64,000 bases of DNA, from contig OX485804.1 in the NCBI GenBank assembly GCA_950295325.1, positions 16,056,001-16,120,000 of the forward strand, read 5' to 3'. Each line of letters opens with the position of its first letter. Position 1 is the first letter of the stretch. A program made the translations under genes and the position numbers. The notes beneath the pieces were generated by a model. The model was not told the DNA's origin, did not search any database, and saw only the letters and a program-made list of their open reading frames with translations. The stretch is from Polytrichum commune. Lineage: Eukaryota > Streptophyta > Polytrichopsida > Polytrichales > Polytrichaceae. Below, in pieces: positions 1-64,000 of the stretch.

Positions 1-778
1 GATGGCGGCTGGTGATTGATTATCCTCATACAAATTTTGATAATTATCATAGCCAAGCATTAGAATTTAGATGAGCGCTTAAGGGTTAACCTAGAGCTTG
101 ACTAAGTGTTACCCTAAGTTTACCGCTTAAGAAACTATAGCAATTTCTATATCCATGAATATTTTTATATTTTTTAACTTTCATTTTTTCCCTTCATTCT
201 CCTTAGAATTTGTTTCTCTTTGCAAGAAAAAAAACTTCCTCGCTATTACTCCTCCTAAACATATACAAAATCTCTTAGTTTATCGGGTTATTGTATGCCT
301 CAACCTTAACCCTTAACTTCATGAGAGTCCAATTTTTAGCTTATGAATGACTCCAATATGAACATATGGTTGTTCACAAAAAATTATTAAAATCAAGCAT
401 TAACTAAAATTTCCCTTCATTGATATATTATTTATATCTAATAACTTCATATTATTTTGATTGAAAATTGTCAATTTTCTAGGGATTCTTTTGCTTACCT
501 CAAAGTGTACATCTATTCTTGATGTAATATTGAGAATTTTGGACGAAAATTTTCTTGCATATATCTATCATAATTTCTTGAAGTTGAATGATTCTAAATC
601 GATCATAAAGAAATCATAAAAATCACTAAACATTGCTACCGTATTGATGTGATCTTAAAATCATTAGCAACAACTTTCTTTTAGGTACAACTAAAACTGA
701 GATCTAGAAAACTTGCTTCTTAGATGATCTAATGAAACCACAATATGCTCCAGGAAGTTAAGGGTAAAATGCACACAC

Positions 779-3700
779 CTTGATCATATGCTGCAAAAGC
801 TTGTGAGCCAACTACTCCATTTGACACCCACCTACACCAAAAGCCCCACAGACTCACTTCAACAACAAATATAGCCATGGCAGACACAATGGATCCTATG
901 ATGTCCCAATTGTAGGAAAAACACACCTCCAAATTTTGTACTTTGAACATATGGGGACCATGTACAAGTTATGTATGTGGATGTCAACTATCCATATATT
1001 TATACATAGTTATTTTGGTATAAATTAAGTGTGGAATGTAACCCACCCCAATGACGAATCCAATAGTCCGTGTTGCAGATACAACACTTTCCGAGATTCC
1101 GGTCTGCATCAAAGAGCACACAATACTTTTGGTTAGTTTACATTGCCACATGCGGATGTCAACTTAGCATGTGATGACTCTTCTTTTGGACAAGTATAAA
1201 GCACCGGTTCACACGGTCCCCAAGTCCTAAGTCCAATGTCACTTGAGGTCAATCTGTGCAATCTCAACCGTTGAGAGCCTGGGAGTTGGGATTTACCACT
1301 TCATAGGGGTAGTCAAGTCCTAAGTCCCAAGTATGACATGGATGTCTACATGGCTACACTATTTGGAGGTGAGGTGAGGTGAGGCTAGGCTTAGGGCTTG
1401 TGTTGAGAGTTGGGTTGAGCAAAAAGCGAGACCTGACTCGCAACATAAGTCTCAAGAATTTTCATTACATAAAATGATCAAGATATGACATAAACCACAT
1501 TCTTCATGGGCTTTTGAGGCTAAAGAATTGGGACGTTATGCATGTTGGGACGTGTTGACATGAGTGTTGACTTGGACCCGGATACTTGTTATTTAGTAGT
1601 CTAAGATGTAGGATGCATTTACCTTGGTATTCTCTCGAGGAGAAGGATGTGACCATCTCCAGTGGTCACTCGCAACGATTCGTATGGGTACCTGCAACAG
1701 CCAAATCCACAATGAAATCACTCTCGGAAGATTAACGTCATAGAGTTAATTAATTGAGTAATTATTCAAAAACATTATCTTCTCATGAAGGGGACGCCAC
1801 TCTCTTCTTGCATTGCATTGATGAATGTTTATTGCCAGTAGAAGATTTATTTTGTGGACTTGATGGTTGCACAATTATGCGACGATATGCGATGATGTTT
1901 CTTTTTGCCTTTAGAGGAAATACAAGACTTTCATTTCAAGGGTGCAATTGCCTAGGACTCGTATGCTAGTAGTCTCTCTTCATCATTTTCCAACGTAACC
2001 TTATCAATTTTCTCCCAACATGAACTTGTCCAAAAAATATGCAACAAAGCTGAATTGATAAATGTATAGAAAACTGCTGTAACAGTTTTAACACTGGCAT
2101 GCAAACCTACAACCTTGCTTGAAAATAACATCGTCAAACATGTGGTATAACTGGTGCAATTGGGATGTGGAACATGAAAATTGATTAAATTTGGTGCAGG
2201 AAGTTTTGCAGCTCACCCTAGACTACTGATGATGTCCTCGCAAGTGCGCCCATCGGTGTTTAGGGTTTGTCCCCGGCGGACTTGTTTATGAGGTGTGGGA
2301 TCCGAGTCGCCAAGAGTAGAGGTGGTGCCCACAACAACATATTCATCATCATCCACCGATCGATTGGATTTAAATCTGTTGAAGATGAAGTTCAGAATCG
2401 CCAAGGGCGAAAAACAGATTTGTATAAATCTCCGCACACCGTCGAAAATGCGCTCAATTGAGAGCTCCACCAAAATCTGCAGATCCTCGATAATCCCCCG
2501 TCGGTAATCTCCTGTGTGTTTTGGCACTACGTAGTCCTTTGTTCCACTGATCAAATGCGACCGGGCCTCTATATTGTACACGTTGTTCAAGCTTGCAGAG
2601 CTAGAATCTGAAGGCAAGTCCTGGGTAATTTGTACTTCTCCTTCACTTGAATCTTTTGGAGTCAATGATCTCGTGGAAGACCTAAATCTTGGAGTCGGCC
2701 GAGTTTGAAGTTTCCCCGAGCACCTGCTTGGTGTGATCACATGATTAAACAACCCTTTCGTAATGCATCTGTGGGTAAGGTAGATGGGTCTTGAATGCTT
2801 ACTTTCTCTGACTAGTAGCCTACTTCTCATAGGATATGAAACATGTGATTAGTACGAAATGGTTCGCAAATCTAAATTGAGGCCGAAGCTGCATTCCTCA
2901 TGATTTTTGGAGCTCATAGAAAATCTCATATTCATTATCAAAGTGAAGACTCTCATGCTCTTTAACTGGTCATATAGGTCCTTTCAACTATGTTGACTTT
3001 TGAGTCTAAATTGGTGATCATATTTGAGCATGTAGTTTGATCTTTTTAAAATATATATCATTCTTGTATCTACTCTTGGAGTCACATCGAACCACACACC
3101 ACTCAAATTTAGGTGTCCGATCAGGATCAGTGGCTAAATTAGGACATCTACCTCAATCTTTATTGTTCAAGAATATCCAAAAGACTTGCATAATTGTATG
3201 AGTTTATGTTCCTTGAATTTCAAAACCAATAGATATATCCTTGAACTCTTTCAAATGAGCACCAAACAAAGGAATTTGATGCCTCTTTGAAGGGATTTTC
3301 TATTAAGAGCTCATTAGAGATTTTTGTGTAGGAGCTAAGTTTTTGAAACGTGGGTGGCACTCCTTGGACCTCCTCTTTCAATCCCAAAAACTTTGGGAGA
3401 ACTTTAGAGTCTGACCCATGAGACCCACCATACTAAACCTTCAACCCTAGCTTGACCAAAACCTGGCTATGCAATATGGGTTAACAAGCCATACATGTAG
3501 TTCATTGTAGTTATGCTTAATAAATGAGGGGGGTCACTTTATGTATAAGTTTTCAAACTCACCTCAACTTAGCCAGAAAACTTTGAGTTTGACCCGTAGG
3601 ATATTATCATTAAGCCTTGTGAGATGTTCTCTAAGGTTCTATTTGGCTTCAAGAATAAGATTTCAAGAATCAATGTCCTTGTTGACATGCATGAATGTTG

Positions 3701-6199
3701 AGCGTAGTCAAGTGGCAAGCTCTCATTGGTTGACACCTCATTGTTGCATGTATCTAAATATGGCTTGCCACCTCCCATCTACCAAGATTCAATTTAAGGG
3801 GTGCATGGCACAACCCAAATGGAATAAATCTTAGGTTATCCAAATAACCTAAGAATTATTCCAATTGCATTGGAAGTTTACATTAGATAGGCTCAATAGT
3901 GTGACCTTTTAAAGTGTGTGACTTATTGTGTTCACTTGGGGTTCCGAGTTACTAAGGTGAGGTCAATTTCACTTATTGACATGTGGAGGCTGCTACTTTG
4001 AAAATTAGGATTTCTTGCCGTATGTTCTCTATGAATTTTGTTCCAAAATCCAATATCTAGTATATTAGAAGTAACTATATTGAAAATCTACAAAATGTTA
4101 GGAATTAGTGTTAGTCGCACTAACGAGCCTATTTAGTGTACGTTAGGCTACTCAAGAAAGTTATGCCCTGAACAATGTAGAGCTCAATAGACACCATTAT
4201 TATACTTTGATGGAGAGGATAACATACAAGATTTTTAGAGGGAACAGCAACTTCCGCAAAGTTCGCTTCAAAATCGAGTTCTGCTTGCGGCGTCCGTGCT
4301 TGCTGCTGCTAGGTCGAGCATTCGGTGAGGCTTGTGAAAAACTAGGAGAGTTGAGTGAACTTCCCGCATCACCATATACACTTGATCCATCATCTGAATC
4401 ACTTCCAAAGTCCTCATCGGATTCATGCTCGTGTATGAATGCATTGAATGTCGAGACACCCCTGCGTAGCAAAAATTGACTCTGTCAAGATTATGACACA
4501 ACTCTTCTCGATTCCAAAGAGAATAACTAAGAAAAGTTAATCTTGTTCTCCTTTGATGATTTGAGTGCAGAATGAATGGACTTTGCTACTCCAAGAAGTC
4601 AAATCCTACAAAACTGAGCTGGCTTTAACCCATTCAATGTCCTGTTTATACATGCATTCATGACTTTACCAGCCCAGGAAAAACAAAGGAAAGTAAAGAA
4701 ATAAAACAAACAAAAACCCCAATGATCATGAATCTTAAATGTTCTCTGGCATGATTATATCATCATTGTTAAATTCTGAAAGAGAAAAAAGGTAAAAATT
4801 CTAAACCCTAAACCAGACACTGCAAGCATACGAGTCCAGAGGAATTGACCTACGTCACAGAAAACTTGTCTTATGTAACTAAAAAACTTGCAAATCCAAC
4901 AAAGTGGTAGATTTACATTGTTCTTTCATCGATGTGGGACGATTGCATAGGACTCATATGCTAGTAGTGAAAAGGCTTGAACTACTCAAAGACGAAAGTT
5001 ATCATGCTACCACCACATTACATCCTTGATGAAATTTCATGACTTACTCTTCCATCCAGCTTGGTAAGCGAGGGCCACGAAGTGTTGGATAAAGCTCCCA
5101 TCCTTGGATTCCGGCCAAGCTGGATTTGGCTGGCAACATCGCAAGAATGAATCCAAAGAAACTATTGATGAGCCTCACAGTGTTGTTGAATGATTCATGG
5201 CTGAATGTCTTGATGGATCTACATGAGAAAAGACAACCAATTAAGAAACCTAATGGCATTTTGGTACTAGACAATTTAGGGCCTTTACATTGTGAATCAA
5301 AGTTGTTGTAACAAGGTCCTAATTTATATGCATTAAGGCTGAAACTAGCTTACATGGGTTAATGCTTATCCTAAATATGTTAGCTTGTCAGTTTAGGCAA
5401 AACTTGGGTTAGCAAACCCAATGTTGTAACAATGTTATGGATTGCAATTTGACTCAAATCATGCTATGTTCAAGCAAATCATTGACATGCCATAACCTTG
5501 TCTATCAGATGGTAGCTACCATCCAATTCATTACATTTCCCCCCCAGAAAACACATCCTTAAGCCTCATAATTATTATTGGATCCATGCATCTTCTCTCG
5601 ATAACTTGATTCATTAGCATTAGTACCCCTCTCCCATTCCCAAAAGCTTTAGCAAAAGGTTCAACAACATGGAGTCCACGTCATGACAAAATTTAATTAT
5701 GCCCAAGCCACATGGCTCAAGTTCAAACTTGTCATTGCATAAGTGCAAGGTTGCTCTCTTGCACTATGTGTGTACAAAACCTACTCCATATCTTCAAAAG
5801 TTGTTATGGTGACTAACTTACACTACTTGACAATCACTTGTCATTCTCATGTATCTAAATGATGCAATAACTAACTTATTTAGGAGTCATGCTATTTGAC
5901 TACGGATAGATGTCTACATTTCAGTTCAAAGTCACATGCAAGTGGTGCTTCCCCCCATGGTTCCTACAACCAAGAGGAATTTGTCTGTTTTCTCCACTCT
6001 ACTGCCCCCATTATTCAAATTTTTATGAATTAAAATTAAAAACTTGATCTCACAAGAACCCTATTGCATCCTACAATATCCATAACCTCCCTTGGCAACT
6101 ATATCTTAACATATGAGATTTGGTGCACCAATAGACTGCAAAAACCAATTGCACTCACTCTTTCGCGATTCCCAGAACATTGTCAACCAGGCTCTGCAT
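779..6199 (-). CDS. Acid-lipase-like alpha/beta hydrolase gene, 5' half (7 exons, cut by window edge)
   Basis: Exons on the minus strand are 6159-6199 (ATG), 5048-5218, 4228-4461, 2217-2723, 1623-1691, 1047-1103 and 779-831. All have GT-AG borders and all junction phases agree, giving about 377 codons. The product matches what I recall of Arabidopsis At1g18460/At1g73920, about 700-residue lysosomal-acid-lipase-like hydrolases. Landmarks are the start MQSLVDNVLGIAKE, GWELYPTLRGPRLPSWMEE (about residues 52-70), an acidic Ser/Asp-rich stretch, RRGIIEDLQ, NTDGRTCEDIISSLGYPY, LLLERIPR, the oxyanion-region LQHGLLDSS and WVSNGVVGSQAFAAYDQG. The nucleophile elbow (GxSxG) and the other catalytic residues lie beyond the left edge. 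Role: probably ester-lipid hydrolysis; the hydrophobic stretches suggest membrane association (inference). Introns are 215-1504 bp and contain dispersed repeats. Identification is strong; the start rests on similarity and on a good donor (GTGAGT) after exon 1. Confidence -1.
2745..3180 (+). repeat. Dispersed repeat family R1, copy 1 (in lipase intron 3)
   Basis: About 430 bp beginning near AAGGTAGATGGGTCTTGAATG and running through TAGGATATGAAACATGTGA, TTTTGGAGCTCATA, TCATATAGGTCC and AGGTGTCCGATCAGGATCA. The same ordered blocks recur at 58140-58370 and 59860-60215. It has no coding capacity and no terminal repeats that I could find. It lies inside the intron between exons 4 and 3 of the lipase-like gene. 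Confidence -1.
3290..3425 (+). repeat. Dispersed repeat R2, copy 1
   Basis: A block containing TATTAAGAGCTCAT, TTTGGACCTCCTCTTTC-like sequence and AACTTTGGGAGAACTTTAG. It recurs, diverged, at about 10845-10985. Both copies are intronic, one in the lipase-like gene and one in the QueC-like gene. Confidence -1.
4855..4965 (+). repeat. Palindromic hairpin element H, copy 1 (in lipase intron 2)
   Basis: Imperfect inverted repeat with arms around CTTGCAAATCCAAC and GTGGTAGATTTACATTG, followed by the block GGACTCATATGCTAGTAGTG. Related copies are at about 19745-19860, 19905-19985 and, inverted, 31145-31250. The trailing block alone also occurs near 1948-1975. Probably a MITE or MITE fragment. Confidence -1.
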
Positions 6200-6900
6200 C
6201 GTGTCCGCCCACAGATTCCTCTTCTCATGCTCGAACACCAAAGCCTTTGCCTAAGTGGAAACGAGTTCCTCGCCAGTTCCCACTGCATGCCCTTCAAATC
6301 AAGGTACCTAGCCAAAATGGATGCGAGAACCCCCAACAGTGGTCACCAAAACAGAACTGGAGCTTCTCAGCTGCCAACAGGGCAATATAATTAAAGTGCT
6401 CGAGTCGGATAGCTCGATCGAATCAAGAAAATCACGTGGAATTACAGGCAGCTAAATAAGGAGGCGTGGGAGTCTACATCACCACAAGGATCTAATTATA
6501 TGCGATCCTCTGTTGGGTAATCAATAATTACCCTCTAAGAATCACAAGAAATCTTAAACAAGTGAGAGCGGATTTGATCTTCGGAGGGGGAAATGGCAGC
6601 ACACTGGGGGGAATTCTAGCACACGATCAATACAAGCTTCCTTGGTGGTGCTTGAGAAAATTATCTATTACCCCATCAAGGGTAACATGGTTTTACCCAC
6701 TATTCCTAAATCCGTACAGCTGCAGTCTATGCCCATCAAAGATATAAATTGATCAAGAATCTGTAACCACAGCCGACGCTGTTTGAGGGTTCAGCAACCA
6801 AGAACTACTTATCTAGCATGATCAAGCTCCAAAATGATTGCAAGTTCCAATTTGGTGCTTGCTCTTTAGCCTAATTCCTCCAGCCAAAAGATCACTTGCT
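6200..6900 (-). promoter_or_regulatory. 5' UTR and promoter region of the lipase-like gene (inferred)
   Basis: Sequence upstream of the lipase-like ATG at 6197-6199. It is locally more GC-rich between 6200 and 6400 than the surroundings, as expected of a leader. I could not fix a TATA box or a transcription start, and no other gene is visible here. Positional inference only. Confidence -1.
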
Positions 6901-6904
6901 GCTT

Positions 6905-7265
6905 CATTTTCTCTAGGTAAATAGATGTAAACACCGGCTTCCTAGAGTAGCAAGCATAAATAATGAGCCTCTTTGCCCGCAGGTTACCTATGTTGAATCA
7001 CTTGATAGATATAAAAATGAGAAATTGCATGAGAAAACAAGCATAAATGAAGAGCCTGTTCACTCGCATTCCTGCAGCCACAACACCACTTGTTTCAAAT
7101 TTTCTAGATAAATAGATGTTAACACCATCTTCCTGAGGAAGCAAGCATAAATGAAAAGCCCCTTCGCCCGCAGATTACCTACTCTTCACTAAATAGATAG
7201 ATACAAACGTCACTTTTGTTTAAAGGCAAGCATAAATGGTGAGCCTCTTCGCTCACGAGCCACTT
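6905..7265 (+). repeat. Cluster of four copies of a ~70-bp dispersed repeat (R3)
   Basis: Four diverged copies, at about 6912-6985, 7030-7070, 7108-7175 and 7188-7260. They are built around AAATAGATG, an ACACCGGCTTCC-like block, GCAAGCATAAATG and GAGCCTCTTCGCCCGCAG. Single copies recur at about 30072-30150 and 31003-31075, where the AGAT part is expanded. GAAGAGCCTCTTC is a short perfect palindrome inside the unit. No coding potential. Confidence -1.
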
Positions 7266-9960
7266 CCACTTCGTTGAACTTCGTTAGTGTATTGATTCAC
7301 AATGTCCACTTAAATGCGGCACCTGTTGAAAGTGGTTCTGATGTTGGGTTCTCATCAGCAAGCTGTCCCATCTCTTATGACAAAGAAAACAAAAGAAGTT
7401 CGTACAACTAATTACCATCAGTTTCAGAAACAGAAATTATGGCAACAAGGAACATGGCACTTGATGTGATTTGGAACTTGAGCGTACTGACACGACAAAG
7501 CAATTATAAGATCACAGACAACACTGAATTCATGTTGCTGATGCAATAGTTCTGCTTCCTGTTTCTCTGACAAACCGTGGTCTTTTGACCCTCATAGTTG
7601 ACCACTTGCTTGCACACGAAGCAACTTGGGCAAGAAACCGCAGCAGTAAAATATTGATTTTCACAAAGACGAGGGGAGATATCCAATGCAAAAATTCTAA
7701 TGTGAACATTGTGATTAGCCTTGGTTCCAATGGGACACTAACTGAGTGTGAAGGCCAAAATCCTTGTTTGGCTGTCACGTGTCACAGCATGATCTCGCCT
7801 GAAAGCTGCCTCAATTCTTGGCCTCCACGAATTCATCCCATTGCAGAATTTACGATTCAAATTCTTCCACCAATTAACAAGCAGGAAGCCTCACTAACTA
7901 CACTGTTTATGGTAAATAGTGTAGGCAGATGTATTGTGTAAGTCTTGGCTTGGGCACTCTTATAGTGTGGCCCATATTAAACACTATCACATAAGAAAAT
8001 AGTATGCAACCCTAGTTACATCTGTCATGCCCTTGAGATGATATATCCACCCTTTCACCTACGTTTCGAAAAGCTTTCAAATGCATGCTTTTTTCAATCC
8101 AGTATAAACAATGCAACTTACAACATTAACCTTCATGTTAAATAATGTGGGTTAATAAATGGTGAGCATCCACAATATCATCAAATTTCTTAGTGTGGAA
8201 ATAAGTTCAATAGCGTGGTCCACCATAATCAATGCGCCTACTCACCTATCAACTAACTGCTCATTTGCATTGGACTAACAAAATTATTGCTTGCTCATAT
8301 ATTTTCATTCAATTGACTAAATTTCCTTGAAATTCCATAGTTTATATTAAATATTATGCACCGGAATCATGAGCTTATTTCCACACTACATTGCTTGGAA
8401 AGAATAGTAGTTTGCACATGGGTTTCCAACACACAATATTAGCATCTAGTGTGGCCAAAATATTGTCAAGCACACTAATTGTCTAGTATAAAGTATAATG
8501 TGTGTTATAGAATCTAGCACATAATATCATATCAAATTATCGTTTAACATTTCAGTTTACTCTCTAGATTAGTTAGGACTTATTGCTCAACACTAAATCT
8601 TTACCCACAACATCTGCCATGAATAGTGTACTGAGGACCACAATCTTGGGATATGCACTTGGGTTGAACCAAGTGTTGCTCACGGCAAGGAACCGTTTCT
8701 CTATAGCCTTCCACGTACTAACACTAGTTCTGACTCGTGTAGTACTAGCACCGCAGAAATAGCCAAGGATCGTGGCAGCCATGTAAGTGGAAGGTGAAAA
8801 CTTTGGGAACATCTGATAGCTCCAAACTTTAGGTAAATTAATTTTAAATTTAATACAACCCCCGGGTTACCATTGTGGACCTCGAATCGGTCTTCGATAG
8901 TGAGATTAAGTTGGAGTGCATCAACCGCAAACCTAAAGGAGGGCATGGTTTCACTAGACTCCTAAGCTAATGAAAACATGGGTTACCAGTTCCACCGATT
9001 ATAATACATTATATGACATGCTTAGATGGGGAGATAACCTATATATGAGAGAAACTTCACTCACCATAACAACTTGGTCAAGAAATATGGTATTGGCAAA
9101 GGCACCACATACAATTAACAACTTTCCCTTGTACAAATATTTACTTCGCAAATTACTTTGAATGAGTGAGGAAAGATGTTAAAGCAAATGTGGGATGAAG
9201 GCACTCAACAAAAATTCATATAAAATGCAACCATTATTTCCAGTACCACAATTCTTTGGAGCCTGTCATTTGGAGTATACAGTAAGAATTAATTCCTAAA
9301 CACAACCCAAGACATCCACCATTGCTATGTACATGATAGTCCAAGTCTACGATAAACACTCATGAGTCATTGCCCTTCCATGATCTTCCCATAATGTGCA
9401 AGCCTCTTTTCAATGGACATGAAAGATTTGAGTGTTTTGAAATTCAAAGTACCAGAATACATCTTGCATGGAGTTTAATTTTTTATGTATTCTTGTTTCC
9501 GCAAGAAATACTTACAACGTGCATTTAGTCACGCACATAAATCTCACAGAACAGTTTCAGGTTGGATTGGTCCACATTAGCAAGTACCTACTTTGTTGGG
9601 TTCTTCACTTTCCAGGTAGAAAATACCTCATGGATCACTTCTCATAGAATCCAGGTGGTTCTTGCTCCAAAACTGAAGCGAAAGCTTGTTTCCGTGATTT
9701 ACACTGCTCTCAAGTAAACAAAAACACATCATTTCACTACGTTTCCAATACAAATATGCAGGGTTATACCTCCATATGGCATAATACAGCCTCACCCACT
9801 TTTTACACAACCTGATCTCGAGTGTGACAACAGTTCTTCAGGGCAGATGTTGAAAAAGAGTAGAGATTTAGTAGAGTCTAGGGTTTAGGGATGCCATATC
9901 TATCAACAATATTTTCAAAAGTGTTCCCACCTTGGATTAAGTCACAGTCACCTTCAAATG
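7266..9960. other. Intergenic, no recognisable gene
   Basis: Only short unlinked ORFs occur. Those at 7585-7941 (plus) and 8573-8946 (minus) match no family I recognise and show no convincing splice structure. The stretch 7960-8560 is AT-rich, with repeated 'TAGTGTGG' words suggesting old MITE debris. Confidence -1.
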
Positions 9961-12900
9961 TTACCAAGTGAATGTGAATCGATGTGAAGGTGATTGTAAT
10001 CTCTGTCCAGGGTTTAATGCCAACATGAATGTTCTACACTAGAAAATGAGGACGAGCCTGTCTAATTTAATCTGCACTTTCACTACCATTTGATTGCTGA
10101 GCAATCAGCCCTCAAAGGTCCAACAGGCCCATTCTGGGCCTGAAGGTGTCATACAGAGGGATTTAAGAATACTTCTTGATGTTTTTTAGATTAAAGTGTC
10201 AAAAGTGACTCTACCTAAAGTTTTCCCCATTTCTCGTATGCATTATTCCAATCAGAGAGTACATCTATGTAATTTGAAGTACAGGGAGATCCCCAGGTTG
10301 ATTTAAATGATGTAGACTCAAGTACATACCCTGTATATCTAATCGCTGTTGCCACATATGATTTTATTTTCACTTCCTCTTTTTGATAGGTCGTGCTAAA
10401 TATGGAGGATTCAATATCATAGACCAAATCAAATATTATTTCAATACTTGTTGAGGGTTCCTACAAACCGTCAGGTATCCTGTATAAACACTTCCCCGGT
10501 CTTTTAAGAATTAAAAACATTAGAAACGTGGTGTGCAAAATAAATAATACCTGATGGCAGCAACCGCAATGCACCGGTCGACCCACCATACAGCTGTATG
10601 TGTCTGCAAAGGGCACACCTAGTGACTTGCCCAAAGTGATCACTTCGGCCTTGCTTAGATGGCTGTCTCGTCAATAAACAATGTCAGAGTTTTAAATGGC
10701 GCACACACAATGGAACCAATTGCTAGTTCAGCATCGAAAACTCTAAACACATTCTTCAAGCCATCAACCAAGAATCTGTACAGGCACTAAAATCTCCAAG
10801 ACCATAGAGTTATCCATAAAGTCCCTCAAAGAGGGACGAAGCCGTGAGTTTGATCCTTCTTTGAGAAAACTTTGTATTAAGAGCTCATCAGCTCGTCGTG
10901 TATCCGAGCCTATTTTGAAAGTTGGGTGAAACTTTTTGGACCTCCTCTTTCCACCTCTCAAACTTTGAGAGAATTTTAGGAATAAAAAAGGGTATGCGCA
11001 TGGGACATGCTATCCTTCATCCCGGAATGGCCTATGCAAGGCTAGCTTGGCCTACCTATCCTAGTAGGACAAGCTAGAAAGCCGGTTTTAAATAGCCCGA
11101 CACCACTCTTTGTGTCTGGTAATTTAAGCATTAAGAAAACTTGGGTGACTTTGTGTTAATTCTCATAAACTCAGGGTTTGGGACTAAACCCATGGTTTCA
11201 TCTGATTTACTTTTCAGATAACTCTCATGACTTCATCCACACAAACTCCAGGTAGCAGAATGTTTTGTGTGTAACTCAATGAGATTAAATATCACTTGTG
11301 ACTAGCATAGACACTGAGGTGAATATGGCCACATTGTACACGTATCAAAAATGGGTAATCTCCACAGATGTTAGGCCGGGGATTTGTGGCACTCAAGTAA
11401 AATCATCCGTGCGGATGAAAAAAACACAGGAATCATCTAAATGGCTATTTTTGGGCAATTTGATTCCGGAAATAGAGTCAAAGGCCCCGAATTAGTCTAG
11501 TGACGTCACATTCGAATGAATCGGCCCTCAACCCCATAGGGGGGCTTTTTTTATTGGAGCCACTTCATCCACGATATCTTGGATGGATGATTTTACTTGA
11601 GTGCCACGAATCCCCAGCCCAGATGTTAGGTGGTGCAACACAAGAGGAGTTGCAGTTTGTATTTGTAACTGAATGCTCACGGTTGACATTTTGACACCAA
11701 AACTAGAACATGTGAAGAGAAACCTTTCCTCCAAAGTGTTTTCCAAGATTTTTCCATGACCTGTGTACCTTCCCACCTTAAGTTTGTGAAGTACATTCTA
11801 AATATGTACACTGTATTGAACTGTATAATTACATGGATCAGGATCTTACAAAAGCCCCTCGAAATACGACCGGCGTTTAGAACAACATTTATGGTACTGA
11901 TGAACTAGGCCCTTGTAAAATTACCTCAATGGAGCAAGCAGTGTCACAGGTGGGCGCAATGTGGCTGTCATCAACCGGAAACTATCAAGAAAGGGTTGTG
12001 ATGAGCTGCAACGGGTACAAACGGAGACAAATTAGAGGCAAACATTGTTTGACTAGTGCAAAACAATTTCTATCGTCCATGAACTGAGTCAAAAAACCAA
12101 CCAAAAAAAAAAATCTATTGTGTAATTCTTGCCTTGAATAGGAGCCAAGATCCTCTTTGTTAAGTCCTAGAGCAATCACTTGCGACCCTACCTTCAACCC
12201 AACATTCAAGTCACTGACAATTTCCATGCTTTCAAAGCTATGCAAAGCACATTTCATCATCTTAACTTGACATCCACTTATTAAAGAATTTTTATTTTTT
12301 CCTAGAGTACTGCAAAACGATGTTTTTTTCTTCTTTTTCTAATGGCTCCCTCTATTGAAATGAGCATAAGTGGAGTTGAATGCAGTTACAGAGGCAGGTG
12401 AACAAATACCGTAAGGTGCTTCCTGGTTCATCACTTTTCAAGCCAAACCATAATTTCCACATGGGCTTTGAAGGGTCTTAACCAATATAATAAGACTGCC
12501 ATGTGGCAAAATTTCAGGAACAGTCATTCATTAAAATCTGAAGCAGGAAGCACTCTATGGTATAGCTCAAATTGGAAGAACCTGGAGAATGTGAGAGATT
12601 CTAGAATACATGCACAGATGATTTGACGTGAGCATGTGTGCACAGGATCACAAAGGGGGAAAATCCTATGAGTTTCTTGGCCCTCTGTCTCCAAAAAGAA
12701 ATTTCAAAAAAGTTCATGAGTGAAGAGGGAACCTGAGAGGCATAGCTGGCTCCAATGCCGAGTATCACGAGATTTCTGTGTGGAAGAGGAACAAATGCCT
12801 TTGCCGGCTGTTGCAAAGCCCTGAACTGCTCCCCAACCTGAAACCCTAGCAGTAAATCCTAATCATCTCCTCCTCATTCCATATTTCTCTAAATTGGGTA

Positions 12901-13812
12901 TGCGATTTCACCCAAAAGTCTGAAAATAAGAAACATCTTTAAACCCACAAACTTTTGCACATATAATTTTCTGGATAGCAAGTTGCTTTGGACACCTTGC
13001 AAATAATTATTTACAGTCACGGATGCAAGCTCGGCTTTCACTAAAATGTTGCAGCCTGTGCTTCCAGCAACAAGATCGCTGCTAGTTCTGAGAACAATCA
13101 TTGAATAGCATATATATTCCTACATGTAGCATATTTTCAACACTCTATTTGACGTAATTTCCATCCGGAAGAGGTTATGCCCTCCACCGGGAGTGTCTTA
13201 GGGTGAATCACACATCCAAACACATCCAGCTCATTCAGAAAATCTCACATAGTCCAAACGATGTGCATATTAATCTCTACTCCATGAAAATAACTACGTT
13301 AGATTTAGATTACACGAGCACCCAAGCTATTATCTAATACTTAGAATCTCGCAACTTCACTTGACTTGTTGCACTATGAAAATTAGGTTTCAAGCCCGAA
13401 ACACTTACGGTAGACATGTCGATGCGGCGAAGCTGCAAACCAAGTTTGTTGCAAATCTTGTCACTAGCCTGCTCTTCCATCGGTGCACCCTTCTGACCAT
13501 AATTGATGTACCTGAGTTACCTCCAATGCCACCAACCTTTTCTTATTTTATCAAAACAAATTGAAAGAATGTATTTCTGGAACAAATAAAACCAATTCCT
13601 ACGTTCACCCATCGATTCAGAGGTGCCGGAGACGCTGAAGGAGCAGAAGAAATGTTAGATAGATGCACAAGGTGTGATGGAGGAGAAATTTTTATTTTAG
13701 GTTTGTAAAAGTCTTACAAAGGATGGAGGAGCGAGACCGAGGATCTCCAGTGGTACAGCAATGCAGCGCTCTCAATGCCACCACTCATGAGCACCACACT
13801 CGATCCTGCCAT
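9961..13812 (-). CDS. QueC/ExsB-type PP-loop ATPase (7-cyano-7-deazaguanine synthase-like)
   Basis: Minus-strand exons are 13718-13812 (ATG), 13409-13511, 12733-12837, 12133-12191, 11925-12005 and 10551-10662. Together they give 185 codons with consistent phases. A likely last exon at 9961-10038 adds 25 residues; it has a strong pyrimidine-rich acceptor and begins with the cysteine expected there. The product has the PP-loop (SGGIES, residues 10-15), YINYGQK, VPLPHRNLVIL, ALGLNKED, LSKAEVITLGKSLGVPF and a zinc-ligand pattern C172, C180, C183 in TYSCMVGRPVHCGCCHQ. These follow the order of bacterial QueC (about 220-230 residues), which makes preQ0 from 7-carboxy-7-deazaguanine, ATP and ammonia. 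Oddities are Glu for the usual Asp in SGGxDS and a GC-AG intron after 12133. The true substrate in a plant is unknown. Family assignment is confident, the 3' exon tentative. Confidence -1.
10845..10985 (+). repeat. Dispersed repeat R2, copy 2 (QueC-like intron)
   Basis: Diverged second copy of the block at 3290-3425: TATTAAGAGCTCATCAG, TTTTTGGACCTCCTCTTTCC and ACTTTGAGAGAATTTTAGG appear in the same order and orientation. Confidence -1.
11370..11620. repeat. Foldback (MITE-like) element in the QueC-like gene
   Basis: The left arm at about 11372-11415 has GGGGATTTGTGGCACTCAAG followed by TAAAATCATCC. The right arm at about 11580-11620 is its reverse complement with a few differences. The arms are about 45 bp and the loop about 165 bp, noncoding. 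It lies in the intron between 10662 and 11925. Target duplication not resolved. Confidence -1.
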
Positions 13813-13869
13813 GACTTGATCCTTTCGTTGCAAACTTACACTTGCAATAACACCGAAGTGAGTCTTGGT

Positions 13870-14445
13870 ATTTGGGTATTTGTTGGGTCTCCTTCCCAAC
13901 TCATGCTTTGAATGCACCAAACTCTTGGTTCTGGGTCCCTCCTAACCTCACACTTGAAATGCACAAAAACTCTTGGTTTGGGTAGTTGAGTGGTTTGGGT
14001 TTTGTTGGGTCTCCTTCCTAACTCATGCTTTTAATGCACCAAACTCTTGGTTTTGGGTGGTTTTGGGTTTTTGTTGGGTCTCTTCTTAACCCACACTTGG
14101 AATGCAACCAAATTCTTGGAATTTTGGGTGGTTTTGGTTGTTTGTTGGGTCCCTTCCTATCTCAAAACTTGGTATACAACCAAGTTTTTGGTATTTGAGT
14201 GGTTTGGGCCCGGTTCATATGTTTGACAGGCCCCTCCCAAAATCACACTTTGAATGCACAAAAATCTTGGTATTGGGTGGTTATGGTGTTTGTTGGGTCC
14301 CTCAACTAACTCACATTTGGAATGTACTGCTCACTTGTTTGGGTAGTTTTGGGTGTTTGTTGAGTCCCCTACTCACACTTGAAATGCACCCATATTCTTG
14401 GTTTTCAACAGTTTTGGGTGTTTGTTGAGTGCCTTATCAAAACTT
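13870..14445 (+). repeat. Minisatellite, ~9 units of ~68 bp, upstream of the QueC-like gene
   Basis: Diverged units contain TTGTTGGGTC, CCTTCCTAACTCA, CACTTGGAATGCA and CTTGGTTTTGGG. Unit landmarks fall near 13881, 13931, 14002, 14071, 14142, 14222, 14290, 14356 and 14421. The array begins about 60 bp upstream of the QueC-like ATG (minus strand), so it occupies that gene's leader or promoter. Confidence -1.
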
Positions 14446-16130
14446 TTAGCAAGATAGGAAAATAAAAGGAGGGGTGTGCCAAGTCATGGCAAAATTGAAG
14501 TATCCATATCCATACAGTTTAACAACAAACTTGTTTATTGCACAAATGCAAAGGGTGTTGTAGTGACCATTATACTTGGCAATAAAGTCTTCCAATCTCA
14601 ACATCTAACAGTTGCAATCACTAACCCACCGAAAAGTCATTTTCCCTACCCACTATAGGAATGCTCTACGCATTGTTCACCCCCATGAGTAAATATAATT
14701 TTCAAATTCCAGTTTCCAATATGGGAGTTGGTTTTACAAAACAAGATGGTGTTTGTGTCTTGTTAACTCCATATATTGCATATGAATATTATTTCTATTA
14801 TATTCTTAGAAAGCCACAAGACATTCATGTGTATTATGGCACCAAATGTAGTGCCAACAAGTGCTTTAACTCTCCAAGGATTACACAAAAATCACAAACA
14901 TTGAAACAAGACCAAAAATAAAATTTAAAATTAAATAAATAAATAAAAAGTTTCAAAGGACTATGAATATTGAACATCTAGTACTACAAAGAAACACAAG
15001 CATGGCACTAGCCTCAAGCATGTAGTCCGCATCTCAAAGAAACGCAAGCAAACCACTAGCCTCAAGCACATATAGTCCACAACATATACTCGCCTTCATT
15101 CTATTGGCATGATCCTAAGCACTTTGTAATTTCTCCCACCTATCTTAGTTTTAAGAATCTTGGACTCTTTATCCCACGTACGAACTAACGTGAGTGTGCA
15201 AAGGGGTATAATTTGAAGCATCAGCGTACATAGTATACATAAGGGAGAGTTATTGTTTTCCTTTAGTGCATACATTCCAAAAGGCTATTAATTTTTTTTT
15301 GAAGTAAAGGTATGTGTACAAAAGGGACCCTAAGGTTTAGAGGAAAGTTTGACAATAAATGTGCTAGTTTCGTTTGATTTGTAAATTTCCATTCATTGTT
15401 TTCATATGGTAATGGTCCCTGATGACTATCATATTTATTCTTGTAGGGTTTTATTTGTGTCATTAAGGGTAATTTATTTCATAATTTATATTTTCTTGTA
15501 TGTAGTGGAGGCATTTATCACCTTACACTGAAAAAACATTATATAAATACAAGAGCCTATTTTCTAGCTTATCCGTTAGTATGCATACCTTTGTTTCTCT
15601 TTGTAAATATCTTGTTTTATAGGGAGTTTTAATTTATAGTCACCCATGCATGTCATTTAGGTTTCCAATGAATTATCCAATGCCTCTGGGGACTACCCTG
15701 CACTATCTAACATCATTTTTATTTTTATTTTTATTCTTCCAACATATTTTATGGAGGGGTAATTTTAAACATCTTGTCTTTACAAGTAATTGAAGATTCA
15801 CAAACAAACAAACAAACAAACAAACAAACACTAAAATGGGCCCTCTCCTTGCTCTCACGTAGTTTCCAAGATTTAAACTAAGTGTGCCCCCCCTTCCCAA
15901 GTGTATGTACAACAATCCTAGATTTGTACTCTAGATTAGGTGCAAAATCCTAGATTTACCCAAGTATAACCCTTTAACTTAATCGTTTCTTACCCAAGCA
16001 AGAATTAAGGGCTTGCTCTTGGTGGGAAAGTACTCTAGATCATCATCTAATGCCACTCTCATGTTATCATCCGAGCCCGGCCACTTGGCATGGAGCTTTG
16101 TATATGCTCTAAGAATAGGTAAGTGAACTA
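14446..16130. other. Intergenic, no gene seen
   Basis: AT-rich sequence. A duplicated stretch of about 50 bp ('ACTAGCCTCAAGCA') lies at 14978-15075. The microsatellite at 15801-15830 is listed separately. No supported ORF. Confidence -1.
15801..15830. repeat. (CAAA)n microsatellite
   Basis: Seven or more CAAA repeats. Similar tracts occur at 19421-19451 and, shorter, near 21468-21484. Confidence -1.
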
Positions 16131-16502
16131 CACCTAATAGGATATTTAGTGTCATATGGCGTTTAATGTCTCTATGGTAACTTCTCAGATGACACTTCTT
16201 ATGAATAAGTGAACAATACAGTCATGGATGATGGATGAGTTCATCCATTGGCCAAAACCCTACCGTCTCGTGACAGCAACTTGTGACGAAATATTGCCAT
16301 GAATGATTAGAATTTGGATGAAAAAATCACTTGGTAAGTGACAGTAATTGCAACACTGTAAATCTATAATCCCCCAAAACATTTACGAGGATTGATAAAT
16401 AATGTTGGTTTAACATTTAGTGTCGGTGACACTACACCGCGGTTTACAATTAATACTGAGCAAGACAATTAGAATCGGTGACACTAAATATCATATTTAG
16501 TG
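16131..16502. mobile_element. TA-flanked MITE, copy A
   Basis: A 372-bp noncoding element. Its right terminus reads CACTAAATATGATATTTAGTG as the reverse complement, continuing GTC, and the left end (CACCTAATAGGATATTTAGTG) matches with a few changes. Both ends abut TA, consistent with a Tc1/mariner-type target duplication. Copy B is at 34586-34960 and a truncated copy C at 26842-27208. The terminal repeat is itself a near-perfect palindrome. Confidence -1.
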
Positions 16503-19500
16503 TAGTAGTCACATGAGATTATACTTGAGTTGAAGGAGAACGATGACGTTGTCAAAGATCACTAAGGCTTGATGGAGGCAGATTTTTCTTTGTCCTTGCA
16601 TGTGCTATCTTTAGTATTTTGGGCAATCCCAAAACCAAATATATTCCAAAGAAGGCATAGAAGTCAAACACCCATCACCCCATCAATGAACTTTAGCCCC
16701 TTTAGAACTTCTTTAGAATAGGCACATGATCTCCACACTTAAAAAAATTCAAATTCTTGTTGTATGTATGTATTATAACGTTCTACAAGAATGTCTACTT
16801 TCTATAGTAATAGATAGCACGCTCACCCATCAAGTCATTCAAGATTGTGAAAAACAAGAATTTTTGTTGCATTAGTTCCTCAAGCTTCAAGCTTCCAAAC
16901 TCTCTCGATGACATTTGTTAAAATGTCACATTCTTCTCATTTGCATCTACATTATGGAGTTGGCGTTCACATAGAAGTACATAGTCAAAACAAAATGTTA
17001 ATGGTAGTTCGTTCTAATGCCCTCAATATCAAGTGCATCTAATCCACCATGTTTCTTGGTAAAGAAAGGGTTAAGTACAGACATCCATACCACATTAAAA
17101 AAATTAAAAATTAAAAACCGTTTAGATGTCAGTGCTCCATTGAACCAATGAACTTTGATATGGACTCAGAACATGATTATACTCCCACAACCGACCATCA
17201 AGGCATGCAGCTTGATCCGGACAGATTCCATTATAGAATGGTCAAAAATCCTCTACATGTAGCACATCCCTTCATTTTAGACTGCAAATCTAGGATAAAA
17301 TCGTACATTGACAAGCATGTTTTTAAATGTGTCCGTTTTAGGCTCACTTATGTATGCCCAGTCCCTTGCCTAGAGAATCTTGAGCAAAGTACCAAGATGA
17401 AGGAAACGCTTTCATTGCGGTAGATTGCAAGTGCTTGAGCCAAATTGGAATCACCTCCACCAATGAGGAACTTGATAAGTCCTTGAAGCTCTCAAAGATA
17501 CGGATGAGGGCCAAGGTCTACGGCTTTTGGAGGCTTTTATGCTTTTCAGGTGGAGTATTACCTTTGTCACATGGGTTCGGGTATATATCATCCCTAGTTT
17601 GGACATTGAACGTTTAGGTGACGGTGGCCTCATTGCAAAGTCCGACACTATCGACTTAGATGTGTAAGCAAGTAGGTAGCGGTGATGTGAAAATGGTGTT
17701 GAAGGGAAGAAGCCTTATGCGCTAGTTATGTAACAAGTATATCTAAACTTATGCCCGAGTTTTGGACATAATGAATTTGCATGAACATGTCCATTGCTTA
17801 CGATTTGAAGTTACATTGTGCTATAACTTTTTTTTATAAAGGGTCTCATTTTTTACCATAAAAAGTCGAATTGGTTGTTTGGACACTTTATAGCATCAAC
17901 ATCTTTACTTGGTACAAAATTACAATTACAATAGAATGTTAGAGCAATGTGTAACTCCGAATAGTAAGTGACAGTAGATATCATATTGGAGTTATCACAT
18001 TGGATCCCAATGTGACAATACTGACAAATATTCAAGTTGACATCACTTCATTATTCCCAAGTTTATTGATGGAGTTAATCACATGCCAAAGGAGGTTGAT
18101 GGCTTAAGTGACTGGGTATTGTCACATTGGTTCCCAACAAGAAAGAATCTCCATGCAAGTGTGGACAGGAAGACCAGATAGTGAAAGAGGCGTGGGAGGG
18201 GTGGGGCCCAGGCAAACACATATGTGATTTAGCCCGGGGCAATGTTCAAATAAGGTCAATAATGTCAACATTATTGAAGTAACTAGGTTTTTTGAGGGCT
18301 CAAGAATACTCACCGTCCAAAACTAGCCACATTATTATTTCACTGTAAGGCTTTGGTGAAAGCTCTACACTCTTTTGTGTTGAGAGAGTGAGAGAGAAAA
18401 TGCTATGAGTTATTATTCAAATTACAAGCCTGTCAAGATAAAGGCCCTAGCCTTTGTACTGCATAAGAAATATTGACCCACACTAATTGCATGGAAAGGT
18501 GTAGTGCACTTTTCAATCTATCTCCATTATTGCTCATCGTAACCAAAGACAAAGTGCTACATGCTTTCATAAGGAGTCTATGTATTTCATGGAGATTTCA
18601 TGATAAGTTTTTCATTCATCCTACTTTCATAGGTCTCTCACATATCTCCCACGACCATTCCATGCCTTTCATAATGCATGTGGTTTTCCTTTTCTATGTT
18701 TGTGTGTTTGTTTTGTGAACACAAGTGACAACCACTAGAAGGGTGATTATTTTAAGCATGAGACACCATGGCGCCTCATGTAAGGGATTGACATCTCCAT
18801 GAGTCTCTGTGGCTAGATCCATGGCAAAGGAGAGGGTGAATTTCCTAGGTGTCATCCTATTTGAGTCACGACAACCATCTAATCATATGTCTGGAAAATG
18901 AGATTGGGCCCACCGTCCAAAACTCGAGTTGTTGATCCCAAAACCATAAACGTCATCAAATAATATCAAGGCATTTCAACTGTCCATACAACTTCAAAAT
19001 TTGACCACAACTCTCATTAAAGTTGCCGAACTGCTGGATTGAAGCATTTGCATCGCAAAAATGCATGAACACTCTACATGATGAGTTTAAGGTATTCACA
19101 TATATCTTTAACGCGTTGATGTGTAAATTTGGATACTTTGAGTGATCCGATTCATGTGCTGACTAGTTTGTGCACGTGCCCACTTTGTTGCACCAGTGAA
19201 TATGAATCCATCAACCAGACCATCCCCACATCATACACTCAACATTTTGCCTCGACGGTTGGTTATTTTGTAGCTTTGGAACAATGATGGCTTCGGCATC
19301 CACATGTCCTTGATTACATTTTAGCATATCTTAGATTAGCTAGGAACAAATTCACTTAAATTTCACCACAAATTTTGGTTGATAGAACCGGTGGACTGAG
19401 TCAATACACGTTCTTCGTGACAAACAAACAAACAAACAAACAAACAAACAAGGAACGAGGTTAAGTTAGAGTGAAGTGCACCGTGCAGTCCTTCACCTCG

Positions 19501-19744
19501 AAAACTTCAGGATTAATTCAACAATATTCTAGTTCTAGTTTGAGCCGCCCCCTTGCACACCCAATTGTTCTGCAAGTTGTTTGTCTTTCATTGTATTGAA
19601 GATTGCATTGGGGCTATCATTTTATGTTCAGACTGTGGTTGCCATATATCTAATTTAGTGTGGCATTAGAATTAATGTGACATATAATTTATATTGAATA
19701 TATCTTCTGTATATGAGACTTTAGGTATCACATCATATGTCAAT
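16503..19744. other. Intergenic, no gene seen
   Basis: No ORF with splice support or recognisable motifs. The ORFs at 17148-17423 and 17435-17617 look like chance. A (CAAA)n tract sits at 19421-19451. Confidence -1.
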
Positions 19745-19990
19745 GAAGGTTGTCTTGCATCACCGAAACTTTTCGTGAATCTATCACTATGGTAGAATTG
19801 TGGATTCTTTTACCGATGCAGGATATGTTGTCCAAGTCTCATATGCTTGTAGTGATTAGAGAAGCACGAGTTAGGGGCAATTGACTTGCATCCTTGATGT
19901 ATTGTCTTATGTCATTAATTTTTTTTGCAAATCTATCACAGTGGTAGATTTGCATATCTCTCTCACTGACATAGGACAGTTACGTAGGAT
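19745..19990 (+). repeat. Two adjacent hairpin elements H (copies 2 and 3)
   Basis: First hairpin at about 19750-19830: TGAATCTATCACTA against TGGTAGAATTGTGGATTC, inside TTGTCTTGCATCACCGA/ACCGATGCAGGATA. It is followed by the AGTCTCATATGCTTGTAGTG block. Second at about 19905-19980: GCAAATCTATCAC against GTGGTAGATTTGC, flanked by TTGTCTTATGTCA/TGACATAGGACAG. Related to 4855-4965 and 31145-31250. Confidence -1.
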
Positions 19991-21896
19991 ATCCTGATTA
20001 TGTTGGTAGCATAGCCTGTTATCATAATAAGATTTAAAGTTTATTCCTTGCTAGTATTACCCTAGTATATGGATGATAAATCATGTGGCCTGTGATAATA
20101 AACATTTGTGAGAAAAGGTGTTAGTAGAAAAACAATGTGGTCCATGATGATTAATCTAAGGCCCATTGTTGTGTGTTAATGATAAATAATGGGGCCCACA
20201 CTATATCATATATATAGTGTAGTGGAATTTGGAGTTTCCGTAATGATGCATGACCGTTGGTGGGTCCATGGGGGCATCTTCATAATGAAGTCATTTTTTT
20301 TATAACTAGTTTTGGTACATGGCCTTGTTGTGGCTATCCCAACTCCACCTACATTTTTGGTTGTTGAAGAAGATTGAGAATTATCTCATTTAGGTAAAAG
20401 GTGGCAAGTGCCAACCTTGTCAACAAGGTGTCAAAAGACTTCTTCTAGACTAAGAATATATTGTAAGCCGTGAATAACATGCATGATTATAGCATGCACT
20501 TTGTGCACTTGTTGTCAATAGCCCTTGAGACAAGACCTTTGTCTTGCTCTTGCCTTGAGATAGCCTTGGGGATGGCCTTCATCCAACTTTGATCACCGCA
20601 ATCTCAATGGCAGGTGTCACGAAACTTTACCCCATATTCATGTGCCTTTGTGGGTGTGACATGGCTTGGCCCAACTTATTCCACCTAGAGTGCTCATATT
20701 GCAAAGCTTGAATAGAGTTGTTTCCTACGAAGTTGCATTCACTTTCATTGCATGATATTGCTTTTAGGCAACAATGAGAGGACCCGATTAAACATCAAAG
20801 ACATAAAATGCAAACCTACAATAGGTATTGCAATCAACAACCTTTGGACAAACTGCCATAACAAAGTAGTTCATGCCCTTGCCAACACACTCCTTGCCCA
20901 CCCTACCATATGGCACTTCACCCTCATCAATGTAGCAGGTTCTCACAACAACAAATCCCCAAAAAATACACTCCCATCTTGGCTCATGCCTACTCATGCT
21001 ACCTCCATCACTGCAAATGCTTAACACACTTATGCCTTAAAGTACTATGTATAAAAGATAAAGCACCTCATGGATACTCCTCCCTTCACAATCAACAAGA
21101 TCTCATTTGGTGAATGTGTGTAACCCTAAAGGAGGGAAAGATTATGAGCATAGTCCCTAGTTTCCATTTTATCCACCATCAAGATCTGATCAATTTCAAA
21201 TGATGTTTGTAAGCAGTTAAATGGTTCTAACACAAAAAAGTCATAATCTTATGCAGTAAGCAATGGAACATAAAACTTTGAGAATGTAAAGTATGAGCAT
21301 ATGGAACTTGAAGGTAGTTTTAGTTGTAGAAATTAGGGTTGTGAACGAGGTCCTGGCTCACCAAACCACCAACCTAGTCCACGAGAGAGAGTTAGTAGCA
21401 TGCAAGAGGTAAGTAATAGCAAGAGCTAGTTGTTATCCATCTCACACAACACAAGAATCACACAAATAAACAAACAAACAAACGAGTTTATCATACAATC
21501 AAGAGTACTATAATCTTCAATATTATCAATATACAATGAAAGATGTGGTAATGGTGGTGAGATTGTCACCCTACTATTCCCCACCGTGGTGCCACAAGCA
21601 CAAGTGTGACTGCTGTGGCCAACACTTATGACTAAGTACCCCCATGAATCAATATTAACTAGAGTTTATTACCTTTGCGTAGAGAGCTCCTTGTTACATA
21701 ATTTGGACAAATGTTCTTTAAAAAAAACAAAAAAACAAAACTTACAACTTGCCTTCATACTATGTACCTTAGCTGATGTAATTCCGGTGAACAATTATCA
21801 TGACAAGAACGATGGTATTCATCCATGTTTTATTTAATTGGTTTGTTTCATGTATGTTTCTTTTTTTTGAGAAAACCTTGTCTGTGTGTGTGTGTT

Positions 21897-21917
21897 GGGG
21901 GGGGGGGGGGGGGGGGG
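21897..21917 (+). repeat. Poly-G run, 21 bases
   Basis: An uninterrupted G run following a short (TG)n tract. A potential quadruplex former; its exact length is doubtful, as in most assemblies. Confidence -1.
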
Positions 21918-23117
21918 TTAAGAGAGAGATCTTCCAATTCTCTTCCATATCAAACTACATATAAAGAAGGTTTTACGAGCAAATATCATAGAGTATGTTC
22001 TACTATAGGAAATTCTTTTGTAGTCCTTGCATAGGGGATTTCAAGAACACATATCTTTGAGAAAATTGAACAATATATGACATTTTTTCAAATACACAGT
22101 CATAGCCTTTGAAACTTTATTTTTATAATTAAAAAAAAAGTTAGAACAAAACCAACCTCTAATCTTTTTTCTCTTGTTGATGACCTTTGAATATAATATG
22201 TGAGTTACAATGTGCGTGCGTGCGGAGAGAGAGAGATTTCTTGAATAGATCTATGCTTATATTCAAGCATATCTCTTTTTTAATACATCCTCTTGTATAA
22301 AGGCCAAATCATTCTTTCACATATTTGTACACCTTTCAAATCCCGGGAGGGTGGGTGGGACCCTCCCTCATGGTCATAACATTGCATATCTATTACAACA
22401 TATTAAATACTATCACATCTTGGTATGTATCAAACAAGGTTAAACCTTTTAGCATCAAGCTAATAAGGTTGTCACATTTACACCCTTACATAATGCCTTG
22501 CACTCCATATCTAGATTGTATCCAATCAAACTTTAAAATGGTATCTTAAGGCATTTTGAAAATAACTTTCAAGGTTCAATCACTACTCAAAGATGTCTTG
22601 TATTCCACATCATTTAGTAGAATATCAAAACATCCTATTTTTGCAATAGGATGGTATACAAAACCTAATAATGTTGTCAAAGTTGTGAAGGGTCTCCTGC
22701 ACTTGTGCCCATGACACCAACCAAATCCAAAGAGAGGGTTAGTAACGTAGACAAGGCGAATAACAACAGAACCCAATTGTTATTTATGTCACACAACAAA
22801 TTACAATATTATCATATATTTTGTATCCATGCATACTCAATACTACCATTGAGTATTCTACATGTTCCTTAGCCATTTTGTAACTTGAGTGTCCAAGATT
22901 TGGGGCAGTTTACATCCACATCCCACAAAGCGGCTTAGCCTTTGAAAAGGATGCACTCATGGTCCTTGTTGCTTAATATAGGATTAGGTGAACATCCTTG
23001 TCTATAGATGCTTATTGCCAAATCTATGATGAATAGTTTCTAATGTTCCTTTTCGAACCCTAAAGTAAGTAGTCCTTTGGGGTTATATTTCTAAGGCTAT
23101 GCTAGTGACATATGGCT

Positions 23118-23146
<29 letters not shown>
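23118..23146. repeat. (GA)n microsatellite
   Basis: About 14 GA dinucleotides. Confidence -1.
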
Positions 23147-23149
<3 letters not shown>

Positions 23150-23306
23150 TTCATCCAACATAAAAGCCTTGAAATAACATGCATCCTAGAGGATTAATCT
23201 CCTAATTTTTGTAGATACGCCTACTAATTTTTGTATACATAAGTAGTTGTGATCAACAAGCTGAGTAGAGTCAAAAGGCTAAATGTGCCAGTCATCTCAT
23301 AAATTT

Positions 23307-24307
23307 AAGGGCCACTTTATACTTGAGGCTGGATTGAGGGCCAGTCCAAACTCTAAAAATTTGGCCCAATAAGATCGCTTCACGGGTAGATCACTTAGTG
23401 CATTTTAAAAACGACGTGCGGCATAATATAGAGAGGATTAAAATCATTTGAAATAAAAATTATAAAGGAATTCCAAATAATGAAGGGGCCATTAAATGTA
23501 GACAACCCCATTATAAGAAAGTTAGATGAATATAAAACGTGGGCCATTATTTTTTTGTAAAATTAATATAGGAGCTAAAGATAAGGATCCTAGAAGTTAT
23601 GTTTAGTATCGTATGTAAATGGGTTTAGGACTCAAGGGGATGTTTGCACCCTTCTTTGTTTCCATGCTTTCCCTCAACACTCGTCAATTGCGTTAGGAAG
23701 TAGATTAGCTTTTATTACTTAAAAGGAATATAGAGTACAAAAAATTGCAGCGACTTGGACAATATAAGTAATGGAACGGTGCAAACAAATAGGCCATTTT
23801 TGAAATTTAAATAATTATAGGGAGGCTTTAATTCAGCCCTTGAAGGTAAATAGCCCCAAAACAAAAAAAACCCCCAGCCGCACGTGGTGCACAAAAATGC
23901 CTTAGAGTGATCTACCCGTGGATCGCTTGGTTTCATCAAATCTGGCCCAAGGGCTTTATACAAGGGTTGGGCCCGACTACTCACTCATCCCATGCGGCGT
24001 CTTAGTTGGCACACTTTTGACGCCAACCTTTGGGCTCGTTGGATGAAATCGGGACGAGCTCTTCCTCGACCCGAACTCTCAACACGGGCTGAATCGGGCT
24101 CATCCGTTGGATAATGAACATCTTCACCGTCGGTCCGTAAAAGGTTAATTCTCTTCACTACACTTTCCCCTCAAGAACCTTAAGAGACCTAAAATGAGAC
24201 CTCATCACTTTACATGTGAGAAGGTTGGGCCTACAAAAGTTGATAAAGTTGGGCACTTAATTGCACATGAACCGGCTCGGCCCCGTGCCTTGTGTAAAGT
24301 GGCCCTT
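23307..24307. mobile_element. ~1-kb inverted-repeat element, PIF/Harbinger-like ends
   Basis: The left end AAGGGCCACTTTATAC (from 23307) matches the reverse complement of the right end GTGTAAAGTGGCCCTT (to 24307). A second inverted pair lies inside: GATCGCTTCACGGGTAGATCAC near 23374 and GTGATCTACCCGTGGATCGCTT near 23907. GGGCC-type termini beside T/A trinucleotides resemble PIF/Harbinger MITEs, but I could not confirm a TTA/TAA duplication. No transposase ORF; the 89-codon minus ORF at 23715-23984 is unrecognised. Confidence -1.
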
Positions 24308-26542
24308 AGGACTTTCACCACATGCATCATGGCAATGGCTTTTCTACCATAGTCCTACCCGACTGCTTTTTGGTGAGGCAATATTCGTGTAGGATGACCC
24401 TGCTTGCTTTTCACCTACTTGGCCTCGACCTTACCACAAGCATGTGCTCCACACATGTGGGTTGAGTGACTTGTACATGTATTTTTCACAATCCACACCC
24501 TACGCTAATAGATAGGTCTTTAGTGGCTCGTTTTTCTTAATCGGACCCCTATATTTGATTGGCATATAGTCTGGTGAGGATCGAAGAGCAAATATCATAA
24601 AGACACATGATGTTTAGAAAATATTGGATTACGTCTTCACATATTAATAACTACTCTATATTCAATAGTGAACATTGGTGCAGGGAGGTCTTATGTATCC
24701 AATTATGAAATCAACAAACATGCATTTCCGATAACTAAACCGGGACTAAAGTAGGGGAGGTCCGATTTTGAATATGGTTTTTGCATATGTTTTGTTGTAG
24801 ATTTGCTAATGCAACACGGATCTTCTTGTGTAGATCTAAACAATAGAAGTTGGAGAACATGAAAAACGAATCGAATAACACCCGCATACGTTAGTATTGG
24901 GACCAATGGGCACTTAAAACTCGTACTAATCGAACGTTCCAAACTGTAAAATAATTTGCTACATTTACACCTTGCTAATGGATGAGTTTACATAAACACC
25001 ACGAATCTCAAGCTACCATCGAGGGGCTTGATATAAGGTGACCATATGTACACAATTTCTACAAGCCTCTACCAAGTCTAAAAATCACAATATGTGTTGT
25101 CCTCACAACAAAAATCTCCCAGATATATATGTAGATGCATGAAGGCAATCAATATACTTAAGCAGCCGGGACATGCCTAGTACAGCAACATCATTCTTGT
25201 CTACGGCAGCTTGGCCTCACCCACAGTGACTCGGATCATAACCTCCATTAACTTAAGAGACATGGACAAGACATCACACTCAAGACTATCTAAGGTAGAA
25301 ATACCATAACCCGTGAAAATAAGGTGATTCGCATTGAATATCTGGTCTGACAATCATGAGACAATTTTCCAAGATAGACGAGAAGGATTCATGAAGAATG
25401 CAAGTTGATTCAGATTTTTCTGCCTTATACAAATAATGCTACAATTTTTCAAAGTGGAAAGTTGTCCAAACCCCTACTCATTCACTAGATTTTCCCTACA
25501 CCGAACATGGTAATTCGCATTTCCATACAGAACATCGCCTAAATCGGTTATCTCATGAGTACATTAACATTTGACTACCATTGGCTACACTAAGTGTACA
25601 TGCATTGAAGTTGCCGCTGAGTCATGATCCGTTTTAGAAATGGCACTTCACCATTATGACAGCGGTCTAATGCACGGCTAGAAGGTGGTTAACAAGTTAT
25701 GATATTTCTACCTTATAACACACTTACTTTTAAGTGATTTGATGTTATCATGCTTATAACTTAGAAGTAACACATGTTTCAACCACAGGACCAAATGAGC
25801 ATTTAATAGCAAAAGCTTGCAGGGCGATCAAAGCTTATTAGTGTTGTTACAAAATTACATTAGGTTCTTGAGTCCAGAGTGGTGAGGCGGACCGTGAACA
25901 ATCAACCAAACATTGATCTCAACTTCCAAAGCACAGCTCCCACAACAACTTGCCTTCCTCTTCTATTATATGCTAACTCCCAACTCTGGCGAGCATCTTC
26001 CACAACTACCACTGCAATCAACTTAGACGGTGTACCTTTTAGCATTGCCAGTGCTCTAGAAGCACAATTTGGCCATTCCACACGTGTCTATGACTAGATC
26101 TTTACATAAACCAACAACATTTTGGCTTTCCTTAGATGCAACTTACTCACTTAACATTCCACATTCAGAGTATCGCATATGGATGTGTAATCTCTTTCAA
26201 CAACCAAGAAGTTGCATTCACAAGGTCATAATTAAGTATGAAGTTGACAAAGTCCTTGAGTTACACACAATACGAATTATATTCTTACATCCTTGTAGTC
26301 CCCCCCCCCCCTCCTCCCAAATGCATGTACATGAAAGATAGTAACTTTTAAAGATTGACAATGTTATTTAAAAAAAAATCTGGGCAATCACCTGTGCCCA
26401 TTTATGTGTGTGTCCTTGTTAATGTTATAATCTTCTAAAGGGGAAGACATGGACCGAAATCTCGTGTATTTCCACCATTCTTTATTAAGTTTCTAATTTG
26501 GAAGGATGTTTTTGAGACACTTTTGGGGAGATTTGGAGCCGT
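24308..26542. other. Intergenic, no gene seen
   Basis: Short ORFs only (for example 25879-26097). A C12 run lies at 26300-26311. Nothing with recognisable motifs. Confidence -1.
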
Positions 26543-26760
26543 TAACCCCTAAAGGCTGAAGCAAATCTTTTCAAAATCGCCTAAAACAATTTCGATCTCA
26601 TTCAATAATTTATTAATAAATTGTGGCACCTCTTATGATACATGAGACCATTCGGATGGCAACTTTGTAAACTGAGGATTGTTCACACAAATTTTCAGCC
26701 ATCCACGTGTCGAAATTCTTAAGAAAATTAACATAAACATGTACATTGGTATGGATAAAA
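26543..26760 (+). repeat. Dispersed repeat R4, copy 1
   Basis: About 215 bp containing AGGCTGAAGCAAAT, AAAATCGCCTAAAACA, CCATTCGGATGGCAACTTTG and ACACAAATTTTCA. A diverged copy in the same orientation is at 32752-32955. Confidence -1.
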
Positions 26761-26841
26761 AATGTGACATCCCAGACAATACAAGGACCGAACCATCCGC
26801 CTTGCCCTTTTTAAGGGGTTGATTTGTAGAGGGTCGGTTTA

Positions 26842-27208
26842 CACTACACATTGTATTTATTGTCATATGGTATTTTATGTCACTTTGAAAACTTTCTTAA
26901 TGACACGTCTTGTAAATAAGATTACGAATATTGTCAACCCAACTTACTTTTGGTTCATCCATATGCCAATTATTGGAACAAAGGTTGATATATTCTGCAT
27001 CCTAACATTTTGTAATGATCTCTTGTCATGGATGATTGAAAAATCACTTAGTAAGTGACAGTCATTACAACATTGTGAATATATAATCCCTGAAATTTAT
27101 TTACAAGGAATGAGGACAACCAACGTTAGGTTCACAGTACATTTAGTGTTGGTAACACTACACAGGCGGTTTCTACAATTGACAGTGAGCAAGACGAATA
27201 GAATTAGT
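26842..27208. mobile_element. TA-flanked MITE, copy C (right end lost)
   Basis: The left end starts TA|CACTACACATTG and continues GTCATATGGTATTTTATGTCAC as in copy B. The body aligns with copies A and B (CATGGATGATTG, AATCACTTAGTAAGTGACAG, ACATTTAGTG). The alignment stops near 27208 before the right terminal repeat. Confidence -1.
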
Positions 27209-30070
27209 CCAACCCGTATAAAGATCAGCTTGAAGACCAGTAAAGTCCAATCTACCTAGAAGTTACATGCTGGCCATGGATGATGGGGCAACAATAAATG
27301 ACGATCCTTGGCACACACTTCAAAACTTCCTTCTGCACCCGCACTAAAAAGCCTGTGTCTCGACGGTGAGCCTCCGAACTCACTTCTCTTGTGTACCAAA
27401 TTTATTGATTTTCTGCGGCCTCTTTTTAAATATTCTTCAAAAGGTGTGATTCAGCAGACTTTAATTGTCCCCACCTCCGCTATGTGCGTAAAGTCCAGAG
27501 CAGCTGTCTCTATAAAGGCCTTAACGGATTTTCAGAACCCAAATTTCCTTCACAAGTTCGCTGAACTCATGGCTTCGGTTCAGTACTGAGTCATTTTACT
27601 TACTGACTTCAGCGCTCTTGTGTTTCCGGTGTGCGAGTTTTTTGGTTTCTGGATTAAATCTGGGCTTCAACCCCGACTGACACTGATAATTGTGTCGTGC
27701 AGTTGCAGCTGTACTAATACCTGTTGTGTGTGGCAGCTTTGCTAATTGGTACTGGACAGCACCACAGGCTCTCAAGTTTCCAACCTTTGACTGCACTGTA
27801 CTCTTTGACTCTCAAAGTGCTCTATTTGATTTGTCGGAGGCCTATATTGAAAATGCTTTAATTCACTCTATAATCTTTGGGTAGGTGACCAAGTGGTGCA
27901 GTTTCGGGTATCCAAATTCCGCAGTTCGGCTGAAACAGATACCCTTTTTATCGAGAATTGCAGCTGGTGGACTCACATGGCAAGGCCGAAATCTTCTTAT
28001 GAGACTGGATAACTTAAGTTATGCAGGAAATAGAATTCACCCACAATTTCTTCATTTCCCAGCCCCTGTAGAAGTCTCAGGTCACGATGACATCTGCAAG
28101 GATGCCTAGTCTTGCATTTCCTTTCTAGTTTGTTTCTTATACTTCTTCTAGCGACTTTCCAGTGAAGCACTAAGTTGGCTGCTATGTCTGACATTGCTCG
28201 CTGCGTTGAGCTCCATATCGAGCCCGAATTTAAAACTAAAATCCTCTTGTCGAGAGGTGCCAGGGAGCCCAAGAATTGTCTGCACAAGGAGTTTGAGACT
28301 TGGACTACTAGTTATAATTTTAAACGGAGGGAAACACCTGTCTATACCTGGCGAGCTTCTGTTCTTATCTTTTAAAGGCATGTGCACAGGCTCCAGAGTT
28401 GGTGCAGGTCCTCCATACAGTATATTGCATCTCACTTCTCTGACATGTCTTGTTGCTCGACATCTTGACCTCAACCAATTAGTCATACTTACTCTGGCTA
28501 GAGGCCACAACTCAAGAAAATTCACTCAAGCACTAACTTAGTAGGAACAAGCCTCCTAGAAGTCATATATCTATCCATCTATATAAGAAGTTGGTTGTTC
28601 TACGCTATTGGGACCTACGACTAATGCAAGCAGCCTCCTAGCTACAAAGTGGCACCGACTTGCTTACTCACTCACATACAAAGACGTACTTGGAACTTGG
28701 TTTTCAACGTCTGCCTACTTACTTAAGCTCACGGTGTGTGGGACATAGCTAAGCCATGTTATGTAAATCTAATGTCCGACCTGCAATCCTATCATTCAGG
28801 TGAGTACTTTCAACCTTTGAAGTTTGGAGCCGCACGTTTGTTTTTCTCCCCATTCAAAGCCTGCTCAGGTGTTTGTGTGCATGCATTTCCGTTTGTCATC
28901 AAGTTATAACTTAATAAATAAATTGGGGCCTATACCCAATGAGGTCCTCTTGCTCATCTCTGCCCCGCCTGCCTCAGGCTGCATAACGTCTTGAAGTATA
29001 GTTCATGCCCTATATATCCTAACCTAGGTTAGCTTAGGTTTTGTGCTGCAAGTTGCACAAATTCAATCCAGGCCACTGGAAACTCTGACACAGAATTAAA
29101 CCTTGGTGGCCACCCAACGTACATATAGACCACCGTCATGACAGTAAGTTTGAGCTAGCAGGTGCTCTATATAAGCTGCTGTTACTCTTGTAGACTACTG
29201 GAGTCTAGGTAGTGTGGACGCTCAACTTTCACAGAGCTTCTGCAGATGAGTCATAGCTTGGGAAGAAGGTAAGAATGGAGGAAATGGTGTCTCAGAACTT
29301 AGGATGTTGCTTCAACGCATCAACAAACCCCAGTTTGAGGGTCCAGTCTGAGACTAGTTGGCTGCAGGTTACTCGCTCCTCTAGACTGAAATCTGTGAGA
29401 ATTTAAGTTAGAGCTTGTTGCTCATGTTGCAGTTATATGTAAGTGTAGTACTGTAATCAGTTATGTCCTGGGACTAAGGATGGAGATTGAGTCTTATATC
29501 TGGACAGTACTACTACAGGTACCACATGACACTGTGAAATCCTTGAGTCCTGCTTATAAACCCGTTGCAGTCAAGAACTGAGCTCCCCATGCCCGAGTTT
29601 TTTGCTCCAAAGTTGAATATTGTTCCTACACCACAGTTCCAGTCTTCAAATTTCAGATGATGTTATAAGATGTCTGTCTGTGCACAGACAAAACTCTAGG
29701 TAGTGGGACCCTAGTGCCCTTGCAGTAGTAGTAGTGGTAGTAGTGGTAGTGGAATTTGAGACTCCTTCCATAACTTTCACCGCATACCCTACACTGAGTG
29801 AATTATTACTACTGGGTATTGCCAGTTGCATTGCACCAATTAGCCATGAACTGATGTTCTTTATCTGACAAGTTACATCGAGCCGGAAGTGGACGAGGGT
29901 ACCATTAATTCATCATCAGGCTGCAATGAGGTTGCCTGAACTGTACTACAGTGTGCAAATTTCAGGCCTTTGTCATAGGATTACACACGCTATGATTCTT
30001 GTTGTATTATATTATGCGAAGTGCGTGTGTGTAATCCTAGGACGTAAGGCCTGGAATGTTTAGCACTTGC
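27209..30070. other. ORF-rich stretch without an identifiable gene
   Basis: Base composition is less AT-rich than its surroundings, and several ORFs of 60-125 codons overlap on both strands (27308-27589, 27885-28109, 28148-28525, 28194-28541). Donor-like sites such as GAAGAAGGTAAGAATGG near 29265 occur. I found no consistent exon chain and no family resemblance. It could be a degraded gene or a noncoding transcript. Confidence -1.
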
Positions 30071-30071
30071 A

Positions 30072-30150
30072 AAAGAATAGATGGATGGATAGAAACGCCG
30101 GCGTCCTGAGGAAGCAAGCATTAATGAAGAGCTTCTTTGGCCCTGCAGGC
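30072..30150 (+). repeat. Dispersed repeat R3 copy
   Basis: AATAGATGGATGGATAGAAA, then CGCCGGCGTCCTGAGGAAGC, AAGCATTAATGAAGAGC and a GCAG end. Same layout as the cluster at 6905-7265. Confidence -1.
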
Positions 30151-31002
30151 TACTGCCACCTCTTGGTGGAGTTCTCTATGTTAACACTGTGGAACGAGCG
30201 ACATTCAAGTTTTTCCTCCCTCCAGGTAAGTGACTCAGGTTTCGTCCACACAAGAATGGCGGTTCCTTACCGTTCCACTAGACAGGCTGGAAGTTTATGA
30301 ATAGGGATTGGAAATCTACTATTTTAGTAGATCATAAAAACCATCCAGTGAGTTCCATTGGTAAGGAACTGCAATTCCCGTAGTGGTTGCAGGTGCCACA
30401 GAATTTCTGTTTCGTGAATTTTCTCGCATGTGGATTCACTTTCTTAAGATTTTTCAAGGACTCAATATTGAAACATGCCAGCAGTGGTCCGAGTTTACCA
30501 GATTTCTGAGTATGTATATAAATCATGTGCTGCTGTCCACGAAACTCCCAGCCGGTTATATGCATTCATGCATATCTATCTCAAATTTGCAACATTGTGT
30601 ATTAATCTAGTGTTGTTATTGTTTATATACAAGGTTTCTGGGCACAAGGGGCTGATACTAGGACTGCAGTAATGTACTCAATTGATAATGTGCCCTGCCT
30701 CTCCTAATCCCAATAATGTGTATTGCATTGGGTACTGTAAGCGGAACAACATCATCTATTCCTTTGCCATAATTTGGCGTTCTCCTCCCTTACCATTCGT
30801 TGCTTGATTCTCCCCAAGAATGTTGCAAATTCGCGACATCCTGTGCACATTTCTCTCCGCCAATCTCCCCTCCTCTATTTTCCTCCCCTCTCGCATCCCC
30901 AAATCTCCCTATGTTTCTCCTCGCATCTCGCTGTAGAACCATTGTTCAATTGTCAGAATTCCCCATTGACAACAGTTTAGCCCATATCCCTAGCCTTGCT
31001 GA

Positions 31003-31075
31003 TAGATAGATAGATAGATATGCCGGCTTCAGTAAAGAGCAAGCATGAATGAAGAGTCTCTTCACCCATATGATA
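31003..31075 (+). repeat. Dispersed repeat R3 copy with expanded GATA tract
   Basis: (GATA)n, then GCCGGCTTCAGTAAAGAGC, AAGCATGAATGAAGAGTC and TCTTCACCC. The AGAT motif at the left of the unit has expanded into a microsatellite. Confidence -1.
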
Positions 31076-31144
31076 CTACCCCCTTCTATTTTGACAACGA
31101 GCGGGCTCTATTTTGGGTAACCAAATTAGTTGTATGTAGTGACA

Positions 31145-31250
31145 CTACCATAATATGAGTCCTAGGCAATCGTCTTACTTTGGTGAAAAAACAATGCAAG
31201 TCTATCACTAAGGTGGATGTACAGATTTCTCACAAACATAGGACAAGTTT
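31145..31250 (-). repeat. Hairpin element H, copy 4 (inverted)
   Basis: ATATGAGTCCTAGGCAATCG is the reverse complement of the block that ends copy 1. It is followed by a hairpin with arms GCAAGTCTATCACTAA and GGTGGATGTACAG. Confidence -1.
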
Positions 31251-32222
31251 CTAGTGATTCAAGTCAAGTGCCCAAGACGTGTATCCTCATAAGATTTGAA
31301 AGGTGAATTTGATTAATTTTAGTGGCCAATTGTCCTTGTGATCTGTTGTCAAAATCCTTTATAATTGAGAGGGAGTAATGGGGACAATGCCAACCTTGTG
31401 TTGGCGTGAATGAGGGATGCTTTACTCTTGCTCATATGAGCCGCAAGCTCATGCAAGCTCATGTGTGAACCTGAAGAAGGTTTATGATGCATGGCTATGG
31501 ACAAGTGCTACTGCCTCTCACACGGCTCTTGTTAGAGGTGGTCCTTTTGCAACTGAGACCTACAATGTACTTCCTTGTGTTGCAAGTATAAGATTGACTA
31601 AATACTATAGGTTTCTGAGTCAATCTTTACAACATCATATATTTCTATGCAAGTTTTGGGAGTCTAGTAAATCATTCCGTCTTCTTCAATGCCATGTTGC
31701 ATCATTATGCAATTTGGTCCAAGAATGGGTGATAATTTGAGATTTGGAATTTTTTTGCTGGTGGCATTGCTATGGGTCACACACAGCTCATACAGTGAAG
31801 CTATATGTCTGTAGATGCAAGCCACAGCTGTCATCTTTTTGGGACTACAGATTAGGTTAGTCATCATAGATCTATATAAGTCGTAGGTTGCTGCAATTTT
31901 GTATAAACAAAGTTCTCAAATTTCTGGTTTTGACTCTCAGTGCTCACTAATTCCTCAAGACCCAAGTTTTGAACCCGACAATTTGCACCTTTCTTGAAGA
32001 AAGGCTTCAGTAGCTGATGTACCTCTTTGTACTTGAATCTTGATCTAAGAATACACAAATTTATTTTTTCTGAGGCTTTGAATATACTTTCAATTGTGAA
32101 GCTTGACCAAGAAACTTCATTCCATTTCATAATAATTGATATTCATTAAGGTGTGACACTTTCTAAAATCTGTCATTTGAACCCTTACACGAGCATTCAC
32201 TCAAATTTAGAGACTGGATATG

Positions 32223-32242
32223 TATATATATATATATATATA
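32223..32242. repeat. (TA)n microsatellite
   Basis: Ten TA dinucleotides. Confidence -1.
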
Positions 32243-32751
32243 ACCAGTGGTTTTAAGATGCTTCGATGAATATATAAATCTAAGACTCACAAGAATATTG
32301 TCTTTTTGATGCTTGGCAATCTGACTGAAATAAGTTTGCACACACTCAAGACATGGTGCTCCTGTTGAGGTCCTGTTAATTTGATGTGAAACCTTGTTGA
32401 CCAGACTCGGATTGGACCTTCAACAGCATGCAAATAATTTATTTATGATATTTTGTCCATCTACTGTTTCAATGCGGTACTTAGTCTAACCCCTCACGAT
32501 CCCATGAAGCTGTGCAGGGTGACCCCCATGAGTGGCATGTGAACCACGAGTATATTGCAGGATCTCTTGCTCCAGAACAAGACACTGACATTTAATTTGT
32601 TTAGCAGCCACTTTTGTGGTGCACAAGCCGCCCATATGTGGAGGTAACTTAATGTACGGTCTGCTTCAAGGCTCCACTGGTACTTCAGATTGAGGCAGTG
32701 TCCCTCCTCCCTCCCCCTCGAGTCTGTAAAATATGAAAGAGAGAGAGAGAG

Positions 32752-32955
32752 ATCAACCCCTCAAGGCTGAAGCAAATTTGTTCCAAAATCACCTAAAACA
32801 GTTCACTCTAATCCAAAAGCTCATCAAAGCAAATCGACACATCTTGTGGTACCTCAAACCATACGGATAGAAGCTTTGTAGAGTTAAGAGTGCATACACA
32901 AATTTTTACTTGTCTTCATGTCTCAAATCAGAATAATTGACATTTAAGTATACTT
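32752..32955 (+). repeat. Dispersed repeat R4, copy 2
   Basis: AACCCCTCAAGGCTGAAGC, AAATCACCTAAAACAGTTC and CATACGGATAGAAGCTTTG appear in the same order as at 26543-26760. Confidence -1.
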
Positions 32956-34585
32956 GGACAAACCACTTGTCTAAAAATAATAAGGGATGCGCACTAGTGG
33001 AGATTAAAACATCAAATGACAACAACAAAAAGAACAATCACAACTTCAAATGTTCATATTCCATGTTCGCCAACCTTGAACCACCATATTTGTGTAGTTT
33101 TGTGATCTAATGAACATCATATTGGCGCTTGAAATCGTCCAAAATTCTCACACAAATTTGAATATACTTAAATCCTAATTGAATACTATAATGTAAAAGT
33201 GGATGACAAGAGTGACTGCCAGGACAAAGGAGCCCACCTTGGTCTTTGGGAGTTAACTTCTGAACGCATTTAACAACTTCATATCAATTGTGTATCTTTA
33301 TACTAGATAAGACAAAATCTTCATAAAAAATCCCAAGGTATCGTGTGTGGGTGTCTAAAGACCATAACGTTTCTAGACAACAAGCTATGAACTCTTTGTC
33401 CTCTCTTTGTCCTCCCCCCTCCCTTCTCTCTCTCTCTTACATATATATAGTAAGTGACACTATCTCGATTTGAAGCACCGATAGAATCCTTGAATTTGCA
33501 TATCTACTTCAATTTTGTAATCCGAATTATAATGACAATCTACATGGTTTGCAATTGCCGACTAGATGGAATAATTCCCGATCTAATCCAATGACCAAAA
33601 TTGAATGTTGAGTTGGAAGTGTCCAACATAAGATCATATATTGTAACATGTACAAACTTTTGAAGCTCGAGTTATTTGTGTGGGTGCACTACTGGAATCT
33701 AGTGGATTTGATGTCATATTCGTTTGTCAACTTTGTGACATTCTAAGTTCCCACTGAGAGAAAGTGTCATATTTGTGACATTATTGTGCTCAATAAGTTG
33801 ACATTGACGCACTTCCCAAACCACAAGCCATCATAAATTCTTCAAAAAAAGAGTCACATCACAATTTGTATTCACTTTGTGCAATTCCAAAATATCACAT
33901 GTACGAACGTCCCAAAACAAGCTTCAAAAGCTTTTAGGAGTTAAGGTATGTGGCCTTATTGTGGACACTTCCAACTCCATAGTCAATTCTAACGGAACTT
34001 GGATCGGATCGGAAATTGCTCGATCCATACATAAACTGCAAATCGCATAGATTGTCATGTCAAATTTCAGATGCAGAGTAGAGATATGAAATTCATAAGA
34101 AATCAAAGTGAAGATTATGTTCCTCTTGAAGCGATCATTGTGTGATAAAATAGGCGATCCCAACATCGGTGTCAATAGTTTGAGCACATTGTAATATGTG
34201 TCTTTTTGGTGTCTGTGCTGAACTGCAAGCATTTCCAGATACCACTCAACAGCGGGGCTCAATAAAGAAGAGGACCACATACATGAAACGCCCACATACG
34301 TTACATGTAAACCTGTCATTGCAAATGAAAATCATGATTCAAAAGTCCTATACATATCTCAGAGACCAGAGCTCAGATCTCAGAGATTTTCACTACAAAA
34401 TCAAGAGATCTACCAAGTATGATGACCTTCACTGACAGTCTCCTTTATGGGGTTGAAGGGCTTTTAAACTGCAAGTCAAGTCTCGCAAGTCACTTTGGAG
34501 CTGCTCAGAATACTTTTGTATTAGACAACGTAAGTAGTACTCTCCCATACTGATGCCACCCACTCCACAGGAGAACTAGAAAGTA

Positions 34586-34960
34586 CACTTTATATGATAT
34601 GTAGAGTCATATGGTATTTTATGTCACTTATGGAAACTTTTTGGATGACACTTCTTATAAATAAGTGAACAAATACTGTCATGGATGATGGGTGAGTTCA
34701 TCCGTTGGTCAAAACCCTACCTGCTCGAGTCAGCAACTTGTGATGAAATATTGTCATGGATGATTGGAATTTGGATAATAGATCACTTGGTAAATGACAA
34801 TAAGTGCAACGTTGTAAACCTATCATCCCCCAAGAGAACTTACAAGGAATAACAAATAAATGTCGGGTTAACATTTAGTGTCGGCGACACTACACCACGG
34901 TTTACAAGTAGTATTGAGCAAGACGATTAGGATCGGTGACACTAAATATCATATTTAGTG
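34586..34960. mobile_element. TA-flanked MITE, copy B
   Basis: A 375-bp element aligning end to end with 16131-16502. TA flanks both ends (34584-34585 and 34961-34962). The right end GACACTAAATATCATATTTA is intact; the left end CACTTTATATGATATGTAGA has drifted. Noncoding. Confidence -1.
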
Positions 34961-35982
34961 TAGTTTAATTTGCACAAATAAGTAATCCACAAACTCAACT
35001 GGAGCCCGCATGCGTGCTACGACCCTTGGGTAGCTCATAGTAATGATGTATAATGGGTGCGAAACAAAGCAAGTAATGATTCATAAACCAAATACATGAA
35101 TTCGATCCACTTGATGATCGACTTAGCAAAACTTACAACATCAGGACCCAATACCCTGCTCTATGATACGATCCTTTGAGAATGGTATTCTACACATCCA
35201 TCACAACTTAGGAGGCCAAAAACACCAAAAGTTAGCGACACATCCAGTTCAGAGAATCATGTACGCAACATATGTTGCCGTCAACAATCAACCATTATGG
35301 CTAGACTCCCTTGTGAGCTAAATTATTCCAGTTTTTAGATGAAGAAAAAAATTGCACCCTATTGCCAACTTCAATATGGATTAATTTACAAACAAAAAGC
35401 CAAGTGGCTCATTCTTCATTGTGCATTCTAAAGCCAACATGCCAATACTCATAAAACAAAAACAAATAAAGACTTGATTTGAACTATTTTGGGGTCTTTG
35501 ATGCAAATTCGAAGATCAAATTGTCTCCCAAAACAACCGACATGCTAGAATAGAATTGCATGCATTTCACCTCGGGAAATAGTGGTAATGGCCCGGCTCA
35601 AAGAAGTGGACACCTAGCCCTGGCCATGAAAGTCCCAAGAACGGGGTCTGCGTCATGCATGTGTACATGATGAATTTGTAAGTGAAGTTAAGAAATGACA
35701 TAACATTATTCAACTGCATGGTAGTGCTCCATTCTATATTTAGCATCTGATGTGGGCCCTCCACTATCTTTAACCTTCATGGGAAGTAACTTAGAAAACA
35801 TGAAGAAAGTGAAGCAAGGTACGAATAGTGAACAATGTCGGTTTGAACGGTAAGAATATTGTGAATAATGTCGGTATTCGCAACGATAGTGTTGCTACAA
35901 ATAGTAATTCCGCGAAATAATACCAGAATGAATAGTATTTCCTGCAAATAATGTTGGGATACACAACGATTCCTATGCATAG
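34961..35982. other. Intergenic, no gene seen
   Basis: AT-rich. The minus ORF at 35777-36088 continues into the tandem duplication and resembles no known family. Repeated 'AATAATGTCGG/AATAGTGTT' words at 35820-35955 suggest a short degenerate tandem repeat. Confidence -1.
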
Positions 35983-36618
35983 CGCCGAGAATAGAACTCC
36001 ACCCAAATCTCCCAAGTTCGGCCTGAATGTATGAATAATAAACGAATATTCCCAGTTTGTTCAAAGACCCACAACGTATGATCGACATATATCAAGGTCA
36101 TGGAACCGACACACATGCCTGAATGATGTTGTGGACTCAAGAGGAGTTGCAAAAAGGAAAAGGAGAGGAAACGAAAGGAAAGGCAAGGTGAGGCTCTCGA
36201 ATTTCCATATGAAAGGCATGCACACAGGCAGCATTCAACATCATTCCGAACAACTCGCAATCAAGTCTCCTTCACTTGACTTCCTGGCCTTGCAACCATA
36301 ACGCCGAGAATAGAACTCCACCCAAATTTCCCAAGTTCAGCCTGAACGTATGAATAATAAACGAATATTCCCAATTTTTTCAAAGACCCGCAACATACGA
36401 TCCACACATCCCAAGGTCATGGAACCGAGGCACATGCCTGAATGATGTTGTGGACTCAAGAGGAGGAGCTGCAAAAAGGAAAAGGAGAGGAGAGGAAAGG
36501 AAAGGAAAGGAAAGGCTCTCGAATTTCCATATGAAAGGCATGCACACAGGCGGCATTCAACATCATTCCGAATGACTCACAATCAAGTCTCCTTCACTTG
36601 ACTTCCTGGCCCTGCAAC
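35983..36618. repeat. Tandem duplication, two copies of ~320 bp
   Basis: The unit starting GCCGAGAATAGAACTCCACC at 35983 is repeated from 36303. The copies stay alike through GGAATATTCGTT-type sequence, an AGGAAAAGGAGAGG purine stretch and CTTCACTTGACTTCCTGGCC. The second copy has a longer AAAGG run. ORFs across it are not convincing. Confidence -1.
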
Positions 36619-37119
36619 ACACATGGCATGGCCTGGGCCCGTGTGTCAGTTTGAAGTAAGAGGTAGATGACCTGACCCAATGCAAGGCAATCGGTGGTCC
36701 TCCCATGAAATGGCTCTGCTTAACTTCCCACAGCTGCATGCGGAGGCAGAGCATGAGCGAGTGCCTGCATGCAGGGGAGCCTTTTACTTATGAGCCTCCC
36801 TTCACTAGAAGGGATGCAAGGCTTTCCCCACACGATAAACACACGGAACCAACACAGGTGAACGTCCCCCACATGTGTCGCCGAGTGGTTTCTAGGTTGC
36901 AGTCACTGTGGAGCGGTTGTCATCCTGGACCTGTCCTATTTTTTAGGCCGCATCCGCTAGAAACCAAGATATGGTAATTATTGGTGTTGTGTGTAAAAAA
37001 TGAGTGGGGTGCGTCACCAACTTTTGTAGTCGCTCTCATTTAATGGCCATAATTAGGGGACTGTCGCAAACCCGCATTTAGGTGCCTTAATTGTGCCTCG
37101 ATTTACGGGTCTACATGTA
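36619..37119. other. Intergenic, no gene seen
   Basis: A GC-richer stretch with one unrecognised plus-strand ORF (36705-36977). It may include the 3' flank of the F-box-like ORF at 37120-37491. Confidence -1.
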
Positions 37120-37491
37120 TCATGTACCGCAGCCTGCATGGGTATTTGGTGCAGGGCATCTTCCTTGTATTTTTGTGGTAACAAAATAATACAAGAGTCC
37201 AAATAATTCATGCTTTCGTTTTGCCCAATCAGAGAAAGCTTCATCGGGCATTGCATCATAGGAATTTTGTATAGCCCACCGACATTCTTCCCGCCACCAT
37301 TCTTCTTGCAAATCTGTGAACTTCTCTCTAGTTTGGATGAAAGTGTTCCATGTTTTATTGAGGACAAGCAAACTGCCTAGAGTGTAAGAGAGCTCACATT
37401 TGAGTTTTAAGCTTTCTATCTTTGGCAACAGTATTGAAACGACCAAAGAATCAGGAAGCCCATGTACCATAGATGTAGCTCCAACCTCCAT
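37120..37491 (-). CDS. Small F-box-like protein (123 aa), possibly a truncated gene
   Basis: ATG at 37489-37491, stop at 37120-37122, single exon. Residues about 11-52 have the pattern of an F-box: GLPDSLVVSILLPKI, a Leu-rich stretch, then VLNKTWNTFI, which matches the usual L-P-x-x-L ... V-x-K-x-W end. It continues with a Trp/Glu-rich segment (EEWWREECRW). F-box proteins recruit substrates to SCF ubiquitin ligases through SKP1. No kelch, LRR or other substrate domain follows, so it is either a minimal F-box protein, a fragment, or only the first exon. It lies about 160 bp from the outer end of the foldback structure. Resemblance moderate; function inferred. Confidence -1.
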   Translation of the reverse strand: MEVGATSMVHGLPDSLVVSILLPKIESLKLKCELSYTLGSLLVLNKTWNTFIQTREKFTDLQEEWWREECRWAIQNSYDAMPDEAFSDWAKRKHELFGLLYYFVTTKIQGRCPAPNTHAGCGT

Positions 37492-37650
37492 TACTAAACC
37501 CTCCGAAACCTACGCAAACCTCTGAAGACCTCACTTCGAAACGATGGTCGCCTCACAGTGCTGAACATCTTCAATCATGAGGCACACCAAATCGGCGCCC
37601 TCAGCGCAGGAAGGGAGAGCCGAGGATGCGAGAGGGGCGGTTGACAAATT

Positions 37651-39027
37651 CCTATCGTAACCATGACCAAAACCAACACACTCCAACATGTACAAGACCA
37701 TTTTAACGATTTCTCAATTTCAAATTGAATTTAAAGCGAATAAAAATTAAAAATTAAAATCAATATGTCACAATATCAAATGACCATAAAAACTTCCAAA
37801 ATCCAAACTTCCTTGATGTAGCAACTATACAAAAAATTATCACAAACTTAGGCCTCGAGGTGTGAGAGTCGTTCAAGATTTTATAATGTTGTGACTAATG
37901 TGACTAATACCTTGGCAGGGTATTAGTCACATTAGTCACATCCTTATACAATCGTCTATAATTTCATTTTATTGTATATAAATTTGCATGTGAAACATTC
38001 CTATCATAACCATGACCAAAACCAACACACTCCAACATGTACTTGACCATTTTAATGATTTCTCAATTCCAAATTGAATTTAAAGACAATAAAAATCAAA
38101 AAAATAAAAACAATATGTCACAATATCAATTGACCGTAAAAACTTCCAACATCCAAACTTCCTTGATGTAGCAACTGTACCAAAAATTATCATGAACTTA
38201 AGCCTCAAGGTGTGAGCGTCATGCAAGATTTTATAATGTTGTGATTAATGTGACTAATACCTTGGCAGGGTATTAGTCACATTAGTCTCATCCTTATACA
38301 ATCGTCTATAATTTTATTTTATTGTATATGAATTTGCATGTGAAGAAATTCCTATCATAACCATGACCAAAACCAACACACTCCAACATGTACTAGACCA
38401 TTTTAACGATTTCTCAATTTCAAATTGAATTTAAAGAGAATAAAAAAAATGTCACAATATCAATTGACCGTAAAAACTTCCAAAATTCAAACTTCCTTGA
38501 TGTAGCAACTGTACAAAAAATTATCATAAACTTAAGCCTCAAGGTGTGAGAGTCGTGCAACATTTTATAATGTTCTAACTAATGTGACTAATACCTGGGC
38601 AGGGTATTAGTCACATTAATCACATCATTATACAATCGTCTCTAATCTTATTGTATTGTATATGAATTTGCATGTGAAACATTCCTATCATAATCATGAT
38701 CAAAACCAACACACTCGAACATGTACTAGACCATTTTAACGATTTCTCAATTTTTAATTGAATTTAAAGAAAAAAAAAAAAATCATTACAATATGTCACA
38801 ATATCAAATGACCGTAAAAATTTGCACAATTGAACCTTCTCTAATGTGGCAACTATACCAAAAATTATAACAAAGTTAAGCCTCACGGTGTGAGAGTTGT
38901 GCAAGATTTTATAATGTTGTGACTAATGTGACTAATACCTCGGTAGGGTATTGGTTACATTAGTCACATCATTATATAATCTTATAAAAATTTATTTTAT
39001 TTTATATAAAATTGCATGCAAACCATT
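37651..39027 (+). repeat. Left foldback arm: four ~345-bp tandem units
   Basis: Units begin with CCTATC(A/G)TAACCATGACC at about 37651, 38000, 38351 and 38684; a fifth, drifted start is near 39028. Spacing is 333-351 bp. Each unit carries the hairpin GTGACTAATGTGACTAATAC - short loop - GTATTAGTCACATTAGTCAC (for example near 37892-37940). Unit bodies also share AACTTCCTTGATGTAGCAAC and CTCAAGGTGTGAGAGTCGTG. Noncoding. Confidence -1.
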
Positions 39028-39444
39028 CTTATCTTGACAATGACAAAAACCAACACATACTTATAGGTGTTTGGCCGTTCTATTATTCTCTTAATTTAAG
39101 CTAAATTTGAGGTTATTTAAAAACTACCATGATAACATTTAATTAATTAGTAATTGAAATCATTTAAAATATTAAATTAAATAACTATGAATTACGTTAT
39201 ACTTAACATTTGTATATAGGATTTTTTACTTTATGCTCTTTTACTTTAATATATTACTTTTATATTTAATATACATTTTTAGTGGACCTTAAAATTTGAG
39301 TCCTTTTATAGATCCTAAACCGTTTTCTTACATCCTTTCGTCAAGCAATATATTCATTTATCTTAATTGTATTATTGAGCTTTTGTGCACAATGACATCC
39401 TCGTCAAACCATAAATCACACAAGTATGCTTCACTAGTAGACCA
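39028..39444 (+). repeat. Left foldback arm, inner unique segment
   Basis: AT-rich sequence matching the reverse complement of 49559-49970. Its inner end holds an ATG-led frame on the plus strand (from about 39392: MTSSSNHKSHKYASLVD). It is shared with the minus ORF of the right arm and diverges just after position 39444. Confidence -1.
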
Positions 39445-39457
39445 TATCAACATGTGC

Positions 39458-39885
39458 TGTCACGTGAGGTGACATCGGGGGCTAAGTCACGTCAATTTAG
39501 GAGTAAATGGACTCCACTAGGAGTCCATGTGTGTTGGGATGAGTAACGGACTCCATTGGGAGTCCTAGTTAGTTGTTCATCCACTCCATGGATGAACTCC
39601 ACATAGGATTGGGGTTGTATGGAGAGGAAGGCCTCTTGACTTGCCATTGTCAAGTCAAGTCTTGTGAGTGTGTTTTTGAGAGAGAGAGAGCTTGTTGTTG
39701 CTTTCTCATGGCTATGGTGTAGTAGATTATGAGTAAAGCCTTTGCATTCTTTCTCCACCACTTGCACTCTTGGATTCTCCCTTTGTGGAGTGAGAGATAG
39801 CTTGACTCTTGTGTGTGAATTTTAGAGTTTCTTAAGCTTTGTAAGGAGACATTTTAGTTCTTAAGCTTGGAGAGAGAAACCCTCA
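39458..39885 (+). repeat. 5' LTR (~428 bp)
   Basis: Starts TGTCACGTGAGGTGACATCG and ends AGAGAAACCCTCA. Against the 3' LTR I count three substitutions, all G here and A there, plus a 3-base and a 1-base indel. It contains an AG-rich tract (GAGAGAGAGAG). No clear tRNA primer-binding site follows directly; a weak TGG-led candidate is near 39951, so the 5' LTR could extend further than its match to the 3' copy. Confidence -1.
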
Positions 39886-41009
39886 TACTTGACAACAATT
39901 GTTCAAATTTTTCATTTTTGGTTGTATTTCTGAGCCAGAATGGCCCAGTAATGAGAGCAAATGAGTGATACAAGTGTTTGAAAGCTTAGTTCGTCATTTC
40001 TTGCAATCCTCAAGAAGATTTTGAGAGAAATCTTCCCATTTTTCTTTTGTTGTCTCTTGTATTTTCTTCAATTGTTGATGTTTGAATATTGAGATTCCAT
40101 TTAGTTTCGAGATTCTCAAGTCACATTTTCTTGCTTGCAAATTGTTAAGCAAAGTTTAATTTAAATACAAACATAAACCAAATTCAAAATCCGATTTAGT
40201 TTTAATTTTGGTGGAGCTCCGGACGGATCCGGAGCTCACCAGACCCTCTTGGAGCTCCTGGAGCTCCTGGAGCTCCGGTTCTGAACTCTAACGGGCGGCG
40301 CAAACCGGGCCGGGGCCGGGCAGGCGCAAGCCGGGCCCCCAGGCCAGCTAGGCGGGCGGGCGGGCTCGGCCAAGCCCAGGCTGGCTCCCCCCTTTACAGG
40401 GGCACCTTACCTTGCAGGTAAGGCCACTTTATTTTTTTATTTTTCATTAGTTTAAGTTAATTAAATTAATTAGATTAAGTTAATTAAGTTAATTAAGTTT
40501 TTTTTTTTTTTTTTTTTAACTTTCACTTTCCAATTTGGCATTTCATTGTCACAAACTTTGAGGCTCAAATTTGGGGGCATACTAGCTCCGATTGAAGTGA
40601 AATTTGAGCCTATTTTGTGTGAAATTTGCCAAGGAATCCAATGGTGTAATTGGATTTTTGATTGGAAGTCAAAATCATTGCTGAAATTGCTAATTTCAAC
40701 GCTGATTTTTGTTTTTGGGAGCAAATTAACTCCGATTGGAGTGAAATTTGAGCCTAATTTGTGTGAAATCTTCCTAGGAGTCCATTGGTGCACTTAGTTT
40801 GTTGATTGGAGTTCATAATCACCTTGGAAATGAGCCTTTTCAACGCTGATTTTTCATTTTAATTACCAATCTCAAACCTTTGCACAATTTTGGAATTCTG
40901 GGGGCATAAACACTTGGCATTTGGCAAGGGATTGCCATTTAGATAGCCCGCAACAGGTGCAGGTTGCCATTACCTTGTAGATAGTTGCAGGTACTCAAGT
41001 GATTATTTT
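39886..41009 (+). other. Retrotransposon 5' leader with GC island, poly-T and tandem duplication
   Basis: Untranslated leader before the gag ATG. From 40210 to 40400 it is very GC-rich, with repeated GGAGCTCC palindromes and GGGCCGGGGCCGGGC. A T20 run follows (40498-40517). From about 40560 to 40860 there is a roughly 160-bp tandem duplication (TCCGATTGAAGTGAAATTTG against TCCGATTGGAGTGAAATTTG). This strong secondary structure may serve packaging or translation, but that is inference. Confidence -1.
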
Positions 41010-43334
41010 ATGGTGCAAACTAGGAGCCGATATTATAGATCTCCATCACCAGATTATTTGGAAAACGTGCATACCACAAATCTTGAGCCAGAGGTAGATA
41101 CCAACGAGGCTTTTGAGCCTATTTCGGCGTTGGACACTACTAGTAGGCTTCGGATTTGGAGTGTCGGCACGTTCGACGAAATGGAGGACGATCGCCACAA
41201 TTCAGTGCGTGATCGGTTCTCAGGTCGAGCTGGGGGAATTTCCTTGCCCGATTGGAAACTCCGGTTTCGTACCTGGATTAAGGAGAAACGCCAAAGGTCT
41301 TCCAATTTCAATGATTGGTATGCCTTTGAACTTCTGCCTCAGCATTTGGAGTATGAGGCACTCCAAACTTATGAACACTGGACAGAGGGTCATCAACGAC
41401 AACTTCGGGAGGTGGAGCAGTATTGGGAGGCTCGGGTTGAGCTCATTTCAGCCCTTAAGGATGGGGTGGTTGCTACCTTAGCTCCACCCACCTTAAAGGA
41501 GGAGGAATCGCCGGCGGAGTCTAAGGACACGGAACTGGCACTTGGGCCAATGGTGGCTAGCAGTAGCACGGCAACCCTTTCACGGGTGGCACGTGCTACA
41601 CAGGCAGCATTGACGGCTGTTGGTCCACCACCTCCGTTTAACCCCCTTACTGAATTTGTCGCACATTTGGAAGTGGAATATGGTGGGTTTTGGCGAGACC
41701 AGATGCAGCGCATCCAAGATTTCCGCCGAGAGAAGGATGATACTCCACGGACCATGTATACGCGACTCGCGCGATTTGTTGTGGAGTCGGGAGGTGTTTT
41801 TGCTGAGAGTAAGCTTGTTAAAATCTTTTTGTCTAAGATTGACAAGCGGCTACTTGAGTTGGCATCACCTCGGATTATCCTCGACTACGAGGGCCGAGCT
41901 ACGCTTGCACAAGCGTTTGCCGTGGTTGAGAGATGTGATCGGGCTCTTTGCCAACATGATGCCACGGATATGGTATCTTGGATGACAGAGAGTCCGAAAC
42001 CAAGAAGAATTGTCACAGCTACTAGTAGTTTAGCTGAGACTCAACCCGTCAAGGAGCAAAACATTTTGCATTGTTGGGGTTGTGGAGAAGCTGGTCATTC
42101 GAATAATGATCCCAATTGTCCTAGGAAGAAGAAAACTCAGCCTTTGGGAAAATTAAAACAAAAGATGGAACCAGTAAAGGCAGGGGACAATTCTAAGAAG
42201 AGACAATTGAAATGTAACCATTGTGGTGGCACTAATCACGATGTGGATCATTGTTTCCAACTTCATCCTGAGATGCGGCCTGCCAGTTATGTCACTGGAA
42301 AGTCTCCAAGGGAGCAGAGTCTTGAGGCTAAGGTGGCAGAGCTTGAGCAAAAGCTCAAATCTTCTGTATCTTTTGCTCAAATTTCTGAGCCGCATGCGGG
42401 TGGTGGCACCTCGGGGTCGGACATGTATATGTTTGGAGCATCTGGAGAGGTGGTGGCGGCGGCTTCTACTCGCTCACAAACATTGGCAGATGCGGTGGCT
42501 TCCACGAGTGGTGGTAGCAACGAGGTGCTACATCCTCGCCATGCCGGACCAGCTGATCAAATTGGTCAAGCACGTTTACCTCTTTCATTTGGATTGGTAG
42601 ACACCACTGTTGTTGGGGCTAAAAACCCTGTACCTTTGAGAGATGGGGATTCCATCTCGAAGGATGTTACGCAGGCATTGGCCTATAAAATTCTCCATAT
42701 GCCAATTTTCTCGGGTTCGGAGTTTATGGCTTCGGATTTCAAGCCTGCTGCAGTTTTTCATTTAGCTGGGAGAATGTTAGAAGGTAAGGCGGATTTGCCA
42801 TCCCTTCAAGTATCCCAAACTGTGGTTGACGTACCTGTGGCTGAGGAGGTGGAGGACTTAGCCAATTTGCGAACGAGTCTTGCGGATGCGGCGATCATTG
42901 CTTTTGGTAAGCAAACTGATATTCCTCCAGCATCAATTTCAGCAGTGGATACGTCATTTTCGAATTATGCATCGGGAGCGGCATATCTTGCAGACATTTC
43001 TGCAAGGCCTGCTCGCGAACGGCATAATTTGCAACCTGGAGTTGTACGGCTGATGAACGACAAATCTTTGTTTGTCGTTTCACGCACGGATATGCCCACT
43101 ATCCGTGCTACACCACTGAGAGTTATGATGGATTCCGGTGCTCAACCGGTTATGATTGGCAAAGGACTTGCTGACAGTCCTGGATTGACGCCAGCAAGTT
43201 TGGATCCTTGTCCATTCACTATTGTGACTTCAGTAGGGGGCACTGAACGTGCAACAGGCACCTCTACGTTTGATTTTTCATGTGGGGGCAGGGCCTACTT
43301 ACACTCATTTGTCAATGAAGTGTGTTGTTACTAA
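41010..43334 (+). pseudogene. Retrotransposon gag and start of protease (774 codons)
   Basis: ATG at 41010. The N-terminal 280 residues are charged and tryptophan-containing (for example LPDWKLRFRTWIKEK at about 77-91), as in plant gag capsid regions. Two zinc knuckles follow: CWGCGEAGHSNNDPNC near residue 355 (last spacing longer than canonical CX2CX4HX4C) and CNHCGGTNHDVDHC near residue 402 (canonical). A coiled-coil-like stretch (about 430-450) and a low-complexity linker precede the protease signature MMDSGAQ, with the presumed catalytic Asp at residue 708 (43131-43133). The frame then shifts in the G5 run at 43284-43288 and terminates at 43334, while the rest of the protease continues one base over. 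Gag builds the particle and binds RNA. The frame is otherwise uninterrupted. Confidence -1.
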
Positions 43335-43400
43335 TGCTACCAACTATGATATACTTGTTGGTCAGCAAGCTCTTTACCCACTTGGCTTTGGTTTGGATAA
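43080..43400 (+). pseudogene. Retropepsin-type aspartic protease domain, frameshifted
   Basis: The domain starts in the gag frame with MMDSGAQPVMIGKGL (flap and catalytic Asp region). It ends in the next frame with ATNYDILVGQQALYPLGF, the typical hydrophobic-Gly close of retropepsins. The switch coincides with five Gs (43284-43288), and one surplus G accounts for it. A mutation is likelier than programmed shifting because the break falls inside the folded protease. The domain would cleave the polyprotein into gag, methyltransferase, RT and integrase parts. Confidence -1.
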
Positions 43401-43789
43401 TTGGACGGAAGAGGCATGGATTAGACCGGGATGGTCCACTGGAGATGGCAGGAAGGTATTTATTCCCGTCACATTTGCAGCCACTGCTATGACTATGGTT
43501 GCGGAGGCCATGTTTGGTTGCAGCGGTTCAGTTGCAGATTTGCCTTGTGCTCCAGTTTTATTGGAGGAAACAATGGACTACACTTGTAATGCGGCAGAAC
43601 AACAATTTTTACCATCTTTTCAAATTCATGCTCGTCATGTCAAGGATCCACCTCCACCATGGCGAACTCCTAAGGAGTTATCCGACCATTGTCGACACAT
43701 TGTAAAAGATTTGGATCTTGGAGAGGCACCTCCAACTTCACCCTCATTTTCTTTTGCTCAACCCATTCGTTGGCAACCATCACCTGAAG

Positions 43790-44760
43790 GTATTGTCCTT
43801 GCGGAGATCTTTGGAGGCATTGGCATAGGTTTGGCGGCAGTGTTGGAAGCTGGAATTACAGTTTGGCGATATATTCATGTGGACAATGGGTATGCAGCCA
43901 ACAGAGCCGTCCGACACCACATCCAACAATTGTTGTTGAGATACCCTGCACAATTGTCAGCCTCTGCCATTCATGGATGTTGTGGTCAACTTCCTCAAGA
44001 TGTCACTATGATTAGTGATGAGGATTTGAGAAGGTTGGGCCACGTGGATTTGATTATTGCATGATGGCCTTGTCAAGGCCATTCGCGGGCAGGAACTGGC
44101 CAGGGATTGGATGATCCTAGGTCTAGTTTGGTTGCGGATTTGATGCGATTGACGTAATGGTGGTTTACCCACCTATCAACTCCGCCAGGGTACATTTTCG
44201 AAAATGTACCATTATTGGGTGATACCCGGCACAAAGTGGTGAAGGATAGTGAGTACATTAACCAAATTCTGGGTACTCCAACATTTCTGGATGCTGCATC
44301 TTTGGGATCCTTTGCTCATCGGCCTCGTTGGTTTTGGACCAACTTGGTATCACCTCGGGTGCTTTCAGTGGCGATTGCCCGCATTCCCCGCCTTATGGAT
44401 CGCAGGGTGGATGACATTTTAGATGATCATCGTGTTTCCTTGACAGTTACCAAAGATGACACCTTGTCATTTGCATTAATTAACAAGGTGGGAATTCCGA
44501 GAGGTGCACTACCTACTTTTGTGACATATCCACAGTCTTTTGCATTTCGATCTCGTGGACCTGGCATGGTTTGGGATTAAAAATCCCAAGCTTATGAGGA
44601 GCCTACGGCAGATGAGCGGGAACGCGCCATGGATTTTCTTACAGGTACCACGGCTGCTCACGGGCTTCAGGAAGGTCAGAGACGTTTCCTATTGGGGCAA
44701 GCTATGGATCTTAATAGCATTGTGTGGATAATTGGAATTTGTCTTGCTACTCAACAACGT
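43790..44760 (+). pseudogene. DNMT3-like DNA (cytosine-5) methyltransferase domain within pol
   Basis: Motifs of C5-methyltransferases appear in canonical order, all in the pol frame. Motif I (AdoMet binding) is EIFGGIGIGLAAVLEAGI, from 43804. Motif IV is WPCQGHSRAG, with the catalytic Cys codon at 44071-44073. LDDPRSSL follows. Motif VI is FENVP (ENV at 44200-44208), motif VIII is AHRPRWFW (HRPR from 44317), and motifs IX/X include ERERAMDF and LLGQAMD, ending near 44750. GHVDLII before motif IV, and DAASLGSFAHRPRWFWTNL, parallel DNMT3 (FDLVIGG, DAKEVSAAHRARYFWGNL). The order is not rearranged as in plant DRM. Every motif residue I can name is present, but stops interrupt the domain: TGA directly before motif IV (44062), TAA (44155) and TAA (44578). 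The likely role is methylating host or element DNA. It lies between protease and RT, an unusual place for an extra domain. Confidence -1.
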
Positions 44761-45108
44761 ATGGATGACCAATTGCTTACTCTGAGGGCAGAGAACAATG
44801 GTCAGGGGGCAATGGAGCCGCAATCCAAGGATCATATTGAGGTCAATGACACCGAGGGATTATTTCCTTTGAAACTTCATGTTGCGGAAGAGCTTCGAGC
44901 CCAACGTGTTTTTTCGGCTTTGGCCCAAGAGTTTGGGAAGTTGGAGGCCCATAAAATGTTTCCACTTCTATTTCTTGGTGATACTTCATATGTGGGTAGC
45001 TATTTAGCTAAACAAACTGATTGTAGTGGAGAGAATACGCATTTGGATTCAAGTGCAGATGATGGGGGCAAAGGTGTTGCCCTCTCCACGGACTAGCAAT
45101 CACAGGCT

Positions 45109-46251
45109 GTGCTGGCACCAATTGGCAATCCTTCTATGAAGAAGAAAACCACGGAGTTTGACGATTGGCCAATTGAAGTGGGGCCAAAGCTTACTGGTGC
45201 CGAAGCACGAAAGGTACGGGCATTTATTCGCTCTTACCGTAATTGTTTTGCCTTTAGTCTTCATGATCTTGAAGGATATAAAGGTAAACATGTTCGTATT
45301 CAACTCGAGGACGACCACCCTATTTTCAGACGGCCGTACAGACTTAGTACCTCTGAAAGGTTGGGTGTTCAAACTCGATGTCAAGAGTTATTGGCAGCGG
45401 AATTGATTGAACTCTCTAATGGAGAGTATGTTTGTGCCACGGTTATGCCGTCAAAGAAGGATATCTTTGGCAACTGGACGGAAAAACGGATGTGTGGTGA
45501 TTATCGTCCAGTCAACTGCAAGACCAAATCGGATCGATATCCAATGCCGATGCCGGAGGAGTTGTTTGATGCACTGGGATTTTCTAGAATCTTCAGCACT
45601 CTGGATTTGAGGTCTGGTTATCACCAATTACCTTTGTTGTTGGGTGATCGGGTGAAGACCGCATTTTGGGGAATTGATAAAGATGGCAAGGATCAACTTT
45701 ATCATTGGAAATTTCTGCCATTTGGTCTCAAGAATGCACCAGCTGAATTTCAGCGGGTGATGGACCAATTATTGGCTAGTTTGCCGTTTGCTAGATGTTA
45801 CATTGATGATGTTATCATCTTTAGTAATAGTCCACATGATCATGTGAGACATTTGCAAGCGGTATTTGAACGACTTCAACGGTGGGGACTCTGTTTACAT
45901 CATGGAAAATGTAAGTTTTTCCATGATCAATTGCCCTATTTAGGCCACATGATTGTTCCTGGCGGTCTTGGTGTGCAACAGGCGAAGGTGGATGCTTTGC
46001 ACAAAATTCCCGCACCTAGTGATGTACCACGGCTTCGTGCATTTCTAGGATTGGCAAATTATTATAGGAGGTTTGTCAAAAACTTTAGTTTGATTGCCAA
46101 ACCTCTTACCATTCTCACGGGGAAAGACCAACCATGGATTTGGAGTCGGGAACAACAACATGCATTTGATACATTGAAGCAGAGGCTCAGTTCAACGCCA
46201 GTGCTTCGACGCCCGGATGTGTCTAGAGCTTTTCAATTGCACACGGATTAG
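45109..46251 (+). pseudogene. Reverse transcriptase domain of the retrotransposon
   Basis: A continuous 380-codon segment of pol between stops at 45094-45096 and 46249-46251. It shows the Ty3/gypsy RT landmarks: a fingers region near HPIFRRPYRLS, CGDYRPVN, DRYPMP, FSTLDLRSGYHQL (first catalytic Asp), FLPFGLKNAPAEFQRVM, YIDD at 45799-45810 (catalytic Asp pair), YLGHMI and LGLANYYRRFV. It makes cDNA from the element's RNA. No key residue is missing; only the flanking stops disable it. Confidence -1.
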
Positions 46252-46782
46252 AGTGCAGTGGGATTTGGAGCGGTATTGACACAGAAAGATGAAGAGGGAA
46301 ATGAATATGTGGTGGCTTATGCATCTAGAAGCAATAATAGTGCTGAATCTAATTATTCTTCTTATGAAGGCGAGGCCTTGGCGGCCGTTTGGGCCATTGC
46401 ACATTTTCGACCTTATTTTTATGGGCAAAAGTTTACTTTGGTGACTGATCATCAACCTTTAAAATGGCTTATGGAATCAGATAAGCTCACCGGGAAACTT
46501 GCTAGGTGGGCATTGTTACTTCAGGAATATGATTTTAAAGTTGTTCACCGAGCAGGAATTGCCAACTTGGATGCAGACCGATTGTCTCGCAATCCAAGTC
46601 CTTCAGATGCGGATTTAACTGGAGTCAGGTGGCATGGAGATTGTGATCGTGAGGCAGTGTCGAGTTGGCATGCTGCCACATATCTCACAATGATGTCGGG
46701 ATTGGCTGCTGAGATCCTTGTAGAAGAACAGGATGAGGAGGTTGATAAATCTCTCGTTGTTAGTGATGTGTGGGAAGACTAG
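46200..46782 (+). pseudogene. RNase H domain and linker
   Basis: The first acidic residue is in HTD just before the TAG at 46249. The domain resumes with SAVGFGAVLTQ, YEGEALAAVWA (Glu), VTDHQPLKWL (Asp) and HRAGIANLDADRLSR, the standard Ty3/gypsy RNase H series. It degrades the RNA strand of the RNA-DNA hybrid. A 60-residue acidic linker ends at TAG 46780-46782, before the integrase. Confidence -1.
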
Positions 46783-46788
46783 GCGGTC

Positions 46789-48050
46789 TTGCACAAACTT
46801 CAACACGGGATATTTCCTCTTGGACTATCTGCTATGGAGCGAGATAGAGTTAGTCACCGGATAACAAGGTTTCGTTGGGCAAACAGCTTGTTATTTTGTG
46901 TGTGGCCGAACGGAACGAGACGCATCGTTCCAAGGCCACATCAAAGAGCTTCTTTGGTGCGGCAAGTGCACGAGGAGCTTGGACATTTTGGAGTGCGAAG
47001 GACGCACTCTATGTTGCGCAACCAATATTGGTGGACTGGTATGTATCAACAGGTTGCCACTTATGTTTCTCGGTGTGAAGTATGTGACCGGGTCAGGTCA
47101 AGTTTTAATACTTTGTCACCTCAACTTCAGCCTTTACCTATTATGGGCTTGGGATATCGTTGGTCTTTGGATTTTTCCGGACTGCTTACTATCACTCCAC
47201 GTGGTTCCAAGTATGTGCTTGTGATGGTGGAGCATTTTAGTAAGTGGATTGAACTCGTGGCTCTTCCCCAAAATTCCTCAGAATTGGCGGCTATGGCATT
47301 TCTTGATCGAGTTTTGGCACGGTTTGGAGCACCTACAGAGGTGTTGACGGATCAAGGGAGATAATTCCTTGGATCTTTCGAGGCTTTGTCTACCAAGGCT
47401 TTGATTGATCATTGGACAACTTCCACAGATCACCCTGAGACAGATGGCTTAGCTGAACGAGTTGTTCAGACGGTTAAACGCGGTTTGCGGAAGTATGGAT
47501 TGCTTCATGGCAACCATCGCGATTGGGACTTGATGTTACCATGGATAGCAATGGGTTATCGTTTCAGCAGGCAAGCATCTTTGGCATCTTATAGTCCTTA
47601 CCAACTCTTGTATGGACGGGAACCAATTTTACCTAACTCGATGCGAGAGAAATTGGCTCCCGTGGTAAATTTGGATGATCCAGATGTTTGGGCTCAATGT
47701 CTTCATGACCGAGCAACGTTCTTCCAAAAGGCCATGCCTATGGCTATGGAGAACTTAAATATTGCTCAACATCGTGATACATTACGGTATGCCCGGATCC
47801 GCATTAGAGCTTATCGACCTCAGGTTTGTAGATTTTCCAAGGGAGATTATGTTTACTTGCAACGGGAGGCGCCTACGACATTGGATGTCAAGGCTGGGCG
47901 CACGATTTTGCGGGTAAAAGATGTCTTGCCAAGTGGTATATTATTGTTTGAAGGCAAGGATGGACGGGAATGTCGTGAGCATTCAAAGAATTGTGCTCCA
48001 TGTCACCTTCCCATCGACGGCTCTGTGCATCCCGAGTTGGCGGTTGTACC
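46789..48050 (+). pseudogene. Integrase domain of the retrotransposon
   Basis: The zinc-binding HHCC module is visible as HEELGHFGVRRTH ... CEVC. The catalytic D,D,E core has WSLDFSG, LTDQGR and ETDGLAERVVQ. A TAA at 47362-47364 follows LTDQGR, where gypsy integrases usually have E or Q then F. The C-terminal part (to about residue 48050) has the GDYVYLQ-type SH3-like segment. It inserts the cDNA into host DNA. All catalytic residues I can identify are present. Confidence -1.
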
Positions 48051-48063
48051 ACAGGGTCTGCCT

Positions 48064-48198
48064 TGTTATGTTTGTGGAAAGAAGAAAGGAGCTGCAACAA
48101 TGTTATTGTGCGACCAATGTCAACGTGGATGGCACATGGCATGTTTGACACCTCCCCTTTTTACTCTTCCTTCTGGCAATTGGGTTTGTCCTCGTTGT
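48064..48198 (+). pseudogene. PHD finger at the C-terminus of pol
   Basis: A 45-residue C4-H-C3 pattern: CYVC, 11 residues, CDQC, QRGW-H, MA-C, then LPSGNWVCPRC. The Trp two residues before the last Cys pair, and the LLC-DQC-x4-H spacing, are hallmarks of PHD fingers, which bind histone H3 tails. It lies just downstream of the integrase, where chromoviruses carry a chromodomain, so guiding insertion to particular chromatin is a natural hypothesis. The frame is open here and ends at TGA 48238-48240. Confidence -1.
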
Positions 48199-48240
48199 CG
48201 GAAAGCCTCTCATTCCGTGGCCGTTAATGGTCATGATTGA

Positions 48241-48563
48241 GGATTTTGTGGATGTTTACCACATGTTTTAGTGGTGAAGTTGTTATTTAGTTGGTTGAAA
48301 TTTTATGGGATTAAAAATCACATTGAAAGAGTTATCCAAGAATTCAACATAAATTGTTGAAGGCGATTAAGGATGGGCTCAAATTGCACCCAGCCTACAG
48401 TTCTTGGATTACTTTCTCAATCATGAATTTAATTCCTTAGATTACCACTACCCAATTGAATATGTATAGATGTAGCAACAACTTCATCATGTTCAACAAC
48501 TCTACCGATGAGTGTGTTTGTTCCTAGCCGATTGGAGGGGCTCCTTATCTGCTAGTGGGGGCA
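48241..48563 (+). other. Retrotransposon 3' untranslated region with possible polypurine tract
   Basis: Noncoding sequence after the pol stop. CTAGTGGGGGCA at 48552-48563 is the best polypurine-tract-like stretch. It precedes the 108-bp repeat rather than the LTR start, which complicates the definition of the 3' LTR. Confidence -1.
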
Positions 48564-48671
48564 CTTGAAGAGGTGGTTGTTTAGCATTTTAGTTTGCTAT
48601 TTTATTTTGCTAATTGATGTTGACGCCGACACTCGATCTGTTGTGTTTAACGATCTTAGTTTATACGATAG
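48564..48671 (+). repeat. 108-bp direct repeat X, copy left of the 3' LTR
   Basis: CTTGAAGAGGTGGTTGTTTA to TTATACGATAG, identical to 49104-49211 except at two positions (both T here, C there). It is absent beside the 5' LTR. Confidence -1.
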
Positions 48672-48672
48672 C

Positions 48673-49102
48673 TGTCACGTGAGGTGACATCGGGGGCTAA
48701 GTCACGTCAATTTAGGAGTAAATGGACTCCACTAGAAGTCCATGTGTGTTGGGATGAGTAACGGACTCCATTGGGAATCCTAGTTAGTTGTTCATCCACT
48801 CCATGGATGAACTCCACATAGGATTGGGGTTGTATGGAGAGGAAGGCCTCTTGACTTGCCATTGTTGTCAAGTCAAGTCTTGTGAGTGTGTTTTTGAGAG
48901 AGAGAGAGCTTGTTGTTGCTTTCTCATGGCTATGGTGTAGTAGATTATAAGTAAAGCCTTTGCATTCTTTCTCCACCACTTGCACTCTTGGATTCTCCCT
49001 TTGTGGAGTGAGAGATAGCTTGACTCTTGTGTGTGAATTTAGAGTTTCTTAAGCTTTGTAAGGAGACATTTTAGTTCTTAAGCTTGGAGAGAGAAACCCT
49101 CA
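48673..49102 (+). repeat. 3' LTR (~430 bp)
   Basis: Matches 39458-39885 apart from three G-to-A differences and two small indels (TTG inserted in the CCATTGTTGTCAAG region; one T fewer in GAATTTAGAG). Confidence -1.
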
Positions 49103-49103
49103 T

Positions 49104-49211
49104 CTTGAAGAGGTGGTTGTTTAGCATTTTAGTTTGCTATTTTATTTTGCTAATTGATGTTGACGCCGACACTCGATCTGTTGTGTTTAACGATCTTAGT
49201 TTACACGACAG
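49104..49211 (+). repeat. 108-bp direct repeat X, copy right of the 3' LTR
   Basis: Second copy of 48564-48671, ending TTACACGACAG. It runs directly into GTGC, which also precedes the 5' LTR, so the inserted DNA may end with this copy. Confidence -1.
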
Positions 49212-49281
49212 TGCCGTAAACCATGTATACATTCAAAAGATGTTGATTCGTTGGATATGGAATCATCCATTATTACATGGT

Positions 49282-49707
49282 TTACAGCAGAAGTTTACAT
49301 CTTTTCCCCTCCTCTCTGAACTTTTCAAGACAATTATCACATAGTTTATGAAAATGATGAATAATTGTACCTTTTGAGAGATCTGCATTTTCACCGTTGA
49401 ACAATTTTATGAAAATGTCATTTTTCAATGTGTATTCACAAGAAATAACATACATTGATGAATGACGTTGTGGTTTCCGATGTGCAAAATATGAGCATCC
49501 GACAGATCCAATTTCATTGAATGTCAGTTCATATAGGTTTTCGTCCTCCAAAAGTTTCTGGTCTACTAGTGAAGCATACTTGTGTGATTTATGGTTTGAC
49601 GAGGATGTCATTGTGCACAAAAGCTCAATAATACAATTAAGATAAATGAATATATTGCTTGACGAAAGGATGTAAGAAAACAGTTTAGGATCTATAAAAG
49701 GACTCAA
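49282..49707 (-). CDS. Foldback-element ORF of unknown function (141 codons; likely start MTSSSN)
   Basis: A minus-strand ORF starting within the right inverted arm and reading into the loop. An internal ATG gives a product of about 107 residues beginning MTSSSNHKSHKYASLVD, with later segments GCSYFAHRKPQRHSSMYV and HHFHKLCDNCLEKF (Cys/His-rich). The same N-terminus is encoded, in mirror orientation, at the inner end of the left arm (about 39392-39444), where it is cut off at the arm border and then by the retrotransposon. I recognise no transposase or other domain. It could be an exon of the foldback element's own protein or a captured host fragment. Confidence -1.
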   Translation of the reverse strand: MSPFIDPKLFSYILSSSNIFIYLNCIIELLCTMTSSSNHKSHKYASLVDQKLLEDENLYELTFNEIGSVGCSYFAHRKPQRHSSMYVISCEYTLKNDIFIKLFNGENADLSKGTIIHHFHKLCDNCLEKFREEGKRCKLLL

Positions 49708-49971
49708 ATTTTAAGGTCCACTAAAAATGTATATTAAATATAAAAGTAACATATTAAAGTAAAAGAGCATAAAGTAAAAAATCCTATATACAAATGTTAA
49801 GTATAACGTAATTCATAGTTATTTAATTTAATATTTTAAATGATTTCAATTACTAATTAATTAAATGTTATCATGGTAGTTTTTAAATAACCTCAAATTT
49901 AGCTTAAATTAAGAGAATAATAGAACGGCCAAACACCTATAAGTATGTGTTGGTTTTTGTCATTGTCAAGA
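49559..49971 (-). repeat. Right foldback arm, inner unique segment
   Basis: Reverse complement of 39028-39444. The innermost 145 bp differ at one visible position. Confidence -1.
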
Positions 49972-51903
49972 TAAGAATGGTTTGCATGCAATTTTATATA
50001 AAATAAAATAAATTTTTATAAGATTATATAATGATGTGACTAATGTAACCAATACCCTACCGAGGTATTAGTCACATTAGTCACAACGTTATAAAATCTT
50101 GCACAACTCTCACACCGTGAGGCTTAACTTTGTTATAATTTTTGGTATAGTTGCCACATTAGAGAAGGTTCAATTGTGCAAATTTTTACGGTCATTTGAT
50201 ATTGTGACATATTGTAATGATTCTTTTATTTTTTATTTGCTTTAAATTCAATTAAAATTTGAGAAATCGTTAAAATGGTCTAGTACATGTTCGAGTGTGT
50301 TGGTTTTGATCATGATTATGATAGGAATGTTTCACATGCAAATTCATATACAATACAATAAGATTAGAGACGATTGTATAATGATGTGATTAATGTGACT
50401 AATACCCTGCCCAGGTATTAGTCACATTAGTTAGAACATTATAAAATGTTGCACAACTCTCATACCTCGAGGCCTAAGTTTGTGATAATTTTTTGTATAG
50501 TTGCTACATCAAGGAAGTTTGAATTTTGGAAATTTTTATGGTCATTTGATATTATGACATATTGTTTTGATTTTTTTGATTTTTATTCTCTTTAAATTCA
50601 ATTTGAAATTGAGAAATCGTTAAAAGGGTCTAGTACATATTGGAGTGTGTTGATTTTGGTCATGCTTATGATAGGAATTTCTTCACATGCAAATTCATAT
50701 ACAATAAAATGAGATTATAGACGATTGTATAAGGATGAGACTAATGTGACTAATACCTTGCCAAGGTATTAGTCACATTAGTCACAACATTATAAAATCT
50801 TGCACGACTCTCACACCTTGAGGCGTAAGTTTATGATAATTTTTGGTACAGTTGCTACATCAAGGAAGTTTGAATTTTGGAAGTTTTTACGGTCAATTGA
50901 TATTGTGACATATTGTTTTTATTTTATTTTTTTTTATTGTCTTTAAATTCAATTTGAAATTGAGAAATCGTTAAAATGGTCTAGTACATGTTGGAGTGTG
51001 TTGGTTTTGGTCATGGTTATGATAGGAATTTCTTCACATGCAAATTCATATACAATAAAATAAAATTATAGACGATTGTATAAGGATGAGACTAATGTGA
51101 CTAATACCCTGCCAAGGTATTAGTCACATTAGTCACAACATTATAAAATCTTGCACGACTCTCACACCTTGAGGGTTAAGTTTATGATAATTTTTGGTAT
51201 AGTTGCTACATCAAGGAAGTTTGAATTTTTGAAGTTTTTACGGTCAATTGATATTGTGACATTTTTTTTTTTGATTTTTTGATTTTTTAAAATTGAATTT
51301 GAAATTGAGAAATCATTAAAATGGTCTAGTACATGTTGGAGTGTGTTGGTTTTGGTCATGATTATGATAGGAATGTTTCACATGCAAATTTATATACAAT
51401 AAAATGAAATTATAGATGATTGTATAAGGATGTGACTAATGTGACTAATACCTTGCCAAGGTATTAGTCACATTAGTCACAACATTATAAAATCTTGCAC
51501 GACTCTCACACCTTGAGGCTTAAGTTTATGATAATTTTTGGTACAGTTGCTACATCAAGGAAGTTTGAATTTTGGAAGTTTTTACGGTCAATTGATATTG
51601 TGACATATTGATTTTAATTTTTAATTTTTATTCGCTTTAAATTTAATTTGAAATTGAGAAATCGTTGAAATGGTGTTGTACATGTTGGAGTGTGTTGGTT
51701 TTTGGCATGGTAATGATTGGAATGTTTCACATGCAAATTTATATACAATAAAATGAAATTATAGACGATTGTATAATCATGTGACTAATGTGACTAATAT
51801 TTTGGCGAGGTATTAGTCACATTAGTCACCACATTATAAAATCTTGCACGACTCTCACACCTTGAGGCTTAAGTTTATGATAATTTTTGGTTTAGTTGCC
51901 CAC
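49972..51903 (-). repeat. Right foldback arm: about five and a half ~350-bp tandem units
   Basis: Unit landmarks (ATAGGAATGTTTCACATGC or close variants) are near 49972, 50321, 50671, 51022, 51366 and 51716, 344-351 bp apart. Units contain the same GTGACTAATGTGACTAATAC hairpin and the reverse complement of the left-arm unit. The array ends mid-unit at about 51903 (GGTTTAGTTGCC). Confidence -1.
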
Positions 51904-52898
51904 TGTAAGAATGCAGGGGTCCCTACGACACGGTGGCCTGACACACAAGGCCCACTCTGTTGTAGATTTGCACAGTGCACGGTATTTTGACCTGGTGGCA
52001 AGGACTGATGTGGCCCGTCACGTGGGTGGGCCCCTATTCTAGGCAGAAGACATCTTTGCCCTAAATCTCAAGAGCACCAGACACGCGGCAGACCGGTATG
52101 CATCGCCATCAATTATGTATAGCAACCACACCAAACACGACGGGTTTCGAGCATTGCAGAAGCCAACATCGCTTCAGACGTCACTGCAACAATATATGCT
52201 TGTCCGTAGAGGATCACCCCCCTTCAGCGGCATGTTCGGCTGCGACTGATGGATTGGCGTTGGAATTGGGAGTTTTGCAGCGATTCCATCTATGTTGCTA
52301 TGTTGCTTGGGTTTGGGGTTTAGGGTTTTTTCTTGGATGGTGTGTGCTTTGTGGAGATGGAGAGTCTTGTACTAGAACCACATGTGTTCGGAGGCAAAGC
52401 AGTATTTGTGGGTGGCGTCTGCTAGCGTACCTTATGGAGTGGTGCACATCCCCCACTCGCAAGCGCGGATATACACATCCTCCAAGATCTTGCATCCACT
52501 ATTCAACACCCTAAACCCTCATCGGGGAAGGTACGTGCGTCCGATTCACAAACACCTTGTATGTTTGTGCCATGTCATTACTCGGGGTGGATCACTTTGG
52601 GAAACCGACATAGATCTTGGTCTTCGCATATTTGTGGAAATGAAATTGTGGCATGTGACCGTATTTCAAATACAAGCTCGGTTTCTTGCACTTCCATGAG
52701 GGCGCTGGAATCGGAAGGGCATGGTTATATGGCGGCATCTTTGCCTTGCGGCTGATGTCCATCTTGGTCGTTGTCGACTGTATATCTGGTTTCTTGTCTT
52801 GTGGCATAGTGTGTGTGGCATCAGGGACAACCCTGCATGCGACATGGGGAGATCGTCGGCCACACATCCGTGCCGTAGTGTCGAGTGTTTTCAAAGCC
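51904..52898. other. Unassigned, GC-richer stretch beside the foldback element
   Basis: ORFs of 60-138 codons overlap on both strands (for example 52098-52514 plus, 52592-52894 minus), none with recognisable motifs or a coherent exon chain. It may be a degraded gene. Confidence -1.
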
Positions 52899-53375
52899 CT
52901 AGATAGTATTGTTCTTTTTGTTCATTTGATGCCAAAGCTTGAGCGCGTCATCTCTCATTGGAGATTGCACAAAGTTGGCCGCTTTCACTTCGTGCACCTT
53001 CACAAAATTAATTTCGTATAAATTGCGTTCGCGTGATGCAATCGTAATGACTTCATCATTGCAAGATTTGACAATGCATTTGTTTAAGTTGAATTGGATC
53101 TTCAAATTGTTCAACACAAATTTGCTCATCATGAGCAAATTGACATGCAATTTGGGTACATAAAACACATATTTGATATGAATTTGGTTGATTTTACCTT
53201 CCAAGATTGCTTCTATGACAATGGATCCCATTTTGATAGCTTGGATAATGCTATTATCACCCAAATATGTTATTTGGTTAATTTTATCAATGATTCTAGC
53301 AGCCTTGCTCTTAAACGATTTCATTTTACGCTTAGACATATGCTCAGAACACTCAAAGAATACATTTTTCACCAT
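52899..53375 (-). pseudogene. Ty1/copia pol fragment (end of protease and pre-integrase region)
   Basis: 158 codons with the copia series KNVFFECSEHMSKRKMKSF, TYLGDNSII, FYVPKLHVNLLMMSKFVLNN, RERNLYEI and ALKLWHQM. In copia polyproteins the YVP-x-L-x-x-NLL-S-x-x-KL block and the LWH-x-R-x-GH block mark the GAG-pre-integrase region. Only this slice survives: no integrase core, RT or LTRs are visible nearby. An old fragment. Confidence -1.
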
Positions 53376-53442
53376 AAATGTCTTATATTTTCAAATATCT
53401 CAAGTTAAATCTTCTACATCTCGTGAAAGTTCTTCAGACATT

Positions 53443-53665
53443 CAAATCACTCAAATAAGATCTTATTCACCTCAAATGCCTTACACTCTAAAATCACTCA
53501 AATAAGATTTTCTACACCTTAAAAGAATTCGAAAGACACTCAAATCAATTTATTAAAATTTTCTTCACCTCAAATGCTTTTCACTATCAAATCATTCAAA
53601 TAAGATTTTCTAGACCTCAAGAGAGTTCTAAGGACATTCAAATCACTCAAATGATATCTCTTTTA
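53443..53665. repeat. Degenerate tandem repeat, ~48-bp units
   Basis: CAAATCACTCAAATAAGAT-like starts at 53443, 53491, 53540, 53588 and 53640, with CTCAAATGCC and TTTTCTACACC blocks between. Confidence -1.
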
Positions 53666-53884
53666 TTCAAAAAAACTTCTCAACATATATCTATTATTGT
53701 ATGCAAATGGTAATATCATTTTTAGTAATTACCAAATTCATTTTCTCACATGGTAATTTTTGGTATGTATGTGCCGCATTTACCTTTTATTGTGAGAATG
53801 TAGAAAGTAAAACACCTCTCATCTATCCAATATAAACAATTTTCCCTTATAGATCTTTGGCAAATTCATCTCAAATGACTTGGA

Positions 53885-54220
53885 GTAGACTAATTTGGGA
53901 TCTTTGAACCTAAATATAGCATCTAACTATCTAAAAACAATAAAAGGTGGCTTGTGTACAATTTTGGGGCTTCTTTGTTGAATGAATGAAAAATATTTGT
54001 ATGCGGTAATTTTCTCGCTCTTTCACATTGGTAATACTTAGGAAGGTGACTAGACTAATTCGGGATCTTAGAACCTAAATCCCATGTCTATATGACTACA
54101 AATAGAAAACGGCAGCTTGTTTACTATCACAGGGCTATTTTGTTGAATGAATGCAAGACAATTGTATGCGGTAATTCCATTTTCCCCTCTCACATTGGTA
54201 ATTGCCTAGGAAGGTGGCTT
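53885..54220. repeat. Tandem duplication, two ~165-bp copies
   Basis: GACTAATTTGGGATCTTTGA (53889) and GACTAATTCGGGATCTTAGA (54051) begin copies that share TTTGTTGAATGAATG, TGTATGCGGTAATT and CACATTGGTAAT. Confidence -1.
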
Positions 54221-55364
54221 ACATCTAGATCTAGACTAGATCTACAAGATCTGTAGAATTAAAATAAAGATAGAACATTCCTTCATGGACATTCAATAAT
54301 GGACATGAAATCTAGTCAAAATTTAATGAGTAGCCAAACATATAACAATTGGAGGAGGGGATATATATAAACAACTATAAGAAGATTTATAAATTAAATA
54401 AAGTGAGAACATAAATTTCTTTATATTGTACATTAAAAAAATATGCATAGAATCTATGACTAATAAGTAGCCAAAAATATAATAGAAACTTCACTGACCT
54501 TATGCATGGCCAACAAAATAACAAGACGGCATCATGACTTACAAGAATGTGATTATAATCTACAACATTAATAATAAAAATTTAGTGATGGGCCATATGA
54601 TAAAATGGCTCAATGACGGTCTAAAATAAACGTGGTCCGGACGATACAAATGACCATTGTATTCATTCCAAGTATACAAATGAGCCATGATCTCTACTAG
54701 TGCATGTTGGGCTTGCAATACAAATTCGTCATTATTCATTTATTGCATATCCATCCCAATTTAAGTTCACCAAACTAATTTGAGGTTCTTGATTCCAATT
54801 TAGGTTAGTTTTCCTAATCTAGTAGTAAACTAGGTGCTACATAGTCGCCATTATTTCACCCCTCCATTGATAAGGTATGCATGTGTTATTCGGTTCGTTT
54901 TCTTGCTCTTTATCTTCTATTGATCATATTTATGTGTGTAGTTTTACATTGCATTAGCATATCTACAATGAAACATCAACCAAAACCAAATTGAAAAATC
55001 GAACATCCCCTAATTCAGCCATGGCTATTGAAAGTACATGTTTGTTGATTTCTCAACTAAATACGTACGTTCTCCCAATCATGTTCACTACAATATTTAG
55101 TGTGGAGTAGTTAATAAACTATGAACTTCTAAACATGTATCTTTATGGTGTTTGTTGGCTTTGTCCCATATCATGGGATAACGACATTGTGGAGATTGCC
55201 TTTTGAGTGGTAATAGGGCCTGGGTAATGCATGTCAAAACTCAATGGATAAGGTTTGGTGACGCTCAGTGAAAGTTCACTGAAATTTCCAATTTAATATG
55301 AAAGAACGAGTGATAAAAAATAATTACTTTAAAAATGTCATTTTGGGATAGAATTTCTTGTGCA
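54221..55364. other. AT-rich intergenic, no gene seen
   Basis: No ORF above 60 codons with any support, and no clear repeats. Confidence -1.
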
Positions 55365-55716
55365 TAACATTACTTAGCGATGTGGGCCCTCAAAATATAA
55401 CAATAGGATGTTGGGAGCTTAGTCTGAATATGAGTCTCCTTGCACAACTTTGCAAGCATCTGACTGTTATATTATGAGGGCTCATAAAACAAGAGTTGAT
55501 CGCTGAGTACTGATATGTGGCAAAGCTAGATTCCCCATAACATTATTAAGTAGTGTGCGTTCTCTCATGTGGGCCTTGAGAATATAACCATAAGATGCTC
55601 CAACCTAGTGCAAGGAGACTCAAATTAAGTGTGAACCTATGTTAAGTTGGGACATGATTATATTATTCTCAGGGCCCACATGAACAAACGCACAATGCTT
55701 CAAAATGTTATGCTTT
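55365..55716. repeat. Two adjacent related foldback (MITE-like) elements
   Basis: Element 1 (about 55365-55500): GGGCCCTCAAAATATAACAA against TGTTATATTATGAGGGCTC. Element 2 (about 55536-55716): CATAACATTATTAAGTAGTG, TGCG, CATGTGGGCC against its reverse complement around GGGCCCACATGAACAAACGC and AAAATGTTATGC. The arms of element 2 are about 68 bp with a 43-bp loop. They lie just upstream of the inferred start of the quinone reductase transcript. Confidence -1.
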
Positions 55717-55879
55717 GTTCTATCCACACACCAATCAAAATACAGGTGTGGATGATGATCTGGATGTATGGTACAGTGATGAATGAAGAGTGGATGAATG
55801 AGCTGACTCATCCACAGGCAGTCAGTCAGTCAGTGAAAGAGGAGGATGTTTCCATCTCTGCTTCTTCTTCCTCCTCAAC

Positions 55880-56101
55880 TCATGCTTAATCTGGTGTTAT
55901 TTTCGCATCACCTCGGATTCCGCATCGCCCATCACTGCTTTTGGCCCTTTCGGAGCCTCCTTCATCTTTCTAACAACCAACTCCACCTTTCCTTGTATTT
56001 GTAACTTCGCTCACATTTTATTACCCACTTCGGAGCATCCGAAGTTTCCACTTTTGGGCCCTGTTCGGAGGAGAAGGAAGGCTGCAGAGGAAGGAAGGAA
56101 G
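55880..56101 (+). promoter_or_regulatory. Probable 5'-UTR exon of the FQR1-like gene
   Basis: A pyrimidine-rich leader-like stretch (CTTTTGGCCCTTTCGGAGCC, TTTCCTTGTATTTG) ends in a strong donor at 56101/56102 (GGAAGGAAG|GTAAGC). A matching acceptor TATTGTCAG|G lies at about 57826, 21 bases before the FQR1-like ATG. This would give a leader intron of about 1.7 kb. No CDS is needed to explain it. Inference from splice-site quality and position. Confidence -1.
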
Positions 56102-57846
56102 GTAAGCTTCGATGCTCACCGTGGCTCATCTTTGATCCCTGGCACACCTTGGATTTCCAACCAAAGCATCATCACTCACAGGTGTGGATGGAATGGTAAC
56201 AAGAATTCTGTTGTTTGGGCTCAGGCTAGTTGCTTTGGTTGTGTGTGTATGGAGGCATTTTTCTGTAAATAGTGTTTTTGGAAATGGAGGTACAAAGAGA
56301 TCTGGGGGTACTTGTAGATGTGGTGCATCAAGTGTCAAGATGGGAAATGAATGGCCTTTCTGGAGGGCATTGTAGGTCTCGATTGGCCAAGGATGAATGT
56401 TGTAGGATGCCGTTTTAAAATGCTCAGAGTACTATGTAGCTTCTGACAAGAGATTGTCAGAGTGGGTGAAATTTTTCTCTGGTTCTTGTGCTGGTTCTAA
56501 GATTAGTCCTCACGTAATTAGTCATCCTTGCTCGATCAAGGCGTAAGGAATTTGCAAGAAGCTCTAATTAGTTTCTTAAAAGCTTTGCAAATTTTACTAC
56601 AACAGTTTGTTTCCGATACCTCCTTAGGAGGTTCATGGTGCAGTATGCAATGAGGTGAGCCATGCCACTCGAACCGATGTTTTTTTTTGTGTGTGTAATT
56701 GTAGATTATCTTTTGACAGATTGCACTGTGGGGGGTAAGGTACTGGAACATAATGTGATGAAATTTTGTCCAATTTCCTGTAGGAAGATTCCACTTGATT
56801 GGGCGGGGTTGCATGTAGCAGTACTAGGGCACAAGGACAATCATGCAGTAATTTGATGCTTGAATTCCTGAGTGCAACCTCAGAGGTGGGTAGAGAAACA
56901 GAAGTCCAAGCAGAAAGCTTGGAATCAATCTGGCAATGTGTGTTGTCTATGAAGCTTGCAGAAAAAGTACTCTTGTTTTGAACGTACTTCGCACAGAGGT
57001 TTCACGATTCCTCAGTTGTGTTCAACAAATAATAGAAACTACCAATATCTGCGTCCTTTTTGCTCTTTTGAGTGCTCTTTTGTGCATTGGTCCTCAAGTA
57101 TGACAAATCAGGCTCCTGAGTTAAGAAGGAGCAGATACCATTGCAAAATGCAAGTGGCTAGCTAGCTTTCAATGTCGAGACAGTGTGGGTACGTATATCT
57201 CCTTTAGGGTTCAATATCTTTACTGTGCTACCGATGCAACGCACATGCCATCTGTTTTGATCTTGCACCTATGAAGTGTGTTGGAGGAAAAAAGATTGAA
57301 ATTTTAAACCTCATGTTGGGTAGGCACTGAATCAATGTGGTAGTTTTGATGGAATTGAAACAATGTGAAAGTCAGTGTTGATAAGTGGATCTAGAGGTAC
57401 CTGATTGAAGAAACAGCAAAATCCAAGTGGCAAGCTAGTGTTCAATTTCGAGTCAGCGTCAGGGTTTAATATCGTCACAGTGCTCATTATTCAACATGCA
57501 ATGATGGTGGATTCATTCAAACACCGGTTCAACTCACATTCTATCCTTTTAGATCTTGCAACTATAAAACTGCATAAGAAACAAAATTGGTGAAATTGCA
57601 AAACCCTATGTTTGGTAGGCACTGAATGAATGCTCTAGTTTGATGCGATCGAGGAGACGTGGAATCAATGTGAAACATGTTGACCTAGATGGTTGTGGTG
57701 ACAGTAAGAGGTCCAATCTCCTAACTGCATGTGGTGTTTCTGCTGGGCCAATGATGGATGTACAGGTGTGGCCTGCTTCTCGTGGCCTGCTATGGTGGTG
57801 AGGTTTTGAGCCGGGTATATTGTCAGGGTTATGTCCTAGAGGTGCC
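56102..57846 (+). other. Probable leader intron and short 5' UTR before the FQR1-like gene
   Basis: Contains two similar stretches, around 57120-57260 and 57405-57560: GCAAGTGGCTAGCTAGC against CCAAGTGGCAAGCTAGTG, then CAATGTCGAGACAG against CAATTTCGAGTCAG, suggesting a local duplication. ORFs here are unconvincing. Confidence -1.
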
Positions 57847-58070
57847 ATGGGGAAAGGCACTGGCTGTTTTCCCAGCAAAGGGAGCAAGACTGTGGGAACA
57901 GGGTCCACCCCTGGAGAAGCTCATGAGACTGGCTCCACCCCAACAAAGGCTGAAGGGGGCAACAATGTTAATGTGGATGATAATGATACTAACACCTCTG
58001 CCCTCACTGAGTCTGAGTCGCCAGAGGTTCCGGTCGGAGAGAAGATTAAAGTCTTCATAGTGTAAGTACG

Positions 58071-58115
<45 letters not shown>

Positions 58116-60551
58116 GACAGGTTGAGAATAATCTACACTGGCAGCAGTGACATAAGGTAGGTGGGGGGGGGGGGGTGGTCTTAAATGGCTACTTTTCTTC
58201 ATCTAGGGCTCCCACTTCTCCTAGGATATGAAACTCGCGCTTAGTACAAGGTGGTTGGCAAATCCAAATCGAGGCCGTAGCCACTTTCCTTGTAGTTTTT
58301 GGAGCTTGTATGAATATCTTATGTGTTATCAAAGAGGAGATTCCCATGCTTTTTAACTGGTCATATAGGTCTTCCCCCCCCCCCAAAAAAAACAAAAAAC
58401 AAAAAACATATATATTTTTGGCTGTAACGGAGCCTAGAATGGGTTAAATCAAACTAGAATCAACATCAAATTAATGCCTACCGGACATAGGGTTGTTGTT
58501 TTAATCTTCTGTTTTTAAATTCTATGGTTGCAAGATTGGAGAGGTTGACTTATGAGTAGAGTGAATGGTGAATGAATGAGTAGGTAAATTTTGAGTTAGC
58601 ACTGAAAAACACATTAAACCCTGAGGGGTACATATCAATATTGCTGCAACATTAAACGTCGGTCCCAGGGGTTACTGGACATAACCATTTCGGCAACCTC
58701 CCCTGGGGGCCCTTTGATCCCAGTTTGAGGGCAGGGAGCACCAGAGTCATCCTCTAGGGAAGACATTGGCTTCCCCCCCAATCCCGGAACGCCACCTCGT
58801 GGCCTTGAGGCCGCAGCTTCAAATATTTGAAATAAAATAATAAATAATAAATAATACATACATTTATATGCACACATATTTAAAATATTGGTAAATGGTT
58901 ATGGCAGGTTTTACTCCATGTATGGCCACGTGCTCTCGCTGGCGAAGAAGATGAAGCAAGGGGTGGACTCCGTGCAGGGTTGTGAAGGCTGCTTGTTTCA
59001 AGTTCCTGAGACCTTATCAGATGAAGTGCTGACAAAAATGGGTGCCCCGGCCAAAGACAATTCAATTCCTACAATCAAAGCTGCTGATTTACCTGCAGCT
59101 GATGCATGTTTGTTTGGGTTTCCAACACGGTATGGAGCTATGGCTGCACAGATGAAGGCATTCTTTGATTCCACGGGCTCTTTGTGGCAGGGCCAATCCC
59201 TAGCAGGAAAACCTGCTGGGTTGTTTGTGAGCACTGGGACTCAAGGTGGTGGACAAGAGACTACTGCGTAAGTTCCCATTCATACTACTCTAGAGTGCTT
59301 CATGCTTTGGCTTCAAAGAATTAAATCAGTCTTGAAAGTTTGCCACATGGTGGTCGTACATTAGTTGAAACCCGCTTATATCTGAAGTGGAAATTACACT
59401 TTGGCATCAAAAGAGATGAAACAGGCAGTACGTGTTGGGTGTCCATCCACCCATACTACTGGTGTAATAACCATATTTAGTGTAGTTCCTGGGGTACACA
59501 AGTTCAAATTAACAATTAAATGCAAGGGCAGTGAGTATTCTTGGAAATGCCTCTTTGGATGATGATGATGATGATGATGATGAGAGCTTGTAGGAAAAAA
59601 CCAGAATCATATACTTGTTCTGGATATTATTATACTTGCAAGCTCTGTACCTATGTTACTACAACACCCTTTGCTCAAACCTCAAGATCTCACTCCAGAA
59701 TTCAATGAACATGACCTTCTCTTCACCTTCTCAGCTAAATGGCTTACTCTATGATATAAAAAGAGCATTTTGTCCAAAAACTCATTTATAGAAGTGTATC
59801 TTCGCAATCCCACTAATTAGGTTCAAATGTAGGGTAGGCTGATTTTGTGTTGCGGAAATCATATAAGGTAGATCAGTCCTAAATGGTTACTCTTTCCGAC
59901 TAGCCCACTTCTCCTAGGATATGAAACATGTGACAAGTACAAGATGCAAACCCAAAGCAGGGCTGGAGCTCATATGAATGATGTTATTCATTATGAAAGT
60001 GAAGATTCTCATGCTCATTAAATGGTCATATAGGTCCTCCCAATCATGTTGACTAATGAACCGAGAATGGTTTTCATATTTTGAGCATGTAACCCAATCT
60101 CTTTCAAACACATGTCTGTTCAGTATCTGTGCTTGGAATCACACCTAACCACTCAAATATAGGTGTCCGATTAAGATCATTAACCAAATTAGGCACGTCC
60201 ACCTTTATCATTCATCAGGCAAATACAGGTATAAAGTTGGTGACAAGGTTTAGGGTTTAGGGTTCACGGAACTCCACTTTTTTGCGATTTCTGAGATGTT
60301 GGGGGTTATGGGTGTGCAGTTTGACAGCGATCACACAGCTTGTGCACCATGGGATGATTTTTGTGCCTATAGGATACACCTTTGGTGCAGGGATGTTCAT
60401 GCTGGATGAGCCAAGGGGAGGCTCCCCTTACGGCACCGGTACCTTTGCTGGGGATGGAACCAAAATGCCCACTTGGACAGAGCTAGCCATGGCTGAACAC
60501 CAAGGCAAGCTCACAGCTAGAGTTGCCAAGCTGCTGGTTCAGAGGAACTGA
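57847..60551 (+). CDS. FQR1-like (WrbA family) NAD(P)H:quinone oxidoreductase, lipid-anchored type
   Basis: Exons 57847-58061, 58908-59267 and 60320-60551 give 268 residues, with GT-AG borders and consistent phases. The product reduces quinones by two electrons from NAD(P)H using FMN, limiting semiquinone and oxidative damage. Residues 1-65 form a low-complexity acidic N-terminus beginning MGKGTGCFPSKG: Gly2 and Cys7 fit N-myristoylation plus palmitoylation, so plasma-membrane anchoring is likely. The flavodoxin fold follows: KVFIVFYSMYGHV (FMN phosphate loop), FGFPTRYGAMAAQMKAFFD, STGTQGGGQETTA, HHGMIFVPIGYTFGAG and GGSPYGTGTFAGDG. Layout and length match Arabidopsis At4g36750 (about 273 residues) rather than the short FQR1. 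The ATG is preferred over an upstream in-frame start because it creates the conserved MGKGxGC. Intron 1 holds a CT microsatellite and introns 1 and 2 hold R1 repeats. Identification very secure. Confidence -1.
58073..58112. repeat. (CT)n microsatellite in intron 1 of the FQR1-like gene
   Basis: About 20 CT dinucleotides starting 11 bases after the exon 1 donor. G13 and C11 runs also occur in this intron (58163-58175, 58374-58384). Confidence -1.
58140..58370 (+). repeat. Dispersed repeat R1, copy 2 (FQR1-like intron 1)
   Basis: CTCCTAGGATATGAAACTCG, TTAGTACAAGGTGGTTGGC, AAATCGAGGCCG, TTTTTGGAGCTTGTATGAA and TAACTGGTCATATAGGTC match copy 1 at 2745-3180 in order and orientation. It stops after the GGTC block at a C run. 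Confidence -1.
59558..59583. repeat. (GAT)n microsatellite
   Basis: About eight GAT units in intron 2 of the FQR1-like gene. Confidence -1.
59860..60215 (+). repeat. Dispersed repeat R1, copy 3 (FQR1-like intron 2)
   Basis: AAGGTAGATCAGTCCTAAAT, TCCTAGGATATGAAACATG, TCATATAGGTCCTCCC, ATGTTGACTAATG and AGGTGTCCGATTAAGATCA. It parallels copy 1 over nearly its full length. Confidence -1.
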
Positions 60552-62966
60552 CATGGCACCCAAATTCCTCTTTGAGAATGTAATATTCCTCTTTGGGCAT
60601 GGTCTCTACGTAAATTCAATTTCCATGTCATCTTCTAAAAGGTTCCACCAATCCTATGATGCCTTCTTTTTTATTTTTATCTATTTTTGGTTTACCAGAA
60701 ATAATTAATGTATGCGGATTCCGACCGGGATGCACTAGGGTACTCAACTCCTCTGAAGGGCCTTTTCACTGGAACGGAGAAATTTTCCTACCTACTTTGT
60801 GGTGATGTCTGGCTTTATACATATGTTGTAAGCTTTTTAGTGTCACTCCCTTGTAACCAGGACAGAATAAGACCTTCCATGTAATTATCTTCAAATTGTT
60901 ATGCTCATCATTTAAGATATTTCTCGAGCTTGTTCCTGATCCCAGCTTGTTTTGGAAAGAGCTCGTTCATTCTTCTATGTACTCTAGGGAATACTCTAAT
61001 AAGCAGCAGTAGATACCAGTTTATGGATGGGGACTTGGCGATCAGGTGTTAGGGTTGATATTATGCTCGCCGGTTCATGTACTGGTTCAAGGGAAGTAAG
61101 ATAATCGTTCGTGATATAATAAAATACAGCTCCTTGCAACTGTTTCGGTGACAATGGTTTCTTGCACTCTCTGGTTTCTTTTACAAGGATTACTATTGCT
61201 TTGTAAGTGGAATAGCAAATGGGTATTTCCAAATGGGTTTAAAGGAGGTCATTTTATTACTGACTTGCTTCCCAGCAATGTTTACTCAGACGATCTTCAA
61301 CTCCGTAACTTCGTAAGGTAGATGTATGTTGGTCCAACTTAGCAATAATGTGGACGCCTATACCTGAGTGGTATGTGGTTAGGTGTGGATCTAAACATGT
61401 ACACCATAAAAGCAAGTGTCAAAAGACATTGGACTATATGCCCAAAATATGCTAGACATTCTAAGCTCAAAAGCAAACATGATTTGGGGGGTTTGATGAG
61501 CCCAAGAATCTTCACTTTGCTAATAGATAAGATGTTTGTGTGAACTCCAACAAGTTAATACACAAATGGCTATGGGTGCAATTTTGTTTTACTATTTATC
61601 TTGCACTAATTGTGTGTTTCATAGCCTACAACAAGTGGGGGCAGAGTGAAGTATTCAAATAACACACATCTACCCTATACCAAGAAATAAAACGTTTATC
61701 TATGAACTTCACCACCCACTGAATCTCACATGCTCAAGACCTCATAAGGGAAGTGACATTATTCAATCACCATTGACTAGGTGCCACCTACAAAGAACTC
61801 AATAGCTGGCAACTTGAATATGCACTTGATAGTAGCATTTCGAGTGCTTACGTACAACGCATGTACATATATTGCCAGTAATGAAATAATTCAGACCTTG
61901 GTTATTAGGAACATAATGTCTTTGTGAAAGGGTTCACTCCTCGACCACTTTAAACCTAGAATACAACTCCCCTACAAGTCATTGGAAAAAGCTATCATGT
62001 CTGCAACTTTGAAAGATTTTAGTTATTACAGTAGAGGCATCTATTCCTGATAGGCCCATGAACAATTTATAGGGTACAGGAATTTCAATCAGGTTGGGAG
62101 GGACTTTTGATAAGCCGGAAACAATAGTGCTATGACACATGCCATGATTTTAAGTGTTGAAGTGAGGAGGAATGAGTGGTTAAAATGAATGGTTATGGTA
62201 GACTCTAGACATTGGTAATACATTCGGACCAACTTTTGGCTTCAAAAATTAATAGTAATTTCAACTTAAGGAATAAAATTACTGCAAAACTTGCAGTCCT
62301 AATTTTTTTTATCTCTCCACACAGGAAAAAATTGCACCACCTTATACCTCTTCAGATTTGGTGCATAATTTATTAAGTGATTGGTTATGGGTGCCTCTAC
62401 TGTACATCTGGTGCTTGAAGCTTCCCATTCATTTGCAATATGCATCCTTACATATTCATTCGTTCATAGGTATTTTCACCACATTGATGAGGGTAATGGC
62501 GGTAGAACTGCTGGATGTGCCTGCATATGGGCACTTACCTTATGCTCAGTTTTCTATCCAATCTTGCTGCTTTCTCCCAAAAGCCCTATGCAAATAAAGC
62601 AGAATGGGTGTAATCTCTTCAAATCTTGCGAAAAAGTTCCCCAATAATTACATCTCAAGCAGATCTTAGTTGAATCTTATCAGTTGGACTCCCCAACCTT
62701 GCTACTGTGCAAACATTCCCCAAAGATTCAAACTTCACACAATTGACAAAAGCCTACGTATAAAAGCAGTCATAAAATGATACAAAATCATCTGTTGGAG
62801 GTGTAGGGATATAAACAATCAAAGTAATGTTACAAATGTTCACCAGGTGGTTAAAAGTCAATCGAGGAGCAAAGGGTGACAATCCTGGGTACGCAGCCTG
62901 TGATCTGAATGTTACTGTGAACTTCAGAGCAAGGATGACATATGTAAAATATAGTGGGGTTTAAGT
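60552..62966. other. 3' UTR of FQR1-like gene, then intergenic
   Basis: The 3' UTR probably extends to about 60900, where AATAAG-type signals (AGAATAAGACC near 60866) and T-rich sequence occur. Beyond that no supported gene; the plus ORFs at 62358-62647 are unrecognised. The end of the stretch should include the 3' UTR of the minus gene ending at 62967. Confidence -1.
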
Positions 62967-64000
62967 TTAAGCGGTTGTTGGAGCACTGCCTTCACGACCA
63001 GCAAGCCATGTTTCGTGAATCAATTTCCACTCCAACCCATGTGCACATTCCGCCTACAAAATGACAACTCATGTGTAAGAGACTGCAATATTGAGCTTTA
63101 TCAGTAAATCAAAATCTTGTCAGGGAGCATTGAAAATTCTTCTCACTGAAGTTATACTCCAAGTTAATTATAACAAAAAGCAAGGGGGTCATGAAAATTG
63201 AGAGAGCAACTCACATTTGCTTGCAAAAGGGCAGTTGTAATTGCACACGTGAGGTGGTGTTCTGCAACACAAGAGAAAAGTTCCAATCAAGATCTGAACA
63301 AATTCCAGGGTTGAATATGACACGCCATGATACATTTAATGCCACCACATAAAAACTCTCCATTGAATTACAACCTGCTGTTGCAGCGGATTAAACAACC
63401 ACGACTATTCTTGATGTAAAGGAGGCTGAAACTACGGATGCAATCTTTCTCTACTGCTTGTTCTTATGCCTTCAACTGATATTCGTACTATATTTTAATG
63501 CACACTACATAATGCTCGTCTGTTCTTTTTTAAGGGTATGGATACCAAGGAGCGTTTGAATAGACATGCTCTTTTCAGAAATTTATGTGTTCAGCACTGT
63601 GTTATAGAACAAAACGTATTGACAACAAAAAACAGATGAAGTCCAACAAAAAGTTGTGATTAAATTCTGACCTGTTCTCTCCCACTTGTCAAACCTTGCA
63701 AGATACAGATGGTCAGAAAGCGCCTCTATTCTGACACGATCAACCCAAATAGCAAATGTCTTTCCTTTCTTCACCCCATGCATATTGCGAATGGTGTCGA
63801 TCTCCTCATGGGCATTTGAGATGATTCCATAGGCATGAACTAGGCTTGCATCAGGTTCCTGAAGCCCACGTTCAAATTCATCAGACAACTGTTGATTGAT
63901 CACAAGGTGGGGTCAAACGAGGGCATAGTCTGATACGGAACTAAAACATGCACATTAAGTCAGCCTAAAACTATTAAACCATGAAATGGTTCTACATACA
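62967..64000 (-). CDS. Unrecognised conserved-looking protein, last three exons (continues beyond window)
   Basis: Minus exons 63672-63888, 63215-63261 and 62967-63053 (TAA stop) join in consistent phases with GT-AG borders, giving the last 116 residues. The exon at 63672-63888 is preceded by an acceptor (ATCAATCAACAG). A donor-like GTATGT sits at the very edge (63993-63998 on the minus strand), so earlier exons lie outside. Segments include LSDEFERGLQEPDASLVHAY, HEEIDTIRNMHGVKKGKTF, IWVDRVRIEALSDHLYLARF, ITTALLQANAECAHGLEWKL and an end in GREGSAPTTA. It is mainly helical in appearance, soluble, with no membrane segment. I do not recognise the family and assign no function. The splice coherence makes it a real gene. 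Confidence -1.

Follow-up and report, generated by a model that had tools for sequence, protein, structure and literature searches.

A decayed Ty3/gypsy retrotransposon copy in a land plant carries a DNMT3-like cytosine methyltransferase domain

Cytosine methylation is a main route by which plants silence retrotransposons. What, then, is a cytosine methyltransferase (MTase) doing inside a plant retrotransposon? A first-pass annotation of the stretch of DNA analysed here (the window, 64,000 nt) had proposed that a Ty3/gypsy element carries a DNMT3-like MTase and may use it on its own or on host DNA, for example to tame itself or to hide from other silencing. It had also noted that retrotransposon-borne DNA methyltransferases occur in dinoflagellates and in Klebsormidium, and both are described in the available text of a 2018 paper (PMC5890265). 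Here we ask what the domain is, whether it belongs to the element, and what it might do.

A single Ty3/gypsy LTR retrotransposon with an MTase is present in the window, on the forward strand at 39456-49211; a comparison of the relatives' proteins with the window returned no match beyond these limits. The element starts with a 5' LTR remnant (39456-39885) that lacks roughly the initial 105 bp and forms a direct repeat with 48671-49102. A likely primer-binding site (39887-39899) precedes an open reading frame (ORF) at 40947-43334, in which the segment from the in-frame ATG at 41010 to a frameshift (41010-43334) encodes gag, CCHC knuckles and an aspartic protease (PR). The Pfam matches to knuckles and protease are under the cut-off, the protease being assigned from the motif DSGAQP together with its weak match. 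In the relative P0001 gag, PR and MTase form a single ORF, which has the same MVQTRSRYYRSPSPDYLE start as the window gag. The MTase domain (43741-44763) is followed by reverse transcriptase (RT, 45478-45954; PF00078, E = 6.9e-30), RNase H (RH, 46216-46530; PF17917, E = 4.4e-38), the zinc-binding and core domains of integrase (IN, 46939-47427; PF17921, E = 3.3e-17, and PF00665, E = 4e-11) and a PHD finger 3' of the integrase (48064-48198; PF00628, E = 1.3e-10). A polypurine-tract-like sequence, AGTGGGGGCACT (48554-48565), abuts the 3' LTR (48566-49102), which by sequence comparison is 537 bp long and bounded by TG...CA. It is followed by a TCT junction (49103-49105) and by the initial 106 bp of another LTR copy (49106-49211; 104/106 bases identical), all on the forward strand. 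The PR-RT-RH-IN order, the TG...CA LTRs, the polypurine tract and the Pfam matches to RT, RNase H and integrase bear out the assignment of the carrier to Ty3/gypsy.

Pfam detected no chromodomain, the mark of chromoviruses, behind the integrase; the PHD finger sits in its place. Its best solved relatives, among the best 60 of 91 matches, include CHD4, PHF12, PHF21A and UHRF1, and several of these bind unmodified H3K4. A PHD finger behind the integrase of an MTase-bearing Ty3/gypsy element is new here.

The surroundings of the element support the presumed land-plant host, as a plant lipase gene of the AB-hydrolase family has its exons on the reverse strand at 777-5217, with named related proteins from Physcomitrium, Diphasiastrum and Rhodiola. 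In an unrooted tree of eight lipase rows (the window, these three and four others), the window lies outside the Physcomitrium group (support 100) and outside the group that includes Diphasiastrum and Rhodiola (support 80), a position between mosses and vascular plants; the simplest reading would be a bryophyte that is not one of the mosses sampled. The element itself lies within a large palindrome built from ~350-bp tandem repeats (37642-39444 and 49559-51900), the arms of which are 99% complementary over 38770-39444 and 49559-50233. A fragment on the reverse strand at 52902-53390 matches Pol_BBD (PF22936, E = 4.9e-10) and is probably a Ty1/copia remnant.

The window translation matches the DNA_methylase family (PF00145) with an E-value of 2.9e-9, which passes the curated cut-off. 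Motif I, IVLAEIFGGIGIG, begins at 43792 and is followed by PCQ (44068-44076), ENV (44200-44208), HRPR (44317-44328) and an ERERAM motif, such that motifs I, IV (with the PCQ cysteine), VI (ENV), VIII (RxR) and IX/X occur in canonical order, in one frame, between protease and RT, as had been noticed from the letters of the sequence. The best relative is 73% identical across all 334 residues, far above chance, and this together with the Pfam match rules out a chance resemblance.

Searching the solved proteins with the single sequence returned DNMT3A as the closest match (E = 5.9e-5). A family profile built from nine members gave a clearer ranking: among the best 60 of 78 matches, DNMT3A (1.7e-24) and DNMT3B (5.8e-22) were followed by a chain labelled solely DNA methyltransferase (2.1e-14), which we take to be tobacco DRM, and by DRM2 (3.4e-11), M.HaeIII (2.2e-10), a DNMT2-type enzyme (1.4e-7), M.HhaI (1.3e-6) and DNMT1 (0.6). 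Capture of a bacterial or phage-type MTase is less likely, as DNMT3 and DRM outrank the bacterial enzymes. Profile pieces 13-54, 88-236 and 293-322 are collinear with DNMT3A, the last of them weakly, so the domain has no DRM-like rearrangement; in the best DRM2 match, profile positions 16-143 fall at the C terminus of the chain. Judged by these sequence comparisons the domain is of the DNMT3 class by its catalytic domain, nearer to DNMT3 than to DNMT1, DNMT2, DRM or the bacterial enzymes. The earlier assignment to DNMT3 thus stands, and a position outside the C5-methyltransferases did not emerge. In full DNMT3 proteins an ADD domain, a PWWP domain or both precede the catalytic domain, and they guide the animal enzymes. 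Neither domain gave a Pfam match in three pieces of the window or in seven relatives, and 'DNMT3-like catalytic domain' is therefore the proper name.

The copy in the window is dead, which the first-pass annotation had overlooked. One frameshift (within approximately 43240-43334) and six in-frame stops interrupt it, the stops lying at 44062, 44155 and 44578 in the MTase domain and at 46249 (RNase H), 46780 and 47362 (integrase) in pol. By eye, the relatives examined are open where the window has its stops and frameshift. Being broken, this copy cannot itself methylate DNA, whether for self-taming or for hiding. Its insertion appears recent: the two LTRs (39456-39885 and 48671-49102) differ by three transitions over 429 aligned bases and by four gap columns. 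From this LTR age 0.9 to 1.8 premature stops would be expected where six are seen (P = 0.0003 to 0.01, a rough value as the age is set by three differences), and the copy may therefore have been defective already before it was inserted. A calculation of CpG depletion was uninformative.

The place of the MTase between protease and RT, which the first-pass annotation had assigned to the pol reading frame, stands; its inclusion in the pol part proper probably does not. By eye, 17 of the 19 nearest relatives (P0001-P0019 except P0002 and P0014) end their ORF within one short segment behind the MTase. At this segment the window reads TAG CAA TCA (45094-45102), in frame with RT, and this fits UAG-CAR-YYA, the consensus of type I readthrough in plant viruses according to the available text of PMC3542737. 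The readthrough hexamer has a frequency of approximately 0.002 per position and is absent after seven other stop codons and after the stop at 44155. As the TAG at 45094 coincides with the end of the gag-side ORF in near relatives, the MTase is probably the last domain of a gag-protease ORF and outside pol proper. An MTase that closes the gag-side ORF ahead of a readthrough-type stop is new here, and the enzyme should accordingly be made in Gag-like amounts.

The TAG at 45094 could instead be one more decay mutation, like the remaining internal stops of this copy, in a family whose living members read gag-PR-MTase-RT as one continuous ORF. Seven type A proteins (type A being the domain order of the window element; see below) do have MTase and RT joined in one predicted protein, namely P0029, P0048, P0049, P0052 and the Marchantia models P0025, P0032 and P0038, which counts against extending the gag-side placement to the entire family, although the Marchantia gene models could run across a stop. 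The coinciding ORF ends in the 17 relatives and the low chance of the hexamer match make decay an unlikely origin for this particular stop.

Does the MTase recur in related elements? Two protein searches, each of which scored the 8000 candidates with the most shared words, identified 113 distinct proteins with the MTase domain, and 111 of them contain a further retroelement domain. The exceptions are P0036, in which no further retroelement domain was detected, and P0113, a protein with helix-turn-helix domains that does not belong to a retroelement. Insertion into a host gene in a single copy, which the first-pass annotation had named as an outcome that would speak against its reading, is ruled out by these 111 proteins. 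All 113 were retrieved through the MTase, and the set therefore cannot reveal the share of related elements without one.

Most of the 113 proteins come from environmental or sequence-archive assemblies. The named hosts are Marchantia polymorpha (nine proteins), Calypogeia fissa (one), Sphagnum troendelagicum (one) and Closterium (two); Haematococcus lacustris contributed one weak, partial match (E = 8e-5). The nine Marchantia proteins, out of 47 in the first search, derive from two gene sets, and some may represent the same locus. No protein named as Klebsormidium is among the 113, most of which carry no host name. In the MTase tree, the window and P0001-P0019 (54-73% identical) form a clade of 20 rows with a support of 100; a Marchantia-Calypogeia-Sphagnum group (support 100) joins it in a common clade (support 99). 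P0026, 95% identical over 127 residues, was too short for this tree. The land-plant members of the MTase-bearing retrotransposons are new here, contrary to a 2019 statement that stresses tracheophytes.

In viral contigs, a search with P0001 found no DNA of close relatives, and a search with alignment A1 yielded 29 loci, whose best segments are 29-61% identical. An MTase ORF was obtained from 27 of these loci and used as outgroup; one locus examined closely, L029, is prophage-like.

If the domain were a functionless passenger retained by chance, its catalytic residues would not be expected to persist. The motif IV cysteine is present in 103 of 105 aligned rows, the window included (one tyrosine, one gap), the motif VI glutamate in all 105, and the two motif VIII arginines in 102 and 103 rows, respectively (two gaps for the second). 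Mean pairwise identity over 1653 pairs is 0.388 for the MTase vs 0.446 for RT-RH; in the comparison with integrase the values are 0.393 and 0.430. Catalytic residues that are nearly invariant, in an MTase whose identity is near that of RT-RH, speak for purifying selection on the MTase at the protein level. The window copy is broken within the MTase domain, as a passenger might be, but near-invariance across 105 rows at a mean identity of ~0.39 makes the passenger explanation very improbable.

Two domain orders occur among the 113 scanned proteins: type A reads PR-MTase-RT-RH-IN-PHD where complete, and type B reads RT-RH-MTase-IN-PHD. The window element has the type A order. The sister type, B, is exemplified by P0042, P0053, P0055 and P0078, in which the MTase lies between RNase H and integrase. 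Labels were assigned from position alone, A for an MTase before RT, or after protease where RT and integrase are missing, and B for an MTase after RT or RNase H; seven rows with unreadable order (six Bq, one q) were kept out of the counts. A PHD finger lies behind the integrase in 50 of 60 integrase-bearing proteins, in both types. For P0091 the precomputed domain matches include a chromodomain (PF00385) as well as a PHD finger.

Nine of the 113 proteins were dropped from the MTase alignment for length, leaving 105 rows with the window, of which IQ-TREE used 104. Both resulting trees separate the types without exception (56 A vs 42 B rows, support 0.984, in FastTree; 56 A vs 41 B, UFBoot 100, in IQ-TREE), and the same split appears in the RT-RH tree (21 A vs 41 B, again without exception; support 1.0, and UFBoot 100 in a second tree). 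Pairwise identities of MTase and RT-RH are correlated (Spearman 0.67 over 1653 pairs; reached by 0 of 999 permutations in a Mantel test), as are those of integrase and MTase (0.55; 0 of 999 permutations). Since the MTase and RT-RH trees are both divided by domain order, the MTase is, as read from these alignments, inherited together with RT-RNase H over a long time. The integrase tree did not recover the split, its best grouping comprising 44 of 51 rows with a support of 0.27, and this counts against a simple congruence of all domains.

The different position of the MTase in the two types could also reflect two or more captures, types A and B each having taken a host DNMT3-like domain into a different place of the polyprotein. 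When a partial DNMT3A and the 27 viral-contig MTases were added as outgroups, giving a tree of 120 rows, DNMT3A came out among the retroelement sequences: it belongs to an 88-row group (support 0.74) with every one of the 46 type B rows, uncertain ones counted, and 40 of the 45 of type A. Taken literally, this would make the retroelement enzymes non-monophyletic. This DNMT3A consists of 214 residues in three pieces, the support is weak, and the viral-contig MTase of L029 lies inside type B, which marks the tree as noisy. The PHD finger that both types share behind the integrase likewise stands against separate captures, and we consider them possible but doubtful.

The ends of the element are circularly permuted. 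The left end begins at LTR position 106, and on the right the complete LTR is followed by TCT and by LTR positions 1-106 once more, such that both breaks lie at one LTR position with one base common to both. In the TCT junction, T corresponds to the base after the 5' LTR and CT to the two bases before the 3' LTR. The LTR-TCT-LTR junction and the coinciding breaks fit a two-LTR circle opened at a single point, and the locus looks like such a circle after integration, which would be new here. No target-site duplication was seen by eye at the LTR ends, and its absence is explained if a two-LTR circle integrated.

The putative primer site starts at 39887, directly after the single linker base that the LTR-LTR junction assigns. 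It is complementary over 13 nt to the element's own 3' LTR (48861-48873) and over only 9 nt to the 5' copy. Complementarity of at least 13 nt was found for 2 of 1953 random 30-mers of the window (2000 draws, of which 47 within LTR regions were skipped), and no tRNA-type primer-binding site was seen by eye. The self-complementary site suggests Tf1-like self-priming, new here for a Ty3/gypsy element without a chromodomain. In plants, the available text of PMC6317226 describes self-priming for the Tcn1 and TAR lineages.

Taken together, the dead copy in the window was probably inserted not long ago and descends from an ancient Ty3/gypsy lineage of streptophytes, perhaps of green plants at large, that encodes a DNMT3-class MTase within the Gag-side part of its polyprotein; the particle would carry this enzyme, which would methylate the DNA of the element itself. 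The MTase would be translated at the end of Gag-protease, freed by the protease and kept in the particle where the cDNA forms. Occasional readthrough of UAG-CAA-UCA would yield RT-RNaseH-integrase-PHD, leaving the MTase in Gag-like rather than Pol-like amounts. The enzyme would methylate the new DNA of the element de novo, probably at CG, before or at insertion, and the PHD finger may direct integrase towards chromatin whose histone tails are in a particular state. Least certain is what the element gains: it might pass as methylated self DNA or moderate its own activity. Against this reading stand the integrase tree, the three Marchantia gene models that join MTase and RT, and the missing ADD and PWWP domains. 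The nearest published kind, KnitGypsy-Dnmt3, was moreover without activity in yeast, a result that its authors call inconclusive in the available text of PMC5890265; according to the same text, the DNMT3s of Symbiodinium DIRS elements perform de novo CG methylation in yeast. A more far-reaching version, in which a green-plant Ty3/gypsy lineage acquired DNMT3 once and early and kept it as a particle enzyme, and in which the land-plant elements use a Gag-level MTase before a leaky UAG on their own pre-integration cDNA while the PHD finger picks the chromatin, we offer tentatively, as the less likely case; it would amount to a self-methylating strategy that persisted alongside the methylation system of the host.

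An MTase made with Gag, which binds the RNA of the element, might also act on RNA, its own or tRNA, in the manner of DNMT2, and in the available text the 2018 authors brought up RNA as a target for their LINE type (PMC5890265). The family profile prefers DNMT3 to DNMT2 by many orders of magnitude (1.7e-24 vs 1.4e-7), and an RNA target seems quite improbable. In the preferred reading, a de novo type MTase of the lineage's own, conserved nearly like RT over liverworts, moss and charophyte, implies that methylation probably serves the element at some step. Retrotransposon parasites of plants and their algal relatives would then be long-standing carriers of a tool that their hosts use against them. 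As such proteins occur in the model plant Marchantia polymorpha, this reading is directly testable.

A literature search by titles and the starts of abstracts, with subscription journals mostly outside its range, found, among the papers listed, none on a land-plant MTase-bearing retrotransposon. With the 2018 paper as its source, a 2025 survey mentions streptophytes and dinoflagellates as groups whose retrotransposons contain DNMT3; in the text available it gives no land plant as an example (PMC12344493). The words 'PHD' and 'methyltransferase' do not occur in the available main text of a survey of plant LTR elements (PMC6317226), and the accessible portions of PMC6453930, PMC9516144 and PMC2864245 do not mention a land-plant element of this kind.

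Among known systems, SymbioDIRS-Dnmt3 and SymbioLINE-Dnmt resemble the window element in that a DNA methyltransferase is borne by a retrotransposon, but their carriers belong to unrelated classes according to the available text of PMC5890265. Host DNMT3, compared here through the animal enzymes only, shares the motif order and is the best profile match; unlike it, the window domain lacks ADD and PWWP and is part of a retroelement polyprotein. The Tcn1 and Tf1-sushi chromoviruses are self-priming (for Tcn1 in plants, see the portions available of PMC6317226), as is suggested here from sequence, whereas the window element has a PHD finger and no chromodomain behind the integrase. The closest counterpart is KnitGypsy-Dnmt3 of Klebsormidium nitens, as described in the available text of PMC5890265: it too is a Ty3/gypsy polyprotein of the streptophyte lineage with an intronless, unrearranged DNMT3-class domain and conserved residues. 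Compared by description only, KnitGypsy-Dnmt3 resides in an alga, has DIRS-like repeats and encodes its MTase in the Pol ORF, and neither a PHD finger nor self-priming is mentioned for it in that text; the window element resides in a land plant, has ordinary LTRs, places its MTase in the gag-side part ahead of a UAG, and carries both a PHD finger and a candidate self-priming site.
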